Below are positions 1 through 64,000 of a stretch of 64,000 nucleotides of DNA, piece by piece. A model generated the notes under the pieces. It had not been told where the DNA came from. It saw only the letters and a program-made list of their open reading frames with translations, and made no database searches. Every line of letters begins with the position of its first letter. The stretch's first letter is position 1. Both the position numbers and the translations under genes were made by a program. Origin of the DNA: Pulveribacter suum (GTDB lineage Bacteria; Pseudomonadota; Gammaproteobacteria; Burkholderiales; Burkholderiaceae_C); contig NZ_CP027792.1 in assembly GCF_003013695.1 (NCBI RefSeq), positions 764,501 to 828,500 of the forward strand. Direction: 5' to 3'.

Positions 1-724
1 CGACGCGCTGCAGGCCGTCCTGGCTGCCGCACAGGTTGCACGGGATGATGGGGAACTGCTGGTACTGGGCCCAGCGCGCCGTGTCCTTCTCGGGCACGTA
101 GCACAGCGGGCGGATCACCACATGCTTGCCGTCGTCGCTGACCAGCTTCGGCGGCATGCCCTTCATGCGCCCGCCGTAGAACAGGTTGAGCATCAGCGTG
201 GCGACGATGTCGTCGCGGTGGTGGCCCAGGGCAATCTTTGTCGCGCCCAGCTGATCGGCCACCCGGTACAGGATGGCACGGCGCAGGCGCGAGCACAGGC
301 TGCAGGTGGTCTTGCCCTCGGGCACCACGCGCTTGACCACGCTGTAGGTGTCCTGGTTCTCGATGTGGAAGTCCACGCCGATGCTCTTGAAGTAGTCGGG
401 CAGCACGTGCTCGGGAAAGCCGGGCTGCTTCTGGTCCAGGTTGACGGCCACGATGGAGAACTGCACCGGCGCGCGCTTTTGCAGCTTGCGCAGGATGTCC
501 AGCAGCGTGTAGCTGTCCTTGCCGCCGGACATGCAAACCATCACCCGGTCGCCTTCCTCGATCATGTTGAAGTCCATGACGGCGCGGCCGACTTCGCGGC
601 ACAGGCGCTTTTCCAGCTTGTGCGCCTCGCGCTCGATCTTGGGCCGGGCGGGTCCGCCGGCGGGGGCGGCTTCAAGGGGGGCGGGGGCTTCGGCGAGCCA
701 GGGCGATTCGGTTGCGGCGTTCAT
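1..724 (-). CDS. ttcA: tRNA 2-thiocytidine biosynthesis protein TtcA (3' end cut by window edge)
   Basis: Cytoplasmic iron-sulfur enzyme that thiolates cytidine 32 of some tRNAs. The 241 visible residues start at an ATG at 724 and run off the left edge; the family is about 300 residues, so roughly the last fifth is missing. Visible hallmarks are the ATP-pyrophosphatase loop SGGKDS at residues 66-71, the CxxC pair C141/C144 and a further pair C229/C232, which would supply the cluster ligands. GHHRDD (168-172) is also typical. The first 28 residues are a low-complexity Ala/Pro leader common in betaproteobacterial homologues. It is divergent from the downstream GGDEF-EAL gene. The assignment is firm. 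Confidence 0.95.
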
Positions 725-906
725 GGCGGACGGTGAAGATCGGCAAAAGAGGGCGGCCGGCAAAGGGCCGTCAGAGACCGGGATTTTCCCCGCAATGGCG
801 GCCCGCCGGTGCATTGCAGGGTTTTCGTGTCGTGTGGTGCATTGCCGCGGCCCGCGGGTGCGTGGTAACGTCGTTGCATCCTGAAACACGCAACCGGACC
901 CTGCCG

Positions 907-3705
907 ATGCGCCAGCTGCTGCCGCACTCGCTGACCACCCGCATCGCCGCGCTGGTACTGGTCTTCCTGCTGGCCGGCATGTGGTCGCTCGCCTGGTATG
1001 CCGACCGCCAGTTGCGCCAGGACATGCGCGAGCAGCTGCAGGCGCAGCAGCAGTCGGTGGCGCTGCTGCTGGGCCGCGAGCTCGAGCGCACCCTGCACGA
1101 GCGCGCCAGCGCCCTGCAAGGTGTCGCACGTGGTCTGCCGGTGCCGGTGCAGGACCACGCCTCCACCCTGCAGGCCCTGCTGCCGCGCTTGACGGTGCTG
1201 CAGCAGATGTTCGGCGGCGGCTTCTACGTGACGGATGCCCAGGGAATGGCCATGGCCTCGCATCCGCTGCAGCTGGGCCCGCAGCGGCGCGGCTATGCGG
1301 CCAGCCGCTTCATCCGCGAGGCACTGGCCGGACAGACCGTGATTGGCGACCCCATGCCCGGGCTGGCGGCGAACATGCCCATCGTGGTCATCGCCACCCC
1401 GGTGCCGGGGCCGGGCGGCGCGCCGGCGGGCGTGCTGGCCGGCGTGGTCAGGCTGCGCGATGCGGGCCTGCTGCAGCCGCTGCCCGCGGCCGAGGGCCAG
1501 GTGGCCAGCGACTACCTGGTCATCGACCGGCGCACCCGCACCGTCGTCGCCGCCAGTGCCGAGCAGCGCGTGCTGCAGGCGCTGCCGGCCGCCGGACAGG
1601 ACGCCGTGCTGGACCGCCTGCTGGCCGGCGGCGACGGCAGCGTCATCCACCCGCAGCCCGAGCAGGCCCGGCTGGCCTCGGTGCACCACCTGACGGCCGT
1701 GCCCTGGCTGGTGGTGGTCTCGCAGCCGCTGGCGCCGCTGCTGGCGCCCCTGGACGAAGTGCGCCAGCGCATCGTGCTGGCGGCGCTGGGGCTCACGCTG
1801 CTGGCCGCTGGCGGGTTGTGGTGGATGCTGCGCCGCGCCCTGGCGCCGCTGCAGCAGATGGGCCACCGCCTGGCCGCCATGGCCGAGGACGGCGCGCCGC
1901 TGCAGCCCCTGGCGCCGCAGCCCATGCGCGAGCTGGCGCAGCTGGTGCGCGGCTGCAACCACCTGCTGGCCGAGCTGGACCAGCGCCAGCGCGCCCTGGG
2001 CGAAAGCCGGCAGCGCTACCAGGCGGCCTTTCAGATCAGTCCGGACGCGCTGGACATCACCCGCGTGTCCGATGGCGTGCATGTGGACGTGAATGCCGGC
2101 TTTGAGCGTCTCTTCGGCTGGCCGCGCGAGCAGGTGCTGGGCCGTTCGGGGCTGGAGCTGGGCATCTGGCATGCGAGCGACACGGCCGTGCGCGCGCAGT
2201 TCGTGCAGCAGGTGCTCAGCGAGGGCATGGCCGTCGGCATCGAGCAGCAGCTGTATCGGCGCGACGGCACGCCCGTCACGGTGCAGCTCAGCGCCAGTCT
2301 GCTGGACGTGGCGGGCGAGCCGTGCATGCTGTGGGTGGCCCACGACGTGACGGCGCACCGCGCCGCCCGCGCGCACATCCACCAGCTGACCTCCACCGAC
2401 CTGCTGACCGGCCTGCCCAACGTGCAGCAGTTCCTGCAGCAGCTGGGCGAGGTGCAGGCGCACTGCCTGCAGGCGCGGCGCCTGGCCGCGCTGCTGTGCG
2501 TGGATGTGGACGACTTCAAGACCATCAACGACAGCCTGGGCCGCGACCACGGCGACCAGCTGCTGCGCCAGGTGGCGCAGCGCATGGGCGCCGGGCTGGC
2601 CGGCCAGGGCTCGCTGGCGCGGCTGGGGGGCGACGAATTTCTGGTGCTGCTGCCCGACCTGCCGGCACCCCGGGGCGCGGCCGCCCACGCTGCCGAGGCG
2701 CTGGCGCACCGTCTGGGCGCGCTGCTGGGCCAGCCGCTGGAGGTGGAGGGCACGACGCACAGCATCAGCGTGGGCGTGGGTATCGTGGTGCTGGGTGAGA
2801 GCCGCCAGGAGCCGCGCGAGCTGCTGCGCCGCGCGGCGCTGGCCCTGAACCAGGCCAAGGCGTCGGGGCCGGGGGCGGTGCTGTTGTTCGAGGCACAGAT
2901 GCAGGACCAGGTCAGCAGCCGCGCCCGGCTGCAGCGCAGCCTGGCCGAGGCGCTGCAGCAGCACGCCTTCGCGCTGCACTACCAGCCCCAGCTGGACCAG
3001 CACGGCGCCGTGGTGGGCGTGGAGGCGCTGGTGCGCTGGCACTTGCAGGGGCACGGCATGGTCTCGCCGGCCGAGTTCATCCCGCTGGCGGAAAAGACCG
3101 GCCTGATCGCGCCGCTGGGCCGCTGGATACTGCACGCCGCCTGCAGCCAGCTGGCGCGCTGGGCGCACGTGCCTGGCTGCAGCCACCTGGACATGGCCGT
3201 GAACGTGAGCGCCGTGCAGTTCCAGCAGGAAGCCTTTGTCGAGCAGGTGCAGGAGGTGCTGGCGCAGACCGGCGCGCCGGCAGCGCGGCTGAAGTTCGAG
3301 CTGACCGAGAGCCTGATGATGTATGAGATCGACTCCGTCATCGCGCGCATGAAGGCGCTGCGCGCGCTGGGGCTGCGCTTTTCGCTGGACGACTTCGGCA
3401 CCGGCTTTTCGTCGCTGGCCTACTTGAAGCGGCTGCCGCTGCAGCAGCTCAAGATCGACCAGGGCTTCGTGCGCGACATCCTGGACGACCACAACGACGC
3501 GGCCATCGCCCGCACCGTGATCGCCCTGGGCGAGAGCCTGGGCCTGGAGGTGATCGCCGAGGGCGTGGAGACCGAGGCCCACCGCGACGCCCTGCAGCAG
3601 TGGGGCTGCCGCCTCTACCAGGGCTATCTGTTCAGCCGCCCGCTGCCGGTGGCCCAGCTCGGGGAATTCCTGCAGCAGCGCGCAGGTGGGCCGCTGCCGC
3701 CCTGA
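907..3705 (+). CDS. Membrane GGDEF-EAL protein with extracytoplasmic sensor and PAS domain
   Basis: A 932-residue protein predicted to make and/or break cyclic di-GMP. Order: transmembrane helix about 12-30, periplasmic Cache-like sensor about 31-285, second helix about 289-312, a HAMP-like linker, PAS about 367-485, GGDEF about 492-655, EAL about 661-925. The GGDEF motif is intact (574-578) and the EAL signature is intact (EALVRW at 706-711, with DDFGTG and the EGVE loop), so both activities are possible; which one dominates cannot be read from sequence. I chose ATG 907 because the membrane helix follows directly; upstream in-frame sequence to 712 looks non-coding. The gene is monocistronic and ends 12 bp from the convergent folB. 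Confidence 0.9.
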
Positions 3706-3717
3706 GTCACCCGCGGC

Positions 3718-4089
3718 TTACCACTGGCCGCTCTCCACGCGAATGGCGACCTCGCAGTCGTCGAAGATCTCCAGCTTGGCGATCTTCACGCGCACGCCCA
3801 GCACGCCGGGCAGCTGCATCAGGCGCGCACTGACCTTGCCGATCAGGCTTTCCAGCAGGTTCACATGCCCCGACTGGCACTCGTCGATGATGATCTGGCG
3901 CACCTTGCGGTAGTCCAGCACGTGCAGGATGTCGTCGTCGGGCGGCGCCAGGGGCTGGGTGCCCAGGTTCAGCTCGGCATCCACCTGGATGGGCTGGGGC
4001 GCCGCCTTCTCGTGCGACAGGATGCCCAGGTTGGCATCGAAGCGCAGCCCGGTGAGCGTGAGGATCTGGGTGCCGGCGGCGTGGTGCAT
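3718..4089 (-). CDS. folB: Dihydroneopterin aldolase
   Basis: Folate biosynthesis enzyme converting dihydroneopterin to 6-hydroxymethyl-dihydropterin. The 123-residue length is usual for the family; recognisable parts are the N-terminal LTLTGLRFDANLGI strand, the HEK segment, LDYRKV and the C-terminal VKIAKLEIFDDCE segment carrying the conserved lysine. I start at ATG 4089; an alternative GTG at 4113 overlaps the stop of the upstream SDR gene and would add eight residues. Neither start has a strong ribosome site. It is co-directional with the pteridine-reductase-like gene at 4110-4901, a pairing that fits pterin metabolism. Confidence 0.9.
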   Translation of the reverse strand: MHHAAGTQILTLTGLRFDANLGILSHEKAAPQPIQVDAELNLGTQPLAPPDDDILHVLDYRKVRQIIIDECQSGHVNLLESLIGKVSARLMQLPGVLGVRVKIAKLEIFDDCEVAIRVESGQW

Positions 4090-4109
4090 GGTGCGAGGAG
4101 CGCAAAGGC

Positions 4110-4901
4110 TCACATCAGGGAAAAGTCGCGCGGAAAGCGCATCAGGTGCTGGCCGCCATCGACCAGCAGCGTGGTGCCGGTGATCGAGCGGTTGTCCAGC
4201 GCAAAGCGCACGGCGCCCGCCACGTCCTCGGGCGTGGACGAGCGGCCCAGCGGGCTCAGGGCGTGCAGCGCCGCAAAGCGCTCGTCGCTCAGCATGTGGC
4301 TGGTCAGCGTCAGCCCCGGGGCCACGCCGACCACCCGCACGCGCGGGGCCAGCGCCAGCGCCAGCATGGTGCCGGCGGCCTCCAGCGCGGCCTTGGACAG
4401 GGTGTAGCTGACGAAATCGGGGTTCTGGTTCCAGAGTTTCTGGTCCAGCAGGTTGACCACCGCGCCCTGCACGCCCTCTTCGCCGCCGGCGGCGCGCCCC
4501 TGCAGGTGCGCGTGCAGCGCCTGCGCCAGCACGATGGGCGCGGCCACGTTGCTGCGCAGGTGCCGCCCGGCCAGGGCGTAGCCGAAGCTGTCCACGCCGT
4601 CGTGCTCGAACAGCGAGGCGCTGTTGACCACTGCGTCCACGGCGCCAAAGTGCGCCACCACGCGCGGCAGCAGGGCGCGCACCGCCGCTTCGTCCTCAAA
4701 ATCTGCACCAAAAGGGGCGCTAGCGCCCGCCAGGGCTGCGCAGGCAGCTACTGTTTTAATAGCGTCGTCGTGGGAAGACCGGTAGTGCACGGCGACCTGC
4801 CAGCCCGCGCCCGCCAGCTCCAGGGCAATGGCGCGGCCCAGGCGCCGGGCGGCGCCGGTCACCAGCACGGTGCGGGGACGAGGGGATGGGGTGGGGGGCA
4901 T
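4110..4901 (-). CDS. SDR oxidoreductase, pteridine reductase/FolM-like
   Basis: A 263-residue NAD(P)H-dependent short-chain reductase. The nucleotide-binding motif is TGAARRLG (15-22), the arginine-rich form seen in pteridine reductases and FolM. The catalytic set is Asp153, Tyr166 and Lys170 (YTLSK): Asp lies 13 residues before Tyr, where classical SDRs carry Ser, exactly as in pteridine reductase PTR1. With folB next door, a role in reducing dihydromonapterin, dihydrobiopterin or dihydrofolate is likely; that is inference. Residues about 46-68 are encoded by a copy of palindromic repeat family A, so this stretch may be a late in-frame insertion. The start at ATG 4901 is 19 bp from the divergent methyltransferase start. 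Confidence 0.82.
   Translation of the reverse strand: MPPTPSPRPRTVLVTGAARRLGRAIALELAGAGWQVAVHYRSSHDDAIKTVAACAALAGASAPFGADFEDEAAVRALLPRVVAHFGAVDAVVNSASLFEHDGVDSFGYALAGRHLRSNVAAPIVLAQALHAHLQGRAAGGEEGVQGAVVNLLDQKLWNQNPDFVSYTLSKAALEAAGTMLALALAPRVRVVGVAPGLTLTSHMLSDERFAALHALSPLGRSSTPEDVAGAVRFALDNRSITGTTLLVDGGQHLMRFPRDFSLM
4698..4763 (-). repeat. Family A palindromic repeat, copy inside the SDR gene
   Basis: On the minus strand this reads GCTATTAAAACAGTAGCTGC, then an inverted GCGCAG/GGCGGGCGC core, then AGCGCCCC and TTTTGG. The same layout recurs between genes elsewhere in the window. Here it is translated in frame within the SDR protein (about residues 46-68). Confidence 0.7.
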
Positions 4902-4920
4902 TGGCGCGACAATCCGGCGC

Positions 4921-6039
4921 GTGAAACAGACGAACACTGCTGAGGCCGAGCGCCCGAGTTTACCGAGCCCCCTGCACGCGCTCATCGCCCGCGCCATTGA
5001 GGGCGCCGGCGGCTGGCTGGGCTTTGACCGCTTCATGCAGCTGGCGCTGTACGCGCCGGGCCTGGGCTACTACGCCCGCGAGAGCCCCAAGTTCGGCACC
5101 ATGCCGCACAGCGGCAGCGACTTCGTCACCGCGCCCGAGCTGTCGCCGGTCTTCGGCCAGCTGCTGGCGCGCCAGGTGGGCCAGGCGCTGCAGGCCACGG
5201 GCACGCACGAAGTCTGGGAGTTCGGCGCCGGCAGCGGCGCCCTGGCCGCGCAGCTGCTGGGCGAGCTGGGCGAACAGGTGCGCCGCTACACCATCGTGGA
5301 CCTGTCGGGCAGCCTGCGCGCGCGCCAGCGCGAGCGCCTGGCGCCCTGGGGCGAGCGCGTCGTCTGGGCCGACCGGCTGCCCGCGGCCATCGAGGGCGTG
5401 GTGGTGGGCAACGAGGTGCTGGACGCCATGCCCGTGCAGCTGCTGCAGCGCAGCGCAGGCGTGTGGCACGAGCGCGGCGTGGCCCTGGCCGAGGACGGCA
5501 GCTTTGCCTGGGCCGACCGTCCCACCGATCTGCGCCCGCCGCTGGAGGTGGAAGGCGAGCACGACTACCTGACCGAGATCCACTCCCAGGCCGAGGGCTT
5601 CGTGCGCACCCTGGCCGCGCACCTGGCGCGCGGCGCGGCCTTTCTCATCGACTACGGCTTTCCCGAAGCCGAGTACTACCACCCGCAGCGCCACATGGGC
5701 ACGCTGGTGTGCCACCGCGCGCACCAGGTGGACTCCGACCCGCTGGCCGACGTGGGCGACAAGGACATCACCGCCCACGTCAACTTCACCGGCGCGGCCC
5801 TGGCGGCGCAGGATGCCGGCCTGCAGGTGCTGGGCTACACCACCCAGGGGCACTTCCTGATCAACTGCGGCTTGCTACAAAAACTGGAGCTGCTGCCGCA
5901 GGCGGGACGGGCGCAGGCGGCCAAATTGATCATGGAGCACGAAATGGGCGAGCTGTTCAAGGTGCTGGCCCTGGGCACGGCCGATGCCACCTGGCAGCCC
6001 CTGGGCTTTGCCCAGGGCGACCGCACGCACCGGCTGTAG
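4921..6039 (+). CDS. SAM-dependent methyltransferase, MidA/NDUFAF7 (DUF185) family
   Basis: A 372-residue protein of the family that includes NDUFAF7, the mitochondrial complex I assembly arginine methyltransferase. Visible are the N-terminal FMQLALYAPGLGYY block, the FVTAPELSPVFGQLLA block, the SAM loop WEFGAGSGALA (99-109), GNEVLDAMPV and FLIDYGFPEAEYYHP. Start chosen at GTG 4921: the homology begins shortly after, and sequence upstream to 4828 is the antisense of the divergent SDR gene. The bacterial substrate is not known to me, so no reaction beyond methyl transfer is claimed. Nucleotides 5873-5930 resemble a degenerate family A repeat absorbed into the coding sequence. Confidence 0.85.
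   Translation: MKQTNTAEAERPSLPSPLHALIARAIEGAGGWLGFDRFMQLALYAPGLGYYARESPKFGTMPHSGSDFVTAPELSPVFGQLLARQVGQALQATGTHEVWEFGAGSGALAAQLLGELGEQVRRYTIVDLSGSLRARQRERLAPWGERVVWADRLPAAIEGVVVGNEVLDAMPVQLLQRSAGVWHERGVALAEDGSFAWADRPTDLRPPLEVEGEHDYLTEIHSQAEGFVRTLAAHLARGAAFLIDYGFPEAEYYHPQRHMGTLVCHRAHQVDSDPLADVGDKDITAHVNFTGAALAAQDAGLQVLGYTTQGHFLINCGLLQKLELLPQAGRAQAAKLIMEHEMGELFKVLALGTADATWQPLGFAQGDRTHRL
5873..5930 (+). repeat. Degenerate family A repeat inside the MidA-like gene
   Basis: Reads GCTACAAAAACTGGAGCTGC, then CAGGCGGG...GGCGCAGGCGG, then CCAAATTGAT, which follows the layout of family A. It is less perfect than the intergenic copies, and chance similarity in GC-rich coding DNA is possible. Confidence 0.4.
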
Positions 6040-6129
6040 GAGGCTGCAGGCCTGCCGGCGAGGCGCCCGGTGGCGCACGGTCGTGGATGAATTCCCTGAC
6101 CAGGGCGCGTGCCGCCGCTGGCAAGATGG

Positions 6130-6148
6130 TGTCAATTACATAATGACA
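6130..6148. promoter_or_regulatory. Imperfect 19-bp palindrome before the chemoreceptor gene
   Basis: TGTCAATTACATAATGACA has TGTCA/TGACA arms around an AT-rich centre and lies 12-30 bp before the receptor ATG, in otherwise very GC-rich DNA. It could be an operator overlapping a promoter -10 (TACATAAT). The cognate regulator is unknown. Confidence 0.4.
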
Positions 6149-6159
6149 CAGGGGGTTTC

Positions 6160-7737
6160 ATGCAGTTTCTCCATCGCTTGACCATCGTGCGGCGGCTGAC
6201 GCTGGTGCTGGTGCTGGTGCTGGTGATGGTGGCGGCCCTGCTGGCCACCTTGCTGGTGAGCGAGCGCAGCATGCTGATGCGCGAGCGCTCAGCCAGCGTG
6301 AGTGCGGTGGTGAACGCCGCCCACGGCATCGTGGCCTACTACCACGGCCTGGCCAAGGAGGGGCTGCTGGAAGAGGCCGTTGCCCAGCAGCGCGCCCTGG
6401 CGGCCCTGGGCACACTGCGCTACAGCGGCAATGAGTACTTCTGGGTCAACGACATGCAGACCCGGGTGCTCATGCACCCCATCGTGCGCGACATGGAGGG
6501 CAAGGACCAGAGCGAGCGCAAGGACCCCAACGGCAAGCGGATCTTCGTGGAGTTCGTCAACGCCGTGAAAGCCGGTGGCGAAGGCTACGTGGACTACCTG
6601 TGGCCCAAGCCGGGCCACGACAAGCCGGTGCCCAAGGTCTCCTACGTCAAGGGGTTCGCGCCCTGGGGCTGGGTGATCGGCTCGGGCGTGTACCTGGACA
6701 ACGTGCAGGCCGTGTTCGTCGAGCGGCTGCTGCAGGCGGCGGGCGTGACCCTGGCGCTGTTGCTGCTGCTGCTGGGCGCCAGCTGGCTCATCAGCCGCAG
6801 CATCCTGCGCCAGCTGGGCGCCGAGCCCGGCACGCTCAACGCCATCGCGCACCAGATCGCCCAGGGCAACCTGGGCGTGGAGATCCCTGCCGTGCGCCAC
6901 AGCGACAGCGTGCTGCACGGCGTGCAGGCCATGCGCGACAGCGTGGCGCGCATCGTCACCGACGTGCGCCGCAACGCCGAGGGCGTGGCCACCGCCAGCA
7001 GCGAGATCGCCCAGGGCAACCAGGACCTGTCGGCGCGCACCGAAAGCCAGGCCAGCGCGCTGCAGCAGACGGCCGCCTCCATGGAGCAGATGACCGCCAC
7101 CGTGGGCCAAAACGCCGACAACGCGCAGCAGGCCAACCAGCTCGCCGTGAATGCCAGCGCCGTCGCGGCGCAGGGCGGCCAGGTCGTGGGCGAGGTGGTC
7201 AACACCATGCGCGAGATCAACACCGCCTCGCAGCGCATCCAGGACATCCTCGGCGTCATCGACTCCATCGCCTTCCAGACCAACATCCTGGCGCTGAATG
7301 CGGCCGTGGAAGCGGCGCGCGCCGGCGAGCAGGGCCGGGGCTTTGCCGTGGTGGCTGGCGAGGTGCGCACCCTGGCGCAGCGCTCTGCCTCTGCGGCCCG
7401 GGAGATCAAGGGCCTGATCACCGACAGCGTGCAGCGCGCCGAGCAGGGCGCGCTGCTGGTGGACCGCGCCGGCACCACCATGCAGGAGGTGGTGGGCAGC
7501 ATCCGCCGGGTAACGGACATCGTGGGGGAGATCAGCGCCGCCAGCCGCGAGCAAAGCGCCGGCGTCAGCCAGGTGGGCGAGGCCATCACGCAGATGGACC
7601 AGGCTACCCAGCACAACGCCGCGCTGGTCGAGCAGATGGCCGCCGCCGCCAGCAGCCTGAACCAGCAAGCCCAAGTGCTGGTGCAGACGGTGGACGCCTT
7701 CCGCCTGGCCGGTCAGGACCGCCTGGCCGTGCGCTAA
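6160..7737 (+). CDS. Methyl-accepting chemotaxis protein with single-Cache sensor
   Basis: A 525-residue inner-membrane chemoreceptor. Helix 1 about 11-34; periplasmic Cache_2-type domain about 35-190, with the recognisable YFWVNDMQ and LMHP segments; helix 2 about 191-213; HAMP about 214-265; cytoplasmic signalling helices to the C-terminus with the conserved hairpin SIAFQTNILALNAAVEAARA (about 368-387), which contacts CheA and CheW. The C-terminus ends without an NWETF-type CheR/CheB tether. The ligand cannot be inferred; many Cache_2 receptors bind small carboxylates. ATG 6160 was chosen over an upstream in-frame start at 6109 because it directly precedes the membrane helix. No cheA/W/R/B genes lie in this window. 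Confidence 0.93.
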   Translation: MQFLHRLTIVRRLTLVLVLVLVMVAALLATLLVSERSMLMRERSASVSAVVNAAHGIVAYYHGLAKEGLLEEAVAQQRALAALGTLRYSGNEYFWVNDMQTRVLMHPIVRDMEGKDQSERKDPNGKRIFVEFVNAVKAGGEGYVDYLWPKPGHDKPVPKVSYVKGFAPWGWVIGSGVYLDNVQAVFVERLLQAAGVTLALLLLLLGASWLISRSILRQLGAEPGTLNAIAHQIAQGNLGVEIPAVRHSDSVLHGVQAMRDSVARIVTDVRRNAEGVATASSEIAQGNQDLSARTESQASALQQTAASMEQMTATVGQNADNAQQANQLAVNASAVAAQGGQVVGEVVNTMREINTASQRIQDILGVIDSIAFQTNILALNAAVEAARAGEQGRGFAVVAGEVRTLAQRSASAAREIKGLITDSVQRAEQGALLVDRAGTTMQEVVGSIRRVTDIVGEISAASREQSAGVSQVGEAITQMDQATQHNAALVEQMAAAASSLNQQAQVLVQTVDAFRLAGQDRLAVR

Positions 7738-7802
7738 GCCGCAGCCCGCCGTGCGCCCAGCTCGCGCAGAGACCGAACGATCTTGGGCTCTACACTGGCC
7801 GC

Positions 7803-7997
7803 ATGGTGCGCTGGCTCATCGTCGTCTTCCTGGCCCTGGTGCTGATCGAGGGCCTGGCCCCGTGGCTGCGCCGCCTGGGGCTGGGCCGGCTGCCGGGAGA
7901 CTTCCACTTCCGCCTGTTCGGGCGCGAATGGTCGGTGCCGCTGGCCAGCACGGTGGTGCTCAGCGCCCTGCTGGCGCTGGCCGTGAAATGGCTTTGA
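7803..7997 (+). CDS. Small membrane protein, DUF2905 family
   Basis: A 64-residue protein with two hydrophobic helices (about 4-20 and 48-62) separated by a LGRLPGDF...REWSVPL segment typical of DUF2905 proteins. Function is unknown. It follows the chemoreceptor by 65 bp and is followed by a family A repeat. The match to a known small-protein family supports it despite its length. Confidence 0.85.
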   Translation: MVRWLIVVFLALVLIEGLAPWLRRLGLGRLPGDFHFRLFGREWSVPLASTVVLSALLALAVKWL

Positions 7998-8009
7998 AGG
8001 TTTGAGGTG

Positions 8010-8063
8010 TTTTTGGCCCTCGGCCCTTGCTGATCAAGCGCCGGCAGCTATCAAAAGAGTAGC
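8010..8063 (-). repeat. Family A palindromic repeat
   Basis: Minus-strand core: GATAGCTGCCGGCGCTTGAT, followed by CAGCAAGGGC and GGCCAAAAA. It sits between the DUF2905 gene and the ROK kinase gene. Confidence 0.75.
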
Positions 8064-8123
8064 AACAGGCGTTGATGCCGTTGGCTGACAGCGCCGCCGG
8101 CCGGCGCGCCGCATGATGGCGCC

Positions 8124-9131
8124 ATGGCCCAAACCCCCGTTTTTCCCCCATCCGCCGGCCTGCTGGCCGGCATCGACATCGGCGGCACCAAGGTGGCCGT
8201 GTGCCTGGCCCGCCCGGGCGGCGCCGGCGCGGCGCCGCAGATCCTCACACGTGTACACCAGCCCACCGCCAGGACGGGCAGCGAAGACGCCCTGGCGCGC
8301 CAGGCGCTGGCGCTGCTGGACGAGGCCTGCGCCCGCCAGCAGGTGGCGCGCACGCAGCTGGCCGGCGTGGGCGTCTCCAGCTGCGGCCCGTTCGCCAAGC
8401 GCAGCGGCCAGATCGAGGTGGCCAACCCCAACATCTGCGGCGGCCTGGCCGGCGCGGCCGATGGGCGCCAGGACAACGACTGGGTGCAGGTGCCGCTGCA
8501 GGCCCCGCTGGCCCGGGCACTGGGCGGCACGCCGCTGCACATCGCCAACGACGCCGTCGCCGCCCTGGAGGCCGAGCGCCGCTGGGGCGCGCTGGCCGGG
8601 GTGGACGACTGCGCCTACGTGACCTGGAGCACCGGCGTGGGCGTGGGCCTGTGCGTGGACGGCCGCGTGCTTGCCGGGCGCAACGGCAACGCCGGCCATG
8701 CGGGCCATACCTTCGTGGGCGACGTGGCCGGCAGCGCCCCGCTGTGCGGCTGCGGCAACCGGGGCGACGTGGAGTCGCTGGTGGGCGGCGGCTCGCTGGC
8801 CGCCCGGCTGGGCATGGAGGCGCCGCCGCTGCTGGCCGCCGCCCAGCAGGGCGATGCGCAGGCGCTGGAGCAGGTGCGCGGCCTGTGCGTGCTGATGGGG
8901 CGGCTGCTCTACAACCTGGTGGCTACGCTGGACCTGGCGCGCATCAGCCTGGGCGGGGCCGTCTTCTTGCACCACCAGGCGCTGCTGCTGCCGCTGCTGC
9001 GCGAGCAGCTGCAGCGCTACTTTCCCCTGCTGACGCGAGGCGCCGAACTGGTGCCTGCCGGCCTGGGCGCGCAGGTGGGCGACTATGCGGCCCTGGCGCT
9101 GCTGCAGGAGCGCGCCGCCGGCACGCCCTAA
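8124..9131 (+). CDS. ROK family sugar kinase (glucokinase-like)
   Basis: A 335-residue cytoplasmic protein of the ROK family. The ATP-binding DIGGTK motif is at 18-23, IANDAVAALEAE carries the catalytic Asp, and GHAGHTFV plus CGCGNRG (208-214) form the ROK zinc region. In typical ROK kinases the motif ends in GC; here the position after Gly214 is Asp, so one zinc ligand looks replaced. No helix-turn-helix precedes the kinase domain, so it is an enzyme rather than a NagC/XylR-type repressor. Its stop codon overlaps that of the convergent otsA, suggesting but not proving that it phosphorylates glucose released from trehalose or maltodextrins. Confidence 0.85.
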   Translation: MAQTPVFPPSAGLLAGIDIGGTKVAVCLARPGGAGAAPQILTRVHQPTARTGSEDALARQALALLDEACARQQVARTQLAGVGVSSCGPFAKRSGQIEVANPNICGGLAGAADGRQDNDWVQVPLQAPLARALGGTPLHIANDAVAALEAERRWGALAGVDDCAYVTWSTGVGVGLCVDGRVLAGRNGNAGHAGHTFVGDVAGSAPLCGCGNRGDVESLVGGGSLAARLGMEAPPLLAAAQQGDAQALEQVRGLCVLMGRLLYNLVATLDLARISLGGAVFLHHQALLLPLLREQLQRYFPLLTRGAELVPAGLGAQVGDYAALALLQERAAGTP

Positions 9132-10552
9132 CGCGCGCCAGCCTGCGTCCGCGCCGCACGCGGTGCGGTCAGCACCTCGTCCTGCACGCCCAGCGCCCCC
9201 AGGAAGCTGCGGCGCCACCAGTGCACATCGTGCTGGCGGATGCGCTCCATCAGCTGGGCGTGGCGCTGCTGGCGCTCGGCCAAGGGCATGCGCAGGGCCG
9301 TCTGAATCGCCTCGGCCATGCCCTGGGTGTCGTAGGGGTTGACCAGCAGCGCTTCCTTGAGCTGCTCGGCCGCGCCGGCAAAGCGCGACAGCACCAGCAC
9401 GCCCGGGTCCTGCGCGTCCTGCGCCACCACGTATTCCTTGGCCACCAGGTTCATGCCGTCGCGCAGCGGCGTGACCAGGCCCACGCGCGCCGCGCGGCAC
9501 AGCCCGGGCACGCGCCTGCGGGCCACCGTGCGGTGGATGTAGCGCAGCGGCATCCAGTCCAGGTCGCCGAAATCGCCGTTGATGGCGCCGCACAGGCCCT
9601 CCAGCTCCTGGCGCAGGTCGGAGTAGGCATGCACGTCGTCGCGCGAGGGCGAGGCGATCATGACCAGCGTGGCGCTGTGCTCGTTTTCAGGATAGCGCTC
9701 CAGCAGCTCGCGAAAGGCGCGCACGCGCTGCGGGATGCCCTTGGAATAGTCCAGCCGGTCGATGCCCAGCAGCAGCTGGCGGCGCGAATACTCCTGGCGC
9801 ATGGCCTCGTAGGTCTGCACGGCGTCGGGCGCGCGGCCCAGGCGCTCGAACTCCTGCACGTCGATGCCGATGGGAAAGGCGCCCACGCGCACCTCGCGGC
9901 CTTGCGCGGCAAAGCGCCCCTCGCCCCGCTCCTCGGCGCCGGCCTCGTTCAGCATGTAGCGGCGCACGTGGGCCACGTCGGCCTGGCTTTGCAGGCCCAC
10001 CAGGTCGTAGGCAAACAGCGAACGCATCAGCCATTCATGCTGCGGCAGTGCGGCCAGGATCAGCGGCGGCGGCACGGGGATGTGCAGGAAAAAGCCGATG
10101 CGCTGACGGCAGCCCAGCGCACGCAGTTCGGCGGCCAGGGGGATCAGGTGGTAGTCGTGCACCCAGATCACGTCATCGTCGTGCAGCAGCGGCAGCAGCT
10201 TGCGCGCGAACAGGCGGTTCACCCGGCGGTAGCCCTCGACGTAGTCGGTGCGAAAGTCCGCCAGGTCCAGCCGGTAGTGGAACACCGGCCACAGCACGCT
10301 GTTGGAGTAGCCCTGGTAGTAGCTGGCAAAGTCCTCGGCGGCCAAGTCCACGGTGGCCAGCGTCACGCGCCCGGCCTGGCGCGTCTGCAGCCGGCCCTCG
10401 CCCGGCTCCCCGTCCGGCGTTACCGTGCCGCTCCAGCCGAACCACAGCCCGCCCGTGCGGTTCAGGGTGTCGCCCAGGGCCACGGCCAGCCCACCCGCAG
10501 CCGGCCTGCGCGGATCGGCCAGGCGGTTGGAAACGACTACAAGTCGGCTCAT
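9128..10552 (-). CDS. otsA: Alpha,alpha-trehalose-6-phosphate synthase
   Basis: Glycosyltransferase (GT20) joining UDP-glucose and glucose-6-phosphate, the first step of trehalose synthesis. 474 codons from ATG 10552. Visible family features: VVVSNRLAD at the N-terminus, [28 protein letters not shown] and [12 protein letters not shown]. Upstream in-frame sequence to 10684 is not homologous and overlaps a repeat, so it was excluded. It is the last gene of otsB-GH15-otsA on this strand, but 209 bp separate it from the GH15 gene, most of that being a family B repeat. Its stop overlaps the stop of the ROK kinase on the other strand. Confidence 0.95.
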
Positions 10553-10649
10553 ACACATCCTCCTAAGTATTGTTCGTCGTACTGCGTGCGCATGTGATGC
10601 CCGCTTTTCGGTGCGCATCAACCGCAAGGCCAGCAATCGCGCCCGCCAG

Positions 10650-10761
10650 GCGCGGACCGCCGTGCAAAGGCCGCCCCGCCACACTGGCGGTGTCCCCCCT
10701 CCTCACGCGCAGCGTGAGACAAAGAGGGGGGAAGCGGCGCAAGCCGCTCAGGGGGGTGTCT
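10650..10761 (-). repeat. Family B intra-operon repeat, copy B1
   Basis: Begins directly downstream of the GH15 stop codon. On the minus strand: CACCCCCCTGAGCGGCTTGC, then CGCTTCCCCCC, a GTCTCACGCTGCGCGTGAG hairpin, GACACCGCCAGTGTGGCGGG and GGCCTTTGCACGGCGG. Copies with the same order of blocks follow flgE, motA and fliP. Confidence 0.8.
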
Positions 10762-12591
10762 CTATATGACGCTGTCCCAAGGAGCGGACAGGCGCATGGC
10801 GGCATTGATCAGGCCCACCATCGAATAGGTCTGCGGAAAGTTGCCCCACATCTCGCCCGTGCCGGCGTGCGTGTCCTCGGCCAGCAGGCCCAGCGGGTTG
10901 CGCACGGCCAGCATGGCTTCGAAGATCTCGCGGGCCTGGTCCTTGCGGCCCACGCGCGCCAGCGCGTCGATGCGCCAGAACGTGCAGATGTTGAAGGACG
11001 TCTCGGGCTTGCCGAAGTCGTCGGCCGCCTCGTAGCGGCGCATGAAGGGGCCGTCGCACAGCACCTCTTCCATCACGTCCAGCGTGCGGATGAAGCGCTC
11101 GTCGCGCGCATCGACCAGGCCCACCTCGGCCATCAGCAGCACGCTGGCGTCCAGCTCGCGCCCGCCAAAGCTCTCGGCGAACACGCCGCGCTCGGCGTTC
11201 CACGAGCGCGCCAGGATCTCTTGCTGCATGCGCTGCGCGTGATCGCCCCAGTACGCGGCGCGCTCGGGCAGCTGCAGCGCGTGGGCTATTTTTGCCAGCC
11301 GGTCGCACGCCGCCCAGCTCATCAGCGCCGACGAGGTGTGGATGCGCGCGCGTGTGCGCAGCTCCCACATGCCGGCGTCAGGCGTGCCATAGACCTGCAC
11401 CGCCAGCTCGCCGATGCGCTCGAGCCGGGCGAACTCCGCCGCGCCCGAGGGCTGCAGCAGGCGCCGGTCGTGAAAGGCCTGGGCCGAGCCCAGGATGATG
11501 TTGCCGTACACGTCGTGCTGGAAGTGCTCGGCCGCCTGGTTGCCCACGCGCACCGGGCCCATGCCGCGGTAGCCCTGCATGCCCGGCACGAAGGACTCGG
11601 GCAGCTCGTGCTCCAGCCCGATGCCATACAAGGGCTGGATGTGACCCTCGCCGGCCTTGACCACGATGTTGCCCAGCCAGCGCAGGTAGTCCTCCATGGT
11701 GCCCACTTCGGACAGGCTGTTGAGCGCACGCACCACGAAGAAGGCGTCGCGCAGCCAGCAGTAGCGGTAGTCCCAGTTGCGCCCGCTGTTGGCCGACTCG
11801 GGGATGCTGGTGGTCATGGCCGCGACGATGGCGCCCGTGTCCTCGAACAGGCTCATCTTCAGCGTGATGGCAGCGCGGATCACGGCCTCCTGCCACTGCA
11901 GCGGCAGGTGCAGCCGCATGGTCCAGTGCTTCCAGTAGCTGACGGTCTCCTGCTCCCAGTAGCGGGCGGTGTCGGCGATGCCCTCGGTCAAGGTTTCGTC
12001 CGCGCCCAGGATGAAGTTGTGCTCGCGCGAGACGATGAACGGCTCACCCGAGAGCACGTAGGGCACGGGCGCATCGGTGGTCAGGCGCAGCGTCAGGGCG
12101 CCGCCCACGTAGCGGATGTGGTGGCTGCCGCGGGTCAGCGTGGGCGTGGTCTCACCCCAGTCGTAGCGCACGTTCAGGTGTACGCGGATGCGCGGCGAGC
12201 CCTGCACCACGCGCAGCCGCCGCACCAGCGACACCGGCCGGAAAAAGCGCGAGCGCGAATGAAAACGCGGGCAAAAGTCCGTCACCTCCAGGCAGTTGCC
12301 GGCGGTGTCGGTCATGCGCGTGTGCAGCACGGCGGTATTGGGCTCGTACCACTGCTCGCTGGCGGCAAAGTTCTCCAGCTCGATGGCAAAGCGCCCGGCG
12401 TCCGCGCCGGGGTGGATGAGGGCGTTGAACACCGGGTCGCCGTCAAAGCGCGGCATGCAGGCCCAGACGATGGCCCCGCGCGCGTCCACCAGCGCGCTGA
12501 TGGTGCAGTTGCCGATCATGCCCAGCGCCAGCGAGGGCGTGGCCGTGCCCGGCGCGTGCGGGGCGTTCTCTCCGTCTGCCGTCGCCGTCAT
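10762..12591 (-). CDS. Glycoside hydrolase family 15 protein (glucoamylase/trehalase-like)
   Basis: A 609-residue protein related to bacterial GH15 trehalases and glucoamylases. It has an N-terminal beta-sandwich (about 15-250) and an (alpha/alpha)6 catalytic domain. Key landmarks are WDYRYCWLRDAFF, PLYGIGLEHELPE, and GMWELRTR followed by SALMSWAACDR; the Glu in GMWE is at the position of a GH15 catalytic acid. It starts at ATG 12591 and overlaps the otsB stop by four bases, so the two are translationally coupled. Placement between otsB and otsA suggests that it hydrolyses trehalose or a related glucan, which would set up a synthesis/degradation cycle; substrate is inference. Confidence 0.88.
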   Translation of the reverse strand: MTATADGENAPHAPGTATPSLALGMIGNCTISALVDARGAIVWACMPRFDGDPVFNALIHPGADAGRFAIELENFAASEQWYEPNTAVLHTRMTDTAGNCLEVTDFCPRFHSRSRFFRPVSLVRRLRVVQGSPRIRVHLNVRYDWGETTPTLTRGSHHIRYVGGALTLRLTTDAPVPYVLSGEPFIVSREHNFILGADETLTEGIADTARYWEQETVSYWKHWTMRLHLPLQWQEAVIRAAITLKMSLFEDTGAIVAAMTTSIPESANSGRNWDYRYCWLRDAFFVVRALNSLSEVGTMEDYLRWLGNIVVKAGEGHIQPLYGIGLEHELPESFVPGMQGYRGMGPVRVGNQAAEHFQHDVYGNIILGSAQAFHDRRLLQPSGAAEFARLERIGELAVQVYGTPDAGMWELRTRARIHTSSALMSWAACDRLAKIAHALQLPERAAYWGDHAQRMQQEILARSWNAERGVFAESFGGRELDASVLLMAEVGLVDARDERFIRTLDVMEEVLCDGPFMRRYEAADDFGKPETSFNICTFWRIDALARVGRKDQAREIFEAMLAVRNPLGLLAEDTHAGTGEMWGNFPQTYSMVGLINAAMRLSAPWDSVI

Positions 12592-13340
12592 GGCGTGGCC
12601 TCGCAGGCATCGGTGGCCAGCGCCTGCGCCGCGCCGTGCAGCCAGTCGCGCACCGCCGCGGGCGAGGGGATGCGCGTGCGCGCCGCCGTCTCGCCGGCGC
12701 CCACCTTCAGGCCCGTGCCGCCCAGGGCCTGCACGGCGGCGAAGCCGTCCTCGTCCGTCACATCGTCACCCACGAACAGCGGCACCCGGCCGGCAAAGGG
12801 CGGCTGCTGCATCAGATGGGCAATGGCCCGGCCCTTGCCGGCGCCAGCGGGCTTGATCTCGTACACATACTTGCCGGCCAGCAGCTCGGCGCCGGGCAGC
12901 GCGGCCACGGCCCGGGCCAACGTGTCGTGGCACAGCTGCTGCAGGTGCGGCGCCTGGCGATAGTGCAGGGCGGCGCCGGCGCGCTTGCGCTCCACCAGCA
13001 GGCCCGGGTGGCTGGCCGCCAGGGCGTCCAGCGTTTGCAGCAAGGGGCCCAGCTCCAGCGGGGGTGCGCTACAGCCGCTTGCCGCGGACAGGCGCAACTG
13101 CGCGCCGTGCTCGCAGGCCAGGGGCAGCTCGAGTGCGCCCAGAAAGCCGTCCATGTCGGCCAGGGTGCGGCCGGTGACGATGGCCAGCGCCCCGCCCAGC
13201 GCGTGGTGCAGGGCATGCAGGTCCTGCGCCAGGCCGGGGGCAAGGCGGACGGCATCGGGCTGCGGGGCCAGGTCGGCCAGCGTGCCGTCAAAGTCGAGAA
13301 ACAGCGCGTGGCGCCGTGTGAGGGGTGGTGGGAACAGCAT
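12588..13340 (-). CDS. otsB: Trehalose-6-phosphate phosphatase
   Basis: HAD-superfamily phosphatase removing phosphate from trehalose-6-phosphate. 250 residues from ATG 13340. The nucleophile motif is LDFDGTLADL near residue 15-24, IVTGR supplies motif II, and FVGDDVTDEDGF supplies motif IV and the acidic metal site. Upstream in-frame sequence to 13493 has no homology. It is first in the operon and overlaps the GH15 gene by an ATGA junction. Gene order otsB-GH15-otsA rather than otsA-otsB is a known variation in proteobacteria. Confidence 0.93.
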   Translation of the reverse strand: MLFPPPLTRRHALFLDFDGTLADLAPQPDAVRLAPGLAQDLHALHHALGGALAIVTGRTLADMDGFLGALELPLACEHGAQLRLSAASGCSAPPLELGPLLQTLDALAASHPGLLVERKRAGAALHYRQAPHLQQLCHDTLARAVAALPGAELLAGKYVYEIKPAGAGKGRAIAHLMQQPPFAGRVPLFVGDDVTDEDGFAAVQALGGTGLKVGAGETAARTRIPSPAAVRDWLHGAAQALATDACEATP

Positions 13341-13518
13341 CGCCGGGGACCGTAACAGATCGCATTCGCCCGCTATGTAGGCGAGGCACCCATGGGCTTG
13401 TCTGTGCGCGCGGCCGGCGCCCTGGACGCCGGGTTGAAGCCGCGGGCCCACGCCCGGCCCGGTTGAAAAGCCCGGCGCGGACCGCAGTTGCAAGCCACCT
13501 CACTTTTGCCGCGCTGCC

Positions 13519-13974
13519 ATGCCCTCCACCAACGCCTCCCCCTCCTCCGCCCTGCACGTGGTCTGCCCGCACTGCCACACCACCAACCGCGTGCAGGCCG
13601 CGCAGCTGGCGGCGCAGCCAGACTGCGGCAGCTGCCACCAGCCGCTGTTCGCCGGCGAGCCCCTGGCGCTGGATGCGGCCAGCTTCGACAAGCACGTGGG
13701 CCGCAGCCAGATCCCTGTCGTGGTGGATTTCTGGGCGCCCTGGTGCGGACCGTGCCGGCAGATGGCGCCGGCCTTCGCCCAGGCCGCGCGGCAGCTGGAG
13801 CCGCAGGCGCGCCTGGCCAAGCTGGACACCGAGGCCCAGCCGCAGGTGGCCGGGCGCTACGGCATCCGCAGCATCCCCACCATGATCGTCTTCAAGGGCG
13901 GCCAGGAGGCGGCACGCATCTCGGGCGCGCTGCCGGCTGCCGAGATCGTGCGCTGGGTGCAGTCAAACCTCTGA
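13519..13974 (+). CDS. trxC: Thioredoxin 2 with N-terminal zinc finger
   Basis: A 151-residue cytoplasmic disulfide reductase. The N-terminal zinc-binding module has two CxxC pairs (CPHC at 16-19 and CGSC at 35-38), diagnostic for TrxC. The thioredoxin fold follows with active site WCGPC (about 74-78) and the cis-proline segment SIPTM. Its last 12 bases overlap the 3' end of the convergent cca gene. In E. coli trxC is under OxyR; no OxyR site could be recognised here. Confidence 0.95.
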
Positions 13975-15228
13975 CGGGCCCGCACTTGCCTCGGCTGCCA
14001 GCCAGCGCGCCAGGGCCTGCTCGCGCGCGCGGCGGATCCACTCGCCCACCTGCGGGCCGGTGGCGCCGCGTTCGGCGGCCTGCGCGGCCACCTCGGCGGT
14101 GGACACGGCCAGGGCCTGCTCCAGCGCTGCGGCCAGGTGCGGGCGCTGCGGGTAGGGCTGCTCCTGCAGGCCGCCGCGCCCGCGCGCGTCGCATTCGCAG
14201 GCCAGCAGCACGTCAGCGAAGCGCCGGGGCTTGCGCAGCGCGTCGCAGCGCTCCAGCAATCGCAGCAGGGCCGCGGCGCCCAGCTCGCCGCTTCTGTGGA
14301 TGTTGCCGTGCTCGCGCGCCACGACGTCGGCCGTCTCTCGGCACTCGGTGGGCACGCGCAGGCGCTCGCACACGCCCTTGAGCAGCTTGGCGCTGCGCTG
14401 CTCGTGGCCGATGTGGCGCGGCAGCACGTCCCGGGGCGTGGTGCCTTTGCCCAGGTCGTGCGTCAGGCAGGCAAAGCGCACGGCCAGCGGCGCCTGCAGG
14501 CGGGCGGCCATGTCCAGCACCATCATCAGGTGCACGCCGGTGTCCACCTCGGGGTGGTATTCGGCGCGCTGGGGCACGCCCCACAGGCGCTCGACCTCTG
14601 GCAGCAGCACGGCCAGTGCGCCGCACGCGCGCAGCACCTCGAACATGCGCGATGGCGCGGCTTCCATCAGGCCGCGCGAGAGCTCCTGCCAGACGCGCTC
14701 GGGCACCAGGTGGTCGGCCTCGCCGCCGTCCACCATCTCGCGCATCAGCGCCATCGTTTCGGGCGCGACGGAGAAGTCGGCAAAGCGCGCGGCAAAGCGG
14801 GCCACGCGCAGGATGCGCACCGGGTCCTCGCGGAAGGCTTGCGTGACGTGGCGCAGCACGCCGGCGCGCAGGTCGGCCACGCCGTGATAGGGGTCAAAAA
14901 CGGCTCCAACGCCCGTCCAGTCTGCGGGAGCAGCTATTGCATTGATAGTGAGGTCGCGCCGCGCCAGGTCTTCTTCCAGCGTCACGTCGGGCGAGGCCTG
15001 CACGGTAAAGCCCCGGTAGCCGCGTCCGCTCTTGCGTTCGGTGCGCGCCAGGGCATATTCCTCGCGCGTCTCGGGGTGCAGGAAGACGGGGAAGTCGCGC
15101 CCCACGGGCAAATAGCGGCGCGCGGCCATGTCCTCGGGCGTGGCGCCCACGACGACCCAGTCGCGGTCGCCCGCGGGCAGGCCCAGCAGCTGATCGCGCA
15201 CGGCGCCGCCGACGAGGTAAATCTGCAT
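13963..15228 (-). CDS. cca: CCA tRNA nucleotidyltransferase (multifunctional CCA protein)
   Basis: Adds or repairs the 3' CCA of tRNAs. 421 residues, close to E. coli Cca (412). It has [12 protein letters not shown] at residues 4-15, the DRDWVVVG nucleotidyltransferase acids, the [10 protein letters not shown] motif and an HD domain ([10 protein letters not shown]), consistent with the multifunctional form carrying phosphohydrolase activity. ATG 15228 begins MQIYLVGG, typical for the family; upstream sequence to 15969 belongs to another gene's antisense frame. Bases 14893-14948 are a family A repeat read in frame (about residues 94-112), an unusual case of a repeat within an essential-type gene. 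Only 8 bp separate it from the upstream glutathione transferase. Confidence 0.95.
14893..14948 (-). repeat. Family A palindromic repeat inside cca
   Basis: Minus strand: CTATCAATGCAATAGCTGCT, then CCCGCAGACTGGACGGGCG and TTGGAGCCGTTTTTGAC. This is a family A layout and encodes roughly [18 protein letters not shown] of Cca, joining the conserved NAIA motif. Confidence 0.6.
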
Positions 15229-15236
15229 GGGCCCGG

Positions 15237-15926
15237 TCAATCGCGCCGCAGCCGGTAGGGCTCTTCGAACTCGCGAAAGTCGGCCTCGGCCCGCGCGCCG
15301 TCGATCCAGGCCTGCACGCCCGGCAGGGCGCACACGCGCTCGACGTAGGCGCCGATCTCTGCAGGCACCGGCAGGGCGTAGGTCTTCAGGCGCATGCACA
15401 CCGGGGCGAAGAAGGCGTCGGCAACGGTGAACTGCGCACCGAACAGCAGCGGCCCGCCATGGCGCGCCAGCAGCTCGCCCCACATCTCCACCAGGCGCTG
15501 CACGTCGGCGCGCAGGCCGGGGCGGTCGCGCCAGCCCAGGGCGCCCACCTCGGGCAGGTGGGCTTCGATGTTCATCGGGCAGTAGCTGCGCAGCTGGGCA
15601 AAGCCGCTGTGCATCTCGGCCACCACGCTGCGGGCGCGGGCGCGCGTCGCCATGTCCTGCGGCCACAGCTGGCGGTCGGGGAATTTCTCGGCCACGTACT
15701 CGGCGATGGCCAGCGTGTCCCACACGGTCAGGTCGCCATCGACCAGCACCGGCACCTTGCCCGTGGGCGTCACGCCCTGCAGCTGGCGTTTGAACTGCGA
15801 GCCGGCGTCGAAGCTGTCGAAGCGCACCGGCACTTCCTCGAACGGAATGCCCGCCTGGCGCAGCAGCACCCACGGCCGCATGGACCAGGACGAATAGTTC
15901 TTGTTGCCGATATAAAGCTGGAGCAT
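15237..15926 (-). CDS. Glutathione S-transferase family protein
   Basis: A 229-residue two-domain GST. The N-terminal thioredoxin-like domain has [19 protein letters not shown] (Ser/Cys active-site region) and the glutathione-binding TGKVPVL (cis-Pro) and [10 protein letters not shown] segments. The C-terminal helical domain has the typical [11 protein letters not shown] motif with the N-capping Asp. The opening NYSSWS resembles the YfcF/zeta-like group, but the class is uncertain. ATG 15926 chosen; an in-frame start at 15965 would add 13 residues of no homology. It lies in an apparent fau-gst-cca co-directional set. Confidence 0.88.
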
Positions 15927-15978
15927 CGAAAGTCCCTTCGGTATGTTGAAAAGCTGCTTTTCCAATCAAAAGACCGGG

Positions 15979-16027
15979 CAGCAGGCCAGGACAGCCGGCG
16001 CCGCGAAGCGCCGCAGGGGGCTGCTTT
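15979..16027 (-). repeat. Short family B-like element after the cyclo-ligase stop
   Basis: Immediately after the stop codon on the minus strand, it reads GCAGCCCCCTGCGGCGCTTC then GCGGCGCCGGCTG. This resembles the first block of family B, but the rest of the repeat is absent. Confidence 0.45.
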
Positions 16028-16600
16028 CTAGACCGGCCAGACGACCCCGTTGTCGTTCAGGATGGCATCCAGCGGCAGGTCGTGCGGCTCGGGCTCGAAC
16101 TCGTCCAGGTAGCCCGCCGTGTAGCCCAGCCCCACGGTGGCCGGGCGCGGCTGCAGCGTGGCCAGGGTGCGGTCGTAAAAGCCGCCGCCATAGCCCAGCC
16201 GGTAGCCTCCTGGCCCATAGCCCACGCAGGGCACAAACAGCAGCGTGGGCGCCAGCGCCTCGGTGTCCTTGGGCTTGGGGATGCCGTAGGCGTCTTCCTC
16301 CATCGGGCAGCCGGGGTACCAGGCGTGGAAGGTGAGCGTCTTGTGCACCTTGTCCACCACCGGCAGGCCGATGCGCCGGCGCAGCGGCTCGTCCAGCAGC
16401 TCGCCGTCTTCCTTCCAGCGGTGCAGTGCGGGCAGGGGGTCGAACTCGCCCTTGATGGGCCAGTAGGCGCCGATCACTGTGTGCGGCTTGTCCACCAGCC
16501 AGATGCGCAGCACGCGCTGCAGCTGCTCGGCACGGGCCATGCGGTCGGGGAGTTGCAGGCGCTCATTCACCAGTGCGCGGCGCAGGGCTGCTTTGTCCAT
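16028..16600 (-). CDS. fau: 5-formyltetrahydrofolate cyclo-ligase
   Basis: Converts 5-formyl-THF to 5,10-methenyl-THF with ATP, returning folate to the one-carbon pool. 190 residues; [30 protein letters not shown] (the phosphate-binding family signature) and YDRTL are clear. I start at ATG 16600; the preceding GTG would add one residue. It is divergent from the lytic transglycosylase gene by 126 bp. In many bacteria this gene lies downstream of 6S RNA; the region upstream here is already short and I see no 6S-like structure that I can defend. Confidence 0.93.
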
Positions 16601-16726
16601 CACATAATTTCCCGGATGTTTCTATCCATGCCCTTGATCGGGCGGAACAGCTTGGTGAAGGCCCAGGCCTTTTCCAGGCGCATTGTCCCCCTGGCGGGGG
16701 CGGTATCGGGCCGGAGTGTGTTGTCG

Positions 16727-18724
16727 ATGAAAAAGTGGTTGGAGATTTTGACACCGCTGCTGGTGGCAGCAGCCCTGGGCAGCGGCGCTGCAGCGCAGGC
16801 GCAGCAGGGCGCAGCTGCCCAGTCGGGCGACGAGGCGGTGCTGGAGATGCAAAAGGCCTTTCGCAAGGGCGACAAGCTGCGCCTGGCGCAGCTGCTGCCC
16901 GCCGCGCGCGGCCACGCGCTGGAGCCCTGGGCCGCCTACTGGGAGCTGCGCGCGCGGCTCGATGAAGCCCAGCCGCCCGAGGTGGACGCATTCTTGCAGC
17001 GCTGGGCCGGCAGCTACCAGGAAGACCGCCTGCGCAACGACTGGCTGCTGCTCTTGGGCCAGCGGCGCGACTGGGAGCGCTTTGCCGAGCACCACCCGCG
17101 CTTTCGCATGGGCGACGACCGCGAGGTGCGCTGCTATGCCCTCACCGTCGAGCACCTGAAGGGCCGCGCCCCGGCCGACGCTGGCGAGCAGCTGCTGGGC
17201 AACTGGTATGCGCAGCGCGATGCCGACGACGGCTGCGCCTACGCCGCCGCCGAACTGCTGGCCGCCGGGCGCATCAAGCCCATCGACGTGTGGCGCAAGG
17301 CGCGCCTGGCGGCCGAGGCCAACCGCCCGCGCGCCGTGCGCCGGGCGGTGGAGATCGTCGCGCCCGAGGCGCTGGCGCAGCTGCGCGAGGCGCTGGACGC
17401 TCCGTCCAAGTTCTTGACCGGCCGCGCCACCGCGCGCGGCAAGGAGCGCCAGGAGCTGGTCGTGCTGGCGCTCACCCGCATGGCCACGTCCGACACGGCC
17501 GGCGCCGCCCGGTTGCTGGACGGCAAATGGGGCGTGCACCTCTCGGCCGAGGAGCGCAACTGGCTGTGGGGCCTGATCGGCAAACAGGCGGCCGTGGGCC
17601 TGTCCCCCGACGCCCTGGGCTACTTCGCCCACGCCAGCCGCGACGCCGACCTGACCGATGACATGCTGGGCTGGAAGACCCGCGCCGCCCTGCGCGCCGG
17701 CCAGTGGAAGCTGGTGGCCAAAAGCATCGACGCCATGAGCGCCGCCGCGCGCGAGGACGCCACCTGGACCTACTGGCGCGCCCGTGCGTACATGTCCGAC
17801 CGCCCCGGCGACGAGGACCGCGCCCACGCCAGGAAGCTGTACGAGCGCATCGCCGCCACCACCGGCTTTTACGAGCAGCTGGCGCTGGAGGAGCTGGGCG
17901 CACGCATCACCCTGCCGCCCGCGCCCGCGCCGCTGACGGCCGAGGAAAAGGCCGCCGCCCGCGCCAACCCCAGCCTGAACCGGGGCCTGTACGCCATCTT
18001 GCTGGGCCTGCGCAGCGAGGGCGTGCGCGAGTGGAACTACGCCACCAATTTGCACACTCCCGGCGGCATGCCCGAGCGCGAACTGCTGGCCGCGGCCGAC
18101 TTCGCCTGCCAGCGCCAGGTGTGGGACCGCTGCATCAACACCAGCGAGCGCACGCGTGCGGCCATCGACATGGCGCAGCGCTTTCCCACGCCCTACCGCG
18201 ATGCGGTGCTGGCGCGCACCCGCTCCATCGGGCTGGAGACGGCCTATGTCTATGGCCTGATCCGCCAGGAAAGCCGCTTCATCATGGATGCGCGCTCCGG
18301 CGTGGGCGCCTCGGGCCTGATGCAGGTCATGCCCGCCACGGCGCGCTGGACGGCCAGGAAGATCGGCCTGGAGGGCTTCACGCCCGACCAGATCAACGAC
18401 ACCGAGACCAACATCACCATCGGCACCGCGTACCTGAAGCTGGCGCTGGACGATTTCCAGGGCTCCATGCCGCTGGCCGCTGCCGCCTACAACGCGGGGC
18501 CGGGGCGGCCGCGCAACTGGCGCAACGGCCCGGTGCTGGAGGCGGCGATCTGGGCCGAGAACGTGCCGTTTGCCGAGACGCGCGACTATGTGAAGAAGGT
18601 GCTGGCCAATACGGTGAACTACGCGGCGCTGCTGACGGGGCAGCCGCAGTCGCTCAAGAGCCACCTGGGGGTGGTGGGGCCGCGGGAGGTGGCGGGGGAG
18701 GATCCGAGCAGGGATCTGCCTTGA
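16727..18724 (+). CDS. slt: Soluble lytic murein transglycosylase
   Basis: Periplasmic enzyme cleaving peptidoglycan with formation of 1,6-anhydro-muramic acid. 665 residues, like E. coli Slt70 (645). A signal peptide (about 1-25, ending AAAQAQ) is followed by a long helical superhelix (about 35-480) and the GH23-type catalytic domain. The catalytic Glu is E515 in GLIRQESRF, followed by GASGLMQVMPATA and AAAYNAGPGRP. Start ATG 16727 has GGAG about 10 bases upstream and directly precedes the signal peptide. A role in cell wall turnover is established for the family; any link to flagellar rod insertion is not shown here. Confidence 0.93.
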   Translation: MKKWLEILTPLLVAAALGSGAAAQAQQGAAAQSGDEAVLEMQKAFRKGDKLRLAQLLPAARGHALEPWAAYWELRARLDEAQPPEVDAFLQRWAGSYQEDRLRNDWLLLLGQRRDWERFAEHHPRFRMGDDREVRCYALTVEHLKGRAPADAGEQLLGNWYAQRDADDGCAYAAAELLAAGRIKPIDVWRKARLAAEANRPRAVRRAVEIVAPEALAQLREALDAPSKFLTGRATARGKERQELVVLALTRMATSDTAGAARLLDGKWGVHLSAEERNWLWGLIGKQAAVGLSPDALGYFAHASRDADLTDDMLGWKTRAALRAGQWKLVAKSIDAMSAAAREDATWTYWRARAYMSDRPGDEDRAHARKLYERIAATTGFYEQLALEELGARITLPPAPAPLTAEEKAAARANPSLNRGLYAILLGLRSEGVREWNYATNLHTPGGMPERELLAAADFACQRQVWDRCINTSERTRAAIDMAQRFPTPYRDAVLARTRSIGLETAYVYGLIRQESRFIMDARSGVGASGLMQVMPATARWTARKIGLEGFTPDQINDTETNITIGTAYLKLALDDFQGSMPLAAAAYNAGPGRPRNWRNGPVLEAAIWAENVPFAETRDYVKKVLANTVNYAALLTGQPQSLKSHLGVVGPREVAGEDPSRDLP

Positions 18725-18736
18725 GGTGGTGGTTGC

Positions 18737-18794
18737 TCTTTAATTGATAGCTGGTTGCGCTTGGTTGGCTTGCGTTAGGGGCCGTTTTGGCTTT
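18737..18794 (+). repeat. Family A repeat flanking the giant palindrome (left)
   Basis: TTGATAGCTGGTTGCGCTTG, then GTTGGCTTGCGTTAGG and GGCCGTTTTGGC. It is the inverted partner of the copy at 19471-19528. Confidence 0.7.
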
Positions 18795-18839
18795 GATGTT
18801 GGTTTGATGTCGCTGGCCGGGACTCGCCCCGGCGGGCGA

Positions 18840-18871
18840 CCTCCTTTTCTTGCTCGCACAAGAAAAGGAGG
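18840..18871. repeat. End hairpin of the giant palindrome
   Basis: CCTCCTTTTCTTG and CAAGAAAAGGAGG form a perfect 13-bp stem with a six-base loop. The equivalent at the right arm (about 19397-19427) is CTTCCTTTCTTG/CAAGAAAGGAAG, with co-varying bases that keep pairing. Confidence 0.75.
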
Positions 18872-19096
18872 CAAAAGAAGTGCGCCCCCGATGCCCGTAT
18901 CCCCTTCGCTGCGCTACGGGGCATCCTGCGATGCTCGGGCGCGCGGCGGGCCGCAGAACTCACTTCGCTGCTGCGCAGCTGCGTTCAAACAACTGCGGCA
19001 AGTCAGATCACGAAGCAGGTGTGTCCTTCGGCACACCTGCCCGCCGCGCGCCCTGCGCTTCTCGGTACGGGCATAGGGGGGAAAGCGGGAACCACA

Positions 19097-19174
19097 CGGG
19101 CCATCGCTGCGCTCGGCCTGGCCTTCGCGGCGTGCAACGCCTGCGCGTGCGGGGCCGAGCGCAGCGATGGCCCG
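19097..19174. repeat. Central 22-bp-stem hairpin of the giant palindrome
   Basis: The stem halves are 19097-19118 and 19153-19174, perfectly complementary over 22 bp (core GCCATCGCTGCGCTCGGC), with a 34-base loop that contains smaller self-complementary parts. It marks the symmetry centre of the 653-bp structure. Confidence 0.8.
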
Positions 19175-19470
19175 TATGGTCTGCCACCCCTTGAGGCTGC
19201 GCCTGGGGCGGGGCGCTTGCGGGGTGGCAGGGGCGCCTGTGCGCCCATGCTTCGTGATCTGACTGGCCGCGTCTGTTTGAACGGAGCTGCGCAGCAGCGC
19301 AGTGAGTTATGCGGCCCACCCCGCAAGCGTCACGCCACAGGTTTGCCCCTTCGCGCAAGCGAAGGGGTCGCAGACTTCGGGGTCGTGTTCTTTGCTTCCT
19401 TTCTTGCACGAGCAAGAAAGGAAGTCGCCCGCCGGGGCGAGTCCCGGCCAGCGACATCAAAAAAAACTCA

Positions 19471-19528
19471 AGGCCAAAACGGCCCCAGCCCTTACCCAGC
19501 AAGCGCTAAAGGCTACAAAGTAAAGAGC
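19471..19528 (-). repeat. Family A repeat flanking the giant palindrome (right)
   Basis: Minus strand: TTTACTTTGTAGCCTTTAGC, then GCTTGCTGGGTAAGGGCT and GGGGCCGTTTTGGCC. Inverted with respect to the copy at 18737-18794, so the symmetric unit extends to about 790 bp. It abuts the 3' end of the piuC-like gene. Confidence 0.65.
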
Positions 19529-19532
19529 AAAC

Positions 19533-20216
19533 TCAAGGCCGCGCCCACCGCCGCAGCAGGTTGTGATACACGCCCGTCAGCTGCACCAGCCGCATATCGT
19601 CACCCGCCAGCAGCGGCGTCACCTGCTGCACCGACTGGTCCAGATCGAACAGCAGCGTGCGCTCCCCCTCATCCGCCACCAGGCTCTCGATCCAGAAAAA
19701 CGACGCCACGCGCGCGCCGCGCGTCACCGGCGTCACCCGGTGCAGGCTGGTGGACGGATACAGCACCATGTCCCCGGCCGCCAGCTTCACCGTCTGCACG
19801 CCGAAAGGCCCTTCCACCTCCAGCTCGCCGCCGTCGTACTCCTCGGGCTCGGCCAGAAACAGCGTAGCCGACAGGTCGGTGCGCATCTGCTGGCTGCTGC
19901 CGGGCAGGAACATCAGGGCGCTGTCCACGTGCGCGCCGTAGGTGCCGCCGCCTGCGTAGCGGTTGAACTTCGGCGGGTAGATGGTGCGCGGCAAGGCCGC
20001 CGAGATGAACAGCGGCGTGGCCGCCAGGCGGCGCAGGATGTGCTGGCCCAGGCGCACGGCCAGCGCGCTGCCGTCCGCCAGCTGCTGGTTGCGCTTGACG
20101 CTCTTGGCCAGCGTGCCGGCGGTGGCGGCGCCGTCCTGCCATTCGGCGGCGTCGAGTTCGGCGCGAAAGCTGCGCACTTCTTGCTTGGACAGGACCTGGT
20201 CGATGGAGATCAGCAT
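19533..20216 (-). CDS. PKHD-type Fe(II)/2-oxoglutarate hydroxylase, PiuC family
   Basis: A 227-residue cytoplasmic dioxygenase like PiuC/YbiX, usually encoded with siderophore receptors. The iron triad is visible: His96 and Asp98 in YGAHVDSA and His159 in TSLHRV, with Arg169 (RGARV) for 2-oxoglutarate. The C-terminal ~45 residues match the family's extra domain. Its ATG at 20216 overlaps the stop of the upstream alpha-hydroxy-acid oxidase by seven bases. The natural substrate is unknown; established association is with iron starvation. It is last in the Fur-boxed operon. Confidence 0.9.
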
Positions 20217-21337
20217 GGAAAAGCCTGGGGATCGGTGGGGCAGGAAGGCAGCAGCGCCTCGGGGGTGATGTCGGCCGGGCTGGCGCAGCCGGCCTGCGCC
20301 ATGCAGGCCTGCAGCTCTTCGATGAGCAGCGTCAGCATGTGCGCCACGCCCAAAGCGCCCGCAGCCGCCAGGGCGTACATCTGCAGGCGGCCGACGAGCA
20401 CGGCGTCGGCGCCCAGCGCCAGCGCCTTGAAGGCGTCCTGGCCGCTGCGGATGCCGCCGTCCAGCAGCAGCGGACAGTCCGCGCCCACGGCGGCGCGCAC
20501 GGCGGGCAGCTGGCGCAGCGCGGCGGGCGCGCCGTCCAGGCTGCGCCCGCCATGGTTGGAGACGATGAGCCCGGCGACACCGGCCGCCTGCAAGGCGCGC
20601 GCGTCATCGGGGTGCAGCACGCCCTTGACCCACACCGGCAGCCGCGTGGCGGGCAGCAGCCAGTGCAGGTCGTCCCAGATGGGCGCGTGGCGCATGGCGC
20701 CCTGGAAGATGCGGCTGTCGCCCTCGGCCAGCGGCGCGGGGGCGCTGGGCGCGTAGGCCGCCAGGTTGCCGGCCGTGCACTCGGGCGGCAGCGCGAAGCC
20801 GGCGGCCAGCGCGCTGCGGCTGGCCAGCTGGATGCTGGCGTCCAGCGTCAGCACGATGGCGGTGTAGCCCGCGGCCTGCGCGCGCGCGAGCAGGTCCAGC
20901 GTGTGGGCGCGCTCGGGCTGCAGGTACAGCTGGAACCAGCGCGGGGCGCTGCCCGCCGCCTGGGCGATGGCCTCCAGCGGGGCGGACGAGAGCGTGCTGG
21001 CCACCAGGCAGGTGGCCGTGGCCTCGGCGGCGCGGGCGGTGGCCAGTTCCGCATCGGGGTGCGCCAGCCGCTGGTGCGCCACCGGGGCCAGAAAAAAGGG
21101 GTGGGGCAGGTCCTGCCCGTTCAGCGCCCGCCGGGTGTGGCCGGCGCGCACGTCGCGCAGCAGGCGGGGCAGCACGGCCCACTGCCCGAAGGCCGCGCGG
21201 TTGGCCGCCACCGTCTGGTCCCAGCCGCAGCCGCCGGCGATGTAGGCCAGGCGGTCGGCCGGCAGGTGCTGCGCGGCCAGCCGTTCGTAGTCGATGGCGT
21301 TGTAGATGCCGGGGGGAATGCGGGCGGGTGTGTTCAT
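20210..21337 (-). CDS. FMN-dependent alpha-hydroxy-acid oxidase (LldD/glycolate oxidase family)
   Basis: A 375-residue flavoenzyme that oxidises an L-2-hydroxy acid to a 2-oxo acid. Active-site residues can be placed: Tyr138 in FQLYLQ, Asp166 in LTLDAS, Lys238 in VKGV, His262 as the catalytic base in NHGGRSLD, and Arg265 in the same motif; [20 protein letters not shown] binds FMN phosphate. The start at ATG 21337 is preceded directly by a family A repeat. It sits between the siderophore receptor and the PiuC-like gene, so the substrate may be a hydroxycarboxylate made or imported under iron limitation, such as a citrate-type siderophore part; this is inference. Confidence 0.88.
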
Positions 21338-21390
21338 CAAAAACAATAGCTGCCAGCGCACGGCTGGCGGGCGCTGGCAGCCATTTTTTC
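21338..21390 (+). repeat. Family A palindromic repeat between receptor and oxidase genes
   Basis: AACAATAGCTGCCAGCGCAC, then GGCTGGCGGGCGCTGGCAGCC and TTTTTT. CCAGCGC pairs with GCGCTGG, so it can fold as a terminator-like hairpin within the operon. Confidence 0.75.
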
Positions 21391-21399
21391 TTGGATGCT

Positions 21400-23721
21400 T
21401 TACAGATCCAGGTTCAGCGTCAGGCGCACGGCGCGGCCGTCGCCCTTGTACAGGAAGGCGCCCGAGCGGTACACGGCGGTGAAGTAGTCTTTGTCGGTCA
21501 CGTTCAGCAGGTTCAGGCGCAGGTTGGCGCTCTTGTTGATGCGGTAGGTGGCAAACAGGTCGTAGGTGGTGAACGAGGGCACCGGCTGCGAGCACAGGCC
21601 CTGGGCGTTGTAGCCGGCGCCGGTGTCGGGCTGGCCGCCGCACTTGCCGCTTTCGTAGCGGGCGATGGCGCCGAACTCGAAGTTGCGCGTCAGGTGGTAC
21701 TTGCCCTGCAGCGAGGCGCTGCGGTCGGCGAAGTTGGACAGCGGGTTGCCCACGTTGGCCGGGTTGCTGGACTGCAGCACCTTGGACTTCATGAAGGCCA
21801 CGCCGCCCTGCACCTCCAGCAGCGGGGTGATGTTGCCGGCCAGGCCGAACTCGATGCCGCGCACGCGGTTCTTGCCGGTGTTGAAGGTGCCCACGGTGTC
21901 GTAGTCGGCGCCTTCCATCACGTCGCTCTTGGTGGTCTGGAAGACGGCGGCGGTGGCCAGCAGCTTGTCGTCCAGCACGTTGAACTTGGTGCCCAGCTCG
22001 AAGTTGCGCGAGGTCTCGGGCTTGGCGCCGGCCGCCTTGCCGTCAAAGATCACCAGGCCGCCATAGCCGCTGCTGGTGCCGGTGTCGGGCTCGCCGCCGT
22101 TGATGTCCTGCGACGTGCCGAAGCTGGCGTAGGCCATGGCCGTGGGGCTGAACTTGTAGCTCGCGCCCAGGTGGCCGTTGAGCAGGGTGTCGGTGAACGC
22201 GTAGTCGCCGGTTTGCGCCGCCGTCAGGTTGTTTTGCGTCAGCATGCTCAGCTTGTAGTGGTCGGCGCGCAGACCGCCGAACAGCGTCCAGCGGTCGGAC
22301 AAGTCCACCGTGTCCATGGCCGACAGGGCGAAGGTCTTGACGCGCCAGTCGCGCGTCCAGTCGCGCTTGGCGTAGCTGCGTCCGGCCAGGCTGCCCAGGT
22401 TGCCCGTGACGTTGCCATTGGCGTCCGTGATGCACCAGGCGTTGTTGGCCGTGGCGGTGGCGCTGTTGCGGCAGTTGTAGGCGCCGGTGTTGGTCACGCC
22501 GTAGTTGCCGGACAGCACCTTGTGGTCGGTGTACTCAAAGCCGAAGATGAACTCGTGCTTCAGGCTGCCGATCTGCCTGTCCCAGCGCAGGTTGCTTTGG
22601 TGGGCAAAGTACTCCACTTCCTGCCAGCCGGTGTGGCCGCCATCCAGCGCGGCGGCGGTGTAGGCGGGCTGGCCCGCGGCGTCAAAGATCTGGCGGCTGG
22701 ATGCGCCGGTGGTGGCGTACTTGTTGTTCGACTGGCCGTAGCGCGTCAGGCTGGTCAGCTTGACGTCGGGCGCGAAGCGGTAGTTCACGCGTGCGGTCAG
22801 CGTGTCCACGTCGGACTGCAGGAAGTCGGCGTTTTGCGCGTACATCGGCACGCTGGTGGCCGGGCGGCGGTTGGGCGGCGTGCCGACCAGGTAGTAGCCC
22901 AGGTCGGGGTGCTTGTCCTTGGCGCGCAGGCCGTAGTAGTCCAGCGTGACCGACAGGTCTTCGTTGGCGTTCCACAGGCCCGACAGGGCCAGGCCGTTTC
23001 TCTGGCGCTTGGACGGGTCGCGGTCGGGTACGCCCTCGCTGGACAGCAGGCCGTTGGCGCGCAGGGCGAAGGTCTCGGAGAAGACCTTGTTGGCGTCCAG
23101 CGTCACGCGGCGGTGGCTGTCGGTGCCGATGCCGGCGCTGATGCGGTTGAAGCTGTAGTCGGTGGTGGCCTGCTTGGTGATGGCGTTGATGGCGCCACCG
23201 GCCGAGCCGCGGCCGGCAAAGCTGGAGTTCGGCCCCTTGGTGATCTCCAGCTGCTCGATGGCGAAGCTCTCGCGGGTGGTCATGCCGGGGTCGCGCAGGC
23301 CGTCCACGAAGACGTCCGAGCGCGCCTCCTGGCCGCGGATGATGTAGCGGTCGCCAAAGGCGTTGCCGTTCTCGCCCGTGCCCAGCGTGATGCCGGGCTG
23401 CACGGCCAGGATCTGCTTGAGGTCGGTCTGGCCCGAGTCGCGGATGGCCTCGCCCGTGACCACCGAAATGGTCTGCGGCGTCTCGGCCAGCGGGCGGGTG
23501 TGGCGGCTGTCGGCCGAGGTCTTGGCCTTGTAGGGCGCGCCCACTTCAGCGTTCGGGTTCGGGTCGATGGCCTGCTCCTGCACCGTCACGGTGGGCAGGG
23601 TGGCCGCGGTGGCGGCAGGCTGGCCCTGGGCCAGGGCGGCCAGGGGCAGCAGGGCGGCGGCGGCCACGCCGCCGGTGGACAGGCGCAGGCTCTTGGGCTT
23701 CTTGATGCGGGAAGAGGGCAT
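21400..23721 (-). CDS. TonB-dependent siderophore receptor (Fiu-like)
   Basis: A 773-residue outer-membrane receptor. A signal peptide (about 1-32, ending ALAQ) is followed by a plug domain (TPQTISVVTGEAI, YIIRGQEARSDVFVDGLRD, GPNSSFAGRGSAGGAINAIT) and a 22-strand barrel ending in the aromatic-poor NLDL. The plug sequence and length are closest to catecholate-type receptors such as Fiu, though the ligand is not certain. ATG 23721 was chosen because the signal peptide starts there; 23772 would add 17 unlikely residues. A Fur-like box lies about 54 bp upstream, and it heads an operon with an alpha-hydroxy-acid oxidase and a PiuC-type hydroxylase. Confidence 0.92.
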   Translation of the reverse strand: MPSSRIKKPKSLRLSTGGVAAAALLPLAALAQGQPAATAATLPTVTVQEQAIDPNPNAEVGAPYKAKTSADSRHTRPLAETPQTISVVTGEAIRDSGQTDLKQILAVQPGITLGTGENGNAFGDRYIIRGQEARSDVFVDGLRDPGMTTRESFAIEQLEITKGPNSSFAGRGSAGGAINAITKQATTDYSFNRISAGIGTDSHRRVTLDANKVFSETFALRANGLLSSEGVPDRDPSKRQRNGLALSGLWNANEDLSVTLDYYGLRAKDKHPDLGYYLVGTPPNRRPATSVPMYAQNADFLQSDVDTLTARVNYRFAPDVKLTSLTRYGQSNNKYATTGASSRQIFDAAGQPAYTAAALDGGHTGWQEVEYFAHQSNLRWDRQIGSLKHEFIFGFEYTDHKVLSGNYGVTNTGAYNCRNSATATANNAWCITDANGNVTGNLGSLAGRSYAKRDWTRDWRVKTFALSAMDTVDLSDRWTLFGGLRADHYKLSMLTQNNLTAAQTGDYAFTDTLLNGHLGASYKFSPTAMAYASFGTSQDINGGEPDTGTSSGYGGLVIFDGKAAGAKPETSRNFELGTKFNVLDDKLLATAAVFQTTKSDVMEGADYDTVGTFNTGKNRVRGIEFGLAGNITPLLEVQGGVAFMKSKVLQSSNPANVGNPLSNFADRSASLQGKYHLTRNFEFGAIARYESGKCGGQPDTGAGYNAQGLCSQPVPSFTTYDLFATYRINKSANLRLNLLNVTDKDYFTAVYRSGAFLYKGDGRAVRLTLNLDL

Positions 23722-23774
23722 GGTTGGAGGACGTTCTCTGTGCAGAAAGGATGGAACAAAAAAGCGTTCCAATT

Positions 23775-23793
23775 ATTGTTGAGAATCAATATC
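23775..23793 (-). promoter_or_regulatory. Fur-box-like site upstream of the siderophore receptor
   Basis: The plus-strand sequence ends TGAGAATCAATATC, matching 12 of 14 positions of the right-hand part of the consensus Fur box (TGATAATCATTATC); about 13 of 19 overall. It lies in an AT-rich patch 54-72 bp before the receptor start, where the promoter should be. Confidence 0.65.
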
Positions 23794-23843
23794 GTTTGCG
23801 TAAACATTCAAAGAAATGCCGGTTTTCCTGCGGCGCGGAAATG

Positions 23844-23882
23844 AAAAACGGCCGGCTGTTGCCCGTGGACAACAGCCGGCCG
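23844..23882 (-). terminator. Rho-independent terminator of the MBL hydrolase gene
   Basis: A perfect 10-bp stem (GCCGGCTGTT with AACAGCCGGC) with a ten-base loop, followed on the minus strand by CGTTTTT. It begins 18 bp after the stop of the minus-strand MBL gene. Confidence 0.88.
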
Positions 23883-23900
23883 CGTGGCCTGAAAGTCGGT

Positions 23901-24827
23901 TCAGACGTTGGTGAGCTGGCCGTCTTCCAGCCGCGCGGCGCCGCTGGCGACCAGCTCGTCCACCAGCGCGGCGGCCCATTCGCGCGCGCTGCGGCCGGCG
24001 AAGTAGCGCTGGTGCAGGGCGCCAAAGTAGGGCGTGCCGTCCAGCCAGTCCAGGGCCTGCTCCAGCGGCAGGCTCTGCCACTCCAGCAGCTTGTACTTGA
24101 GCAGCACCTTGGCCGCGTAGCGGGCGTGCTTGAGCGGCTCGGCCACGAAGGCGGCCAGCCGGGCGCGGGCACGCTGCAGCGCCGCCGGCACGTCGCCGAA
24201 CACGCTGCCGTGGCCGGGGATGACGGTGACAGGTGCCAGCTGCTCGATCACGTCCAGCGTGGCGCCCACCTCGGCAAAGGCGCCTTCGCCCTCGATCTCG
24301 GGGAAGACCACGCCAAAGCCGTTTTCCCACAGCGCGTCGCCCGAGATCAGCAGCCGCGCCTGCGGCTCGAACAGCAACACGGCGTGCGGGTCGTGCCCGG
24401 GCGCAGCGTGGATGCTCCACTCGCGCCCGCCCAGGGCGATGGACTGGCCCGGCTGCAGCACGCCGTCGGCGCGAAAGGGCGGGCATTCCTGGCCGGTGGG
24501 CACGTAGCTCAGGGCCACCGGGTCCCATTGGCGCACGTGCTGCAGCTGGCCCGGCGGGATCAGCGTGCGCAGCTGCGGCCAGCGCTGCTGCAGCGCGGCA
24601 TTGCCGCCGCAGTGGTCGCTGTGCAGGTGGGTGTTGGCCAGCAGCGCCAGCGGCCGGCCCTGCAGGCTGGCGGCGACCAGCGCCACGGTCTGGGCGGCAT
24701 GGGTGCAGTAGCCGCTGTCGATCAGCGCGGCGCCCCCGGGGCCGTCAAAGAGGATGTTGTTGGCCGACAGCCAGCCGCGCTCGAATACGGTGATTTCGGG
24801 CGGCAGCGCAGGTGGGGTAAGCGTCAT
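23901..24827 (-). CDS. MBL-fold metallo-hydrolase
   Basis: A 308-residue hydrolase of the metallo-beta-lactamase superfamily. The metal motif HxHxDH is THLHSDH (His67, His69, Asp71, His72); further metal ligands are His in PGHD, Asp in SGDALW and His in PGHGS. The C-terminal ~90 residues form a helical domain (KVLLKYKLLEWQSLP) found in lactonase/glyoxalase-II-like relatives. The substrate is unknown. The gene is single, closed by a clear terminator at its 3' end, and starts beside a fragment of repeat family A (GATAGCTG immediately before the ATG). Confidence 0.88.
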   Translation of the reverse strand: MTLTPPALPPEITVFERGWLSANNILFDGPGGAALIDSGYCTHAAQTVALVAASLQGRPLALLANTHLHSDHCGGNAALQQRWPQLRTLIPPGQLQHVRQWDPVALSYVPTGQECPPFRADGVLQPGQSIALGGREWSIHAAPGHDPHAVLLFEPQARLLISGDALWENGFGVVFPEIEGEGAFAEVGATLDVIEQLAPVTVIPGHGSVFGDVPAALQRARARLAAFVAEPLKHARYAAKVLLKYKLLEWQSLPLEQALDWLDGTPYFGALHQRYFAGRSAREWAAALVDELVASGAARLEDGQLTNV

Positions 24828-24845
24828 CAGCTATCAAAAAAAGAG
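24828..24845 (-). repeat. Fragment of family A repeat at the MBL gene start
   Basis: Minus strand CTCTTTTTTTGATAGCTG, ending directly at the ATG. Only the outer arm of the repeat is present, so the call is tentative. Confidence 0.4.
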
Positions 24846-24931
24846 TGACAGGCCAGCCGCGCCGGCTGGGCGAAGATGGCGGCCATTGTGCGTGCGCCAC
24901 TGCCGCACCCACGCAAGAAAGGAAAACCGCC

Positions 24932-25846
24932 ATGCCAATGACCAACGCACGCTGGCAGCGCTGGCTGGTCGCCACCCAGCTGCTGCTGATGGCCGCCTGG
25001 GCGCTGGCCTGGTGGCCGCATTCGCGCGCGCTGGCGCTGGCCGGCGCGCTGGCCCTGCCGCTGCTGGCGCGCCTGGCGATGGTGCCGCAGTTCGTGCTGA
25101 TGGCCCGGGTGGTGCGCCGCGCCGGGGGCACGCCGCCCACGGCCCGCCAGCTGCTGCGCGCCTGGTGGGCCGAGGCCGGCTGGGCAGCGCGGGTCTTCGG
25201 CTGGTGGCAGCCGTTTCGCCACCGCACGCTGCCCGACTGGCTGCCGCCGCCGCCGGCCAGCGCGAGCGCGCCGCGAGGCGTGGTGCTGGTGCACGGCTTT
25301 CTGTGCAACCGGGGTTTTTGGCTGCCGTGGCTGCGCCTGCTGCGCGCACGCGGCCACGCCTGCGTGGCGGTGACGCTGGAGCCGCCCTTTGCCGGCATCG
25401 ACGACTACGCCGGCACCCTCGACGAGGCCGTGCGCCGGGTGGAGCAGGCCACCGGCCGCGCGCCGCTCATCGTGGCGCACAGCATGGGCGGGCTGGCCGT
25501 GCGCGCCTGGCTGCGCGCGGTGCCGGGTGCGCGCGGGCGCATCCACCGCGTGGCCACCCTGGGCACGCCGCACCAGGGCACCTGGGCGGCACGCCACGCG
25601 CGCAGCGCCAACGGGCGGCAGATGCGGCTGCACAGCCCCTGGCTGCAGGCGCTGGCGGCCAGCGAGGACGCCGCGCTGCGCGGGCGCTTCGTGTGCTGGC
25701 ACTCGGACTGCGACAACGTGGTCTATCCGGCCGCCGCGGCGCAGCTGCCGGGCGCGCAGCTGCGCCCCATCGCCGGCGCTGCGCACGTGGAGCTGGCCTT
25801 TCACCCGCAGGTGGTCAGCGAGGTGCTGGCGCTGCTGGAGCTATGA
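24932..25846 (+). CDS. Membrane-anchored alpha/beta hydrolase (lipase EstA-like)
   Basis: A 304-residue serine hydrolase. Two N-terminal hydrophobic helices (about 11-28 and 33-57) anchor it to the inner membrane. The hydrolase domain has the oxyanion VLVHGF (119-123), nucleophile Ser184 in AHSMGG, TLGTPHQGT, an Asp in HSDCDNVV and a His in GAAHVEL, as in triacylglycerol lipases and palmitoyl-thioesterase-like proteins. Start ATG 24932 has AGAAAGGA upstream. The stop codon (TGA in GCTATGAAAATGAG) is formed by the start of a family A repeat, so the gene end may have been shaped by repeat insertion. Substrate unknown. Confidence 0.85.
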   Translation: MPMTNARWQRWLVATQLLLMAAWALAWWPHSRALALAGALALPLLARLAMVPQFVLMARVVRRAGGTPPTARQLLRAWWAEAGWAARVFGWWQPFRHRTLPDWLPPPPASASAPRGVVLVHGFLCNRGFWLPWLRLLRARGHACVAVTLEPPFAGIDDYAGTLDEAVRRVEQATGRAPLIVAHSMGGLAVRAWLRAVPGARGRIHRVATLGTPHQGTWAARHARSANGRQMRLHSPWLQALAASEDAALRGRFVCWHSDCDNVVYPAAAAQLPGAQLRPIAGAAHVELAFHPQVVSEVLALLEL

Positions 25847-25898
25847 AAATGAGAGCTGTCCGCGCTTGACTGGCGGGCGCTGGAGGCCAAAAAGGCTC
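25840..25898 (+). repeat. Family A palindromic repeat at the hydrolase 3' end
   Basis: GCTATGAAAATGAGAGCTGT, then CCGCGCTTGACTGGCGGGCG and GGAGGCCAAAAAGGCTCC. The opening bases supply the stop codon of the alpha/beta hydrolase. It lies between convergent genes. Confidence 0.8.
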
Positions 25899-25926
25899 CA
25901 AACGCCCCCGCCTCAGCGCCGCGGCT

Positions 25927-26934
25927 TCACTGGCGCGGCGCCCGCGGCGCGCGGGTGCCGGCAGCGGCCTCGAGGTGGCGCACGCAGTAATAGGTGCCAT
26001 TGGGCACGCTGGCCAGGTGGTTGGCGCGCAGCGCGCCCAGGCCGGACTGCGCGGCGGCCGTGTCGTACAGGCCGGCCTGCACGTGATAGACGCCCGCGGG
26101 GCGCAGCGCCACGCCGCCGGCGTGAAAGCCCGCCGCCTCGGCCGCGGCCAGCTCGTCGGCCGTGGGCAGCTGCGCGCTTTGCGACTGGCACCAGCGCAGC
26201 GCCACCTCGCGCGAGACCAGCTGGTCGGTGTGGCCGGGCGCGGCCGTCAGCCACTGCAGCGCCGGCTGCGGGTTGCGCGGCGGCGCAAAGCGCGTGCCCT
26301 CGAAATAGTCGAACAGCTCGCGCGCCAGCGCCTGGGCCAGCATGGGCGCGGGCGCGGTGACGGTGAAGCTTTGCGCGGCGCCGCTTTGCAGCCGGACCAG
26401 CGTGGCGGTGGCCTGCACCAGCGCGCCCTCCAGCCGGGTGTAAGTGATGTAGGCGGCCAGCGCGATGCGCGCGGCGCGGCCTTTGAGCTCGTCCTGCGCC
26501 AGCGGGCGCTGCAGCTGCTCGGGGCTGATGTCGGCAAAGTCAAAGCGCAGCCGGGGGCTGCGCAGGTTGGCGCGGCGCGCCAGCTCGTCCAGCTCGCCGA
26601 TCAGCTGCACGTTCAGGCTGCGGCCCAGCTCGGCCACGGCGCGCGCCTGGTGGTGCGCCTGCAGCGCGTCCACGGCCTGCAGCGCGGCGGTGATCTTGGC
26701 CGGGTCGGCCTTGTCGGCGTGCAGGTCGGCAAAGGCCTTGCGGTCGGCCTCGTAGTCGGCCAGGTCGGCGGCGCGCACGACGGGAATGTTGGGCCAGACG
26801 ATGAGCGTCTGGCCGGCCGGCTCGCGCAGGTCCTGCACGGGCGCGGGCACGGGCGTTTGCCCCTGCGCCAGCGCCGCCGGCACGCAGGCCAGCGCCAGCA
26901 GCAGGGCGGCCAGCGCGTGCATGGGCCGCAGCAT
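25927..26934 (-). CDS. Unrecognised secreted protein coupled to flgH
   Basis: I do not recognise this 335-residue protein. A signal peptide is clear (about 1-23, ending AALAQ). The middle (about 60-215) is helical/strand-rich with a conserved-looking ALARELFDYFEGTRFAPP stretch. The last ~85 residues (VALRWCQSQSAQLPTADELA ... NGTYYCVRH) resemble the C-type-lectin-like end of formylglycine-generating-enzyme or DUF1566-type domains, with two cysteines that could pair. Its ATG shares one base with the flgH stop (TGATG), so it is translationally coupled and is the last gene of the flgBCDEFGH operon, where flgI normally stands. A periplasmic or outer-membrane flagellar accessory role is a reasonable guess only. 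Confidence 0.8.
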   Translation of the reverse strand: MLRPMHALAALLLALACVPAALAQGQTPVPAPVQDLREPAGQTLIVWPNIPVVRAADLADYEADRKAFADLHADKADPAKITAALQAVDALQAHHQARAVAELGRSLNVQLIGELDELARRANLRSPRLRFDFADISPEQLQRPLAQDELKGRAARIALAAYITYTRLEGALVQATATLVRLQSGAAQSFTVTAPAPMLAQALARELFDYFEGTRFAPPRNPQPALQWLTAAPGHTDQLVSREVALRWCQSQSAQLPTADELAAAEAAGFHAGGVALRPAGVYHVQAGLYDTAAAQSGLGALRANHLASVPNGTYYCVRHLEAAAGTRAPRAPRQ

Positions 26935-27647
26935 CAGAACGGCGTGACGCTGTTGAAGGCGCGCGCCAGCCAGCCCACGGCCTGGGCCTCGGCCTGCTCG
27001 CCCAGGCCGCGCGAGACCACCCGCACGTTGGCCACATAGCGCGAGTCGATCACGCTGCCGGCGTGGCCGCCGGCGCCGCGGCGCAGGTTGCGCGGGTCCA
27101 CGATGCCGGAAAAGCGCAGCACGTCCACGCTGCGGTTCACACCGACCTGCTTTTCCCCGGTGATGACCAGGTGGCCGTTGGCCAGCACCTCGGTCACGAC
27201 GGCGGTGATGGCGCTCCTGAACTCGTTGTTGCTGGCGGTGTCGCCCTTGCCGGCGAAGTTGCTGCCATATTCGGCACCGATCTTCGAGTGGTCGGCGATC
27301 TTGCCCACCAGCTTGGAGGGCAGCAGCGGCAACCCGGTGATGCCGCCTTCGGCGCCGGACTTGCGGTCCACGCTGGACTTGCTGCCCTGCTTGGCGTCGA
27401 TCTTCTCCAGGATCTCGATGGTCACCAGGTCGCCCACGTAGCGCGCGCGCGGGTCTTCAAAGCCGGGGCGGTAGCTGGCGGCGTGGAACAGGCTGCCCGA
27501 GGCCGGGCCCTGGGCCACGGGCGGCGGGGGCATCTGCGGCAGCTGCGTGGGCAGCACATCGACGGGCGGGGGCGGGTTGACGCTGGCGCAGCCGGTGGCC
27601 AGCGCGGCGAAGGCGGCGCAGCCGATGAGGCGCAAAAAGGCATTCAT
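26934..27647 (-). CDS. flgH: Flagellar basal body L-ring protein
   Basis: Outer-membrane lipoprotein forming the L-ring around the rod. 237 residues from ATG 27647, which has GAGGA nine bases upstream; an upstream GTG (27662) was rejected. The lipobox LATGC gives lipidated Cys20. Family segments include GSLFHAASY, RARYVGDLVTIEI, NNEFRSAITAVVTEVL, NGHLVITGEKQVGVN and SGIVDPRNL. It follows flgG by 11 bp. The usual partner flgI (P-ring) does not follow; the next gene, overlapping by one base, is an unrecognised secreted protein. Confidence 0.95.
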   Translation of the reverse strand: MNAFLRLIGCAAFAALATGCASVNPPPPVDVLPTQLPQMPPPPVAQGPASGSLFHAASYRPGFEDPRARYVGDLVTIEILEKIDAKQGSKSSVDRKSGAEGGITGLPLLPSKLVGKIADHSKIGAEYGSNFAGKGDTASNNEFRSAITAVVTEVLANGHLVITGEKQVGVNRSVDVLRFSGIVDPRNLRRGAGGHAGSVIDSRYVANVRVVSRGLGEQAEAQAVGWLARAFNSVTPF

Positions 27648-27658
27648 GGTGGCGGTCC

Positions 27659-28441
27659 TCACAGCTGCGACAGCTTGGCCAGCATCTGGTCGCTGGTCTG
27701 GATGGCCTTGGAGTTCATCTCGTAGGCGCGCTGGGTCTGGATCATGTTGACCAGCTCCTCGACCACGTTGACGTTGGAGTTCTCCAAAAAGCCCTGCTTG
27801 ATGATGCCCAGCCCGTTGGTGCCGGGCTCGGCCTGCTGCGGCGCGCCGGAGGCGGCCGATTCCCGGTACAGGTTCTGCCCCGCCGGCTCCAGGCCGGCGG
27901 AGTTGACGAAGCTGGACATGGCCAGCTGGCCCACCTGCTGCAGCGTGGGGTTGCCGGCCACGGTCACGCTGACCAGGCCGGTCTCGCTGATGCTGATGCT
28001 CTTGGCGTCCGCCGGCACGGTGACGCCGGGGGCGATCGGCAGGCCGGTGGAGGTGACCAGGCGGCCCTGCGAATCGAGCTTGAAGGAGCCGTCGCGCGTG
28101 TAGCCGGTGGTGCCGTCGGGCAGCTGCACCTCAAAGAAGCCGTTGCCGTCGATGGCCACGTCCAGGCTGTTGCCCGACTGCTGCAGGCTGCCCTGGGTGA
28201 AGTTGCGGCTGGTGGCCACCACGTTCACGCCCAGGCCCAGGTGCATGCCGGTGGGCAGCTGGTTTTCCTCGGTGGTCTGGGCGCCCACCTGGCGCAGGTT
28301 CTGGTAGATCAGGTCCTGGAAGACGGCGCTGTTGCGCTTGTAGCCGGTGGTGGAGACGTTGGACAGGTTGTGCGAGATCACGTCCAGCTGGGTCTGCTGG
28401 GCGGTCATGCCGGTCTTGGCGATCCACAGTGAATTCATCAT
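27659..28441 (-). CDS. flgG: Flagellar distal rod protein
   Basis: Forms the distal rod between the proximal rod and hook. The 260-residue length is exactly that of the family. The N-terminal rod signature LDVISHNLSNVSTTGYKRN, the FTQGSLQQSGNSLDVAIDGNG segment and the C-terminal SNVNVVEELVNMIQTQRAYE helix are all present. ATG 28441 has GAAGGA upstream; a second ATG follows directly. It lies 18 bp after flgF in the flgBCDEFGH operon. Confidence 0.96.
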   Translation of the reverse strand: MMNSLWIAKTGMTAQQTQLDVISHNLSNVSTTGYKRNSAVFQDLIYQNLRQVGAQTTEENQLPTGMHLGLGVNVVATSRNFTQGSLQQSGNSLDVAIDGNGFFEVQLPDGTTGYTRDGSFKLDSQGRLVTSTGLPIAPGVTVPADAKSISISETGLVSVTVAGNPTLQQVGQLAMSSFVNSAGLEPAGQNLYRESAASGAPQQAEPGTNGLGIIKQGFLENSNVNVVEELVNMIQTQRAYEMNSKAIQTSDQMLAKLSQL

Positions 28442-28459
28442 GGCGGTATTCCTTCGGGG

Positions 28460-29200
28460 TTAGCCGTTGAGGCTGAGCAGCTGGCCGGCGCTCTTGTCGT
28501 CGCTCTCGGCGGTGGACAGCAGGCGCATCTGCTGCTCGAACTGGCGGGAGGCGGCGATCATTCCGACCATGCACTCCACCGCGTTCACGTTGGAGCCCTC
28601 CAGCACGCCGGCGTTGAGCCGGGCGTTGGGGTCGGCTGCCATGGGCTCGCCGCTGGCGGTGCGAAACAGGCCGTCGTCGCCGCGCTGGAGCGGGTCCTCG
28701 GCGCCGGGCGTGGCAAGCTTCAGGCGCCCCACAGCCTGCGGCGGCTGGCCGGCCACGCGGGCGCTCACCGTGCCGTCCGCGCCCAGCACTACTTCGGCGC
28801 CCTGCGGGATGTCGAGGGGCGCGCCGCCGTCGGACAGCACGGCCAGGCCGGTGCTGGTCACCAGCTGGCCGGCGTTGGTCACCTGAAACGACCCGGCGCG
28901 GGTGTAGCTCTCGGTGCCGTCCAGGCCCTGCACGGCAAACCAGGCGTTGCCATTCGCCATGGCGTCCAGCGGCCGGCCGGTGGTCTGCGCCGGGCCCGGC
29001 GTGTCCACGTGGCCCGAAGTGGCCTCCAGCGCGAACACGCGGGTGGTGGCGCCGCTGCCCTGCAGCGGCACCGAGCGGAAGTTGGACATCTCGGCCCGAA
29101 AGCCGGTGGTGGAGGCGTTGGCCAGGTTGTTGGCCAGCACCGCCTGGCGCTGCGCGGCGGCGCTGGCGCCGGTCATGGAGGTGTAGATGATGCGGTCCAT
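28460..29200 (-). CDS. flgF: Flagellar proximal rod protein FlgF
   Basis: Proximal rod component, 246 residues. The N-terminus MDRIIYTSMTGASAAAQRQ followed by NNLANASTTGFRAEM is characteristic of FlgF, and the C-terminus carries the SNVNAVECMVGMI rod helix. The 173-bp gap from flgE is much larger than other gaps in this operon and is mostly filled by a family B repeat. A ribosome site (AAAGGAAAG) precedes the ATG. Confidence 0.95.
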   Translation of the reverse strand: MDRIIYTSMTGASAAAQRQAVLANNLANASTTGFRAEMSNFRSVPLQGSGATTRVFALEATSGHVDTPGPAQTTGRPLDAMANGNAWFAVQGLDGTESYTRAGSFQVTNAGQLVTSTGLAVLSDGGAPLDIPQGAEVVLGADGTVSARVAGQPPQAVGRLKLATPGAEDPLQRGDDGLFRTASGEPMAADPNARLNAGVLEGSNVNAVECMVGMIAASRQFEQQMRLLSTAESDDKSAGQLLSLNG

Positions 29201-29269
29201 GGCGGGGCTTTCCTTTTAGTGAGCTGCCGTGCTGCGCGCTGCCCGCGGCATTTGAAGCTGGCGCGACCG

Positions 29270-29373
29270 AAGCGCGGGCCGCCGCGCAAGGGCCGCCCCG
29301 CCGCGCTGGCGGCGTCCCCCTTGCCGCGCGCAGCGCGAGAGAAGGGGGGAAGCTGCGCAGCCGCTCAGGGGGG
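29270..29373 (-). repeat. Family B intra-operon repeat, copy B2
   Basis: Starts directly after the flgE stop codon on the minus strand: TGACCCCCCTGAGCGGCTGC, then GCAGCTTCCCCCC, CTCGCGCTGCGCG, GACGCCGCCAGCGCGGCGGG and GCCCTTGCGCGGCGGCCCGC. It fills the flgE-flgF gap. Confidence 0.85.
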
Positions 29374-30960
29374 TCATCTCAGATTCACCAGGGTCGAGAG
29401 CACCTGGTCCTGGGTCTTGATGGTCTGGGCGTTGGCCTGGTAGGCGCGCTGGGCGGTCATCATGTTCACCAGCTCGGCCGTCAGGTCCACGTTGGAGTCC
29501 TCCAGCGCGCCGGCGCGCAGCGCGCCGAAGTTGCCTTCCGTGGGAGAGCCGAAGGTGGGCTGGCCCGACTCGAAGGTCTCCACCCACGCATTGCCGCCCA
29601 CGGCCGCCAGGCCCTGGGTGTTGCGAAAGCTCGCCAGGGTGACCTGGCCCTCGGCGCGCGTCACGCCGTTGGAGTAGCGCGTCATGACCATGCCGTTGTC
29701 GGCGATGTTGATGCCGGTGAGCTCGCCGGAGGTGTAGCCGTCCTGGGTCAACTCCGAGACGGCGAATTTGGTGCCGAACTGGGTGACCTGGTTCAGGTCC
29801 AGCGTGACCGGGAAGGCCGAGGGCGCCGGGTTGCTGCCCGGGGCGTTGGGGCTGTTGGGATTGGCCGGGTGGGGGTTGACCATCAGGGCCAGCTCGAACG
29901 ACTGCTTGCCCGCGGCCGGTGCCGTGTTGAGCGTGGCCGGGTTCAAGGTGCCATTGGCCGCGGGGGTGCCCGTGCCGTAGTTCATCAGGTCGCTCTTGAG
30001 GCGTGCCGACGTGATGTTGCCGTTGGCGTCCTTGGTGAAGTCCCAGGCGTCCGCAGAGGTGGCAAAGGTGAGCGTGGCCTCGCGGATGGCGTTCACGCCC
30101 TGGGCGTCGGGGCCGTAGAAACGGTAGGTGAACTCGGTGGGGAAGTCGTCTTCTTCAGTCTTGGCGGGGTCGCCGTTGATCACGGAACTGGCCACCGGCT
30201 CCAGCGTCGCAGCGATGGCACCGTTCTTGTCGGCGATCAGCCGCCCGGTAACGGCCGGGACGGTGGTGGGCGAGGTGGTCAGGTCGTCCAGCTGGTTGTA
30301 GATGTCCCAGGTGTTGGCACCGTTTTTCTCGAAATAGAAGCTCAGCGGCGTCGCCACGCCCTGGCTGTCATAGACGTTGAGCGAGGTGCCGTAGGTCGAG
30401 CGCGGCGTGGCCGCCACGGGCGGGTTGGCGCCCGGGTTGCCCTTGGCGTCGGCCGTGCGCGCGTCGAGGTTGAAGGCGGTCTTGATGGACGAGGTCTGCT
30501 TGGCCGGGATGGGGCCGGTGGTGGCGAACTTCAGCGGCGTGGCCGTGCTGGAGGTGCGCAGCCCGGTGGCAGGATCGATCGGGTAGCCCATCACGTGCGC
30601 GCCGCTGTTGGTAACCACGTTGCCCATGCTGTCGAGCTTGAACGAGCCATCGCGCGTATAGCCGCGCGAACCGTCGGGCATCTGCAGGGTGAAGAAGCCG
30701 TTGCCGTTGATGGCCACGTCCAGGCTGTTGCCCGTCACCGTGAGGTTGCCCTGGTTGAACTGCTGGGCGATGGCGCCCACTTCGACGCCGATGCCCGAAT
30801 TCTTGCCGCCGGCCGTGCCGATGGCCGAGGCCACCATGGCGGCGAATTCGGTGCGCGAAGACTTGAAGCCGGTGGTGTTGGAGTTGGCGATGTTGTGGCC
30901 GATGACGTCAAGGTTCTTGGCCGAAGCGTTCAGGCCCGACAGGCCTTGCTGGAAACCCAT
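29374..30960 (-). CDS. flgE: Flagellar hook protein
   Basis: Builds the hook, the universal joint between rod and filament. 528 residues; longer than E. coli FlgE (402), within the range of betaproteobacterial hooks with an enlarged outer domain. The N-terminus (FQQGLSGLNASAKNLDVIG, NIANSNTTGFKSSR) and C-terminus (EDSNVDLTAELVNMMTAQRA) are the conserved rod/hook parts, and TVTGNSLDVAINGNGFF and GYTRDGSF are clear. The variable centre (about 170-400) is rich in Thr, Pro and Ala. It lies 43 bp after flgD. Confidence 0.95.
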   Translation of the reverse strand: MGFQQGLSGLNASAKNLDVIGHNIANSNTTGFKSSRTEFAAMVASAIGTAGGKNSGIGVEVGAIAQQFNQGNLTVTGNSLDVAINGNGFFTLQMPDGSRGYTRDGSFKLDSMGNVVTNSGAHVMGYPIDPATGLRTSSTATPLKFATTGPIPAKQTSSIKTAFNLDARTADAKGNPGANPPVAATPRSTYGTSLNVYDSQGVATPLSFYFEKNGANTWDIYNQLDDLTTSPTTVPAVTGRLIADKNGAIAATLEPVASSVINGDPAKTEEDDFPTEFTYRFYGPDAQGVNAIREATLTFATSADAWDFTKDANGNITSARLKSDLMNYGTGTPAANGTLNPATLNTAPAAGKQSFELALMVNPHPANPNSPNAPGSNPAPSAFPVTLDLNQVTQFGTKFAVSELTQDGYTSGELTGINIADNGMVMTRYSNGVTRAEGQVTLASFRNTQGLAAVGGNAWVETFESGQPTFGSPTEGNFGALRAGALEDSNVDLTAELVNMMTAQRAYQANAQTIKTQDQVLSTLVNLR

Positions 30961-31003
30961 GGTGTGCTCCTGGTGTGCGTGTGTGGGAGGGGGAGGGGCG
31001 GCG

Positions 31004-31657
31004 TCAGAGCACGCCGTGGATGTTGGCGTAGCCGACGGTCTCGCCGTTGGCCAGGGTCAGCGTCAGCGCGCCGCTGCTGGAGCCCGTGGCCACCACCTGT
31101 GATTGCATGAGGGCCATGGAGGGCACGGCGCCTTCCTTGGTGCTGGCCGTGACGCGAAAGCGCAGGTCGGCTTGGTTGCCGCTGTACTTGCTGGCGTCCC
31201 ACTCGAAGTCGTGGCGGCCCTTGTCCTGCGCGCCCATCTCGATGGTGTCCACCACCACGCCGCCGGGGGTGACGACTTCCACCTTGACGTCGGTGGCGGC
31301 GCCGCCCAGCACGAAGGCGCCCTTGCCCTCGCCCTTGTCGCTGACGGCCAGCCGGTCGCCTTCGGTCAGCACCGAGCGGCCGATCATGGTGATGCCCTGC
31401 AGCTGCTGCATGGTGGAGAACTGCTCGGCCATGGTCTGCATGGTCAGGTTCAGCGTCTGCAGGCCCGTGACGGTGTTGATCTGCGCCATCTGCGTGGTCA
31501 TCTGGGCGTTGTCCAGGGGGTTCATCGGGTCCTGGTTGTTCAGCTGCGCGACCAGCAGCTTCAGGAACCGGTCCTGCATGGCGGCCGGGTCGTTGGCAGC
31601 ATTGGCCGAGGCGCCGGTGTTGACGGTGGGCGCGGAGCCGACGGGATTGAGGATCAT
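31004..31657 (-). CDS. flgD: Flagellar hook capping/assembly protein
   Basis: Scaffold that caps the growing hook and is later discarded. 217 residues, typical. The conserved N-terminal segment FLKLLVAQLNNQDPMNPLDN and QMAQINTVTGLQTLN are present, followed by the Tudor/FnIII-type C-terminal half with DFEWDASKYSGNQ. It lies 14 bp after flgC. Confidence 0.95.
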   Translation of the reverse strand: MILNPVGSAPTVNTGASANAANDPAAMQDRFLKLLVAQLNNQDPMNPLDNAQMTTQMAQINTVTGLQTLNLTMQTMAEQFSTMQQLQGITMIGRSVLTEGDRLAVSDKGEGKGAFVLGGAATDVKVEVVTPGGVVVDTIEMGAQDKGRHDFEWDASKYSGNQADLRFRVTASTKEGAVPSMALMQSQVVATGSSSGALTLTLANGETVGYANIHGVL

Positions 31658-31671
31658 GGAAAGTGGCCCGG

Positions 31672-32076
31672 TTATTGACCCATCTGCAGGGTCTTGAGCA
31701 GCAGCGTCTTGGCCGTGTTCATGACCTCGACGTTGTTTTGGTAGGAGCGCGAGGCGGAGATCATGTTGACCATCTCCTCCACCGCGTTCACGTTGGAATG
31801 CGTCACGTAGCCCTCACCATCGGCCAGCGGGTTGGCCGGGTCGTGCACGCGGCGCCCGGGCGTGTCGCTTTCCTGGATGGAGGCCACCCGCACGCCGGCC
31901 GCGGCCTCGCCGCCCATGGGAGCGGTCTGAAAGACCACCTGGCGCGCCTTGTAGGCCTGGCCGTCGGGGCCGGCCACGGCGTCCACGTTGGCCAGGTTGC
32001 TGGCCACCACGTTCAGGCGCTGCGACTGGGCGCTGATGGCGCTGCCCGAGACGTTGAAGATGGAAAACATCGACAT
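31672..32076 (-). CDS. flgC: Flagellar proximal rod protein FlgC
   Basis: Rod component, 134 residues as usual. The N-terminus MFSIFNVSGSAISAQSQRLN with VVASNLANVDA and the C-terminus SNVNAVEEMVNMISASRSYQ define the family. It follows flgB by 16 bp. ATG 32076 has a GAGAGGTTGAAC context. Confidence 0.96.
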   Translation of the reverse strand: MSMFSIFNVSGSAISAQSQRLNVVASNLANVDAVAGPDGQAYKARQVVFQTAPMGGEAAAGVRVASIQESDTPGRRVHDPANPLADGEGYVTHSNVNAVEEMVNMISASRSYQNNVEVMNTAKTLLLKTLQMGQ

Positions 32077-32092
32077 GGGTGTTCAACCTCTC

Positions 32093-32518
32093 TTATTGGC
32101 CCTGGATGGCGCTGAGCATGGTCTTGGCATGGCCGTTGATGAAGCGCAGCGTGGCCTCGTAGCGCACGGCGTTGTCCACGAAAGAGGCGCGTTCGCGGTC
32201 CATGTCCACGCTGTTGTTGTCCAGGCTGGGCTGCGACTGCAGGGCGTAGCCCAGCGTGCTGGCCTGGCTGCCCAGCGCGCCCACGGCCGGCAAGGGGATG
32301 TGGCGCGCATCGCTGGTGCTGTGGCCGCGCAGGGGGCTGTCCGCGCCCGCCTGCTGCTCGGCCACCGAGCGCATGGCGTCGGCGAACTTGAAGTCGCGCG
32401 CCACGTAGCCGGGCGTGTCGGCATTGGCGATGTTGCTCGCAATGGTGCGCTGGCGCTCCGAGCGCAGCAGCAGCGCATTGCCGTGCAGGTCCACTTGGCG
32501 GGTCAGCTTGTCGAGCAT
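32093..32518 (-). CDS. flgB: Flagellar proximal rod protein FlgB
   Basis: First gene of the rod/hook operon; 141 residues. LLLRSERQRTIASNIANADT and PGYVARDFKF are the FlgB signature, and NNSVDMDRERASFVDNAVRY is the typical C-terminal stretch. ATG 32518 was chosen because the family begins here; a longer frame to 32914 is antisense to flgA. It is divergent from flgA, with a 231-bp shared upstream region where I see no convincing sigma-28 site. Confidence 0.95.
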   Translation of the reverse strand: MLDKLTRQVDLHGNALLLRSERQRTIASNIANADTPGYVARDFKFADAMRSVAEQQAGADSPLRGHSTSDARHIPLPAVGALGSQASTLGYALQSQPSLDNNSVDMDRERASFVDNAVRYEATLRFINGHAKTMLSAIQGQ

Positions 32519-32749
32519 GGGGCAGGTTGCGGTCCGGTGAAATCGAAGGGGCCGCCAGGGCCGCAAAAAGGCGCCTTGGGGCGTGGCCCGATTATGGAAA
32601 TTGCCCCTGATTCCTAAAGCGCGAAGAACGCAGCGTTTGGCCCGCTGTTCGCCGCTTTCGCGCGCCGCACCGGGCCTACAGTGCCAGTCGTGAAAAAGAC
32701 TTGCCGCCGGCCGCCCGCACTGCAGCCGGCCGGCGTTTGGAGCCCCGCC

Positions 32750-33499
32750 ATGCCTTCTCTTGCGTCCATCCGTTCCTTCCGCCCCGCGCTGCTGGCGCTG
32801 GCGCTGGCCTGCGCCGGTGCGGCCTGGTCCCAGCAGCCGCCGCAGCCACAGCAACTTGCTGCGGGCGAAGACCTGGGCGCACTGTCGCAGCGCTGGGTGG
32901 ACGAGGCGCTGCACCAGGTGCAGGCCGGCGGCGCGCTGCCGCTGCGCATGGAGGTGGAGGTGGGCGCGCTGGACTCGCGCCTGCGCCTGGCGCCGTGTGA
33001 GCGGGTCGAGCCCTATCTGCCCACCGGCGCGCGCCTGTGGGGCCGCACCCGGCTGGGCCTGCGCTGCGTGCAGGGGGCCACGCGCTGGAACGTGTTCCTG
33101 CCCCTCACCGTGAAGGCCTATGGCCCGGCCTGGGTGCTGGCCGGCAGCGTGGCCGCCGGGGCGACATTGAGCGAACAGGACGCGGTGCCGGCCGAGGTGG
33201 ACTGGGCTGCCGAGCCGGCCGCCGTGCTGGCCAATCCCGAGGCCTGGGTGGGCCAGACCGCCGCCCGCACGCTCAGCCCCGGCCAGCCGCTGCGACAGGG
33301 CATGGTGCGCGCGCCCGAATTGTTCAAGGCCGGCACGCCGGTGCGGGTGGTGGTGCAGGGCCCCGGTTACGCCGTGACCTCGTCCGGCCAGGCCATGACG
33401 GCGGGCGCGGCGGGGCAGAATGTCCGCATCCGCATGGCCAATGGCAAGGTGATCGGCGGCATTGTGTCTGACGATGGGACGGTGCAGGCCACGATGTAG
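32750..33499 (+). CDS. flgA: Flagellar P-ring assembly chaperone
   Basis: Periplasmic chaperone for FlgI. 249 residues with a signal peptide (about 1-27, ending AAWSQQ). The SAF-type C-terminal part is clear: VWVLAGSVAAGATLSEQDAV-like segment, GQTAARTLSPGQPLRQGMVR, VRVVVQGPGYAVTSSGQAM and NVRIRMANGKVIGGIV. Start ATG 32750 directly precedes the signal peptide. Its presence implies that flgI exists somewhere in the genome although it is not in this window. Followed by flgM from its own sigma-28-like promoter. Confidence 0.94.
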   Translation: MPSLASIRSFRPALLALALACAGAAWSQQPPQPQQLAAGEDLGALSQRWVDEALHQVQAGGALPLRMEVEVGALDSRLRLAPCERVEPYLPTGARLWGRTRLGLRCVQGATRWNVFLPLTVKAYGPAWVLAGSVAAGATLSEQDAVPAEVDWAAEPAAVLANPEAWVGQTAARTLSPGQPLRQGMVRAPELFKAGTPVRVVVQGPGYAVTSSGQAMTAGAAGQNVRIRMANGKVIGGIVSDDGTVQATM

Positions 33500-33520
33500 G
33501 CCTTTTTTGCCCGGTTGCCC

Positions 33521-33547
33521 TAAAGTTCATCCTCCACGGGTCGATGA
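33521..33547 (+). promoter_or_regulatory. Sigma-28 (FliA) promoter for flgM
   Basis: TAAAGTTC, an 11-base spacer, then GTCGATGA: seven of eight -35 positions and six of eight -10 positions of the enterobacterial FliA consensus with exact spacing. It lies 41 bp before the flgM ATG, as expected for a late gene. Confidence 0.8.
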
Positions 33548-33587
33548 ATAGGCCACTGGCCCCATCTGAGGGGTGGTGGAGAGTGCG

Positions 33588-33923
33588 ATGAAAATTACTG
33601 GCAACAACCCGGAACTACCCAACGCCCGCTCGGCGCAGGCCGTGGCTGCTCGCCAGCAGGGCAAGGCCGCTGCGCCCGCGCCCGCCGCCGAGGCAGCCAC
33701 GCAGGGGGCCCAGCGCGCGGCTGCCGGCGCCGGCGTGCCGCTCACGCTGTCGAGCAACGTGCGGGCGGTGGAGCCCGGCCGCCAGGCGGCTGACTTTGAC
33801 GCCGCCAAGGTCAAGGCCGTGAAAGCGGCCATCGAGAACGGCACCTTCCGCGTCGATGCCGAGGCCGTGGCCGACAAGCTGCTGGCCAACGCCTTCGAGA
33901 CCCTGTCGCGCAGCCAGGGCTGA
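33588..33923 (+). CDS. flgM: Anti-sigma-28 factor
   Basis: Binds and holds FliA until the hook is complete and FlgM is exported. 111 residues. The N-terminus MKITGNNPELPN is typical; the C-terminal half (FDAAKVKAVKAAIENGTFRVDAEAVADKLLANAF broken by short gaps in the family) is the FliA-binding domain. Start ATG 33588 chosen over an upstream GTG at 33573. The middle (30-55) is Ala-rich, fitting an unfolded exported protein. A sigma-28-like promoter precedes it, giving the usual feedback loop. Confidence 0.94.
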   Translation: MKITGNNPELPNARSAQAVAARQQGKAAAPAPAAEAATQGAQRAAAGAGVPLTLSSNVRAVEPGRQAADFDAAKVKAVKAAIENGTFRVDAEAVADKLLANAFETLSRSQG

Positions 33924-33937
33924 CCCTACACTTGCGC

Positions 33938-34273
33938 ATGGCCGCGCAAGACCCTCTCTCCCCCATCGAAGCGCAGCTGCAGCAATTGCAGGCTGCGCTT
34001 TTGTCGTCCGACCCCCTGACGCTGGAGCAGGGCGCCCACGCCCTGCGCGAGGCCGCCGCCGCGCTGGTGCAGGCCCGCGCCCAGCCGCTGGACGAGCCTG
34101 CGCAGCAGCGCCTGCGCACCGTCGCCCGCGAGCTGTCCCAGCTGCGCGAACAACTGGCCCGCGTGCTGGCCCTGTCCGAGCGCCAGGCCGCCTCGCTGCT
34201 GCCGCCCGTGGACGCTGTCACCTACGGCCCCGCGTCCGCCACGCCCGCGCGCATCTACCGCGCTCCCGGTTGA
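33938..34273 (+). CDS. flgN: FlgN-type flagellar export chaperone
   Basis: A 111-residue helical protein immediately after flgM, 14 bp downstream, in the position of flgN. It is almost entirely alpha-helical with heptad-like Leu/Gln runs (IEAQLQQLQAALLSSD and ELSQLREQLARVLALSERQA). Sequence similarity to enterobacterial FlgN is low, so position and predicted fold carry the call. FlgN normally chaperones FlgK and FlgL, which are not encoded in this window. ATG 33938 preferred to an in-frame TTG at 33932. Confidence 0.75.
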   Translation: MAAQDPLSPIEAQLQQLQAALLSSDPLTLEQGAHALREAAAALVQARAQPLDEPAQQRLRTVARELSQLREQLARVLALSERQAASLLPPVDAVTYGPASATPARIYRAPG

Positions 34274-34345
34274 TTATTTGCTATTGAATTGAGAGCTGCT
34301 GCCGCTTGCCCAGCAAGCGCCAGAGCCCGATTTGGCATAAAAAAA
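34272..34345 (+). repeat. Family A palindromic repeat between flgN and fliA
   Basis: Begins on the flgN stop codon. TTGCTATTGAATTGAGAGCT, then GCCGCTTGCCCAGCAAGCGC, then GAGCCCGATTTGGCAT. The GCTTG/CAAGC arms can form a hairpin between the convergent genes flgN and fliA. The rest of the gap, to 34566, shows no gene. Confidence 0.8.
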
Positions 34346-34519
34346 GGCGCCGCCTGAAAACGAGCGCCCACCCAGACCAGCAGACGCCGTGGATCCGGCT
34401 TGGCCGGTCCAGGGGCGTCGTCCCCCTTTCCCGAATGGCGCAGCCGTTCGAGACAAAAGGCTGAGGGCCGCGGCTCCAAGCCTGCCTGCGCAGACTTGGA
34501 CGTGCCCGAAGAGCTGCCG

Positions 34520-34566
34520 CCTCTGGCGGCTGCACCGAGCGGCAAAGCCGCGCAGGGGTTGTTCCT
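34520..34566 (-). repeat. Short family B-like element after the fliA stop
   Basis: Right after the fliA stop on the minus strand: AGGAACAACCCCTGCGCGGC then TTTGCCGCTCGGTGC. It resembles the opening block of family B; downstream blocks are not recognisable. Confidence 0.4.
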
Positions 34567-35283
34567 CTAGTGCTCGCGCATCTTGGTGCGCAGGCGCGCG
34601 ATCGCCTGGCTGTGCAGCTGGCACACGCGCGATTCGGTCACGCCCAGCACGGCGGCGATTTCCTTGAGGTTCATGTCCTGCTCGTAGTACATGCCCATGA
34701 TGTACTGCTCGCGTTCGGGCAGCACCTTGATGGCAGCCACCAGCGAGGCGCGCAGGCGCTGGTCGCGCAGCACGGCCATGGGGTCGGCGTCCGCGTCGGC
34801 CACGTGGCGGTCCAGAAAGCCTTCCTCGTCGTCGTCGCCGTGGTGCATATCCTCCAGGTACACCAGCTGCGTGCCGCGCACCTTGCCCAGCAGGCTCTGG
34901 TAGTCGGGCAGGCTCATGCCCAGCTCCTGGGCGATCTCGGATTCCAGCGGGATGCGGCCCAGGCGCTGCTCGGCGCGGCGCAGGGCCTGCTCGATCTCCT
35001 TTTGGCTCTTGCGCGAACTGCGGCTCATCCAGTCGCCGCCGCGCAGCTCGTCCAGCATGGCGCCGCGGATGCGCTGGCTGGCAAAGGTCTCGAACTGCAC
35101 GCCCTGGGTGACCTCGTAGCGCGACAGCGCGTCGGTCAGACCGATCATGCCGACCTGGATCAGGTCGTCCAGCTCCACGTTGGGCGGGAGCTTGGCGATC
35201 ATGTGATGGGCGATGCGGCGCACCAGCGGCAGGTGCTGGCGCAGCAGTGCATCGCGGTCGAGCTGGCCTTTCGCGGTGTACAT
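34567..35283 (-). CDS. fliA: RNA polymerase sigma-28 factor for flagellar genes
   Basis: Sigma factor for late flagellar and chemotaxis genes. 238 residues, like E. coli FliA (239). Region 2 is clear (AHHMIAKLPPNVELDDLIQ, FETFASQRIRGAMLDELR), followed by region 3 and the region 4 helix-turn-helix (KEIAAVLGVTESRVCQLHSQ). ATG 35283 starts MYTAKGQLDRD. It is the last gene of flhB-flhA-flhF-flhG-like-fliA, 8 bp after the preceding stop; since flhB has a sigma-28-like promoter, FliA likely raises its own expression. Confidence 0.97.
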   Translation of the reverse strand: MYTAKGQLDRDALLRQHLPLVRRIAHHMIAKLPPNVELDDLIQVGMIGLTDALSRYEVTQGVQFETFASQRIRGAMLDELRGGDWMSRSSRKSQKEIEQALRRAEQRLGRIPLESEIAQELGMSLPDYQSLLGKVRGTQLVYLEDMHHGDDDEEGFLDRHVADADADPMAVLRDQRLRASLVAAIKVLPEREQYIMGMYYEQDMNLKEIAAVLGVTESRVCQLHSQAIARLRTKMREH

Positions 35284-35291
35284 GGTGGCGT

Positions 35292-36050
35292 TCAGTGGCT
35301 CTGATCCGAAAGTGGGGGGGCCGGGTCCATGGTGCAGGCGTTTTCCAGCAACTGCAAGGCCAGGCGCTGAATGTCCTGCGCCCGGCCGGCGGCGATGGCC
35401 GTGGTGTGCAGGTGCAGGCCCAAGTGGCTGAGGGCGCTGCGCTGCAGCGTGTCCAGCGCCTCGGCCGTCTGCCGCCCGGGCGTTTGCACCTGCGGCGGGC
35501 GGATGGAAGCCACCGTGCAGCGGGGCAGGCCGGCGTGCAGCGCCAGGTGCTTGAGCTGGCGGTAGCTGGCCACCATGCCCTGCGCGCCCGGCCCGGTCAT
35601 GACCAGGGGCACGCTGTGGCTGGCGCGCAAGAGCGGCGCCAGCAGCTCGGGCCCGGCATACAGCACGGCCACGGCATAGCTGCGAAACAGCCCGGCAATC
35701 AGCGGCAGCGCTGCCTGGCCGGCCTGCGGGGCGCGCGCCAGGCGGGCCAGGCCGCGCGCGGCGGGCACCACGGCCAGCGCGGCGCCGGGCGCGGCGTCCT
35801 GCCCGCCGGGCCAGGGCAGGCCGTCCAGCAGGTGCAACAGGCCGGGGGCGCGCTCGCTTTCCTGCGCCGTGCCGTCCAGCACCACAGGGGTGTAGGACAG
35901 GCGCTGCAAGGCCGAGCACAGCTGCCACAGCATCTCCAGCTCCACGCTGCCGGCGCCGGGCTGGCTGACCACGGGCAGCAGGCGCAGCTGCTGCTCGGGC
36001 GCAAAGCCCTGCAGGCCCGTGGCCTGGTGGAGGGGGGTATCAAGCCACAT
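35292..36050 (-). CDS. FlhG/FleN-position protein lacking a P-loop
   Basis: A 252-residue protein between flhF and fliA, where the MinD-type ATPase FlhG (FleN/YlxH) is expected. The fold can still be traced: LRLLPVVSQPGAGSVELEML sits where FlhG has its deviant Walker A (SGKGGVGKT), followed by a helix and YTPVVLDGT in place of the switch I strand. The lysines and the Thr/Ser needed for ATP are missing, so it is probably not an ATPase. Its ATG overlaps the flhF stop by 11 bases. It may have kept a role in flagellar number or placement through partner binding; that is inference. A full-length FlhG elsewhere in the genome cannot be excluded. Confidence 0.7.
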   Translation of the reverse strand: MWLDTPLHQATGLQGFAPEQQLRLLPVVSQPGAGSVELEMLWQLCSALQRLSYTPVVLDGTAQESERAPGLLHLLDGLPWPGGQDAAPGAALAVVPAARGLARLARAPQAGQAALPLIAGLFRSYAVAVLYAGPELLAPLLRASHSVPLVMTGPGAQGMVASYRQLKHLALHAGLPRCTVASIRPPQVQTPGRQTAEALDTLQRSALSHLGLHLHTTAIAAGRAQDIQRLALQLLENACTMDPAPPLSDQSH

Positions 36051-37653
36051 CGACCAGCCCCTGTTCGCCGGCCGCGGCGGCGGCAGGCGAGAAGAAGAAG
36101 TTGAGTTCGGCCTCCTTGGGGTCGAACGCGGAGCGCACGCTGGTGCGCATGGAGGCGCCCACCAGCTTGCGCGCGTCGGCCCCTTCCCAGTCTTCGGGCA
36201 CGCGCTGGCCGTTGGTCACGCCGCGCAGCACCATCTGGTGGCGGATCAGCGCGTCCAGCGCCGGGCCCAGCTTCACGGCCTCGTCCACCTTGGACAGGAT
36301 GGCCTGCTGCGTGCCGGCGGTCTTGAAGCCGGTGAACACGTCGTCCAGCGTGTCGCCATGGCTGCTGGCGTTGAGCACCAGCAGGCGGTTCACGCCCGGC
36401 AGCTCCAGCACGTCCAGCAGGTCGCGCTTGCGCGGGTCGCGCGGGGCCACGCCGGTGGTGTCGATCAGCACCATCTTCTTGTTCGCCAGCAGGCCCAACA
36501 GGTCCTGCAGCGCAGCGCGGTCGTGCGCCAGGTGGGCCACCACGCCCAGCATGCGGCCGTAGGAGCGCAGCTGCTCGTGCGCGCCGACGCGGTAGGTGTC
36601 CAGCGTGATCAGGCCCACGCTGCCCGGGCCGTGGATGCGCGCGCACAGCGCGGCCAGCTTGGCCGTGGTGGTGGTCTTGCCCACGCCGGTGGCACCCACC
36701 ATGGCCCAGATGCCGCCCTGCTCGTACAGCGGCACGCTGGCGGCGTCGGTGCGCAGGTTGCGCTCCAGCACGTCCATCAGCCAGCGCACGGCGTCGGCCG
36801 CGCCCAGGTGCTCGGGCAGGTGCTCCAGCACGGCGCGCGACAGCGCGGGCGAGAAGCCCGCGCGGATCAGCTTGAGCATCAGGTTGGACTGGATCGGGTT
36901 TTGCCGCGCCTGGCCCAGCCAGGCCAGGGTGTTGAAGCGCTCCTCGATCAGGTCCTTCATGGATTGCAGCTCCTTCATCAGGTGCTGCTGGCCGTTGGCC
37001 GCGGCCAGCGTGGGCGCGGCGGCGGCCGGTGCCGGCTGGGGCCGGCGCGCCGTGGGCGTGCTGATCTGCTCGGCCCCCAGCGCGGCATGCATGGCCGGGC
37101 GCAGCGGGTTGTGCCGGGGCAGCTGGGGCGCGGCGGCAGCGGCAGGCGCGGGCGGCTCGAAGGCCGGGGCGCTGGCGCGGGCAAAGGTGGGCTGGGGCGG
37201 CTCGGGCAGCGCGGTGGGGGCCGTGCCGTGCATCGCCTCGTGGCGGCGGCGCAGCATGCGCTCGCGCACATAGTCCTGGAAGGACAGGGTGCTCATCGCC
37301 AGCTGCTCGGTGTCCTGCGCCACGGCGCTGCCGGCAGGGGCGGCGGACTGGGGCCGCGCAGCGGCCGGGCGCGGCTGCGGCTGGTGGTGTTGCTGCTGCT
37401 GCTGCAGGCGCACGGGGCTGGCGGCCAGGTCGGCGGCGCGCTCTTGCAGGCGGCTGGCCGGGGCGGCAGCGGCGGCGGGCACGTGGGCCTCGCCGGCCTG
37501 CAGCGTGGACAGGGTGTCCTCGGCGGTGGCCATGACCTCCACCCCGCCGGCGACCTGGCGGTTGGACAGGATGAGCGTGCCGTCGCCAAAGGCCATGCGC
37601 GCCTTGGCCAGGGCCTCGCGAGCGGTGGGAGCGGTAAAGCGTCGGATGTTCAT
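36040..37653 (-). CDS. flhF: Flagellar biosynthesis GTPase FlhF
   Basis: SRP-type GTPase that places polar flagella. 537 residues, longer than usual because of a low-complexity linker (about 55-220) rich in Ala, Pro and Gln. N-terminal MNIRRFTAPTAREALAKAR is the B domain; the NG domain carries the G1 loop GATGVGKTT (320-328), DTYRVGAHEQL, DTTGVAPRD and SKVDE. It overlaps flhA by four bases (ATGA) and the flhG-like gene by 11. Presence of FlhF argues for a polar flagellum. Confidence 0.95.
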   Translation of the reverse strand: MNIRRFTAPTAREALAKARMAFGDGTLILSNRQVAGGVEVMATAEDTLSTLQAGEAHVPAAAAAPASRLQERAADLAASPVRLQQQQQHHQPQPRPAAARPQSAAPAGSAVAQDTEQLAMSTLSFQDYVRERMLRRRHEAMHGTAPTALPEPPQPTFARASAPAFEPPAPAAAAAPQLPRHNPLRPAMHAALGAEQISTPTARRPQPAPAAAAPTLAAANGQQHLMKELQSMKDLIEERFNTLAWLGQARQNPIQSNLMLKLIRAGFSPALSRAVLEHLPEHLGAADAVRWLMDVLERNLRTDAASVPLYEQGGIWAMVGATGVGKTTTTAKLAALCARIHGPGSVGLITLDTYRVGAHEQLRSYGRMLGVVAHLAHDRAALQDLLGLLANKKMVLIDTTGVAPRDPRKRDLLDVLELPGVNRLLVLNASSHGDTLDDVFTGFKTAGTQQAILSKVDEAVKLGPALDALIRHQMVLRGVTNGQRVPEDWEGADARKLVGASMRTSVRSAFDPKEAELNFFFSPAAAAAGEQGLVDVA

Positions 37654-39737
37654 GCTGTTGCGCCTTGGAGGATGGGGCCGATGCGGATGGTGTGGGTTTC
37701 AGGAATTTCGCTGTGCGCCAGCACCTGCAGGCGCGGCGCCACGCGGCGCACCAGGCGGGCGATGGAGCTGCGGATGGCGTCAGGCACCAGCAGGCAGGCG
37801 GGCAGGCCCAGCTCTTCCTGCTTCATGGCGACCTGGGCGGCCTTTTGCGTCAGCAGGTCGGCCACGCCCGGGTCCAGCGCGGGGCTGGCGGCATTGCCCA
37901 GGGCCTGCATCAGCAGGCGCTCCAGGCCGGGCTCGATGGCGATCACGCTCAGCTCGCGCGTCGGGCCATAGATCTGCTGCACGATGGCCGGGGCCAGGGC
38001 GATGCGCACGCGGCGTGCCAGCTCGGCCGGGTCCTGCGTGCTGCCGGCGTGCTCGGCCAGCGTCTCGATGATGGTGCGGATGTCGCGGATGTGCACGGAC
38101 TCCTCCAGCAAGAGCTGCAGCACCTTCTGGAAGGTTGTGATGGAGACCAGCTTGGGCACGACTTCCTCGATCAGTTTGGGGGCCAGGCGCGTCACGTGTT
38201 CGACCAGCTGCTGCGTCTCGGTACGCGACAGCAGGCGGGCGGCCTGCACTTGCATCAAGTGTGACAAATGGGTGGCCATCACGGTTTCCGGATCAACGAC
38301 GGTAAAACCGGCCATTTGTGCGGCTTCGCGCTGGGCCGCGTCGATCCACTTGGCCGGCAGGCCGAAAGCCGGGTCGGTGGTGGCGGTGCCGATCAGCGGG
38401 GTGGTGATGCCGCCCGGGTTGATGGCCAGGAACATGCCGGGGAAGGCCTCGCCCTCGCCCACCACCACGCCGCGCAGCAAGATGCGGTAGGCGCTGGGCT
38501 TGAGCTCCAGGTTGTCGCGCACGTGCACGGCTGGCGGCAAAAAGCCCACTTCCTGGGCGAACTTGCGCCGCACGCCCTTGATGCGCGTGAGCAGGTCGCC
38601 CTGGCGGTTCTTGTCCACCAGGGCGATCAGGCGGTAGCCCAGCTCCAGGCCCAGCAGGTCCACGGGCTGCAGGTCGTCCCAGCTGGCCTCGCCGTCGCTG
38701 GCCGGGGCGGGCGGGGCCTCTTCGACCGGCGCGGGCCGGCGCTGGCGCTGCAGCAGCACCCAGGCCCCCCAGCCCAGGGCCGAGCCCATCACCAGGAACA
38801 CCACGTGCGGCATGCCGGGGATGAGCCCCAGCAGGATCAGGATGCCGCCGGTGACGCCCAGCACGCGCGGCGACATGAACAGCTGCTGCACGATCTGCTG
38901 GCCCATGTCGTTGTCCTTGCCCACGCGCGAGATCACCATCGCGGCGGCCACGGAGATGAGCAGGCCCGGGATCTGCGCCACCAGCGCGTCGCCCACCGCC
39001 AGCAGGATGTAGCTGTTGGCCGCGTCGCCGGCCGACAGCCCGTGCGACAGCATGCCGATGGCGAAGCCGCCGATGATGTTGATGATCAGGATCAGGATGC
39101 CGGCCACGGCGTCGCCGCGCACGAACTTGCTGGCGCCGTCCATGGAGCCGAAGAAGTTGGCTTCTTCCTGCACCTCGGCGCGGCGGCGCTTGGCTTCCTT
39201 TTCGTCGATCAGGCCGGCGTTCAGGTCGGCGTCCACCGCCATCTGCTTGCCCGGCATGGCGTCCAGCGTGAAGCGCGCCGAGACCTCGGCGATGCGCTCG
39301 GCGCCCTTGGTCACCACCACGAAGTTGATCACCACCAGGATGGCGAAGACGATCAGGCCGACGGCGAAGTTGCCGCCGATCAAAAAGTGCCCGAAGGCCT
39401 CGATCACCTTGCCGGCCGCGCCCGGGCCGGTGTGACCGTTGAGCAGCACCACGCGGGTGGAGGCCACGTTCAGCGACAGCCGCATCAGCGTGGTGAGCAG
39501 CAGCACCGAGGGGAAGGCGGCAAAGTCCAGCGGGCGCAGCATGTAGGCCGCGACCATCATCACCATCAGCGCCACGGCGATGTTCAGCGTGAAGAAGGTG
39601 TCCAGCAGCCACGCCGGAATGGGCAGCACCATCAGCGCCAGGATGGCCACCACCAGCAGCGGCGCGGCCAGGCCCTGCAGGGCCGAGCGGCTGCTGCCGG
39701 CCCACTGGCGGACGGAATTCATCGGGGAAGCGGTCAT
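37650..39737 (-). CDS. flhA: Flagellar export gate protein FlhA
   Basis: Inner-membrane ring of the flagellar type III export gate. 695 residues, standard. About eight N-terminal membrane helices (20-330), the conserved cytoplasmic FHIPEP loop region (DAMPGKQMAVDADLNAGLID, EEANFFGSMDGASKFVRGDA), then the soluble C-terminal docking domain (LGLELGYRLIALVD; FPGMFLAINPGG). It lies 12 bp after flhB and overlaps flhF by four bases. Confidence 0.97.
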   Translation of the reverse strand: MTASPMNSVRQWAGSSRSALQGLAAPLLVVAILALMVLPIPAWLLDTFFTLNIAVALMVMMVAAYMLRPLDFAAFPSVLLLTTLMRLSLNVASTRVVLLNGHTGPGAAGKVIEAFGHFLIGGNFAVGLIVFAILVVINFVVVTKGAERIAEVSARFTLDAMPGKQMAVDADLNAGLIDEKEAKRRRAEVQEEANFFGSMDGASKFVRGDAVAGILILIINIIGGFAIGMLSHGLSAGDAANSYILLAVGDALVAQIPGLLISVAAAMVISRVGKDNDMGQQIVQQLFMSPRVLGVTGGILILLGLIPGMPHVVFLVMGSALGWGAWVLLQRQRRPAPVEEAPPAPASDGEASWDDLQPVDLLGLELGYRLIALVDKNRQGDLLTRIKGVRRKFAQEVGFLPPAVHVRDNLELKPSAYRILLRGVVVGEGEAFPGMFLAINPGGITTPLIGTATTDPAFGLPAKWIDAAQREAAQMAGFTVVDPETVMATHLSHLMQVQAARLLSRTETQQLVEHVTRLAPKLIEEVVPKLVSITTFQKVLQLLLEESVHIRDIRTIIETLAEHAGSTQDPAELARRVRIALAPAIVQQIYGPTRELSVIAIEPGLERLLMQALGNAASPALDPGVADLLTQKAAQVAMKQEELGLPACLLVPDAIRSSIARLVRRVAPRLQVLAHSEIPETHTIRIGPILQGATA

Positions 39738-39749
39738 GGTCGTCGTGCG

Positions 39750-40934
39750 TTACTCGGCGGAAGGGGCGCGCGCGCCGCGGCGGCGCGGGGCGGGGCGCTG
39801 CGCCTGGGGCGAGTGCGGGTCCAGCTCGGGGGGGACTTGCGGGTCGGGCAGCTCGCCCGGCATGCGGCCTTCGCCGCGCAGCGCCGCCTTCAGGCGGTAC
39901 ACATAGGCCAGCACCTGGGCCACGGCCGTGTACAGCTGGGCAGGGATGGGCTGCTCCAGCTCGGCGTGGGCATACAGCGCGCGCGCCAGCATGGGCGACT
40001 GCAGCACCGGCACGCCGTGCTGCTGGGCCAGCTCGCGGATCTTGAAGGCCAGCAGATCGGTGCCCTTGGAGACGACCTGCGGCGCGCCCATGGCGGCCTC
40101 GTCGTACTTCAGCGCCACGGCGTAGTGGGTCGGGTTCATGACCACGAAGTCGGCCTTGGGCACGGCCGAGATGCTGGCCCCGTCGGCCAGCTCGCGTGCA
40201 CGCTGGCGCATGCGGCCCTTGAGCTGCGGGTTGCCGTCGCTTTCCTTGTGCTCCTGCTTGACTTCCTCGTGGCTCATCTTCAGGCGCGCCTTGAAGAAAT
40301 AGGCCTGCAGCGGCACGTCCACCACGGCGAACAGGAACACCACCAGCAGCAGCAGCGCCGCGCCCGACACCAGCCACTGCCCGGCCATGCGCAGCGCCAC
40401 CGGCGAGGGCTGCAGCACCAGCGCGGCCATGGTCTGCATGCTGTCGCCCATCACCTTCCAGGCCACGAAGGCCAGGATGGCCGTCATCAGCACCATCTTG
40501 GCCACGTTGGCCAGCTGCTGCTTGGAAAACAGGTTGGCCGCGCCCTTGAGCGGGTTGAGCCGGTTGAACTGCGGCGCAATCGGCTTGAGGCTGAACACCA
40601 GCCCGCCCGCGCCCACGCCTGCCAGCAGGGCGGCGGCGCTGGTCAGCACCGCGAACAGCGCGCTGCCGGCCACGCCCAGCATCACTGCGGGCTTCAGTCG
40701 CGCCAGCATGTAGGCCGGTGACTGCACGGTGGCCGCGTCGAACACCAGGCTCTGGCGCAGCGTGCGCTCCAGGTACTCGACGAACCAGGGCGCCAGCAGC
40801 AGCAGCGCCAGCCCGCCCACGCCCAGGATGGCCAGGTGCGAGAGATCGCGCGAGCGCGCGGCCTGCCCGTCCTGACGGGTCTTTTGCAGCTTGCGCTCGG
40901 TGGCGGGTAGGTCTTTGTCCTGGCTGGAGTCCAT
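39750..40934 (-). CDS. flhB: Flagellar export switch protein FlhB
   Basis: Export gate component that changes substrate from hook to filament proteins after self-cleavage. 394 residues; four membrane helices (about 32-50, 85-112, 143-165, 188-208) and a cytoplasmic domain with the autocleavage motif NPTH (267-270). The C-terminus has an extra Pro/Arg-rich tail beyond about residue 360. It heads the flhB-flhA-flhF-flhG-like-fliA operon with a sigma-28-like site just upstream. Confidence 0.96.
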   Translation of the reverse strand: MDSSQDKDLPATERKLQKTRQDGQAARSRDLSHLAILGVGGLALLLLAPWFVEYLERTLRQSLVFDAATVQSPAYMLARLKPAVMLGVAGSALFAVLTSAAALLAGVGAGGLVFSLKPIAPQFNRLNPLKGAANLFSKQQLANVAKMVLMTAILAFVAWKVMGDSMQTMAALVLQPSPVALRMAGQWLVSGAALLLLVVFLFAVVDVPLQAYFFKARLKMSHEEVKQEHKESDGNPQLKGRMRQRARELADGASISAVPKADFVVMNPTHYAVALKYDEAAMGAPQVVSKGTDLLAFKIRELAQQHGVPVLQSPMLARALYAHAELEQPIPAQLYTAVAQVLAYVYRLKAALRGEGRMPGELPDPQVPPELDPHSPQAQRPAPRRRGARAPSAE

Positions 40935-40961
40935 GGTGGCGTGACTTCTGGGGTCACGCCA

Positions 40962-40988
40962 TTGTCGGAAGCGGCAGGAAAAGCTAAA
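40962..40988 (-). promoter_or_regulatory. Sigma-28-like promoter for the flhB...fliA operon
   Basis: On the minus strand TTTAGCTT, 11-base spacer, TCCGACAA: five of eight and six of eight consensus positions, right spacing. The -10 lies 28 bp before the flhB ATG. The same TCCGA form occurs before the second flagellin. Confidence 0.55.
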
Positions 40989-41046
40989 GCCCGAATAAAG
41001 GGGCCGGGAGGCCGTATCTCACGGCACCTCGGCGATCGGGCTATTC

Positions 41047-41107
41047 TTCAAAATTGATAGCTGCCCGCGCTTGACTGGCGGGCGCCAAAGGCCGATTTGG
41101 CTTGAAA
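41047..41107 (+). repeat. Family A palindromic repeat between cheZ and flhB
   Basis: TTCAAAATTGATAGCTGCCC, then GCGCTTGACTGGCGGGCGC, then AAAGGCCGATTTGG. It lies just past the cheZ stop and upstream of the flhB promoter; as a hairpin it could separate the two transcripts. Confidence 0.8.
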
Positions 41108-41115
41108 TTCCGGGG

Positions 41116-41760
41116 TCAGAATCCCAGGCTGGCCAGCAGGTCGTCCACCTGCGACTGGCTGGTCACCACGTCGGCCGCGACCTCGGGGTTGACCACGGGG
41201 CCCTGCAGGCGCTCGTTGCGCGGCTCGGCGGCGGGGGGCGGCGTGGCACCGGGCGGGGCGGTTTGCAGCAGCAGCTGCACCAGCTGCTCCTCGATGGTGG
41301 CGGCCAGGTTGACCACGCGCGCGATCACCTGCCCGGTGAGGTCGTGGAAGTCCTGGGCCATCATGATTTCGGTCAGGTGCGTGTCCGCCTCCTGCGTCAC
41401 GCGCTCCACGTCGGTCAGGAAGTTGTAGATCTCGCCCTTGGCCACGGCGGCCACCGGGTCGGCCACCAGGGCGGTGACCACGCGGCGCGTTTCGCTGGCG
41501 ATGTAGTCGTGCTGCGCCTTGGCCTGCTCCACGCGGCCCAGCACCTTCTCGGCCGCCTCGCCCGTCAGCCGGGCGATGTAGGACAGGCGGCTTTGCGCGT
41601 CGGGCAGCTCGCCCATGGTGCCGCGCAGCTGGTCGGCGTAGCCCAGCTCGTTGAGCGCGGTGTGCAGCTGCCGCGTGAGCTGGCCGATCTTCAGGTGGAC
41701 GTCCTGCTCGCCCTCGGGCGGCACGCCCGCGCTGGCGCTGCTGCTGGCTTCATCCTGCAT
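41116..41760 (-). CDS. cheZ: CheY-P phosphatase CheZ
   Basis: Dephosphorylates CheY to end the motor signal. 214 residues, same as E. coli. The long four-helix hairpin is present; the active-site segment QDFHDLTGQVI gives Asp140 and Gln144, matching E. coli Asp143 and Gln147. The C-terminal DDLLASLGF peptide is the CheY-binding tail. It is 3 bp after cheY. Confidence 0.96.
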   Translation of the reverse strand: MQDEASSSASAGVPPEGEQDVHLKIGQLTRQLHTALNELGYADQLRGTMGELPDAQSRLSYIARLTGEAAEKVLGRVEQAKAQHDYIASETRRVVTALVADPVAAVAKGEIYNFLTDVERVTQEADTHLTEIMMAQDFHDLTGQVIARVVNLAATIEEQLVQLLLQTAPPGATPPPAAEPRNERLQGPVVNPEVAADVVTSQSQVDDLLASLGF

Positions 41761-41763
41761 GGT

Positions 41764-42150
41764 TCACATCCCCATCTTCTTGAGGATGAGGTTGACCTTC
41801 TCCTCCAGCGTGGCCTTGGTGAAGGGCTTGACGATGTAGCCGGCAGCGCCCCCCTGGGCGGCGGCGACGATGTCTTCCTTGCGCGCCTCGGCGGTGACCA
41901 TCAGCACCGGCAGGTGCTTGAGCTTGTCGTCCTTCTTGATCTCGCTGAGCAGCTGAAAGCCGTTCATGTTGGGCATGTTGATGTCGGTGACCACAAAGTC
42001 GAACTTGCTGTTGCGCAGCTTGTTGAGCGCGGCCACGCCGTCCTCGGCCTCGTCGGCGTCGGCAAAGCCGCTTTCCTTGAGCAGGTTGCGCACGATGCGC
42101 CGCATGGTGGAAAAGTCGTCAACGATCAGAAAACGAAGGGCAGAAGACAC
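41764..42150 (-). CDS. cheY: Chemotaxis response regulator CheY
   Basis: Single-domain receiver that binds the FliM/FliN switch when phosphorylated. 128 residues. Acidic pocket Asp11/Asp12, phosphoryl site Asp56 (VVTDINM), Thr86 (MVTAEA) and Lys108 (IVKPF) are all in place. It is followed by cheZ and preceded by motB at 69 bp. The sensor kinase CheA is not encoded here, so it must be elsewhere. Confidence 0.97.
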
Positions 42151-42219
42151 GAAGGACCCTTTCGGTCGGAATTGCAGTAGCTGGCTATTGTGGGGAATCG
42201 GCGCCGAAGTGACAAGTTG

Positions 42220-43161
42220 TTACTCATCCGGCGCCGCAGAGGCAGGATTGTCCGGTTTTTTGTCGCCGGCCGGTTGCGCGGGGTTTAACGCGGCCGTCCT
42301 GCCCAGCAGGCGCTCTTCGGCCTCGTGGGTCAGCACGGTGATGGTGATGCGGCGGTTGAGCGCGGCGCGGGGGTGTTCGGGCTCCAGCAGGTCGCTGGCG
42401 GCCAGGCCGACCACGCGGCCCAGCTTGCCGTCGGGCATGCCGGCGGCCACCAGTTCGCGGCGCGAAGCGTTGGCCCGGTCGGCCGACAGCTCCCAGTTGC
42501 TGTAGCCGCGCTCGCCGTTGCCGTAGGGCGTGGCATCGGTGTGGCCGGCCAGGCTGATGCGGTTTTCCACCCCGCCCAGCGCCGCGCCGATCTCGCGCAG
42601 GATGTCGCGCATATAGGGTTTGACCAGCGCGCTGCCGCTGTCGAACATGGGCCGCGCCTGGTCGTCCACGATCTGGATCTGCAGGCCGTCCGGCGTCACA
42701 TCGATGCGGATCTGCGAGCGGTATTCATTCAACCGCGGGTTCTCGGTGATCAGCGCGTCGATCTTGGCCTGCAGCGCCTTGATGCGCTGGGCGTCGATCC
42801 GGGCGCGCTCGGCGCGCGCCGTCTCCAGGCTGGTGCGGCGGCTGGTGGCGGCGTCGTCGTCAGAGCGGCGCACCTGGCCGTGCACCTTGGACAGATCGTT
42901 GCCCCCGCCCGGGATGATGCTGGAGCTGTTGCCTGCCCCATCGCCGCCCTGCATGGACACCTTCAGCGGCGACGAAAAATAATCCGCAATGCCCTGCAGC
43001 TCGCCCTTGGCGGTGGAGCCCAGCAGCCACATGAGCAAGAAGAACGCCATCATGGCCGTCACGAAGTCGGCGTAGGCGATCTTCCAGGCGCCGCCATGCG
43101 GGGCGTGGCGCTGCTTCTTGCCGCGCTTGATGATGATGGGCTGAAGTTTCTTTTCGGCCAT
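42220..43161 (-). CDS. motB: Flagellar motor stator protein MotB
   Basis: Stator subunit anchoring the proton channel to peptidoglycan. 313 residues; one membrane helix (about 28-50) with the proton-carrying Asp32 in AYADFVTAMMAFFLLMWLLG, then a plug and the OmpA-like peptidoglycan domain (SLAGHTDATPYGNGERGYSN, LSADRANASRRELV). The aspartate-bearing helix is of the proton type. A family B repeat separates it from motA. Confidence 0.96.
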   Translation of the reverse strand: MAEKKLQPIIIKRGKKQRHAPHGGAWKIAYADFVTAMMAFFLLMWLLGSTAKGELQGIADYFSSPLKVSMQGGDGAGNSSSIIPGGGNDLSKVHGQVRRSDDDAATSRRTSLETARAERARIDAQRIKALQAKIDALITENPRLNEYRSQIRIDVTPDGLQIQIVDDQARPMFDSGSALVKPYMRDILREIGAALGGVENRISLAGHTDATPYGNGERGYSNWELSADRANASRRELVAAGMPDGKLGRVVGLAASDLLEPEHPRAALNRRITITVLTHEAEERLLGRTAALNPAQPAGDKKPDNPASAAPDE

Positions 43162-43199
43162 GTTCAGTGGCCCTCAGGGCTGCAGGCCGCCCGCAACGC

Positions 43200-43303
43200 A
43201 TGAAACCGGCGTGGCCCGGGCCAGCAGGCGGCCCGCAGGGGCTGCACCGCAGCTGACGCCGCCGTCCCCCCCGCAGGAAGGGCGCGAAGCGGCTCAGGGG
43301 AGG
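43200..43303 (-). repeat. Family B intra-operon repeat, copy B3
   Basis: Starts at the motA stop on the minus strand: TGACCTCCCCTGAGCCGCTT, then CGCGCCCTTCCTGCGGGGGGG, ACGGCGGCGTCAGC, and ends with GGCCGCCTGCTGGCCCGGGC. More diverged than the other copies in its second half. Confidence 0.65.
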
Positions 43304-44164
43304 TCATTTCTTGCCCTTGACATGGGCTTCCAGCTCGGCAAAGCCGGGGCGGTCGCCCGAGAACAGCACCTTGCGACCAAACTCGATGGCCGTGGACGGG
43401 TTGTAGCCCTGCATGCTCGCCAAGAGCGTGGACTTGATGCAGGCGAATTCCTTGGCCGCATCTTCGGCGCGCTGCTCCAGCAGGCCGGCCAGCGGCTCCA
43501 CCGCGCCATAGGCCAGCAAGATGCCCAGGAAGGTGCCCACCAGGGCCGATGCGATCATGCCGCCCAGCACCGCCGGCGGCTGCCCCACCGAGCCCATGGT
43601 GTTCACCACCCCCAGCACGGCGGCCACGATGCCGAAGGCCGGCAGCGCGCCGGCCAGCCGCGTGAGCGCGGCCACGGGGGCGTGCGCCTCCTGGTGGTGG
43701 GTCTCGATCTCGTTGTCCATCAGCGACTCGATCTCGTGCGCGTTCAGGTTGCCCGAGACCATCATGCGCAGGTAGTCGGTGGTGAACTCGATCACGTGGT
43801 GGTCGCTGCCCACGGTGGGGAATTTCTTGAACAGCTCGGACTTTTCCGGCTCTTCCACATCCTGCTCGATGGCCATCAGCCCTTCCTTGCGCGCCTTCTG
43901 CAAGATTTCATAGAGCATGGCCAGCAGCTCCATGTAGCGCGCCTTGGTGTACTTGTTACCCTTGAGCGCCTGGGGCAGCGAGGCGAACGTGGCCTTGAGC
44001 ACCTTGGGCTGGTTGTTCACGATGAAGGCGCCCAGGGCCGCGCCGCCGATGGTGATCATCTCGAAGGGCAGCGCCTCCAGCAGCACGTTGATGTTGCCGC
44101 CGTGCGCGATGAACACCCCGAAGACGCAGCCGAAGGTGATGAGGTAGCCGAGGATGACGAACAT
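43304..44164 (-). CDS. motA: Flagellar motor stator protein MotA
   Basis: Stator subunit with four membrane helices. 286 residues; N-terminal MFVILGYLITFGCVFGVFI, cytoplasmic loop with the conserved ARKEGLMAIEQDVEEPEKS, and the second helix pair (LPAFGIVAAVLGVVNTMGSV, SALVGTFLGILLAYGAVEPL) carrying the conserved prolines. It is the first gene of motA-motB-cheY-cheZ; a weak sigma-28-like site lies about 75 bp upstream. Confidence 0.97.
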   Translation of the reverse strand: MFVILGYLITFGCVFGVFIAHGGNINVLLEALPFEMITIGGAALGAFIVNNQPKVLKATFASLPQALKGNKYTKARYMELLAMLYEILQKARKEGLMAIEQDVEEPEKSELFKKFPTVGSDHHVIEFTTDYLRMMVSGNLNAHEIESLMDNEIETHHQEAHAPVAALTRLAGALPAFGIVAAVLGVVNTMGSVGQPPAVLGGMIASALVGTFLGILLAYGAVEPLAGLLEQRAEDAAKEFACIKSTLLASMQGYNPSTAIEFGRKVLFSGDRPGFAELEAHVKGKK

Positions 44165-44236
44165 GCTTCGTTCTGGGGAGGGCCGGCCCGACGAGGGTGG
44201 CGTGGCGCGCCATGGCGGCGCGGAGGATTAGTCAGT

Positions 44237-44263
44237 GTTTCGGATTGTGGCAGGCAAAAATAA
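44237..44263 (-). promoter_or_regulatory. Possible sigma-28 promoter for motA
   Basis: Minus strand TTATTTTT, 11-base spacer, TCCGAAAC. The -10 equals that of the second flagellin promoter at seven of eight bases; the -35 is weak (five of eight to consensus). Located 73-100 bp before the motA ATG. Confidence 0.45.
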
Positions 44264-44321
44264 AGGCTTGCATTGGCACGCAGCGGGGCCTGCGCCTGCC
44301 GCATGCGGCTGGGTATAGGGG

Positions 44322-44378
44322 TAAAAACCGGCTCCAGCGCTTATCCACCAAGCGCTGGCAGCTATTGAAAGCATAGCG
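44322..44378 (-). repeat. Family A palindromic repeat after the first flagellin gene
   Basis: CCAGCGCTT and AAGCGCTGG form a perfect 9-bp stem with a seven-base loop, followed on the minus strand by GAGCCGGTTTTTAC. It starts about 20 bp after the fliC1 stop and could serve as its terminator. Confidence 0.8.
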
Positions 44379-44397
44379 TAGCCAGTTCTTTGGCCCG

Positions 44398-45855
44398 TCA
44401 ACCCTTGAGCAGCGCCAGCACGCCCTGCGGGATCTGGTTGGCCTGGGCCACCATGGCGGTGCCGGCCTGCTGCAGGATCTGGGTGCGCGACAGGTTGGCG
44501 GTTTCGGCCGCGAAGTCGGCGTCCTGGATGCGGCTGCGCGAAGCGGACATGTTCTCCGACGAGGTGTTCAGGTTGGCGATGGCCGTTTCGAAGCGGGCCT
44601 GCAGGGCACCGAAGCTGGCGCGCTGGCCGTTCACGGCAGCCAGGGCGGAGTCGATGACTTTGAGCGCCTCGGTGGAGCCATCCACGGTCGATACATCGAT
44701 AGTGCTGACTGGCCGAAGCGTCGCTGCTCCGTTGGTAAATGCTGGGGTTGTGCCTGTAGAACCGCTGATCGAGTAACCCTTGTCAGAGCTCAGCTCGATG
44801 TATCCGGCCGCAATGCCTGTGTCGTTTTGGTTTACGGCCACGCCGGCCTCGAACTTCTTTGTGGAGGCGTCATAGTTGCCGAGGGCAAACGTGGCGGTGG
44901 TGTTGGCCGATTTGTTCTCCAGCGAAATATTGGCACCGGACTCATTGATGAGCACGACCCCGTCGCCTTCGGAATTCAACTTGGCGGTAATGCCCGTTTG
45001 CGAGGCGGCATCGTTGAATGCCTTGACTGCCTCCGCAAGGCCTTGCGCATCATTTCCCTTGACGTTGAAGGTGACGTTCGCTGCGGTGGCGTTGTCGCCA
45101 ATGACAGAGAGGCTGTACGACTCGCCGGCGATGAACGTGTCTAGATTAACCTGATTGCGTGCCGACGCCACCACCCCCGTGGCTTCCGTCTTTGAGTTGA
45201 TCTGAGCCGCGATGGTGGCTGCGGTGTCGGTGCTGGTTGCCGCGATTTTTGCGCTCTGAAGCCCATCTATATTGAAGGAGCCCGAGAGGTCTGGCGCTGT
45301 TCCAGTGACCGTCGGCGTGACCGCGGATGAGCTTGCAAGCTGCGTGCCATACGTGGCGGTGCGGAAGTTGCCCGTGGTCGCGGTGATCGTCTGGTTGGCG
45401 TTGGCCCCCACCTGGAAAGTGGCCGAACCAAAGGAGCCGTCGAGCAGCTTTTGGCCATTGAATTCGGTCGTCACCGCCATGCGGTCCAGTTCGGATAGCA
45501 GCTGACCCACCTCGGCCTGGATGGCCTTGCGGTCGGAGGCCGAGTTGGTCGCGTTGGCCGACTGCACCGACAACTCGCGCACCCGCTGCAGGATGTTGCC
45601 GGCGCCAGCCAGCGCGCTTTCAGCCACCTGCGACAGCGAGATGCCGTCGTTGGCGTTGCGCGCCGCCTGGTTCAGGCCGCGGATTTGCGCCGTGAAGCGC
45701 TCGGAGATCGCCAGGCCGGCCGCGTCGTCCTTGGCGCTGTTGATGCGCAGGCCCGACGACAGGCGCTGGATGGAGGTGTTGAGCGAACCCTGGCTCACGC
45801 CCAGGTTGCGCTGGGCGGTGAGCGAGGCGACGTTGGTGTTGATCGTGGATGCCAT
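44398..45855 (-). CDS. fliC: Flagellin (first copy)
   Basis: Filament subunit, 485 residues. The D0/D1 ends are canonical: [36 protein letters not shown] at the N-terminus and [19 protein letters not shown] with [13 protein letters not shown] at the C-terminus. The centre (about 180-400) is variable and less GC-rich than its neighbours. It is divergent from a second flagellin with nearly identical ends. AGGAG lies eight bases before ATG 45855. No sigma-28 site in the correct orientation was found in its 345-bp upstream region, unlike its partner. Confidence 0.96.
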
Positions 45856-46200
45856 GGCAAGACTCCTGCGGGGCTTCGGTTCGGTGGGTGCTGCCAGCTA
45901 AGGGCAGCAAGCCCTGTTGGCGGACGGTGGGAGACGATGCTGGCGATTGTGGTGACGCCCCGCCGCGGCGTTGGCCCGATAAACGGCGCAAAAACCGGCC
46001 AATCCGTGCGTTAGCACCCTAAAGTTTTCCAAGCACAGTCCGAAAACACATTCAACGGGACGTTTGAAACAAGGAGTGACGCCCCGCCGTTCCACAGCAA
46101 GGCCCGCACAGGCACTGGGAACCCGCGCTGCTCAGCGGTTTGAGAGGCGCAGACGGCGGCAACGCCACATTCCAGCCACTTCTTTTGCCGGAGATTTGCA
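45856..46200. promoter_or_regulatory. 345-bp region between divergent flagellin genes
   Basis: No gene is seen. It holds a sigma-28-like promoter facing the second flagellin (46020-46046) and a 154-base leader for it. Toward the first flagellin I see only the AGGAG ribosome site. Both outer borders are the near-identical, inverted flagellin 5' ends. Confidence 0.7.
46020..46046 (+). promoter_or_regulatory. Sigma-28 (FliA) promoter for the second flagellin
   Basis: TAAAGTTT, an 11-base spacer, then TCCGAAAA. The -35 is a perfect match to the FliA consensus and the -10 matches six of eight. The leader to ATG 46201 is long, about 150 bases. Confidence 0.85.
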
Positions 46201-47697
46201 ATGGCTTCCACCATCAATACCAACGTCGCCTCGCTCACCGCCCAGCGCAACCTGGGCGTCAGCCAGAACTCGCTCAACACCTCCATCCAGCGCCTGTCGT
46301 CGGGCCTGCGCATCAACAGCGCCAAGGACGACGCGGCCGGCTTGGCTATTTCCGAGCGCTTCACCAGCCAGATCCGCGGCCTGAACCAGGCGGTGCGCAA
46401 TGCCAACGACGGCATTTCGCTGGCGCAGACCGCTGAAGGCGCGCTCAAGGCCTCGGGCGACATCCTGCAGCGGGTGCGCGAGCTGTCGGTGCAGTCGGCC
46501 AACGCTACCAACAGCGCCAGCGACCGCAAGGCTATCCAGGCGGAAGTGGGGCAGCTGCTGTCCGAAATGGACCGTATCTCGCAAACGACCGAGTTCAACG
46601 GCCAGAAGCTGCTGGACGGCTCCTTTGGCTCGGCCACCTTCCAAGTGGGCGCCAATGCCAACCAGACGATTACGGCCACTACGGGTAACTTCCGCACCTC
46701 TACCTACGGTGCGCAATTGATGAAATCGGCAGGTAGTGTTGGTTTGGATGGGGCAGGTCCTCCCGCCACCACGGCAAACCCAGGTATCGGTGGGACGGTT
46801 GCCATCAACGGGTTGCAATCAGCAAACGTACAGTTTGGTGCGGCTCCGACAGATGCCGTAAGTGCAGCGGTTGCAGCTGCGAAAATAAATGCTGTTGCTG
46901 AGAAAACCGGGGTTTCTGCCTCGGCACGCAACGTATCACAGCTTGAATTGGTTAATGGTCAGTCTTACTCGCTGGCTATTACCTCGAGTAATTCCACTGC
47001 TGCTAACGTGACTTTCAGCGTTTCCACAGGGGGCGATCTGAGCGAAGCGGTGAAGGCGATCAACGATGTGTCCTCGCAGACCGGGGTCACCGCCAAACTC
47101 GCTGACGGCAAGATCACGCTGACCAATGAGGCGGGCGACAACATCCGCCTGGTCAACAACTCTGCAGCCAACACCGCCACCTTCAAGCTGGCCGCGTCGG
47201 ATGGCGCCGGCGGCTTCGGCACTGTTTCAGCCGCTGTGGATAACACGGCAGGGGCCAACGCAGCAGCGACGTCGGGAACTGTGGAGTTGAGCTCCGATAA
47301 AGGTTTTAGTACCGCAGACAGCACTGCTGGCGCCGCACCTGCAGCCAGTTTGATTACTGGGGCGGGCACGTCCAAGCTCAACTCCGTAGACCAAATCGAC
47401 GTGTCCACGGTGGACGGCGCCACCAAGGCGCTGAAGATCATCGACTCGGCCCTAGCCGCCGTGAACGGCCAGCGCGCCAGCTTCGGCGCCCTGCAATCGC
47501 GCTTCGAGACTGCGGTGAACAACCTGCAGACCTCGGCCGAGAACATGTCCGCCTCCCGCAGCCGCATCCAGGATGCCGACTTCGCGGCCGAAACCGCCAA
47601 CCTGTCGCGCTCGCAGATCCTGCAGCAGGCCGGCACCGCCATGGTGGCCCAGGCCAACCAGCTGCCCCAGGGCGTGCTGGCCCTGCTGCGCGGCTGA
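46201..47697 (+). CDS. fliC: Flagellin (second copy)
   Basis: Filament subunit, 498 residues, paralogous to the divergent gene at 44398-45855. The first ~175 and last ~90 residues are nearly the same in both; the middle differs but keeps traceable homology ([20 protein letters not shown] here against [20 protein letters not shown] there), so both derive from one duplication. Bases about 46720-47030 are noticeably less GC-rich. It has a strong sigma-28-like promoter and a strong terminator hairpin, and leads toward fliD-fliS-fliT. GGAG lies eight bases before the ATG. Confidence 0.96.
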
Positions 47698-47740
47698 TGA
47701 ATCAGGCATGAAGGCCGGGCCGGCTGGCCCAGGCCATTGA

Positions 47741-47780
47741 AAAAGGCGCGGCGGTGGCATCAGTCACCGCCGCGCCTTGC
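47741..47780 (+). terminator. Terminator hairpin after the second flagellin
   Basis: A perfect 12-bp stem: GGCGCGGCGGTG (47745-47756) with CACCGCCGCGCC (47765-47776), eight-base loop, preceded by AAAAA and followed by TTGCCGTTT. It lies 48 bp after the stop codon. Confidence 0.8.
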
Positions 47781-47922
47781 CGTTTGGCAGGCCGGCGTGG
47801 TGGATTGGGGGCTTTCTGCCCCTCTTATCTCTGGCACCGGAGGCGGCAGCGGCTTCGATAATGTCTGGCGTCGCGCACTGCGGGCGCCACGTCGGAACAC
47901 ATACAGGCAAAGGAGTGGAGTC

Positions 47923-49368
47923 ATGGCAAGCTTTTCATCGATCGGCATTGGCCTGGGGGGCAACGTCGATGTCAATGCGCTGATCAAGGCTTCGGTCGAT
48001 GCCGTCAAGATACCCATTACCAAGACCGGCGGCCTGCAGCAGCAGGCGGCGCTGACCAATTCCAAGGTCTCGGCGTTCGGCCAGTTCAAGTCGCTCGTCT
48101 CCACCCTGGCTGACGCCGCCGGCAAGCTGACCAGCGTGACCGGCTGGAATGGCGCCAAGGCCTCGTCCTCCAACGCCGAGGCGGTCAGCGTCAGCGCCTC
48201 GGGCGGCGCGGCGGCCACGTCTTTCAGCGTGCAGGTGCAAAACCTGGCCACGGCGCAGTCGTCGATGTCTGCATCCATTGCGGCCAAGCAGCCGGTGGGG
48301 GCGGGCACGCTGAGCCTGCAGGTGGGCGGCTGGGCGGGCGAGCCCAAGGCATTCACCGCGGGCACTGCCGCGGCGGTGAACATCGAGGTCAGCGCCACCG
48401 ACACGCTGGCCGATGTGGCCAGCAAAATCAATGGTTCCAAGGCGGGCGTCACGGCCACAATCCTCACGGATGCCCAAGGCGAGCGGCTGCTGCTGCGCAG
48501 CTCGGCCACAGGCGAAGAGGCCGGCTATCAGCTGTCGGTGCAAGACGCCGATGGCGACAATGCTGACAACGCCGGCCTGTCGCGCCTGGTGGCGGGCATG
48601 AGCACCGAGTACGCGAAGAACGCCAACGCCACGGTCAACGGGATTGCCGTGAGTTCGGCCACCAATGCCTTCGCCGACGCGGTGTCGGGCGTGACGTTCA
48701 CGGCCCAAAAGGTGATAGCCGAGCCGGTGACCATCACCGTCAGCAAGGACACATCGGCCGTCAAGAAGAACGTCGAGGACTTCGTCGCTGCCTACAACGC
48801 CGTCAACAGCGCGTTGAACGCTTCTACCAAGTACGACAAGCAAACCCAGACCAGCGCACTGCTGCAGGGCGACGCCACAGTGGTCACCTTGCAAAACACG
48901 TTGCGCTCGGCCCTGCAAACGGTGACGGACTCAGGCGCGCTGCGCAACCTGTCGGCCGTGGGCGTGATTTCTGCGGGCGGACTGGGAGCGGGCAACGTCT
49001 CGCCCGATGGCTCGCTGGAGCTGGACGCCACCAAGTTCAACAAGGCCATGGAAGACCCGGATGCGGTCAAGACATTTTTCCGCGGCCCGGACGGCGGCAA
49101 TGTGGCCGACGGCTTCGCCGGCAAGTTCAAGGCCGTGACGGACAAGCTGCTGGCTGCCGACGGCTTTTTCGCCAGCAAGACCAAGACCTACGAAAACGCC
49201 CTCAAGCTCAATGCCAAGGAGGTCGAGCGCGTGCTCGACCGCGCCGATCGCACAGAAAAAAACCTGCAGCAACGCTACACGGCGCTGGACACCAAGATGG
49301 CTTCGTTGAATGCGCTCAATGCCTATATCTCTCAGCAGGTGTCGACCTGGAACAAGTCTTCCAACTGA
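47923..49368 (+). CDS. fliD: Flagellar filament cap protein
   Basis: Caps the filament tip and folds flagellin into place. 481 residues, usual for the family. ASFSSIGIGLGGNVDVNALI at the N-terminus and the C-terminal coiled-coil (VERVLDRADRTEKNLQQRY, ASLNALNAYISQQVSTWN) are the FliD_N and FliD_C landmarks. ATG 47923 has AGGAG ten bases upstream; the longer frame from 47737 runs through the terminator. A TTCGATAA at 47854-47861 could be a weak sigma-28 -10, but no -35 matches. Confidence 0.95.
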   Translation: MASFSSIGIGLGGNVDVNALIKASVDAVKIPITKTGGLQQQAALTNSKVSAFGQFKSLVSTLADAAGKLTSVTGWNGAKASSSNAEAVSVSASGGAAATSFSVQVQNLATAQSSMSASIAAKQPVGAGTLSLQVGGWAGEPKAFTAGTAAAVNIEVSATDTLADVASKINGSKAGVTATILTDAQGERLLLRSSATGEEAGYQLSVQDADGDNADNAGLSRLVAGMSTEYAKNANATVNGIAVSSATNAFADAVSGVTFTAQKVIAEPVTITVSKDTSAVKKNVEDFVAAYNAVNSALNASTKYDKQTQTSALLQGDATVVTLQNTLRSALQTVTDSGALRNLSAVGVISAGGLGAGNVSPDGSLELDATKFNKAMEDPDAVKTFFRGPDGGNVADGFAGKFKAVTDKLLAADGFFASKTKTYENALKLNAKEVERVLDRADRTEKNLQQRYTALDTKMASLNALNAYISQQVSTWNKSSN

Positions 49369-49439
49369 TGCACAGGCCTTCAGTTCGCCAGCCAACTGCC
49401 GATAAATAGAGCAAGAGTCCAGCCTAGAGGAACACCGCC

Positions 49440-49880
49440 ATGTTCAGCCCGTTCGGCGCCAGATCCGCCAGCGCCTACCAGCGCATCAATGTCGAAACCA
49501 GCATGCACACCATCGACCAGCACCAGCTGGTCAGCCTGCTGTATGAAGGGCTGATGTCCTCCATCGCCACGGCCCGCGGGGCGCTTGCGCGCGGCGATGT
49601 GCTGACCAAGTGCAACAGTATTTCCAAGGCCGTGCGCATCCTCGAAGAAGGCCTGCTGACGGCACTGGACCGCCAAGCGGGCGGCGAGGTGGCAGCCAAC
49701 CTGGAGGCGGTGTACGACTACGCGCTGCGCCGCCTGATCCAGGGCAACGCACGCAATGACGACGCCCTGCTGCAGGAGGTCATGGGCCTGATCGAGCCTA
49801 TCGCCCTGGGCTGGAAAGAAATGAAAAACAACAAGGAAGCGGCCAACGAAGCAGTGCACCCTGCGCTGGCGGAGGCCTGA
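49440..49880 (+). CDS. fliS: Flagellin export chaperone FliS
   Basis: Binds the C-terminus of flagellin in the cytoplasm and blocks early polymerisation. 146 residues; YQRINVETSMHTIDQHQLVS, LLYEGLMSSI and KAVRILEEGLLTALDRQAGG are typical FliS segments. It follows fliD by 71 bp and precedes fliT by 3 bp. Confidence 0.94.
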   Translation: MFSPFGARSASAYQRINVETSMHTIDQHQLVSLLYEGLMSSIATARGALARGDVLTKCNSISKAVRILEEGLLTALDRQAGGEVAANLEAVYDYALRRLIQGNARNDDALLQEVMGLIEPIALGWKEMKNNKEAANEAVHPALAEA

Positions 49881-49883
49881 GAC

Positions 49884-50183
49884 ATGCCTGAAATGCTGAT
49901 CGACTACTACAAAGCCATCGAAGCCAGCAGCGCCAGGATGCTGGAAGCCGCCCGGCTCAAGGACTGGGACGAGGTCGTGCGCTGCGAGGGCGCCTGCGCG
50001 GTGCTGATCGAGCAGCTGCGCTTTCAGGCCCAGGCGCAGGAGCTGGCGCCCGAGCACCGCAAGGAGAAGATGCGCATCATGCAGCGCATCCTGCGCAACG
50101 ACGCGCAGATCCGCGTCCTGGCCGAGCCGTGGATGGCGCAGTTCGAGCACATGTTCGAGGGCCAGCCGCAGGTGATGCACTGA
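49884..50183 (+). CDS. fliT: FliD export chaperone FliT-like protein
   Basis: A 99-residue helical protein directly after fliS. Position and predicted helices match FliT, which chaperones FliD; sequence similarity is weak, as is normal for this family. MLIDYYKAIEASSARMLEAA and DWDEVVRCEGACAVLIEQLR are helical. A terminator follows within 100 bp. Confidence 0.8.
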   Translation: MPEMLIDYYKAIEASSARMLEAARLKDWDEVVRCEGACAVLIEQLRFQAQAQELAPEHRKEKMRIMQRILRNDAQIRVLAEPWMAQFEHMFEGQPQVMH

Positions 50184-50278
50184 CCCTTTTGCTTGCGTGG
50201 CCCGGGGCACGGGCGGGCGTGGTGGCGCCGCAGTGCCTTCATCCATCACTCCAAGGGTTTCCAGGGCGCAAAGCAAAA

Positions 50279-50306
50279 GCCGGCACCGCAAGGTGGCCGG
50301 CTTTTT
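50279..50306 (+). terminator. Terminator after fliD-fliS-fliT
   Basis: GCCGGCACC GCAA GGTGGCCGGC forms a stem with one bulged base and a GCAA tetraloop, followed by TTTTTG. The 5' side has AAAAG, so it may also serve the convergent fliE. Confidence 0.82.
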
Positions 50307-50319
50307 GTTTTGGTGAAGA

Positions 50320-50369
50320 AAAGTGGCTCTAGCGCTTGCCAGTCAAGCGTGAGCAGCTATGAAAAAGTG
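50320..50369 (-). repeat. Family A palindromic repeat between fliT and fliE
   Basis: Minus strand: CACTTTTTCATAGCTGCTCA, then CGCTTGACTGGCAAGCGCTA and GAGCCAC. CGCTTG pairs with CAAGCG. It ends 14 bp from the fliE stop. Confidence 0.8.
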
Positions 50370-50383
50370 AGTGGCGGCAGGGC

Positions 50384-50701
50384 CTACACCTGCATGTTCA
50401 TGATGTCGGTATAGGCCTGCACCATGCGGTTGCGCACGTGCAGCGTGGCCTGAAAGCCGATCTGCGCCTTCTGCATGGCGACCATGGTTTCCTCGATGCT
50501 GACGTTGGGGTTCTCCAGCTGCACCTCCTGCTGCAGGGCGCCGGCGCGGTTCTGGGCGCTGCTGACGGACTGCAGGGCGTCCTTGAAGGCGGTAGCAAAG
50601 CCGCCTTCCACCCCGCCCGTGCCGGGCTGGGGGGCGGTGGCGCGGCGGGCGAGCTGGGTGCCCGTCAAGGGGGCAGTGGTGCTGGAGATGCGCAGGTCCA
50701 T
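50384..50701 (-). CDS. fliE: Flagellar hook-basal body complex protein FliE
   Basis: Small adapter linking the MS ring to the rod. 105 residues as usual. FATAFKDALQSVSSAQN, ENPNVSIEETMVAMQKAQIG and NRMVQAYTDIMNMQV are the FliE signature. ATG 50701 (MDLRIS) chosen over 50776. It is divergent from fliF with a 200-bp gap, the arrangement also found in E. coli. Confidence 0.95.
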   Translation of the reverse strand: MDLRISSTTAPLTGTQLARRATAPQPGTGGVEGGFATAFKDALQSVSSAQNRAGALQQEVQLENPNVSIEETMVAMQKAQIGFQATLHVRNRMVQAYTDIMNMQV

Positions 50702-50901
50702 GGTGACGGGCTCCGGTCGAAGTGGGGCCGATACGAAAAAACTGGCGCCATCGTAGGGCGCCAGGGCGCTGCCCATGGGTGGGAAATGATGGCCAAAGGC
50801 GCGCTTTATCGGGCAAACGGCGGGCGGGGGCGGCTTTCATAATCGCCGCACCGCCCATGGTCCGTGCCACGGGCGGGCCCCTTTTTCTACCGCTGCCCAC
50901 G

Positions 50902-52602
50902 ATGACCACCGCCGTTGCCGAAGTTTCTGCCGTACCGACCCCCGCCGCCGCCGCGCCGGGCCTGCTGCAGCGCCTGGGCGGGCTGGACCGCGCCGCCCGC
51001 CTGCGCTGGGGCGCATTGGCCGCGCTGCTGGTGGTGGCGGCCATCGGCGCCTTCTTCTACAGCCGCCAGCCCGACTACCGGGTGCTGTTCGCCGGGGTGA
51101 ACGACAAGGACGGCGGCGCCATCGTGGCGCAGCTGGCCCAGATGAACGTGCCTTACAAGTACAGCGAGGGCGGCGGCGCCATCCTGGTGCCGGCCGAGCG
51201 CGTGCACGACGTGCGCCTGCGCCTGGCCACCCAGGGCCTGCCCAAGGGTTCGGTCACCGGTTTCGAGGTGATGGAGAACAGCCGCTTCGGCGTCACGCAG
51301 TTTCAAGAGCGGCTGAATTTTCAGCGCGGGCTGGAGGGTGAGCTGACCCGCTCCATCCAGGCGCTGGCTTCGGTGCAAAGCGCCCGGGTGCACCTGGCGC
51401 TGCCCAACCAGAACGGCTTTTTCCGCGAACAGCAAAAGCCCTCGGCCTCGGTGCTGGTCAGCCTGTACCCCGGGCGGTTTCTGGACCGCGCGCAGCTGGC
51501 CGGTATCGTGCATTTGGTGGCCTCCAGCGTGCCCGAGCTGGCGCCCTCGGCCGTCAGCGTGCTGGACGACAGCGGCAAGCTCTTGTCGCAGTCGCCCGAT
51601 GGCAGCTCCGGCGCCAGCGTGGACGCGCAGCAGCTGGCCTACGTGCAGCAGATCGAGGCGCAGTACACCCGCCGCATCACCGACCTGCTGGAGCCGGTGG
51701 TCGGCCGGGGCAACGTGAAGGCGCAGGTCACCGCCGAGGTGGACTTCACCCAGACCGAATCGACCGTCGAGCAGCACCGCCCCAACCTGTCGCCCGACGC
51801 CAGCGCCGTGCGCAGCCAGCAGGTGGTGGAAACAGGCGGCGCGCCCGGCAGCCAGCCGCCCGCGGGCGTGCCCGGCGCCGTCAGCAACCAGCCGCCGCAG
51901 ACGGCCGGTGCGCCCGTCAACGGCCCGGCGCCGCAGCTGGCCGCCGCCGGTGGCGGCGGTGCGCAGGGCACGAACCCGTCCAAGCGCGAATCGGTGACCA
52001 ACTACGAGGTGGACAAGACCACCCAGGTCACGCGCGGCGGCACGGGCGCCATCAAGCGCATGAACGCCGCCGTGGTGGTCAACTACGCCAGCGTGAGCGA
52101 AGGCGCCGGCAAGCCGGCCACGCCCAAGGCGCTGTCGCCCGAACAGATCGAGCAGATGACGGCCCTGGTGCGCGAGACCATCGGCTTCAACAAGGAGCGC
52201 GGAGATTCGGTCAACCTGATGAACGCCCCCTTCCTGGTGGAAGAGGTGCCGCCTGGCGAGCTGCCGCTGTGGAAGCAGCCGGAGATGCGCGAGCTGGCCA
52301 CCACGCTGGCCTGGCCGCTGGGCATCTCGCTGGCCGCGGCCATCGTGCTGATCGGCGTGCTGCGCCCGGCCCTGAAGGCCCGCGCCCGCAGCAAGGAGCT
52401 GGCCCTGGCCCGCGTGGCCAGCGGCAAGGTGGACGCCCTGGAGGCCGAGAGCCTGCAGCGCCCGGCCCTGCCCGCGCCCGACGGGGCGCTGGAGCTGCAG
52501 CCCACGCCCGAGCAGCAGCGCCTGAACGACGCGCGGACCCTGGCGCGGGAGAATCCCGTGGCCGTGGCGAGCATCCTCAAGACCTGGGTCAACGGCGAAT
52601 GA
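50902..52602 (+). CDS. fliF: Flagellar MS-ring protein
   Basis: Inner-membrane ring on which the flagellum is built. 566 residues. N-terminal helix about 33-50, periplasmic ring-building motifs (YRVLFAGVNDKDGGAIVAQL, VHDVRLRLATQGLPKG, RSIQALASVQSARVHLALP, VVGRGNVKAQVTAEVDFTQT), a Pro/Gly-rich loop about 310-365, second helix about 470-490, and a C-terminal tail that binds FliG. ATG 50902 chosen because the family begins here. First gene of fliFGHIJKLMNOPQR. Confidence 0.96.
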   Translation: MTTAVAEVSAVPTPAAAAPGLLQRLGGLDRAARLRWGALAALLVVAAIGAFFYSRQPDYRVLFAGVNDKDGGAIVAQLAQMNVPYKYSEGGGAILVPAERVHDVRLRLATQGLPKGSVTGFEVMENSRFGVTQFQERLNFQRGLEGELTRSIQALASVQSARVHLALPNQNGFFREQQKPSASVLVSLYPGRFLDRAQLAGIVHLVASSVPELAPSAVSVLDDSGKLLSQSPDGSSGASVDAQQLAYVQQIEAQYTRRITDLLEPVVGRGNVKAQVTAEVDFTQTESTVEQHRPNLSPDASAVRSQQVVETGGAPGSQPPAGVPGAVSNQPPQTAGAPVNGPAPQLAAAGGGGAQGTNPSKRESVTNYEVDKTTQVTRGGTGAIKRMNAAVVVNYASVSEGAGKPATPKALSPEQIEQMTALVRETIGFNKERGDSVNLMNAPFLVEEVPPGELPLWKQPEMRELATTLAWPLGISLAAAIVLIGVLRPALKARARSKELALARVASGKVDALEAESLQRPALPAPDGALELQPTPEQQRLNDARTLARENPVAVASILKTWVNGE

Positions 52603-52644
52603 CGCCGCGGCCCGCCAACGACGCATACGACAGCTGGGTGATTT

Positions 52645-53640
52645 ATGGATGAGCAAGGGCTGAACGACGCGGCCATCATGCTGATGTCGCTGGGCGAAGA
52701 GGAGGCCGCCGAGGTCTTCAAGCACCTGTCGCCCAAGGAGGTGCAAAAGCTTGGCGAGACCATCGCCCGCATGCGCACCGTCTCGCGCGAGAAGGTCGAT
52801 GAGGTGCTGGGCCGCTTCACCAGCGATGCGGCGGCGCAGAGCCTGCTGGTGTCGGACACCAGCAACTACGTGCGCGCCGTGCTCAAAAGAGCCCTGGGCG
52901 ACGACAAGGCAGCGCTGCTGATCGACCGCATCCTGCAGGGCGGCGACGTCTCGGGGATAGAGAGCCTGAAGTGGATGGACCCGCTGTCGGTGGCCGAGCT
53001 GCTGCGCAACGAACACCCGCAGATCGTCGCGGCCATCCTGGTGCACCTGGACCCGGACCAGTGCTCGGCCATCCTCATGCACCTGTCCGAGCGCCAGCGC
53101 GGCGAGGTGATGCTGCGCATCGCCACCATCGAAGGCATCCAGCCCACGGCTTTGAAGGACCTGAACGAGGTGCTGTTTCGCGTGCTGGCCGGCGGCGACA
53201 AGGTGCGCAAGAGTTCGCTGGGCGGCGTCAAGGCGGCCGCGGAGATCATCAACCTTCTGGGCTCGGGAGCAGACGCCACGGTGCTGGAGGCCATCCGCAA
53301 CCACGACGCCGACCTGGCGCAGAAGATCATGGACAAGATGTTCATCTTCGACGACATCGCCAAGCTGGACGGCCGCGCCATCCAGACGGTGCTGCGCGAG
53401 GTGGCCTCCGAGACGCTGGTGGTGGCGCTGAAGGGTGCGCAGCCCGAAGTGCGCGAGAAGATCCTGTCCAACATGTCCACGCGCGCCGCCGAGGCCATGC
53501 GCGAAGACCTGGAATCGCGCGGGCCCATGCGCCTGTCCGAGGTGGAAGCGCAGCAGCGCGAAATCCTGAAGACCGTGCGCCGCCTGGCCGACGAGGGGCA
53601 GATCGCCCTGGCCAGTGGCGGCGACGACGCCTTTGTCTGA
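52645..53640 (+). CDS. fliG: Flagellar motor switch protein FliG
   Basis: C-ring protein that generates torque against MotA. 331 residues, standard. N-terminal FliF-binding domain, the EHPQIVAAILVHLDPDQ motif of the middle domain, GGVKAAAEIINLLG, and the C-terminal torque helix (MFIFDDIAKLDGRAIQTVLR) with its charged residues. It follows fliF by 42 bp. Confidence 0.97.
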   Translation: MDEQGLNDAAIMLMSLGEEEAAEVFKHLSPKEVQKLGETIARMRTVSREKVDEVLGRFTSDAAAQSLLVSDTSNYVRAVLKRALGDDKAALLIDRILQGGDVSGIESLKWMDPLSVAELLRNEHPQIVAAILVHLDPDQCSAILMHLSERQRGEVMLRIATIEGIQPTALKDLNEVLFRVLAGGDKVRKSSLGGVKAAAEIINLLGSGADATVLEAIRNHDADLAQKIMDKMFIFDDIAKLDGRAIQTVLREVASETLVVALKGAQPEVREKILSNMSTRAAEAMREDLESRGPMRLSEVEAQQREILKTVRRLADEGQIALASGGDDAFV

Positions 53641-53668
53641 CCCCGACCCGAATCATTGATCCATCGCC

Positions 53669-54415
53669 ATGGCCAGCAGCAACCGTTACTACAGCCGCTT
53701 CATCCCGCGCGAGGAGGTGGGCCAGGTCACGCAGTGGCAGTTCGGCGCCGTGGACGGGCTGCATGGCCAGGTGCTGGAGCCGCTCGTTGCGCCCAGCGCG
53801 CCGGTCGTGGTGGTGGAGGACGCCACTGCGGTGCCCGTGGTGGTGTCCGAGGACGAACACCTGCAGTTGCTGCAAAGCGAGCGCGAGCAGGCCCACGCCC
53901 AGGGCCTGGCCGAGGGCCGCGAGCAGGCCAGCCTGGAGTGGCAGCAGCGCATGGACGACTACGTGGCCGACCAGGGCCGCGAGGCTGCCGAGCGCCTGGC
54001 CCGGCTGGCCGGCGCGCTGGAGGACAGCCTCGCCGGCCTGCAGCAGGGCATGGCGCAGGAGGTGCTGGCGCTGGCCTGCGACATCGCCCGCCAGGTCGTG
54101 CGCCGCGAGCTGGCCACCAACCGCGAGGCCTTGCTGCCCGTGGTGCGCGAGGCCTTGTCCATGCTGGCCAGCGAAACACGCCCGGCCACCGTGCGGCTGA
54201 ACCCCGCCGACTGGCAGGCGCTGGAGCAGCCGCTGCGCGCTGCCCACCCGTCGTCCCGCATCCAGTGGCTGGCCGATGCCCAGGTGCAGCCGGGCGAATG
54301 CCTGGTCGAGTCCGAAGGCATGGTGGTGGACGGCACGCTGGACAAGCGCTGGCGCCGCGCCATCGGCGCGCTGGGCCTGACCGCCGTGTGGCAGGAGGCC
54401 GGCCATGCCGATTGA
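53669..54415 (+). CDS. fliH: Flagellar export ATPase regulator FliH
   Basis: Stator-like partner of the FliI ATPase. 248 residues. N-terminal [17 protein letters not shown] with the conserved Trp (TQWQFG), a helical centre with GxxxG-like repeats ([12 protein letters not shown]), and the C-terminal VNAADWQALE-like domain ([13 protein letters not shown]). It overlaps fliI by 11 bases. Confidence 0.93.
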
Positions 54416-55811
54416 GCCCGCCGCCGCCTGGAAGGAGCTGGCCGCCCAGGCGCGTGCGCGCCTGGCCGAGCCGCTGCCGCTGGCCTCCCGCGGCACCCTG
54501 ACCCGCCTGACCGGCCTGGTGCTGGAGGCTGGCGGCATCCGCGCGCCCGTGGGCTCGCAATGCCAGGTCCGCATGGGCGAAGGCAGCGAGCCGGTGCTGG
54601 CCGAGGTGGTCGGCTTTGCCGGCGACAAGGCCTACCTGATGCCCGCCGGCGACATCCACGGCCTGTCCAGCGGCGCCAGCGTGGCGCCGGCGCCGGCCTT
54701 CGTGCCGGCCCTGCGCTTGGGCGGCGCGCCCGAGGGCGACGGCGCCGCGGCCGCCGGCGTGCTGCGCCTGCCCATGGGCACCGGCCTGCTGGGCCGCGTG
54801 GTCGATTCGCAGGGCCAGCCGCTGGACCACGGCGGCCCGCTGCAGGACGTACGCGCCGAGGCCATGGATCGCAGCCCCATCAACGCCATGGAGCGCGACC
54901 CCGTGCGCCAGCCGCTCGACACCGGCGTGCGCGCCGTCAATGCGCTGCTCACCGTGGGGCGCGGCCAACGCCTGGGCCTGTTTGCCGGCTCCGGCGTGGG
55001 CAAGTCGGTGCTGCTGGGCATGATGGCCCGCCATACCCAGGCGGACGTGATCGTGGTCGGCCTGATCGGCGAGCGCGGGCGCGAGGTCAAGGAATTCGTG
55101 GAAGACATCCTGGGCGAGGAAGACCGCCATCGCGCCGTGGTGGTGGCCGCCCCGGCCGACGCCTCGCCGCTGCTGCGCATGCAGGGCGCGGCCTACGCCA
55201 CGGCCATTGCCGAGCACTTTCGCGACCAAGGCCAGCACGTGCTGCTGCTCATGGATTCGCTCACGCGCTACGCGCAGGCCCAGCGCGAGATCGCCCTGGC
55301 CATCGGCGAGCCGCCCGCCACCAAGGGCTACCCGCCCAGCTGCTTTGCCAAGCTGCCGGCGCTGGTCGAGCGCAGCGGCAACGGCCTGAACGGCGTGGGC
55401 TCCATCACCGCCTTCTACACCGTGCTGAGCGAGGGCGACGACCAGCAGGATCCGATCGCCGACGCGGCCCGCGCCATCCTGGACGGGCACATCGTGCTGT
55501 CGCGCGCACTGGCCGAGGGCGGCCACTACCCGGCCATCGACATCGAGCAGTCGGCCTCGCGCGTCATGCACAACGTCGTGCCGCGCGAGCACTTCGACCT
55601 GGCGCGGCAGTTTCGCGCGGTGTACTCGCGCTACCAAAAGAGCAGCGACCTGATCCAGGTCGGCGCCTACATGGCCGGCTCCGACCCGCAGCTGGACGAG
55701 GCCATCCGCCTGCAGCCCGGCATGGTGGCCTTTTTGCAGCAAAACATGTTCGAGGCCGCGCCCATGGACAGCAGCCTCGCCGCCATGGACCAGGTGCTGC
55801 ACGGCGCGTAA
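54405..55811 (+). CDS. fliI: Flagellum-specific ATPase FliI
   Basis: ATPase that energises substrate unfolding at the export gate. 468 residues. Walker A at AGSGVGKS (194-201), Walker [20 protein letters not shown], and the family motif [16 protein letters not shown]. Structure and order match the F1-beta-like export ATPases. It follows fliH with an 11-base overlap and precedes fliJ by 50 bp. Confidence 0.97.
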
Positions 55812-55861
55812 GCGCCCGGCACCCGAGCTAGATAGACAGATAGAAAAAGGCTGACCCGCGC

Positions 55862-56314
55862 ATGTCCTCCCTGCAGGCCTTCACCGTCGCCGTCGAGCTG
55901 GCCGAGCGCCGGCGCGACGCCGCACGCCAGGCCCTGCGCGACGTGCAGGGCGCGCGCGAGGCGGCGCAGGCGCAGCTGGAGCAGCTGTCCGGCTATGCGC
56001 AGGAAACGCAAAGCCGCTGGGGCGCCAGCGAGGGCCGCACGCTCAAGCCCGAAGTCCTGGCGCACCACTACCACTTCATGGGCCGGCTGGACCACGCCAT
56101 CGGCCTGCAAAACGGCGTGGTGGGCAACCAGGACACACGCGTTGCCGGCGCCCGCCAGGCGCTGCTGCAGGCCGAACTGCGCCTGGCCAGCCTGCGCAAG
56201 GTGCTGGAGCGCCGCCGCGCCGAGCAGGCGCTGGCCGAGCAGCGCCGTGAACAGAAACAGACCGATGAGCGCGCCGGCTTGCGCCTGCGCGCCACGTACG
56301 AGCAGGAGTGCTAA
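55862..56314 (+). CDS. fliJ: Flagellar export protein FliJ
   Basis: Coiled-coil stalk protein inside the FliI ring. 150 residues, almost wholly helical, with two long antiparallel heptad stretches (about 8-60 and 80-140). The KVLERRRAEQALAEQRREQK end is typical. Low sequence conservation, but size, fold and position between fliI and fliK make the call secure. Confidence 0.9.
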   Translation: MSSLQAFTVAVELAERRRDAARQALRDVQGAREAAQAQLEQLSGYAQETQSRWGASEGRTLKPEVLAHHYHFMGRLDHAIGLQNGVVGNQDTRVAGARQALLQAELRLASLRKVLERRRAEQALAEQRREQKQTDERAGLRLRATYEQEC

Positions 56315-56317
56315 GAC

Positions 56318-57640
56318 ATGGAACAGACAGGCATCAACCGCAGCACCCCCGCCCAGGAGGTGCGCGCCACCCGCGGCGCCAAGGCCGGTGCGGCCGACGC
56401 GTCCGCCGCCCCGGCCGACGGCTTCGCCCTGTTGCTGGCTTCGCTGGGCGAGGAGGGCGAGGGCCTGGCGCTGGACGCCGCGCCCTGGTCCGCATCGGCG
56501 CAGGACGACGCGGCCGCACAGGCCGCGCTGCCGGGCCAGTCGCTGCAGCAACCCGACGGCATGACGATGGCGGCCCTGCTGGCCGGCCTGCAGCCAGGCG
56601 GTGCGCCGCTGCCGCAGGACGCGGGCGCGCAGGCGCTGCAGACCAAGCCGCTGCAGCTGGCGCCGGGCGCCGCGGCGGCCCTGAGTGAGCAGATCGGCCT
56701 GGGCCTGCAGCGCCCCGGCCACGACACCCTGGTGGGCGAGACCGCCTTGCTCGACGGCGCGGCAGACACCCCGGTGCTGCCCGGCCCGGCCGTGGGCCTG
56801 CGCGCGGCACTGGCGCGTAGCGCCCGCGCGGGCGTTGCGGCAGACATCGACGGCGGCCAGACCACCCGCACCGGCGCCGTGGCGCGCGCCGCCGCGGCCC
56901 AGGCCGGCGCAACCGTCCCCGTGGGCCAGACGCCGCCCGCCCCGCAGGCGCCGGCTGCCCAGGCGCAGCCTGTGGCCGCCCCCGGGCGGCGCGAGGCGCT
57001 GCAGCAGGACCTCATGGCGCTGGGTCGCTCGCTGGGCGATGGCCCGGCACCGGCAGGGGCCGGCGGCCTGCAGGCCGCAGCGGCCGCGGCTGGAGGATCA
57101 GGCGTCGGCGGCCGTGCGGGCAGCGACGGCGTGCAGGGCCCTGGCGGCGGCGGCGCCGAGGCGCCGCGCGACACGGCGGAGCTGGCCGCCCCGGCCCCGG
57201 CCGACGGCGCCCAGCAGCCCGGCGCGGGCGACGCACAGGATCAGCTGGCCGAGCGCGTGGCTTACTGGGTGCATCAGCAGACCCAGAGCGCCGCGCTGAC
57301 GCTGGACCACGAGGGCCAGGCGGTGCAGGTGCAGGTCTCGCTCACCGGCGACCAGGCGCACATTGCCTTCACCAGCGACGAGGCCCAGGCCCGCCAGGCG
57401 CTGGACGCCGGCACCGCCGAGCTGCGGGCGCTGCTGCAGGAGCAGGGCCTGCAGCTGGCGGGCGTGACGGTGGGCGCCGGCGGCTCGGGCAATGGCCGCC
57501 AGCCGGGCGGCGAGCCCCGGGATGAGCGCGGCGGCGCCCGCCAGGGCACGGCGCGCGTGCAGGCCGCCAATGGGTCTGCCGGCGTGCCCCGCAGCCAGGG
57601 CGCGGCGCGCTCGCAGCGCTCGGTGGACATCTTCGTGTAG
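56318..57640 (+). CDS. fliK: Flagellar hook-length control protein FliK
   Basis: Secreted molecular ruler that triggers the FlhB switch. 440 residues. The N-terminal ~300 residues are Ala/Gly/Pro/Gln-rich and disordered, as in the family; the folded C-terminal domain (about 300-395) contains LTLDHEGQAVQVQVSLTGDQ, HIAFTSDEAQARQALDAG and LRALLQEQGLQLAGVTV. It starts 3 bp after fliJ. Confidence 0.92.
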   Translation: MEQTGINRSTPAQEVRATRGAKAGAADASAAPADGFALLLASLGEEGEGLALDAAPWSASAQDDAAAQAALPGQSLQQPDGMTMAALLAGLQPGGAPLPQDAGAQALQTKPLQLAPGAAAALSEQIGLGLQRPGHDTLVGETALLDGAADTPVLPGPAVGLRAALARSARAGVAADIDGGQTTRTGAVARAAAAQAGATVPVGQTPPAPQAPAAQAQPVAAPGRREALQQDLMALGRSLGDGPAPAGAGGLQAAAAAAGGSGVGGRAGSDGVQGPGGGGAEAPRDTAELAAPAPADGAQQPGAGDAQDQLAERVAYWVHQQTQSAALTLDHEGQAVQVQVSLTGDQAHIAFTSDEAQARQALDAGTAELRALLQEQGLQLAGVTVGAGGSGNGRQPGGEPRDERGGARQGTARVQAANGSAGVPRSQGAARSQRSVDIFV

Positions 57641-57804
57641 AGGGTGGCCAAGCGCCCGAAAGGGCGCCGTTTCCGGCCGCTATTCTGGCTATCATGGACC
57701 GGGCCGCGGCCCAATAATCGCTCCATCTGCAGATGCCGCGCCCGCCGGGTGCTGCGCTGCCCACCCTTTCCGTTTGCGCGTTTGCAGCGCCAGAAAGCCC
57801 CGTT

Positions 57805-58380
57805 GTGTCCGAGACCGCCCCTGCACCCGCCAAGAGCAAGAAACTGATCATCATCCTCGCGGCCGTGGTCCTGCTGCTGGTGGTGGGCGGCGGCGCTGCC
57901 TGGGCGGTGCTGTCCAAGCGCGGTGGCGGCGAGGACGAGGAGGGCGCCGAGCGCCCGGCGCGCGCCGCCCAGGCCAGCGCCCCCAAGACCCCGCCCACCT
58001 ACCTGCCCATGGACAACATGGTGGTCAACCTGGCCGACCCCGGCGGCGACCGCTTCGCGCAGATCGGCATCACGCTGGAGCTGGCCGATGCCAAGACGGC
58101 CGAGCAGGTCAAGTCCTACATGCCCAGCATCCGCAGCGGCATCCTGCTGCTGGTGTCGCAGCGCACCACCGACGACCTGCTGACCCGCGAGGGCAAGGAA
58201 AAGCTGGCGGTGGACGTGCGCCGCGAGGTCTCGCGCCCGCTGGGCTACACGGTGGCCAAACCCCGCAAGGCGCGCGCCAGCCGCGACGAAGAGGATGAGG
58301 ACGAGGACGAGCCACCGCGCCGCCGGGCGGACGACAACCCGGTGCGCCAGGTGCTGTTTTCCAGCTTCATCATCCAGTGA
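57805..58380 (+). CDS. fliL: Flagellar basal body-associated protein FliL
   Basis: Inner-membrane protein that supports the stator. 191 residues from GTG 57805; one membrane helix (about 14-35), then the periplasmic domain with TYLPMDNMVVNLADP and SYMPSIRSGILLLVSQ. An unusual acidic/arginine insert (about 150-175, DEEDEDEDEPPRRRADD) precedes the conserved VLFSSFIIQ end. The start is less certain: ATG 57733 would add 24 residues. 164 bp separate it from fliK. Confidence 0.9.
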   Translation: MSETAPAPAKSKKLIIILAAVVLLLVVGGGAAWAVLSKRGGGEDEEGAERPARAAQASAPKTPPTYLPMDNMVVNLADPGGDRFAQIGITLELADAKTAEQVKSYMPSIRSGILLLVSQRTTDDLLTREGKEKLAVDVRREVSRPLGYTVAKPRKARASRDEEDEDEDEPPRRRADDNPVRQVLFSSFIIQ

Positions 58381-58395
58381 CCGGAGAGACCAGCC

Positions 58396-59400
58396 ATGAG
58401 TGATTCCTTTCTGTCGCAGGAAGAGGTCGATGCCCTGCTCGAGGGCGTCACCGGCGAGAGCCAAAAGACCGTCAAGGAAGAGATCGAGGCGGGCGCCGTC
58501 CGCGACTACGACATCTCCAGCCAGGAGCGCATCGTGCGCGGGCGCATGCCCACCATGGAGATCGTCAACGAGCGCTTTGCCCGCAACTTCCGCATCGGCC
58601 TGTTCAACCTGATCCGCCGCAGCCCCGAGATCTCGGTGGGTACGGTCTCGGTGCAGCGCTACAACGCCTTTTTGCGCGAGCTGGCGGTGCCCACCAACTT
58701 CAACATCGTGGCGATTCGCCCGCTGCGCGGCAGCGGCCTGATCGTGTGCGAGCCCTCGCTGGTGTTCGGCGTGATCGACACGCTGTACGGCGGCGCCGGC
58801 AAGTTCCAGACGCGTATCGAAGGGCGCGACTTTTCCGCCACCGAGCAGCGCGTGATCAACCGCCTGGTGGAAGTCATCTGCCAGGAGTACAAGAAGGCCT
58901 GGCAGGGCATCTATCCGCTGGAGCTGGCCTACCAGCGCTCGGAGATGCAGCCGCAGTTCGCCAACATCGCTACGCCCAGCGAGATCGTCGTGTCCACGGC
59001 CTTTCAGCTGGAGATCGGCGACCTGTCCGGCGCCATCCACATCTGCATGCCCTACGCCACGCTGGAGCCGATCCGCGACGTGCTGTACTCCAGCGTGCAG
59101 GGCGACGCCATCGAGGTGGACCGGCGCTGGGTCAAGGTGCTGACGCGCGAGATCCAGGCGGCCGAGGTGACGCTGGTGGCCGAGCTGGCCCGCGCCGACG
59201 CCACGGTCGAGCAGCTGCTGGCCATGAAGCCGGGCGACTTCATCGAACTCGACCGCGAGCCGCGCATCCGCGCCTCCATCGGCGGGGTGCCGGTGTTCGA
59301 GTGCCAATACGGCACGCACAACGCCAAATACGCGATCCGTATCGAAGAATGCCTGCGCAATGCAGACGCCGGCTGGATGGGAGAAAAGAATGTCAACTGA
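58396..59400 (+). CDS. fliM: Flagellar motor switch protein FliM
   Basis: C-ring protein that receives CheY-P. 334 residues, standard. The N-terminal CheY-binding peptide LSQEEVDALLEG, the middle CheC-like domain (IVRGRMPTMEIVNERFARNF, GSGLIVCEPSLVFGVIDTLYGG) and the C-terminal SpoA domain (LAMKPGDFIELD) are all visible. It overlaps fliN by 11 bases. Confidence 0.97.
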   Translation: MSDSFLSQEEVDALLEGVTGESQKTVKEEIEAGAVRDYDISSQERIVRGRMPTMEIVNERFARNFRIGLFNLIRRSPEISVGTVSVQRYNAFLRELAVPTNFNIVAIRPLRGSGLIVCEPSLVFGVIDTLYGGAGKFQTRIEGRDFSATEQRVINRLVEVICQEYKKAWQGIYPLELAYQRSEMQPQFANIATPSEIVVSTAFQLEIGDLSGAIHICMPYATLEPIRDVLYSSVQGDAIEVDRRWVKVLTREIQAAEVTLVAELARADATVEQLLAMKPGDFIELDREPRIRASIGGVPVFECQYGTHNAKYAIRIEECLRNADAGWMGEKNVN

Positions 59401-59842
59401 CGACCCAAGCGATCTGCCTGCGGAGGGCGGCGCGGACGATCCCTTTGCCGGCTGGGCGGAGGCGCTGGAAGAGCAAAAGAGCGCCGACGCCACCACCACC
59501 GTGCTGGATGCCGAGCAGGGCGGCCCGCTCACGGGCGAGGCCGTGCGCCCGTCTGCCGCGGCCGGCGACCCGGCGGTGCACGACATCAACATGGTGCTGG
59601 ACATTCCGGTGCAGCTGTCGGTGGAGCTGGGCCGCACCAAGGTGCCCATCAAGTACATCCTGCAGCTGGCCCAGGGCTCGGTGGTCGAGCTGGACGCACT
59701 GGCCGGCGAGCCGATGGACGTGCTGGTCAACGGCTACCTCATCGCCCAGGGCGAGGTGGTGGTGGTCAACGACAAGTTCGGCATCCGCCTGACCGACGTG
59801 GTCACGCCCTCCGAGCGGCTGCGCCGCGTCAGCCGGGGCTGA
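59390..59842 (+). CDS. fliN: Flagellar motor switch protein FliN
   Basis: C-ring base and FliH docking protein. 150 residues; the N-terminal ~65 residues are a variable acidic extension, followed by the SpoA domain (MVLDIPVQLSVELGRTKVPI, LAQGSVVELDALAGEPMDVL, GEVVVVNDKFGIRLTDV). ATG 59390 lies inside the end of fliM. Six bases separate it from fliO. Confidence 0.96.
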   Translation: MSTDDPSDLPAEGGADDPFAGWAEALEEQKSADATTTVLDAEQGGPLTGEAVRPSAAAGDPAVHDINMVLDIPVQLSVELGRTKVPIKYILQLAQGSVVELDALAGEPMDVLVNGYLIAQGEVVVVNDKFGIRLTDVVTPSERLRRVSRG

Positions 59843-59848
59843 ACGCGC

Positions 59849-60199
59849 ATGAACGCGGGTGCAGGCATGGGCATGACGCAGACGCTGCTGGTCGTGGTGC
59901 TGTTCGTGGCGGCGCTGTCGGCGCTGCCCTGGCTGATCCGCCGGTTGCAGCAGCGCCATGCCGGCCTGCTGCCCGGCGGCAGCGGCGCGGCCAGCCGCGT
60001 GCTGTCCACCGTGGCCGTGGGGCCGCAGCAGCGCGTGGTCACGGTCGAAGTGGGCCCGGCGCACCAGCGCACCGTGCTGGTGCTGGGAGTGACGGCGCAG
60101 CAGGTCAGCTGCCTGCACGTGCTGCCGGCGGCCAGCTTCGCCGGAGAGATGGCGGCGGCGCGGGCTGCCCAGCCGGGCGACGTGGCGGCCCATGACTGA
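59849..60199 (+). CDS. fliO: Flagellar export protein FliO
   Basis: Helps assemble the FliP ring. 116 residues with one membrane helix (about 10-30) and a short cytoplasmic domain with [19 protein letters not shown], typical FliO. The first methionine is used, but later ones (59867, 59873) are possible starts. Overlaps fliP by eight bases. Confidence 0.9.
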
Positions 60200-60965
60200 G
60201 CGCCGCTGCGGGCCATGGCTGGCCTGTGCCCTGGTGCTGCTGCTGGCCGCGCCGGCTGTCTGGGCGCAGGCTCCGGGGGGCGCGGCGCCAGCGGGCGCGC
60301 TGCCGCTGGTGATCGGCTCGGGCCCTGGCGGCGCCAGCTATTCGGTGCCCATCCAGACGCTGCTGTTCTTCACGGCGCTGTCGTTTTTGCCGGCGGTGCT
60401 GCTCATGATGACGGGCTTCACCCGCATCGTGATCGTGCTGTCGCTGCTGCGCCAGGCCATCGGCACGCAGCAGGCGCCGCCCAACCAGGTCGTCGTCGGC
60501 CTGTCGCTGTTCTTGACCATGTTCGTCATGGGCCCCACGCTGGACCGAGTGTACCAGGAGGCCTACGTGCCCTACACCGCCAACGAGATTACCTTCGAGC
60601 AGGCGGCGCAAAGGGCCGAGGTGCCCATGCGCGGCTTCATGCTCAAGCAGACGCGCCAGTCGGACTTCGCCCTGTTCGCCCGCCTGGCCAAGCTGGAGCC
60701 GAACGTGACGGCCGAGACCGCGCCGCTGCGGGTGCTGGTGCCAGCTTTTGTCACCAGCGAGCTCAAATCGGCCTTCCAGATCGGCTTCATGATCTTCATC
60801 CCGTTTCTGATCATCGACATGGTGGTCTCCAGCGTGCTGATGTCGCTGGGCATGATGATGCTGTCGCCGGTGCTGGTGGCGCTGCCCTTCAAGCTGATGC
60901 TGTTCGTGCTGGCCGATGGCTGGAACCTGCTGATCGGCTCGCTGGCCGCCAGCTTCGCCACGTGA
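60192..60965 (+). CDS. fliP: Flagellar export gate protein FliP
   Basis: Forms the export pore with FliQ and FliR. 257 residues with a cleavable signal peptide (about 1-23, ending VWAQ), as FliP usually has. [40 protein letters not shown] and [20 protein letters not shown] are the family blocks. A family B repeat fills the 175-bp gap to fliQ. Confidence 0.97.
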
Positions 60966-61085
60966 TTCGGTTGAGCCCCCTGAGTCGCTTCGCGCCTTCC
61001 CTCTTCTCTCACGCTACGCGTGGGAAGGGGGACGCTGCCAGCGCGGCGGGGCGGGCCTTGCGCGGCAGCCGCTGGCCTGGGGCGG
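60966..61085 (+). repeat. Family B intra-operon repeat, copy B4
   Basis: Begins at the fliP stop: TTGAGCCCCCTGAGTCGCTT, then CGCGCCTTCCCTCTT, a CTCACGCTACGCGTGGGAAG hairpin, GACGCTGCCAGCGCGGCGGG and GCCTTGCGCGGCAGCCGC. Same orientation relative to its upstream gene as the other copies, although on the plus strand. Confidence 0.85.
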
Positions 61086-61140
61086 GCCAGTGTGCAGCGC
61101 CGCTGACATGTATCAGCGCAGCCCATCGAAAGGAATTCGC

Positions 61141-61410
61141 ATGACCTCCCAATTCGTCCTGACCATGGGGCGCGACGCCCTGACCATGCTGCTGATGGTG
61201 TCCATGCCGGTGCTGGGCGTGGTCATGGCCGTGGGCTTGACGGTCAGCATCTTCCAGGCCGTCACGCAGATCCACGAGGCCACGCTGGCCTTTGTGCCCA
61301 AGCTGATTGCGGCCGTCATCGTGTTCGCCATCGCCGGGCCCTGGATGATCTCCACGCTGGTGGACTTCCTGCGCCGCACCATCGAGGCCATCCCGTCCGT
61401 GGTCGGGTGA
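61141..61410 (+). CDS. fliQ: Flagellar export gate protein FliQ
   Basis: Export pore subunit with two membrane helices (about 17-38 and 50-72). 89 residues. FVLTMGRDALTMLLMVSMPV and SIFQAVTQIHEATLAFVPKL are canonical. AAAGGAATTC precedes the ATG at 61141. The stop overlaps the GTG start of fliR. Confidence 0.96.
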   Translation: MTSQFVLTMGRDALTMLLMVSMPVLGVVMAVGLTVSIFQAVTQIHEATLAFVPKLIAAVIVFAIAGPWMISTLVDFLRRTIEAIPSVVG

Positions 61411-62174
61411 TCACCTTCTCCGAAGCCCAGATCATGGCCTGGCTGTCGCCGGTGCTGTGGCCCTTTTTGCGCGTGCTGGCGCTGTTTTCGGTGGCGCCGG
61501 TGTTTTCCATGCGGGTCATTCCGGTGCGCAGCCGCGTCGCCCTGGCCTTCCTGATCGCCGTGTGCGCCCAGGCCGTGCTGCCGCCGGCGCCGGTCATCAG
61601 CGTCAACGGCCCCGAGGCTCTGGGCGCCGTGCTGCAGCAGATGGGCGTGGGCGTGGCTATCGGCTTTGCCGTGCGGCTGGTGTTTGCCGCCGTCGAGCTG
61701 GCCGGCGAGGTCATCGGCCTGCAGATGGGCCTGAACTTCGCGTCCTTTTTCGATCCGACCAGCAACGCGCAGGTCAGCGCCGTGGCGCGCTTTTTCGGCA
61801 ACATGGCGCTCTTGCTGTTCGTGGTCATCAACGGGCACTTGCTGGTGCTGATGGCGGTGGTCAAGAGCTTTGAGCGCTTTCCCGTGCAGGGCCACTGGCT
61901 GGAGGCGGTGGGGCAGATGCGGCTGCACGAGCTGGGCAGCTCCCTGTTCGCCAGTGCGCTGTGGATCGCCCTGCCCATGGTGGTGCTGCTGCTGTTCGTG
62001 AATCTGACGCTGGGCATCATCTCGCGCGTGGCGCCGCAGATGAACATCTACGCCGTGGGCTTTCCCGTCACCCTCACGGTGGGGCTGCTGGGCATTGCGG
62101 CCACGCTGCCGCTGCTGGAGCAGCCCATGCTGGCGCTGCTGCAGCAGGTCATCGACCTGTTTGCGCCACTTTGA
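61407..62174 (+). CDS. fliR: Flagellar export gate protein FliR
   Basis: Pore subunit, 255 residues, about six membrane helices. The GTG start (61407) overlaps the fliQ stop by four bases (GTGA). FLRVLALFSVAPVFSMRVIP and the LQMGLNFASFFDPTSNAQVS block are diagnostic. Last gene of the fliF-fliR operon; a family A repeat starts on its stop codon. Confidence 0.96.
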   Translation: MITFSEAQIMAWLSPVLWPFLRVLALFSVAPVFSMRVIPVRSRVALAFLIAVCAQAVLPPAPVISVNGPEALGAVLQQMGVGVAIGFAVRLVFAAVELAGEVIGLQMGLNFASFFDPTSNAQVSAVARFFGNMALLLFVVINGHLLVLMAVVKSFERFPVQGHWLEAVGQMRLHELGSSLFASALWIALPMVVLLLFVNLTLGIISRVAPQMNIYAVGFPVTLTVGLLGIAATLPLLEQPMLALLQQVIDLFAPL

Positions 62175-62222
62175 TTTTGATAGCTGCCGGCGCTTGATGG
62201 GCGCGGGTTTGCGATACAAAAG
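62173..62222 (+). repeat. Family A repeat at the fliR 3' end
   Basis: GATTTTGATAGCTGCCGGCG, then CTTGATGGGCGCGGGTTTGC and GATACAAAAGTG. It abuts the fliR stop codon and faces the copy at 62227-62262. Confidence 0.7.
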
Positions 62223-62226
62223 TGTT

Positions 62227-62262
62227 GAAAACCCAGGCGTAGCAAGCGCCAGCAGCTATGGT
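62227..62262 (-). repeat. Family A repeat facing the fliR copy
   Basis: Minus strand: CATAGCTGCTGGCGCTTGCT, then ACGCCTGGGTTTTCAA. It sits 3 bp from the response-regulator stop, so the two copies form a head-to-head pair between convergent operons. Confidence 0.7.
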
Positions 62263-62264
62263 TT

Positions 62265-62894
62265 TCATACCAGCTGGTTGCGGATGGCGTACACCGTCAG
62301 CTCCGCGTTGTTGCTGAGCTTGAGCTTTTCCAGCACCCGCGCGCGGTACACGCTCACCGTCTTGGGGCTGAGCATCAGCTCCTCGGCGATGTCCGACAGC
62401 CGCCGCCCGGAGGCGATCTTGACCAGCGTCTGCAGCTCGCGCTCGGACAGCTGCTCGTGCGGCAGCTCGGGCACGGGCTGGGCCAGGCTGTCGGCCAGCA
62501 GCTGCGCCACCTCGGGCGTGAGGTACTTGCGCCCCTGCATGACGGTGTGCACGGCGGCAATCAGCTGCAGCGGGTCGCTCGCCTTGTTGGCGTAGCCCTG
62601 CGCCCCGGCGCGAATGGCCCGCAGCGCGTACTGGTCCTCGGGGTACATCGAGACGATCAGCACGCGGATCTGCGGGTGCGTGTCGCGCAGGCTGGCCAGC
62701 ACCTCCAGCCCGCTGCGCCCAGGCAGGTTCAGGTCCAGCAGCAGCACGTCGCAGGCGGCCGTGCGCAGGGCGTCGCGCAGCTCGGGGTAGCTGCCGGCTT
62801 CGGCCGTCACGGTGATGTCCGGCGACTCGACGAGCGTGTCGCGGATGCCGCGCCGCAGCACGGCATGGTCGTCGCACAGAACCACGTGGATCAC
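62265..62894 (-). CDS. NarL/FixJ-type two-component response regulator
   Basis: A 209-residue DNA-binding regulator. Receiver domain 1-120 with Asp8/Asp9, phosphoryl site Asp54 (LLLDLNLPG) and Lys104 (NKAS). LuxR-type helix-turn-helix about 146-205 (LSERELQTLVKIASGRRLSD, LSPKTVSVYRARVLEKL). The GTG start overlaps the stop of the upstream kinase by four bases, so the two are a coupled pair. UvrY/BvgA-type proteins look like this; the regulon is unknown. Its 3' end converges on the flagellar operon. Confidence 0.92.
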   Translation of the reverse strand: MIHVVLCDDHAVLRRGIRDTLVESPDITVTAEAGSYPELRDALRTAACDVLLLDLNLPGRSGLEVLASLRDTHPQIRVLIVSMYPEDQYALRAIRAGAQGYANKASDPLQLIAAVHTVMQGRKYLTPEVAQLLADSLAQPVPELPHEQLSERELQTLVKIASGRRLSDIAEELMLSPKTVSVYRARVLEKLKLSNNAELTVYAIRNQLV

Positions 62895-64000
62895 GGCTCG
62901 GCCCCTCCTTCGTTGAGCTGCGTTGGCGCCGCGCTGTCGGTCAGCGGGCTGCCTGCCGATGGTAGCCCCACCAGCGGCAGCGACAGCACGATGGCCGTGC
63001 CGCGGCCCGGCTGGCTGCTGACGTCCATCCAGCCGCCGGCGCGCCGCGCCCGCTCGGCCAGGCCCTTGAGGCCAAAGGAGCGGGGCTTTTTCAGCATCTC
63101 GGGCGCAATGCCGCGGCCGTCGTCGCAGACCTCCACCGTCAGCACGCCCTCGTGGTCAGACAGGTCGATGCGCACCTGCGTGGCGCCGGCGTGCTTGTGG
63201 ATGTTGGTCAGCGCCTCCTGCGCCGTGCGGTAGGCCACCAGCTGCAGGGCCGGCGGCGCGCTGTCGATGGCCTTGCAGTCGCAGCTGACGCGCACCGGCA
63301 GCCGGGTGCGACGCTCGAACGTCTCGGCCAGCCACTGCACGGCGGCCACCAGGCCCTGGTCCAGCACGGGCGGGCGCAGGTTCATCATGATGCGCTGGCT
63401 GGCATCGATGGCGTGCTCCAGCATCTCGCTGGCCGCGCCGGCGTGCTCGCCCAGCGGCCCCTGGGGCGCGTGGCGGCCGATCCAGGCCAGGTCAAAGCGC
63501 GCCGCGGTCAGGGCGCCGCCAATGTCGTCGTGGATCTCGCGGGCGATCGCCGCGCGCTCTTCCTCGATGGAAGTCTGCAGGTGCTCGGCCAGGTCGGCCA
63601 GGCGCTGCTCGGACTCGGCCAGGTCGGCCATCGCCTGCTCGCGGGCGCGCCGCGCCTCGGCCACCTCCAGCGCCCGCTCGATGACGTGCGGCAGCCGCGC
63701 CATGTCGTCCTTGAGCAGGTAGTCGGCAAAGCCCAGGCGCATGGCGTCCACCGCCGCCGCCTCGCCGATGGCGCCCGACAGCAGCACGAAGGGCGGGTGC
63801 CCGGCCCGTCCGCTCACCAGCTGCCAGGCGTCGATCGCCGTGAACCCGGTCAGGCGGTAGTCGGCCACAATCACATCGAAGGTCTCGCTGTCCAGGCAGC
63901 GGGCCAGCGCCGGCAGGCTGTCCACCTGCCTGATCTCGTGCGGCACCCGGGCGCGGCGCAGCGTCATGCGCACCAGGGCCTGGTCGGCGGGCGAGTCCTC
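62891..64000 (-). CDS. REC-HisKA_3 hybrid sensor kinase (5' end cut by window edge)
   Basis: 369 residues are visible; the N-terminus continues beyond 64000. It begins inside a receiver domain (EDSPADQALV, with FDVIVADYRLTG as its phosphoryl site), goes through a coiled coil (ARRAREQAMADLAESEQRLA), then a HisKA_3 dimerisation helix with the His in REIHDDIGG and a HATPase domain (EALTNIHKHAGAT, DDGRGI, GLKGLAERARRAGG). No membrane helix is visible, so it is probably cytoplasmic and receives its signal by phosphotransfer or a partner protein. It is coupled to the NarL-type regulator that follows. Confidence 0.9.
   Translation of the reverse strand, partial: EDSPADQALVRMTLRRARVPHEIRQVDSLPALARCLDSETFDVIVADYRLTGFTAIDAWQLVSGRAGHPPFVLLSGAIGEAAAVDAMRLGFADYLLKDDMARLPHVIERALEVAEARRAREQAMADLAESEQRLADLAEHLQTSIEEERAAIAREIHDDIGGALTAARFDLAWIGRHAPQGPLGEHAGAASEMLEHAIDASQRIMMNLRPPVLDQGLVAAVQWLAETFERRTRLPVRVSCDCKAIDSAPPALQLVAYRTAQEALTNIHKHAGATQVRIDLSDHEGVLTVEVCDDGRGIAPEMLKKPRSFGLKGLAERARRAGGWMDVSSQPGRGTAIVLSLPLVGLPSAGSPLTDSAAPTQLNEGGAEP

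Follow-up and report, generated by a model that had tools for sequence, protein, structure and literature searches.

A dispersed palindromic repeat in Pulveribacter suum whose two arms may be divergent structured RNA units ending in a candidate triple-helix pseudoknot

Intergenic repeats of the REP/BIME and REPIN types are made of paired inverted units and are biased towards the 3' ends of genes, and in telomerase RNA the pyrimidines of loop 1 lie on the purine strand of stem 2. To our knowledge, bacterial triple-helix pseudoknots other than riboswitches are rare. In the REP/RAYT and IS200/IS605 systems the transposase is said to recognise folded ends. The module described here recalls telomerase RNA in that its loop 1 is predicted to place pyrimidines along the stem 2 purine strand, and differs in sitting within a repeat element and in having no known ligand or protein partner. 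Paired inverted intergenic units with a bias to gene 3' ends are shared with REP/BIME, REPIN and the R0 and R2 repeats of Pseudomonas fluorescens (PMC2718517); the latter are described there as 89-110 bp long with inverted repeats of 24 and 43 bp, whereas the present units span about 300 nt and include a putative pseudoknot. BRE, a beta-proteobacterial repeat (PMC3110155), likewise occurs in Comamonadaceae and Rhodocyclaceae and is set apart by its description, being about 90 bp long, often in tandem and variable in number.

The PIT/BoxC/TM_ECO repeats (Holder 2015, PMC4666352) resemble the present family in being dispersed bacterial repeats a single strand of which can form pyrimidine/purine triplets. 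TM_ECO is described as a GC-rich purine-motif repeat with the consensus CCCTCNCCC-N3-6-GGGNGAGGG-N3-GGGNGAGGG; compared by description, the arms found here are A/T-rich at that place, carry the pyrimidine motif on the favoured strand within a predicted H-type pseudoknot, and stand at both ends of a 650-bp palindrome. According to the same source, pyrimidine-motif triplexes occur in RNA and purine-motif ones cannot form in RNA. The middles of two elements (L069, and L190 of genome G001) hold a GC-rich, PIT/TM_ECO-like CCCTCTCCC...GGGAGAGGG...GGGTGAGGG, as if a repeat lay within a repeat.

The Rfam family TwoAYGGAY (RF01731; Weinberg 2010, PMC2864571), an RNA of unknown function for which CsrA binding has been predicted by others (PMC4333381), corresponds in distant relatives to the inner half of an arm, directly 5' of the pseudoknot module and on the same strand. 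Its matches stop before that module, the portions available of the original description mention no inverted pairing, and the family has no match in the window at E values up to 1, nor at its 43-bit cut-off. Within the literature covered, most subscription journals lying outside it, no report on triplex pseudoknots, intergenic palindromes or long inverted repeats joined these parts, no link of TwoAYGGAY to a pseudoknot, triplex or palindrome was found, and a term look-up in a 2025 REP survey (PMC12306157) returned no corresponding term.

The window, that is the whole stretch of 64,000 nucleotides analysed, contains the palindrome between the 3' ends of two convergent genes, as the initial annotation had placed it: an SLT transglycosylase gene (slt) with its stop at 18724 and, on the minus strand at 19533-20216, a gene for a PKHD-type 2OG-Fe(II) hydroxylase (piuC-like). 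Aligned to its reverse complement, the stretch 18733-19530 is 75% identical in 819 columns, and the two halves of 18737-19528 gave a local alignment score of 285 compared with 21.3±2.7 (maximum 33) in 300 dinucleotide shuffles; the mirrored similarity is thus far above that of shuffled sequence and the palindrome is real. Its strongest paired block joins 18778-18847 to 19417-19486 (91%), another joins 18941-19017 to 19248-19324 (88%), and the central hairpin (19091-19180, no strand assigned) pairs 19091-19118 with 19153-19180 at 96%, with 34 nt separating the arms. All three components described at the outset, paired ends, paired inner blocks and central hairpin, were therefore recovered; copy L002 has the hairpin loop in the opposite orientation to that of the window copy. 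The core element measures about 655 bp (18804-19460, no strand assigned), as judged from the copy match, the self-alignment and its Pfam-empty frames, and the limits of 18806-19458 proposed earlier fall within a few bases of the span matched by L002 (query 25-683 of window 18778-19490, i.e. 18802-19460). No Pfam domain was found at E values up to 0.01 in the six long frames overlapping the palindrome, so that a protein-coding element was rejected and the description of the core as gene-free holds. The only other window site with a comparable arm score, 45341-46715, contains two divergent flagellin-like genes (recognised by eye), which are bracketed by the inverted repeat pair 44408-44700/47395-47687 (87%); window self-alignment also gave the pair 29258-29376/60972-61090 (82%).

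Outside the core lie two inverted copies of a repeat, family A, one 3' of slt (18737-18798, plus strand) and one 3' of the piuC-like gene (19467-19528, minus strand, with a T run). Both hold terminator-like hairpins reading inward from the flanking gene, and part of the repeat (52 nt, 77%) stands by itself at 41052-41103, on which grounds family A probably lies outside the core unit. Terminator-like sites number eight in 18700-19560, compared with 1.3±1.1 in shuffles, and two of the eight are H3 hairpins of the arms read inward. No Rfam family reached its gathering score in the window, and at E values up to 1 only eight sub-threshold matches appeared, none accepted as a known RNA: six microRNA families and one snaR-A on the central hairpin, and hya RNA at 18965-19048 on the minus strand (E 0.2). 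A crude scan of the window element gave no sigma-70-like promoter.

The initial annotation had suggested recording copy number and presence or absence at orthologous loci, and both were recorded. Three full copies occur at different loci of the 3.36-Mb genome (G000), at 783 kb (the window), 2599 kb (91% identical, between convergent genes) and 2420 kb (89%, between tandem genes), the central loop of the 2599-kb copy being inverted relative to the other two. Among related genomes the corresponding sites are filled or empty. At the 2420-kb locus, G001 carries an element, the left half of which aligns in inverted orientation with the right half of the element in G000; G003 retains just a remnant hairpin flanked by a pair of inverted family A copies, which would fit core loss between GCCGGG repeats; G004 has only a family A-like stretch, and G002 and G008 have short spacers (65 and 34 bp). 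At the 2599-kb locus, where filled and empty calls exclude G002, G004 and G008, a 61-bp spacer without element is found in G001 and other DNA in G003 and G014. At the slt locus, surveyed in nine genomes (two without a neighbour match, G002 with a contig end only and G006 left out), G001 has an element with 354 bp between its ends, and G003, G004, G008 and G014 have none. A hairpin repeat, GTCATCCCCGCG...CGCGGGGATCCAG, clusters at that gene border in G008 (L155) and is also present inside the Comamonas element L074.

Copies at the same locus in G000 and G001 can be aligned over no more than about 250-270 nt, with 81% (slt) and 86% (2420 kb) identity; several comparisons between different loci of these two genomes give higher values, as much as 92% over 261 nt. 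Among full-length copies of one genome, identity is 89-91% in G000 and 94% in G003, and for G001 the least similar pair shares 83% over 252 nt and the most similar 97% over 517 nt. How alike two copies are is therefore not predicted by where they lie, in keeping with repeated insertion or gene conversion.

The family reaches well beyond the genus. A 22-base end motif was found in at least 120 stretches of named genomes, the 80 titles listed including Variovorax, Zoogloea, Polaromonas, Comamonas, Acidovorax and Sulfuritalea, and adjacent motifs were oriented '+-' in 34 cases, '++' in three and '-+' in none. Two of the 34 pairs are second views of copies (L004, L005), kept in this count and dropped from the arm sets. 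A model of the pseudoknot module, R1, matches 23 of 60 genomes, the own genome included, and 66 of 398 genomes sampled over the phylum with at most 11 candidates per genome scored. Forty-eight of the 66 belong to the own class (11 in the own family, seven elsewhere in the order and 30 elsewhere in the class), and the 18 outside it have weak matches, with best E values of 9e-4 to 3e-6. Among the matches listed for G000, G001 and G003 of the genus, 26 of 27 form 13 outward-facing pairs as judged by eye, and the 104 R1 matches of two distant genomes include no two within 1.5 kb of each other that face inward or stand in tandem. Twelve of 20 distant-genome stretches carry two outward-facing R1 matches and a thirteenth, L162, has the same order with a weak second match; L163, L166, L172 and L175 have one strong match each, L173 has a tandem pair, L179 an inward-facing pair and L169 several matches. 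Of the 88 R1 matches in G247, six are paired when R1 alone is used, and at least 25 have a partner when listed TwoAYGGAY matches are counted too; both ends are present in all 12 aligned G247 copies. The window element was found in none of 50,697 phage records and two of 72,556 plasmid records, and a phage or plasmid vehicle was accordingly rejected.

Read outward, most of the 150 unique arms present the same order of S1a, a pyrimidine L1, S2a, a short loop with S1b, a purine S2b, the hairpin H3 and GTCCCGGC, and from its sequence each arm looks like an H-type pseudoknot with a candidate triple helix. In the window, the left module occupies 18809-18888 on the minus strand (G000 783309-783388 minus; R1, 90.4 bits). 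Its parts, all on that strand, are S1a CGCAC (18880-18884), complementary to loop GTGCG; L1 TTCTTTTG (18872-18879), whose parallel match to S2b AAGAAAAG provides candidate base triples; the S2 hairpin (18840-18871), with a 13-bp stem and loop TGCGAG; and the H3 hairpin TCGCCC-GCCG-GGGCGA (18824-18839). The right module lies on the plus strand at 19378-19455 (G000 783878-783955 plus; R1, 88.3 bits), with S1a TCGTG (19383-19387) complementary to loop CACGA, L1 TTCTTTG (19388-19394) in parallel match to S2b AAGAAAG, an S2 hairpin with a 13-bp stem and loop ACGA (19395-19424), and H3 (19425-19440). In both arms the S1 strands are complementary and every L1 pyrimidine matches S2b in register.

Compensating changes, which the initial annotation had proposed to look for in the arms, were found there. 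For S2 and H3 in 78 aligned arms (alignment A1, 78 of 109 listed), 99.1% of cells are paired and 157 are doubly changed, against 41.8±4.5 when shuffled and at most seven when slid, these cells and all combinations being counts of sequences, not events. The H3 statistics are biased because the search motif of the end-motif loci (L033-L152) overlaps this hairpin; S1, L1 and S2 lie outside the motif. At least four exactly complementary nucleotides of S1 are found in 58 of 69 distinct arms, compared with 26.3±3.2 (maximum 35) in 300 permutations of the loops, so that both S1 and S2 covary as in an H-type pseudoknot. A first parser found no stem in 16 of 178 arms and a second failed in one of the 150 unique arms. 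Over the whole arm, the inner part included, 28 of 82 predicted pairs are doubly changed in 18 arms, among them long-range helices far from the ends, which would be unneeded if only the element ends had a role. The structured inner arms of the window have approximate limits of 18889-19090 (left, minus strand), the position taken by TwoAYGGAY in distant relatives, and 19181-19377 (right, plus strand).

The third strand covaries as well. Compared in parallel (T to A, C to G), L1 matches S2b at 436 of 511 positions (85%) at register 0, at 37-56% at eight other shifts and at 357±7 positions (maximum 380) in 2000 permutations, and loop C tracks stem G to several different positions. Triples of the U•A-U and C+•G-C kinds would require such tracking, and the parallel course of L1 pyrimidines along the S2 purine strand is the one expected of a major-groove triplex. 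It is weaker in the distant set, where the match is missing in several short arms (2-4 of 8) and the parallel and antiparallel means are both 6.42, the permuted parallel value being 5.71±0.11 (maximum 6.12). The best parallel match exceeds the antiparallel one in 28 of 73 combinations, the reverse is true in six and 39 are ties; in the distant set, with equal means, the ratio is 16 to 11. A strand-exchange switch, with L1 a copy of S2a, was rejected since asymmetric tracts are mirrored, not repeated.

Mismatches at fixed columns of the outward strand in the 78 arms comprise 15 G·U, one A·C and nine others (12, one and nine over 45 distinct stems). Since G·U outnumbers A·C by 15 to 1, the outward strand is taken as the structured one, and this favoured strand is the one bearing the pyrimidine motif. 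The fixed-column count was preferred to that over 91 stems (31 G·T, five A·C, 15 other) because the parser behind the latter rewards G·T, and the ratio of 49 to 1 in distant arms, one weak L162 match dropped, is not independent as those arms were found by R1.

In distant relatives the inner arm is occupied by TwoAYGGAY. Eight matches at the Rfam gathering score were found in seven of 20 distant stretches, and nine of 20 whole genomes tried had matches over the cut-off; none was found in ten of these genomes, including all six of the own order (G000, G003 and four others), or in 18 loci of the end-motif scan. Stretch L174 has TwoAYGGAY on both arms, one match over the cut-off and one below, each with two hairpins, and three of the four loops read AUGGAU and one AGGGAU. 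Among the TwoAYGGAY matches listed for G247 (58 of 76), 34 are followed on the same strand by R1 33-64 nt 3', and 19 of the other 24 have an opposite-strand R1 whose outer edge is 515-602 nt away, which is the other arm; for G424 (eight of 12 listed), R1 lies 51-58 nt 3' on the same strand in seven of the eight. Given this place in the inner arm, this orphan family would seem to be one half of a larger unit. As the own order gave no match, the proposed homology between the window inner arms and TwoAYGGAY is based on their position and common architecture. Another Rfam match, to 5_ureB_sRNA (120 bits), was observed at L041:4020-4302, minus strand, in an unplaced Proteobacteria MAG.

The best explanation, which we give an even chance of being right, is a dispersed, transposase-less palindromic repeat with two divergent structured RNA units. 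The two arms would be divergent copies of one unit of about 300 nt, built from inside outward of a branched domain (TwoAYGGAY in distant relatives), an H-type pseudoknot and a short GC end hairpin, with the loop 1 pyrimidines forming U•A-U and C+•G-C triples in the stem 2 major groove. The favoured strand would act as RNA, its triple-helix pseudoknot and end hairpin may cap the 3' end against exonucleases, and the whole repeat would be moved in trans by some enzyme. Single-stranded DNA could form the same structure too; as the arm is folded along its whole length, an RNA product is favoured over folded DNA ends alone, and for this reason paired RNA units are ranked first and folded-DNA mobility second. 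Two suggestions of the initial annotation gain support. Dispersal, presence or absence at orthologous loci and sharp inverted ends in a distant relative agree with a non-autonomous mobile unit, whose enzyme is presumed; compensatory changes in the arms, including the pseudoknot, agree with a long structured RNA, whose action as RNA is likewise presumed. The two appear to be sides of one thing.

Several features of the ends and middles of copies were also observed. At 13 of 34 ends of G247 and G457 copies (flanks L160, L200-L204 and L225-L236), a GGTTCTTCGCGG-like stretch (up to three substitutions) is found 25-33 nt beyond the terminus, and L238, the locus of an ISL3-like gene, has one as well. 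The Rhodocyclaceae/Rhodocyclales copies L034, L042 and L058, of 1.3-1.9 kb, have one ORF each between the arms. Two of these ORFs are without Pfam match and one is weakly methyltransferase-like, below the cut-off, and with no PADLOC match they were rejected as mobilisation genes. In L064 an IS30-like transposase gene (by eye) lies between two S2 hairpins without L1 and S1, from which it seems that an IS was inserted in this element.

Were the structure to act as single-stranded DNA, the arms would be the ends of a non-autonomous element whose folded form is recognised by a transposase, much as in REP/RAYT or IS200/IS605 systems, a reading that we consider unlikely but a serious competitor. In the distant genus, 12 copies of G247 and five of G457 have sharp inverted termini close to TTGATACCGGACTGGCAA at both ends, with mostly unrelated flanks beyond (L226 and L227 share one), and no target duplication was found in these 17 copies of two species, the longest shared flank word being 3.47 against 3.43±0.14 for shuffled pairing. 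Both arms are kept whichever way the neighbouring genes run, and a Y1_Tnp match is present in nine of 12 genomes, among them G000, G001, G008, G017, G022, G247, G457 and G101. However, covariation extends over the inner arm as well, at a great distance from the ends, and Y1_Tnp is absent from G003 and G424, which bear three and seven outward pairs, while G004, without any arm match, does have it, in pieces; a Y1 (RAYT-type) transposase is thus not found in every host, as a REPIN/RAYT system would have it, and RAYT was rejected as a necessary partner. No autonomous copy was found, and the ORFs between the arms of longer copies have no transposase match, bar the nested IS30-like gene. Very improbable, to our mind, is an ordinary MITE, derived by deletion from a DDE transposon with long inverted ends and folding only as a by-product. 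It would account for the inverted ends (sharp in the 17 G247 and G457 copies; the window genome has three copies), the dispersal and the lack of a transposase, but not for compensatory change and strand-biased wobble, and the missing target duplication in the distant genus is against it. No parent transposon with the same ends was found, and an ISL3-driven MITE was rejected, as G000 and G001 have no ISL3 transposase match and the element terminus (up to two substitutions) is absent from the loci of four ISL3-like genes in other genomes.

It might also be that the element is a bidirectional 3'-end module, each arm folding in the mRNA of the gene that reads into it and stabilising or ending that mRNA. 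By our own gene caller, two of 43 paired elements lie between divergent genes, 15 between convergent and 26 between tandem genes, a depletion between divergent genes that fits many intergenic repeats as well; neighbour genes point towards the element in 116 of 181 arm-neighbour cases, and the inward-read H3 hairpins of both window arms count as terminator-like. If arms served only neighbouring mRNAs, one of them should decay in tandem settings, but none does: the 23 arms not read in the structured sense by the upstream gene have 0.17 mismatches and a triple match of 0.93, compared with 0.33 and 0.91 in the 21 other arms. Recent insertion could also explain this equal intactness. Moreover, terminator-like hairpins often precede the element already (nine of 34 ends reading towards it, one of 34 reading away, 60 of 1000 random stretches), and the 3'-end role is on balance distinctly unlikely.

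Beyond the preferred reading of paired RNA units, it is possible, though we put it forward only tentatively, that these repeats are a new class of element, a palindrome of two divergent RNA copies ending in a triple-helix pseudoknot, whose folded RNA or single-stranded DNA drives its own spread across the class and of which TwoAYGGAY is the visible half. The repeat gives a physical context to this orphan Rfam family of unknown function and proposes a bacterial triple-helix pseudoknot that is no riboswitch, backed by third-strand covariation. The proposition that some large palindromes between genes consist of paired RNA units also becomes testable, and with up to 88 module matches in one genome such units could affect many gene borders.
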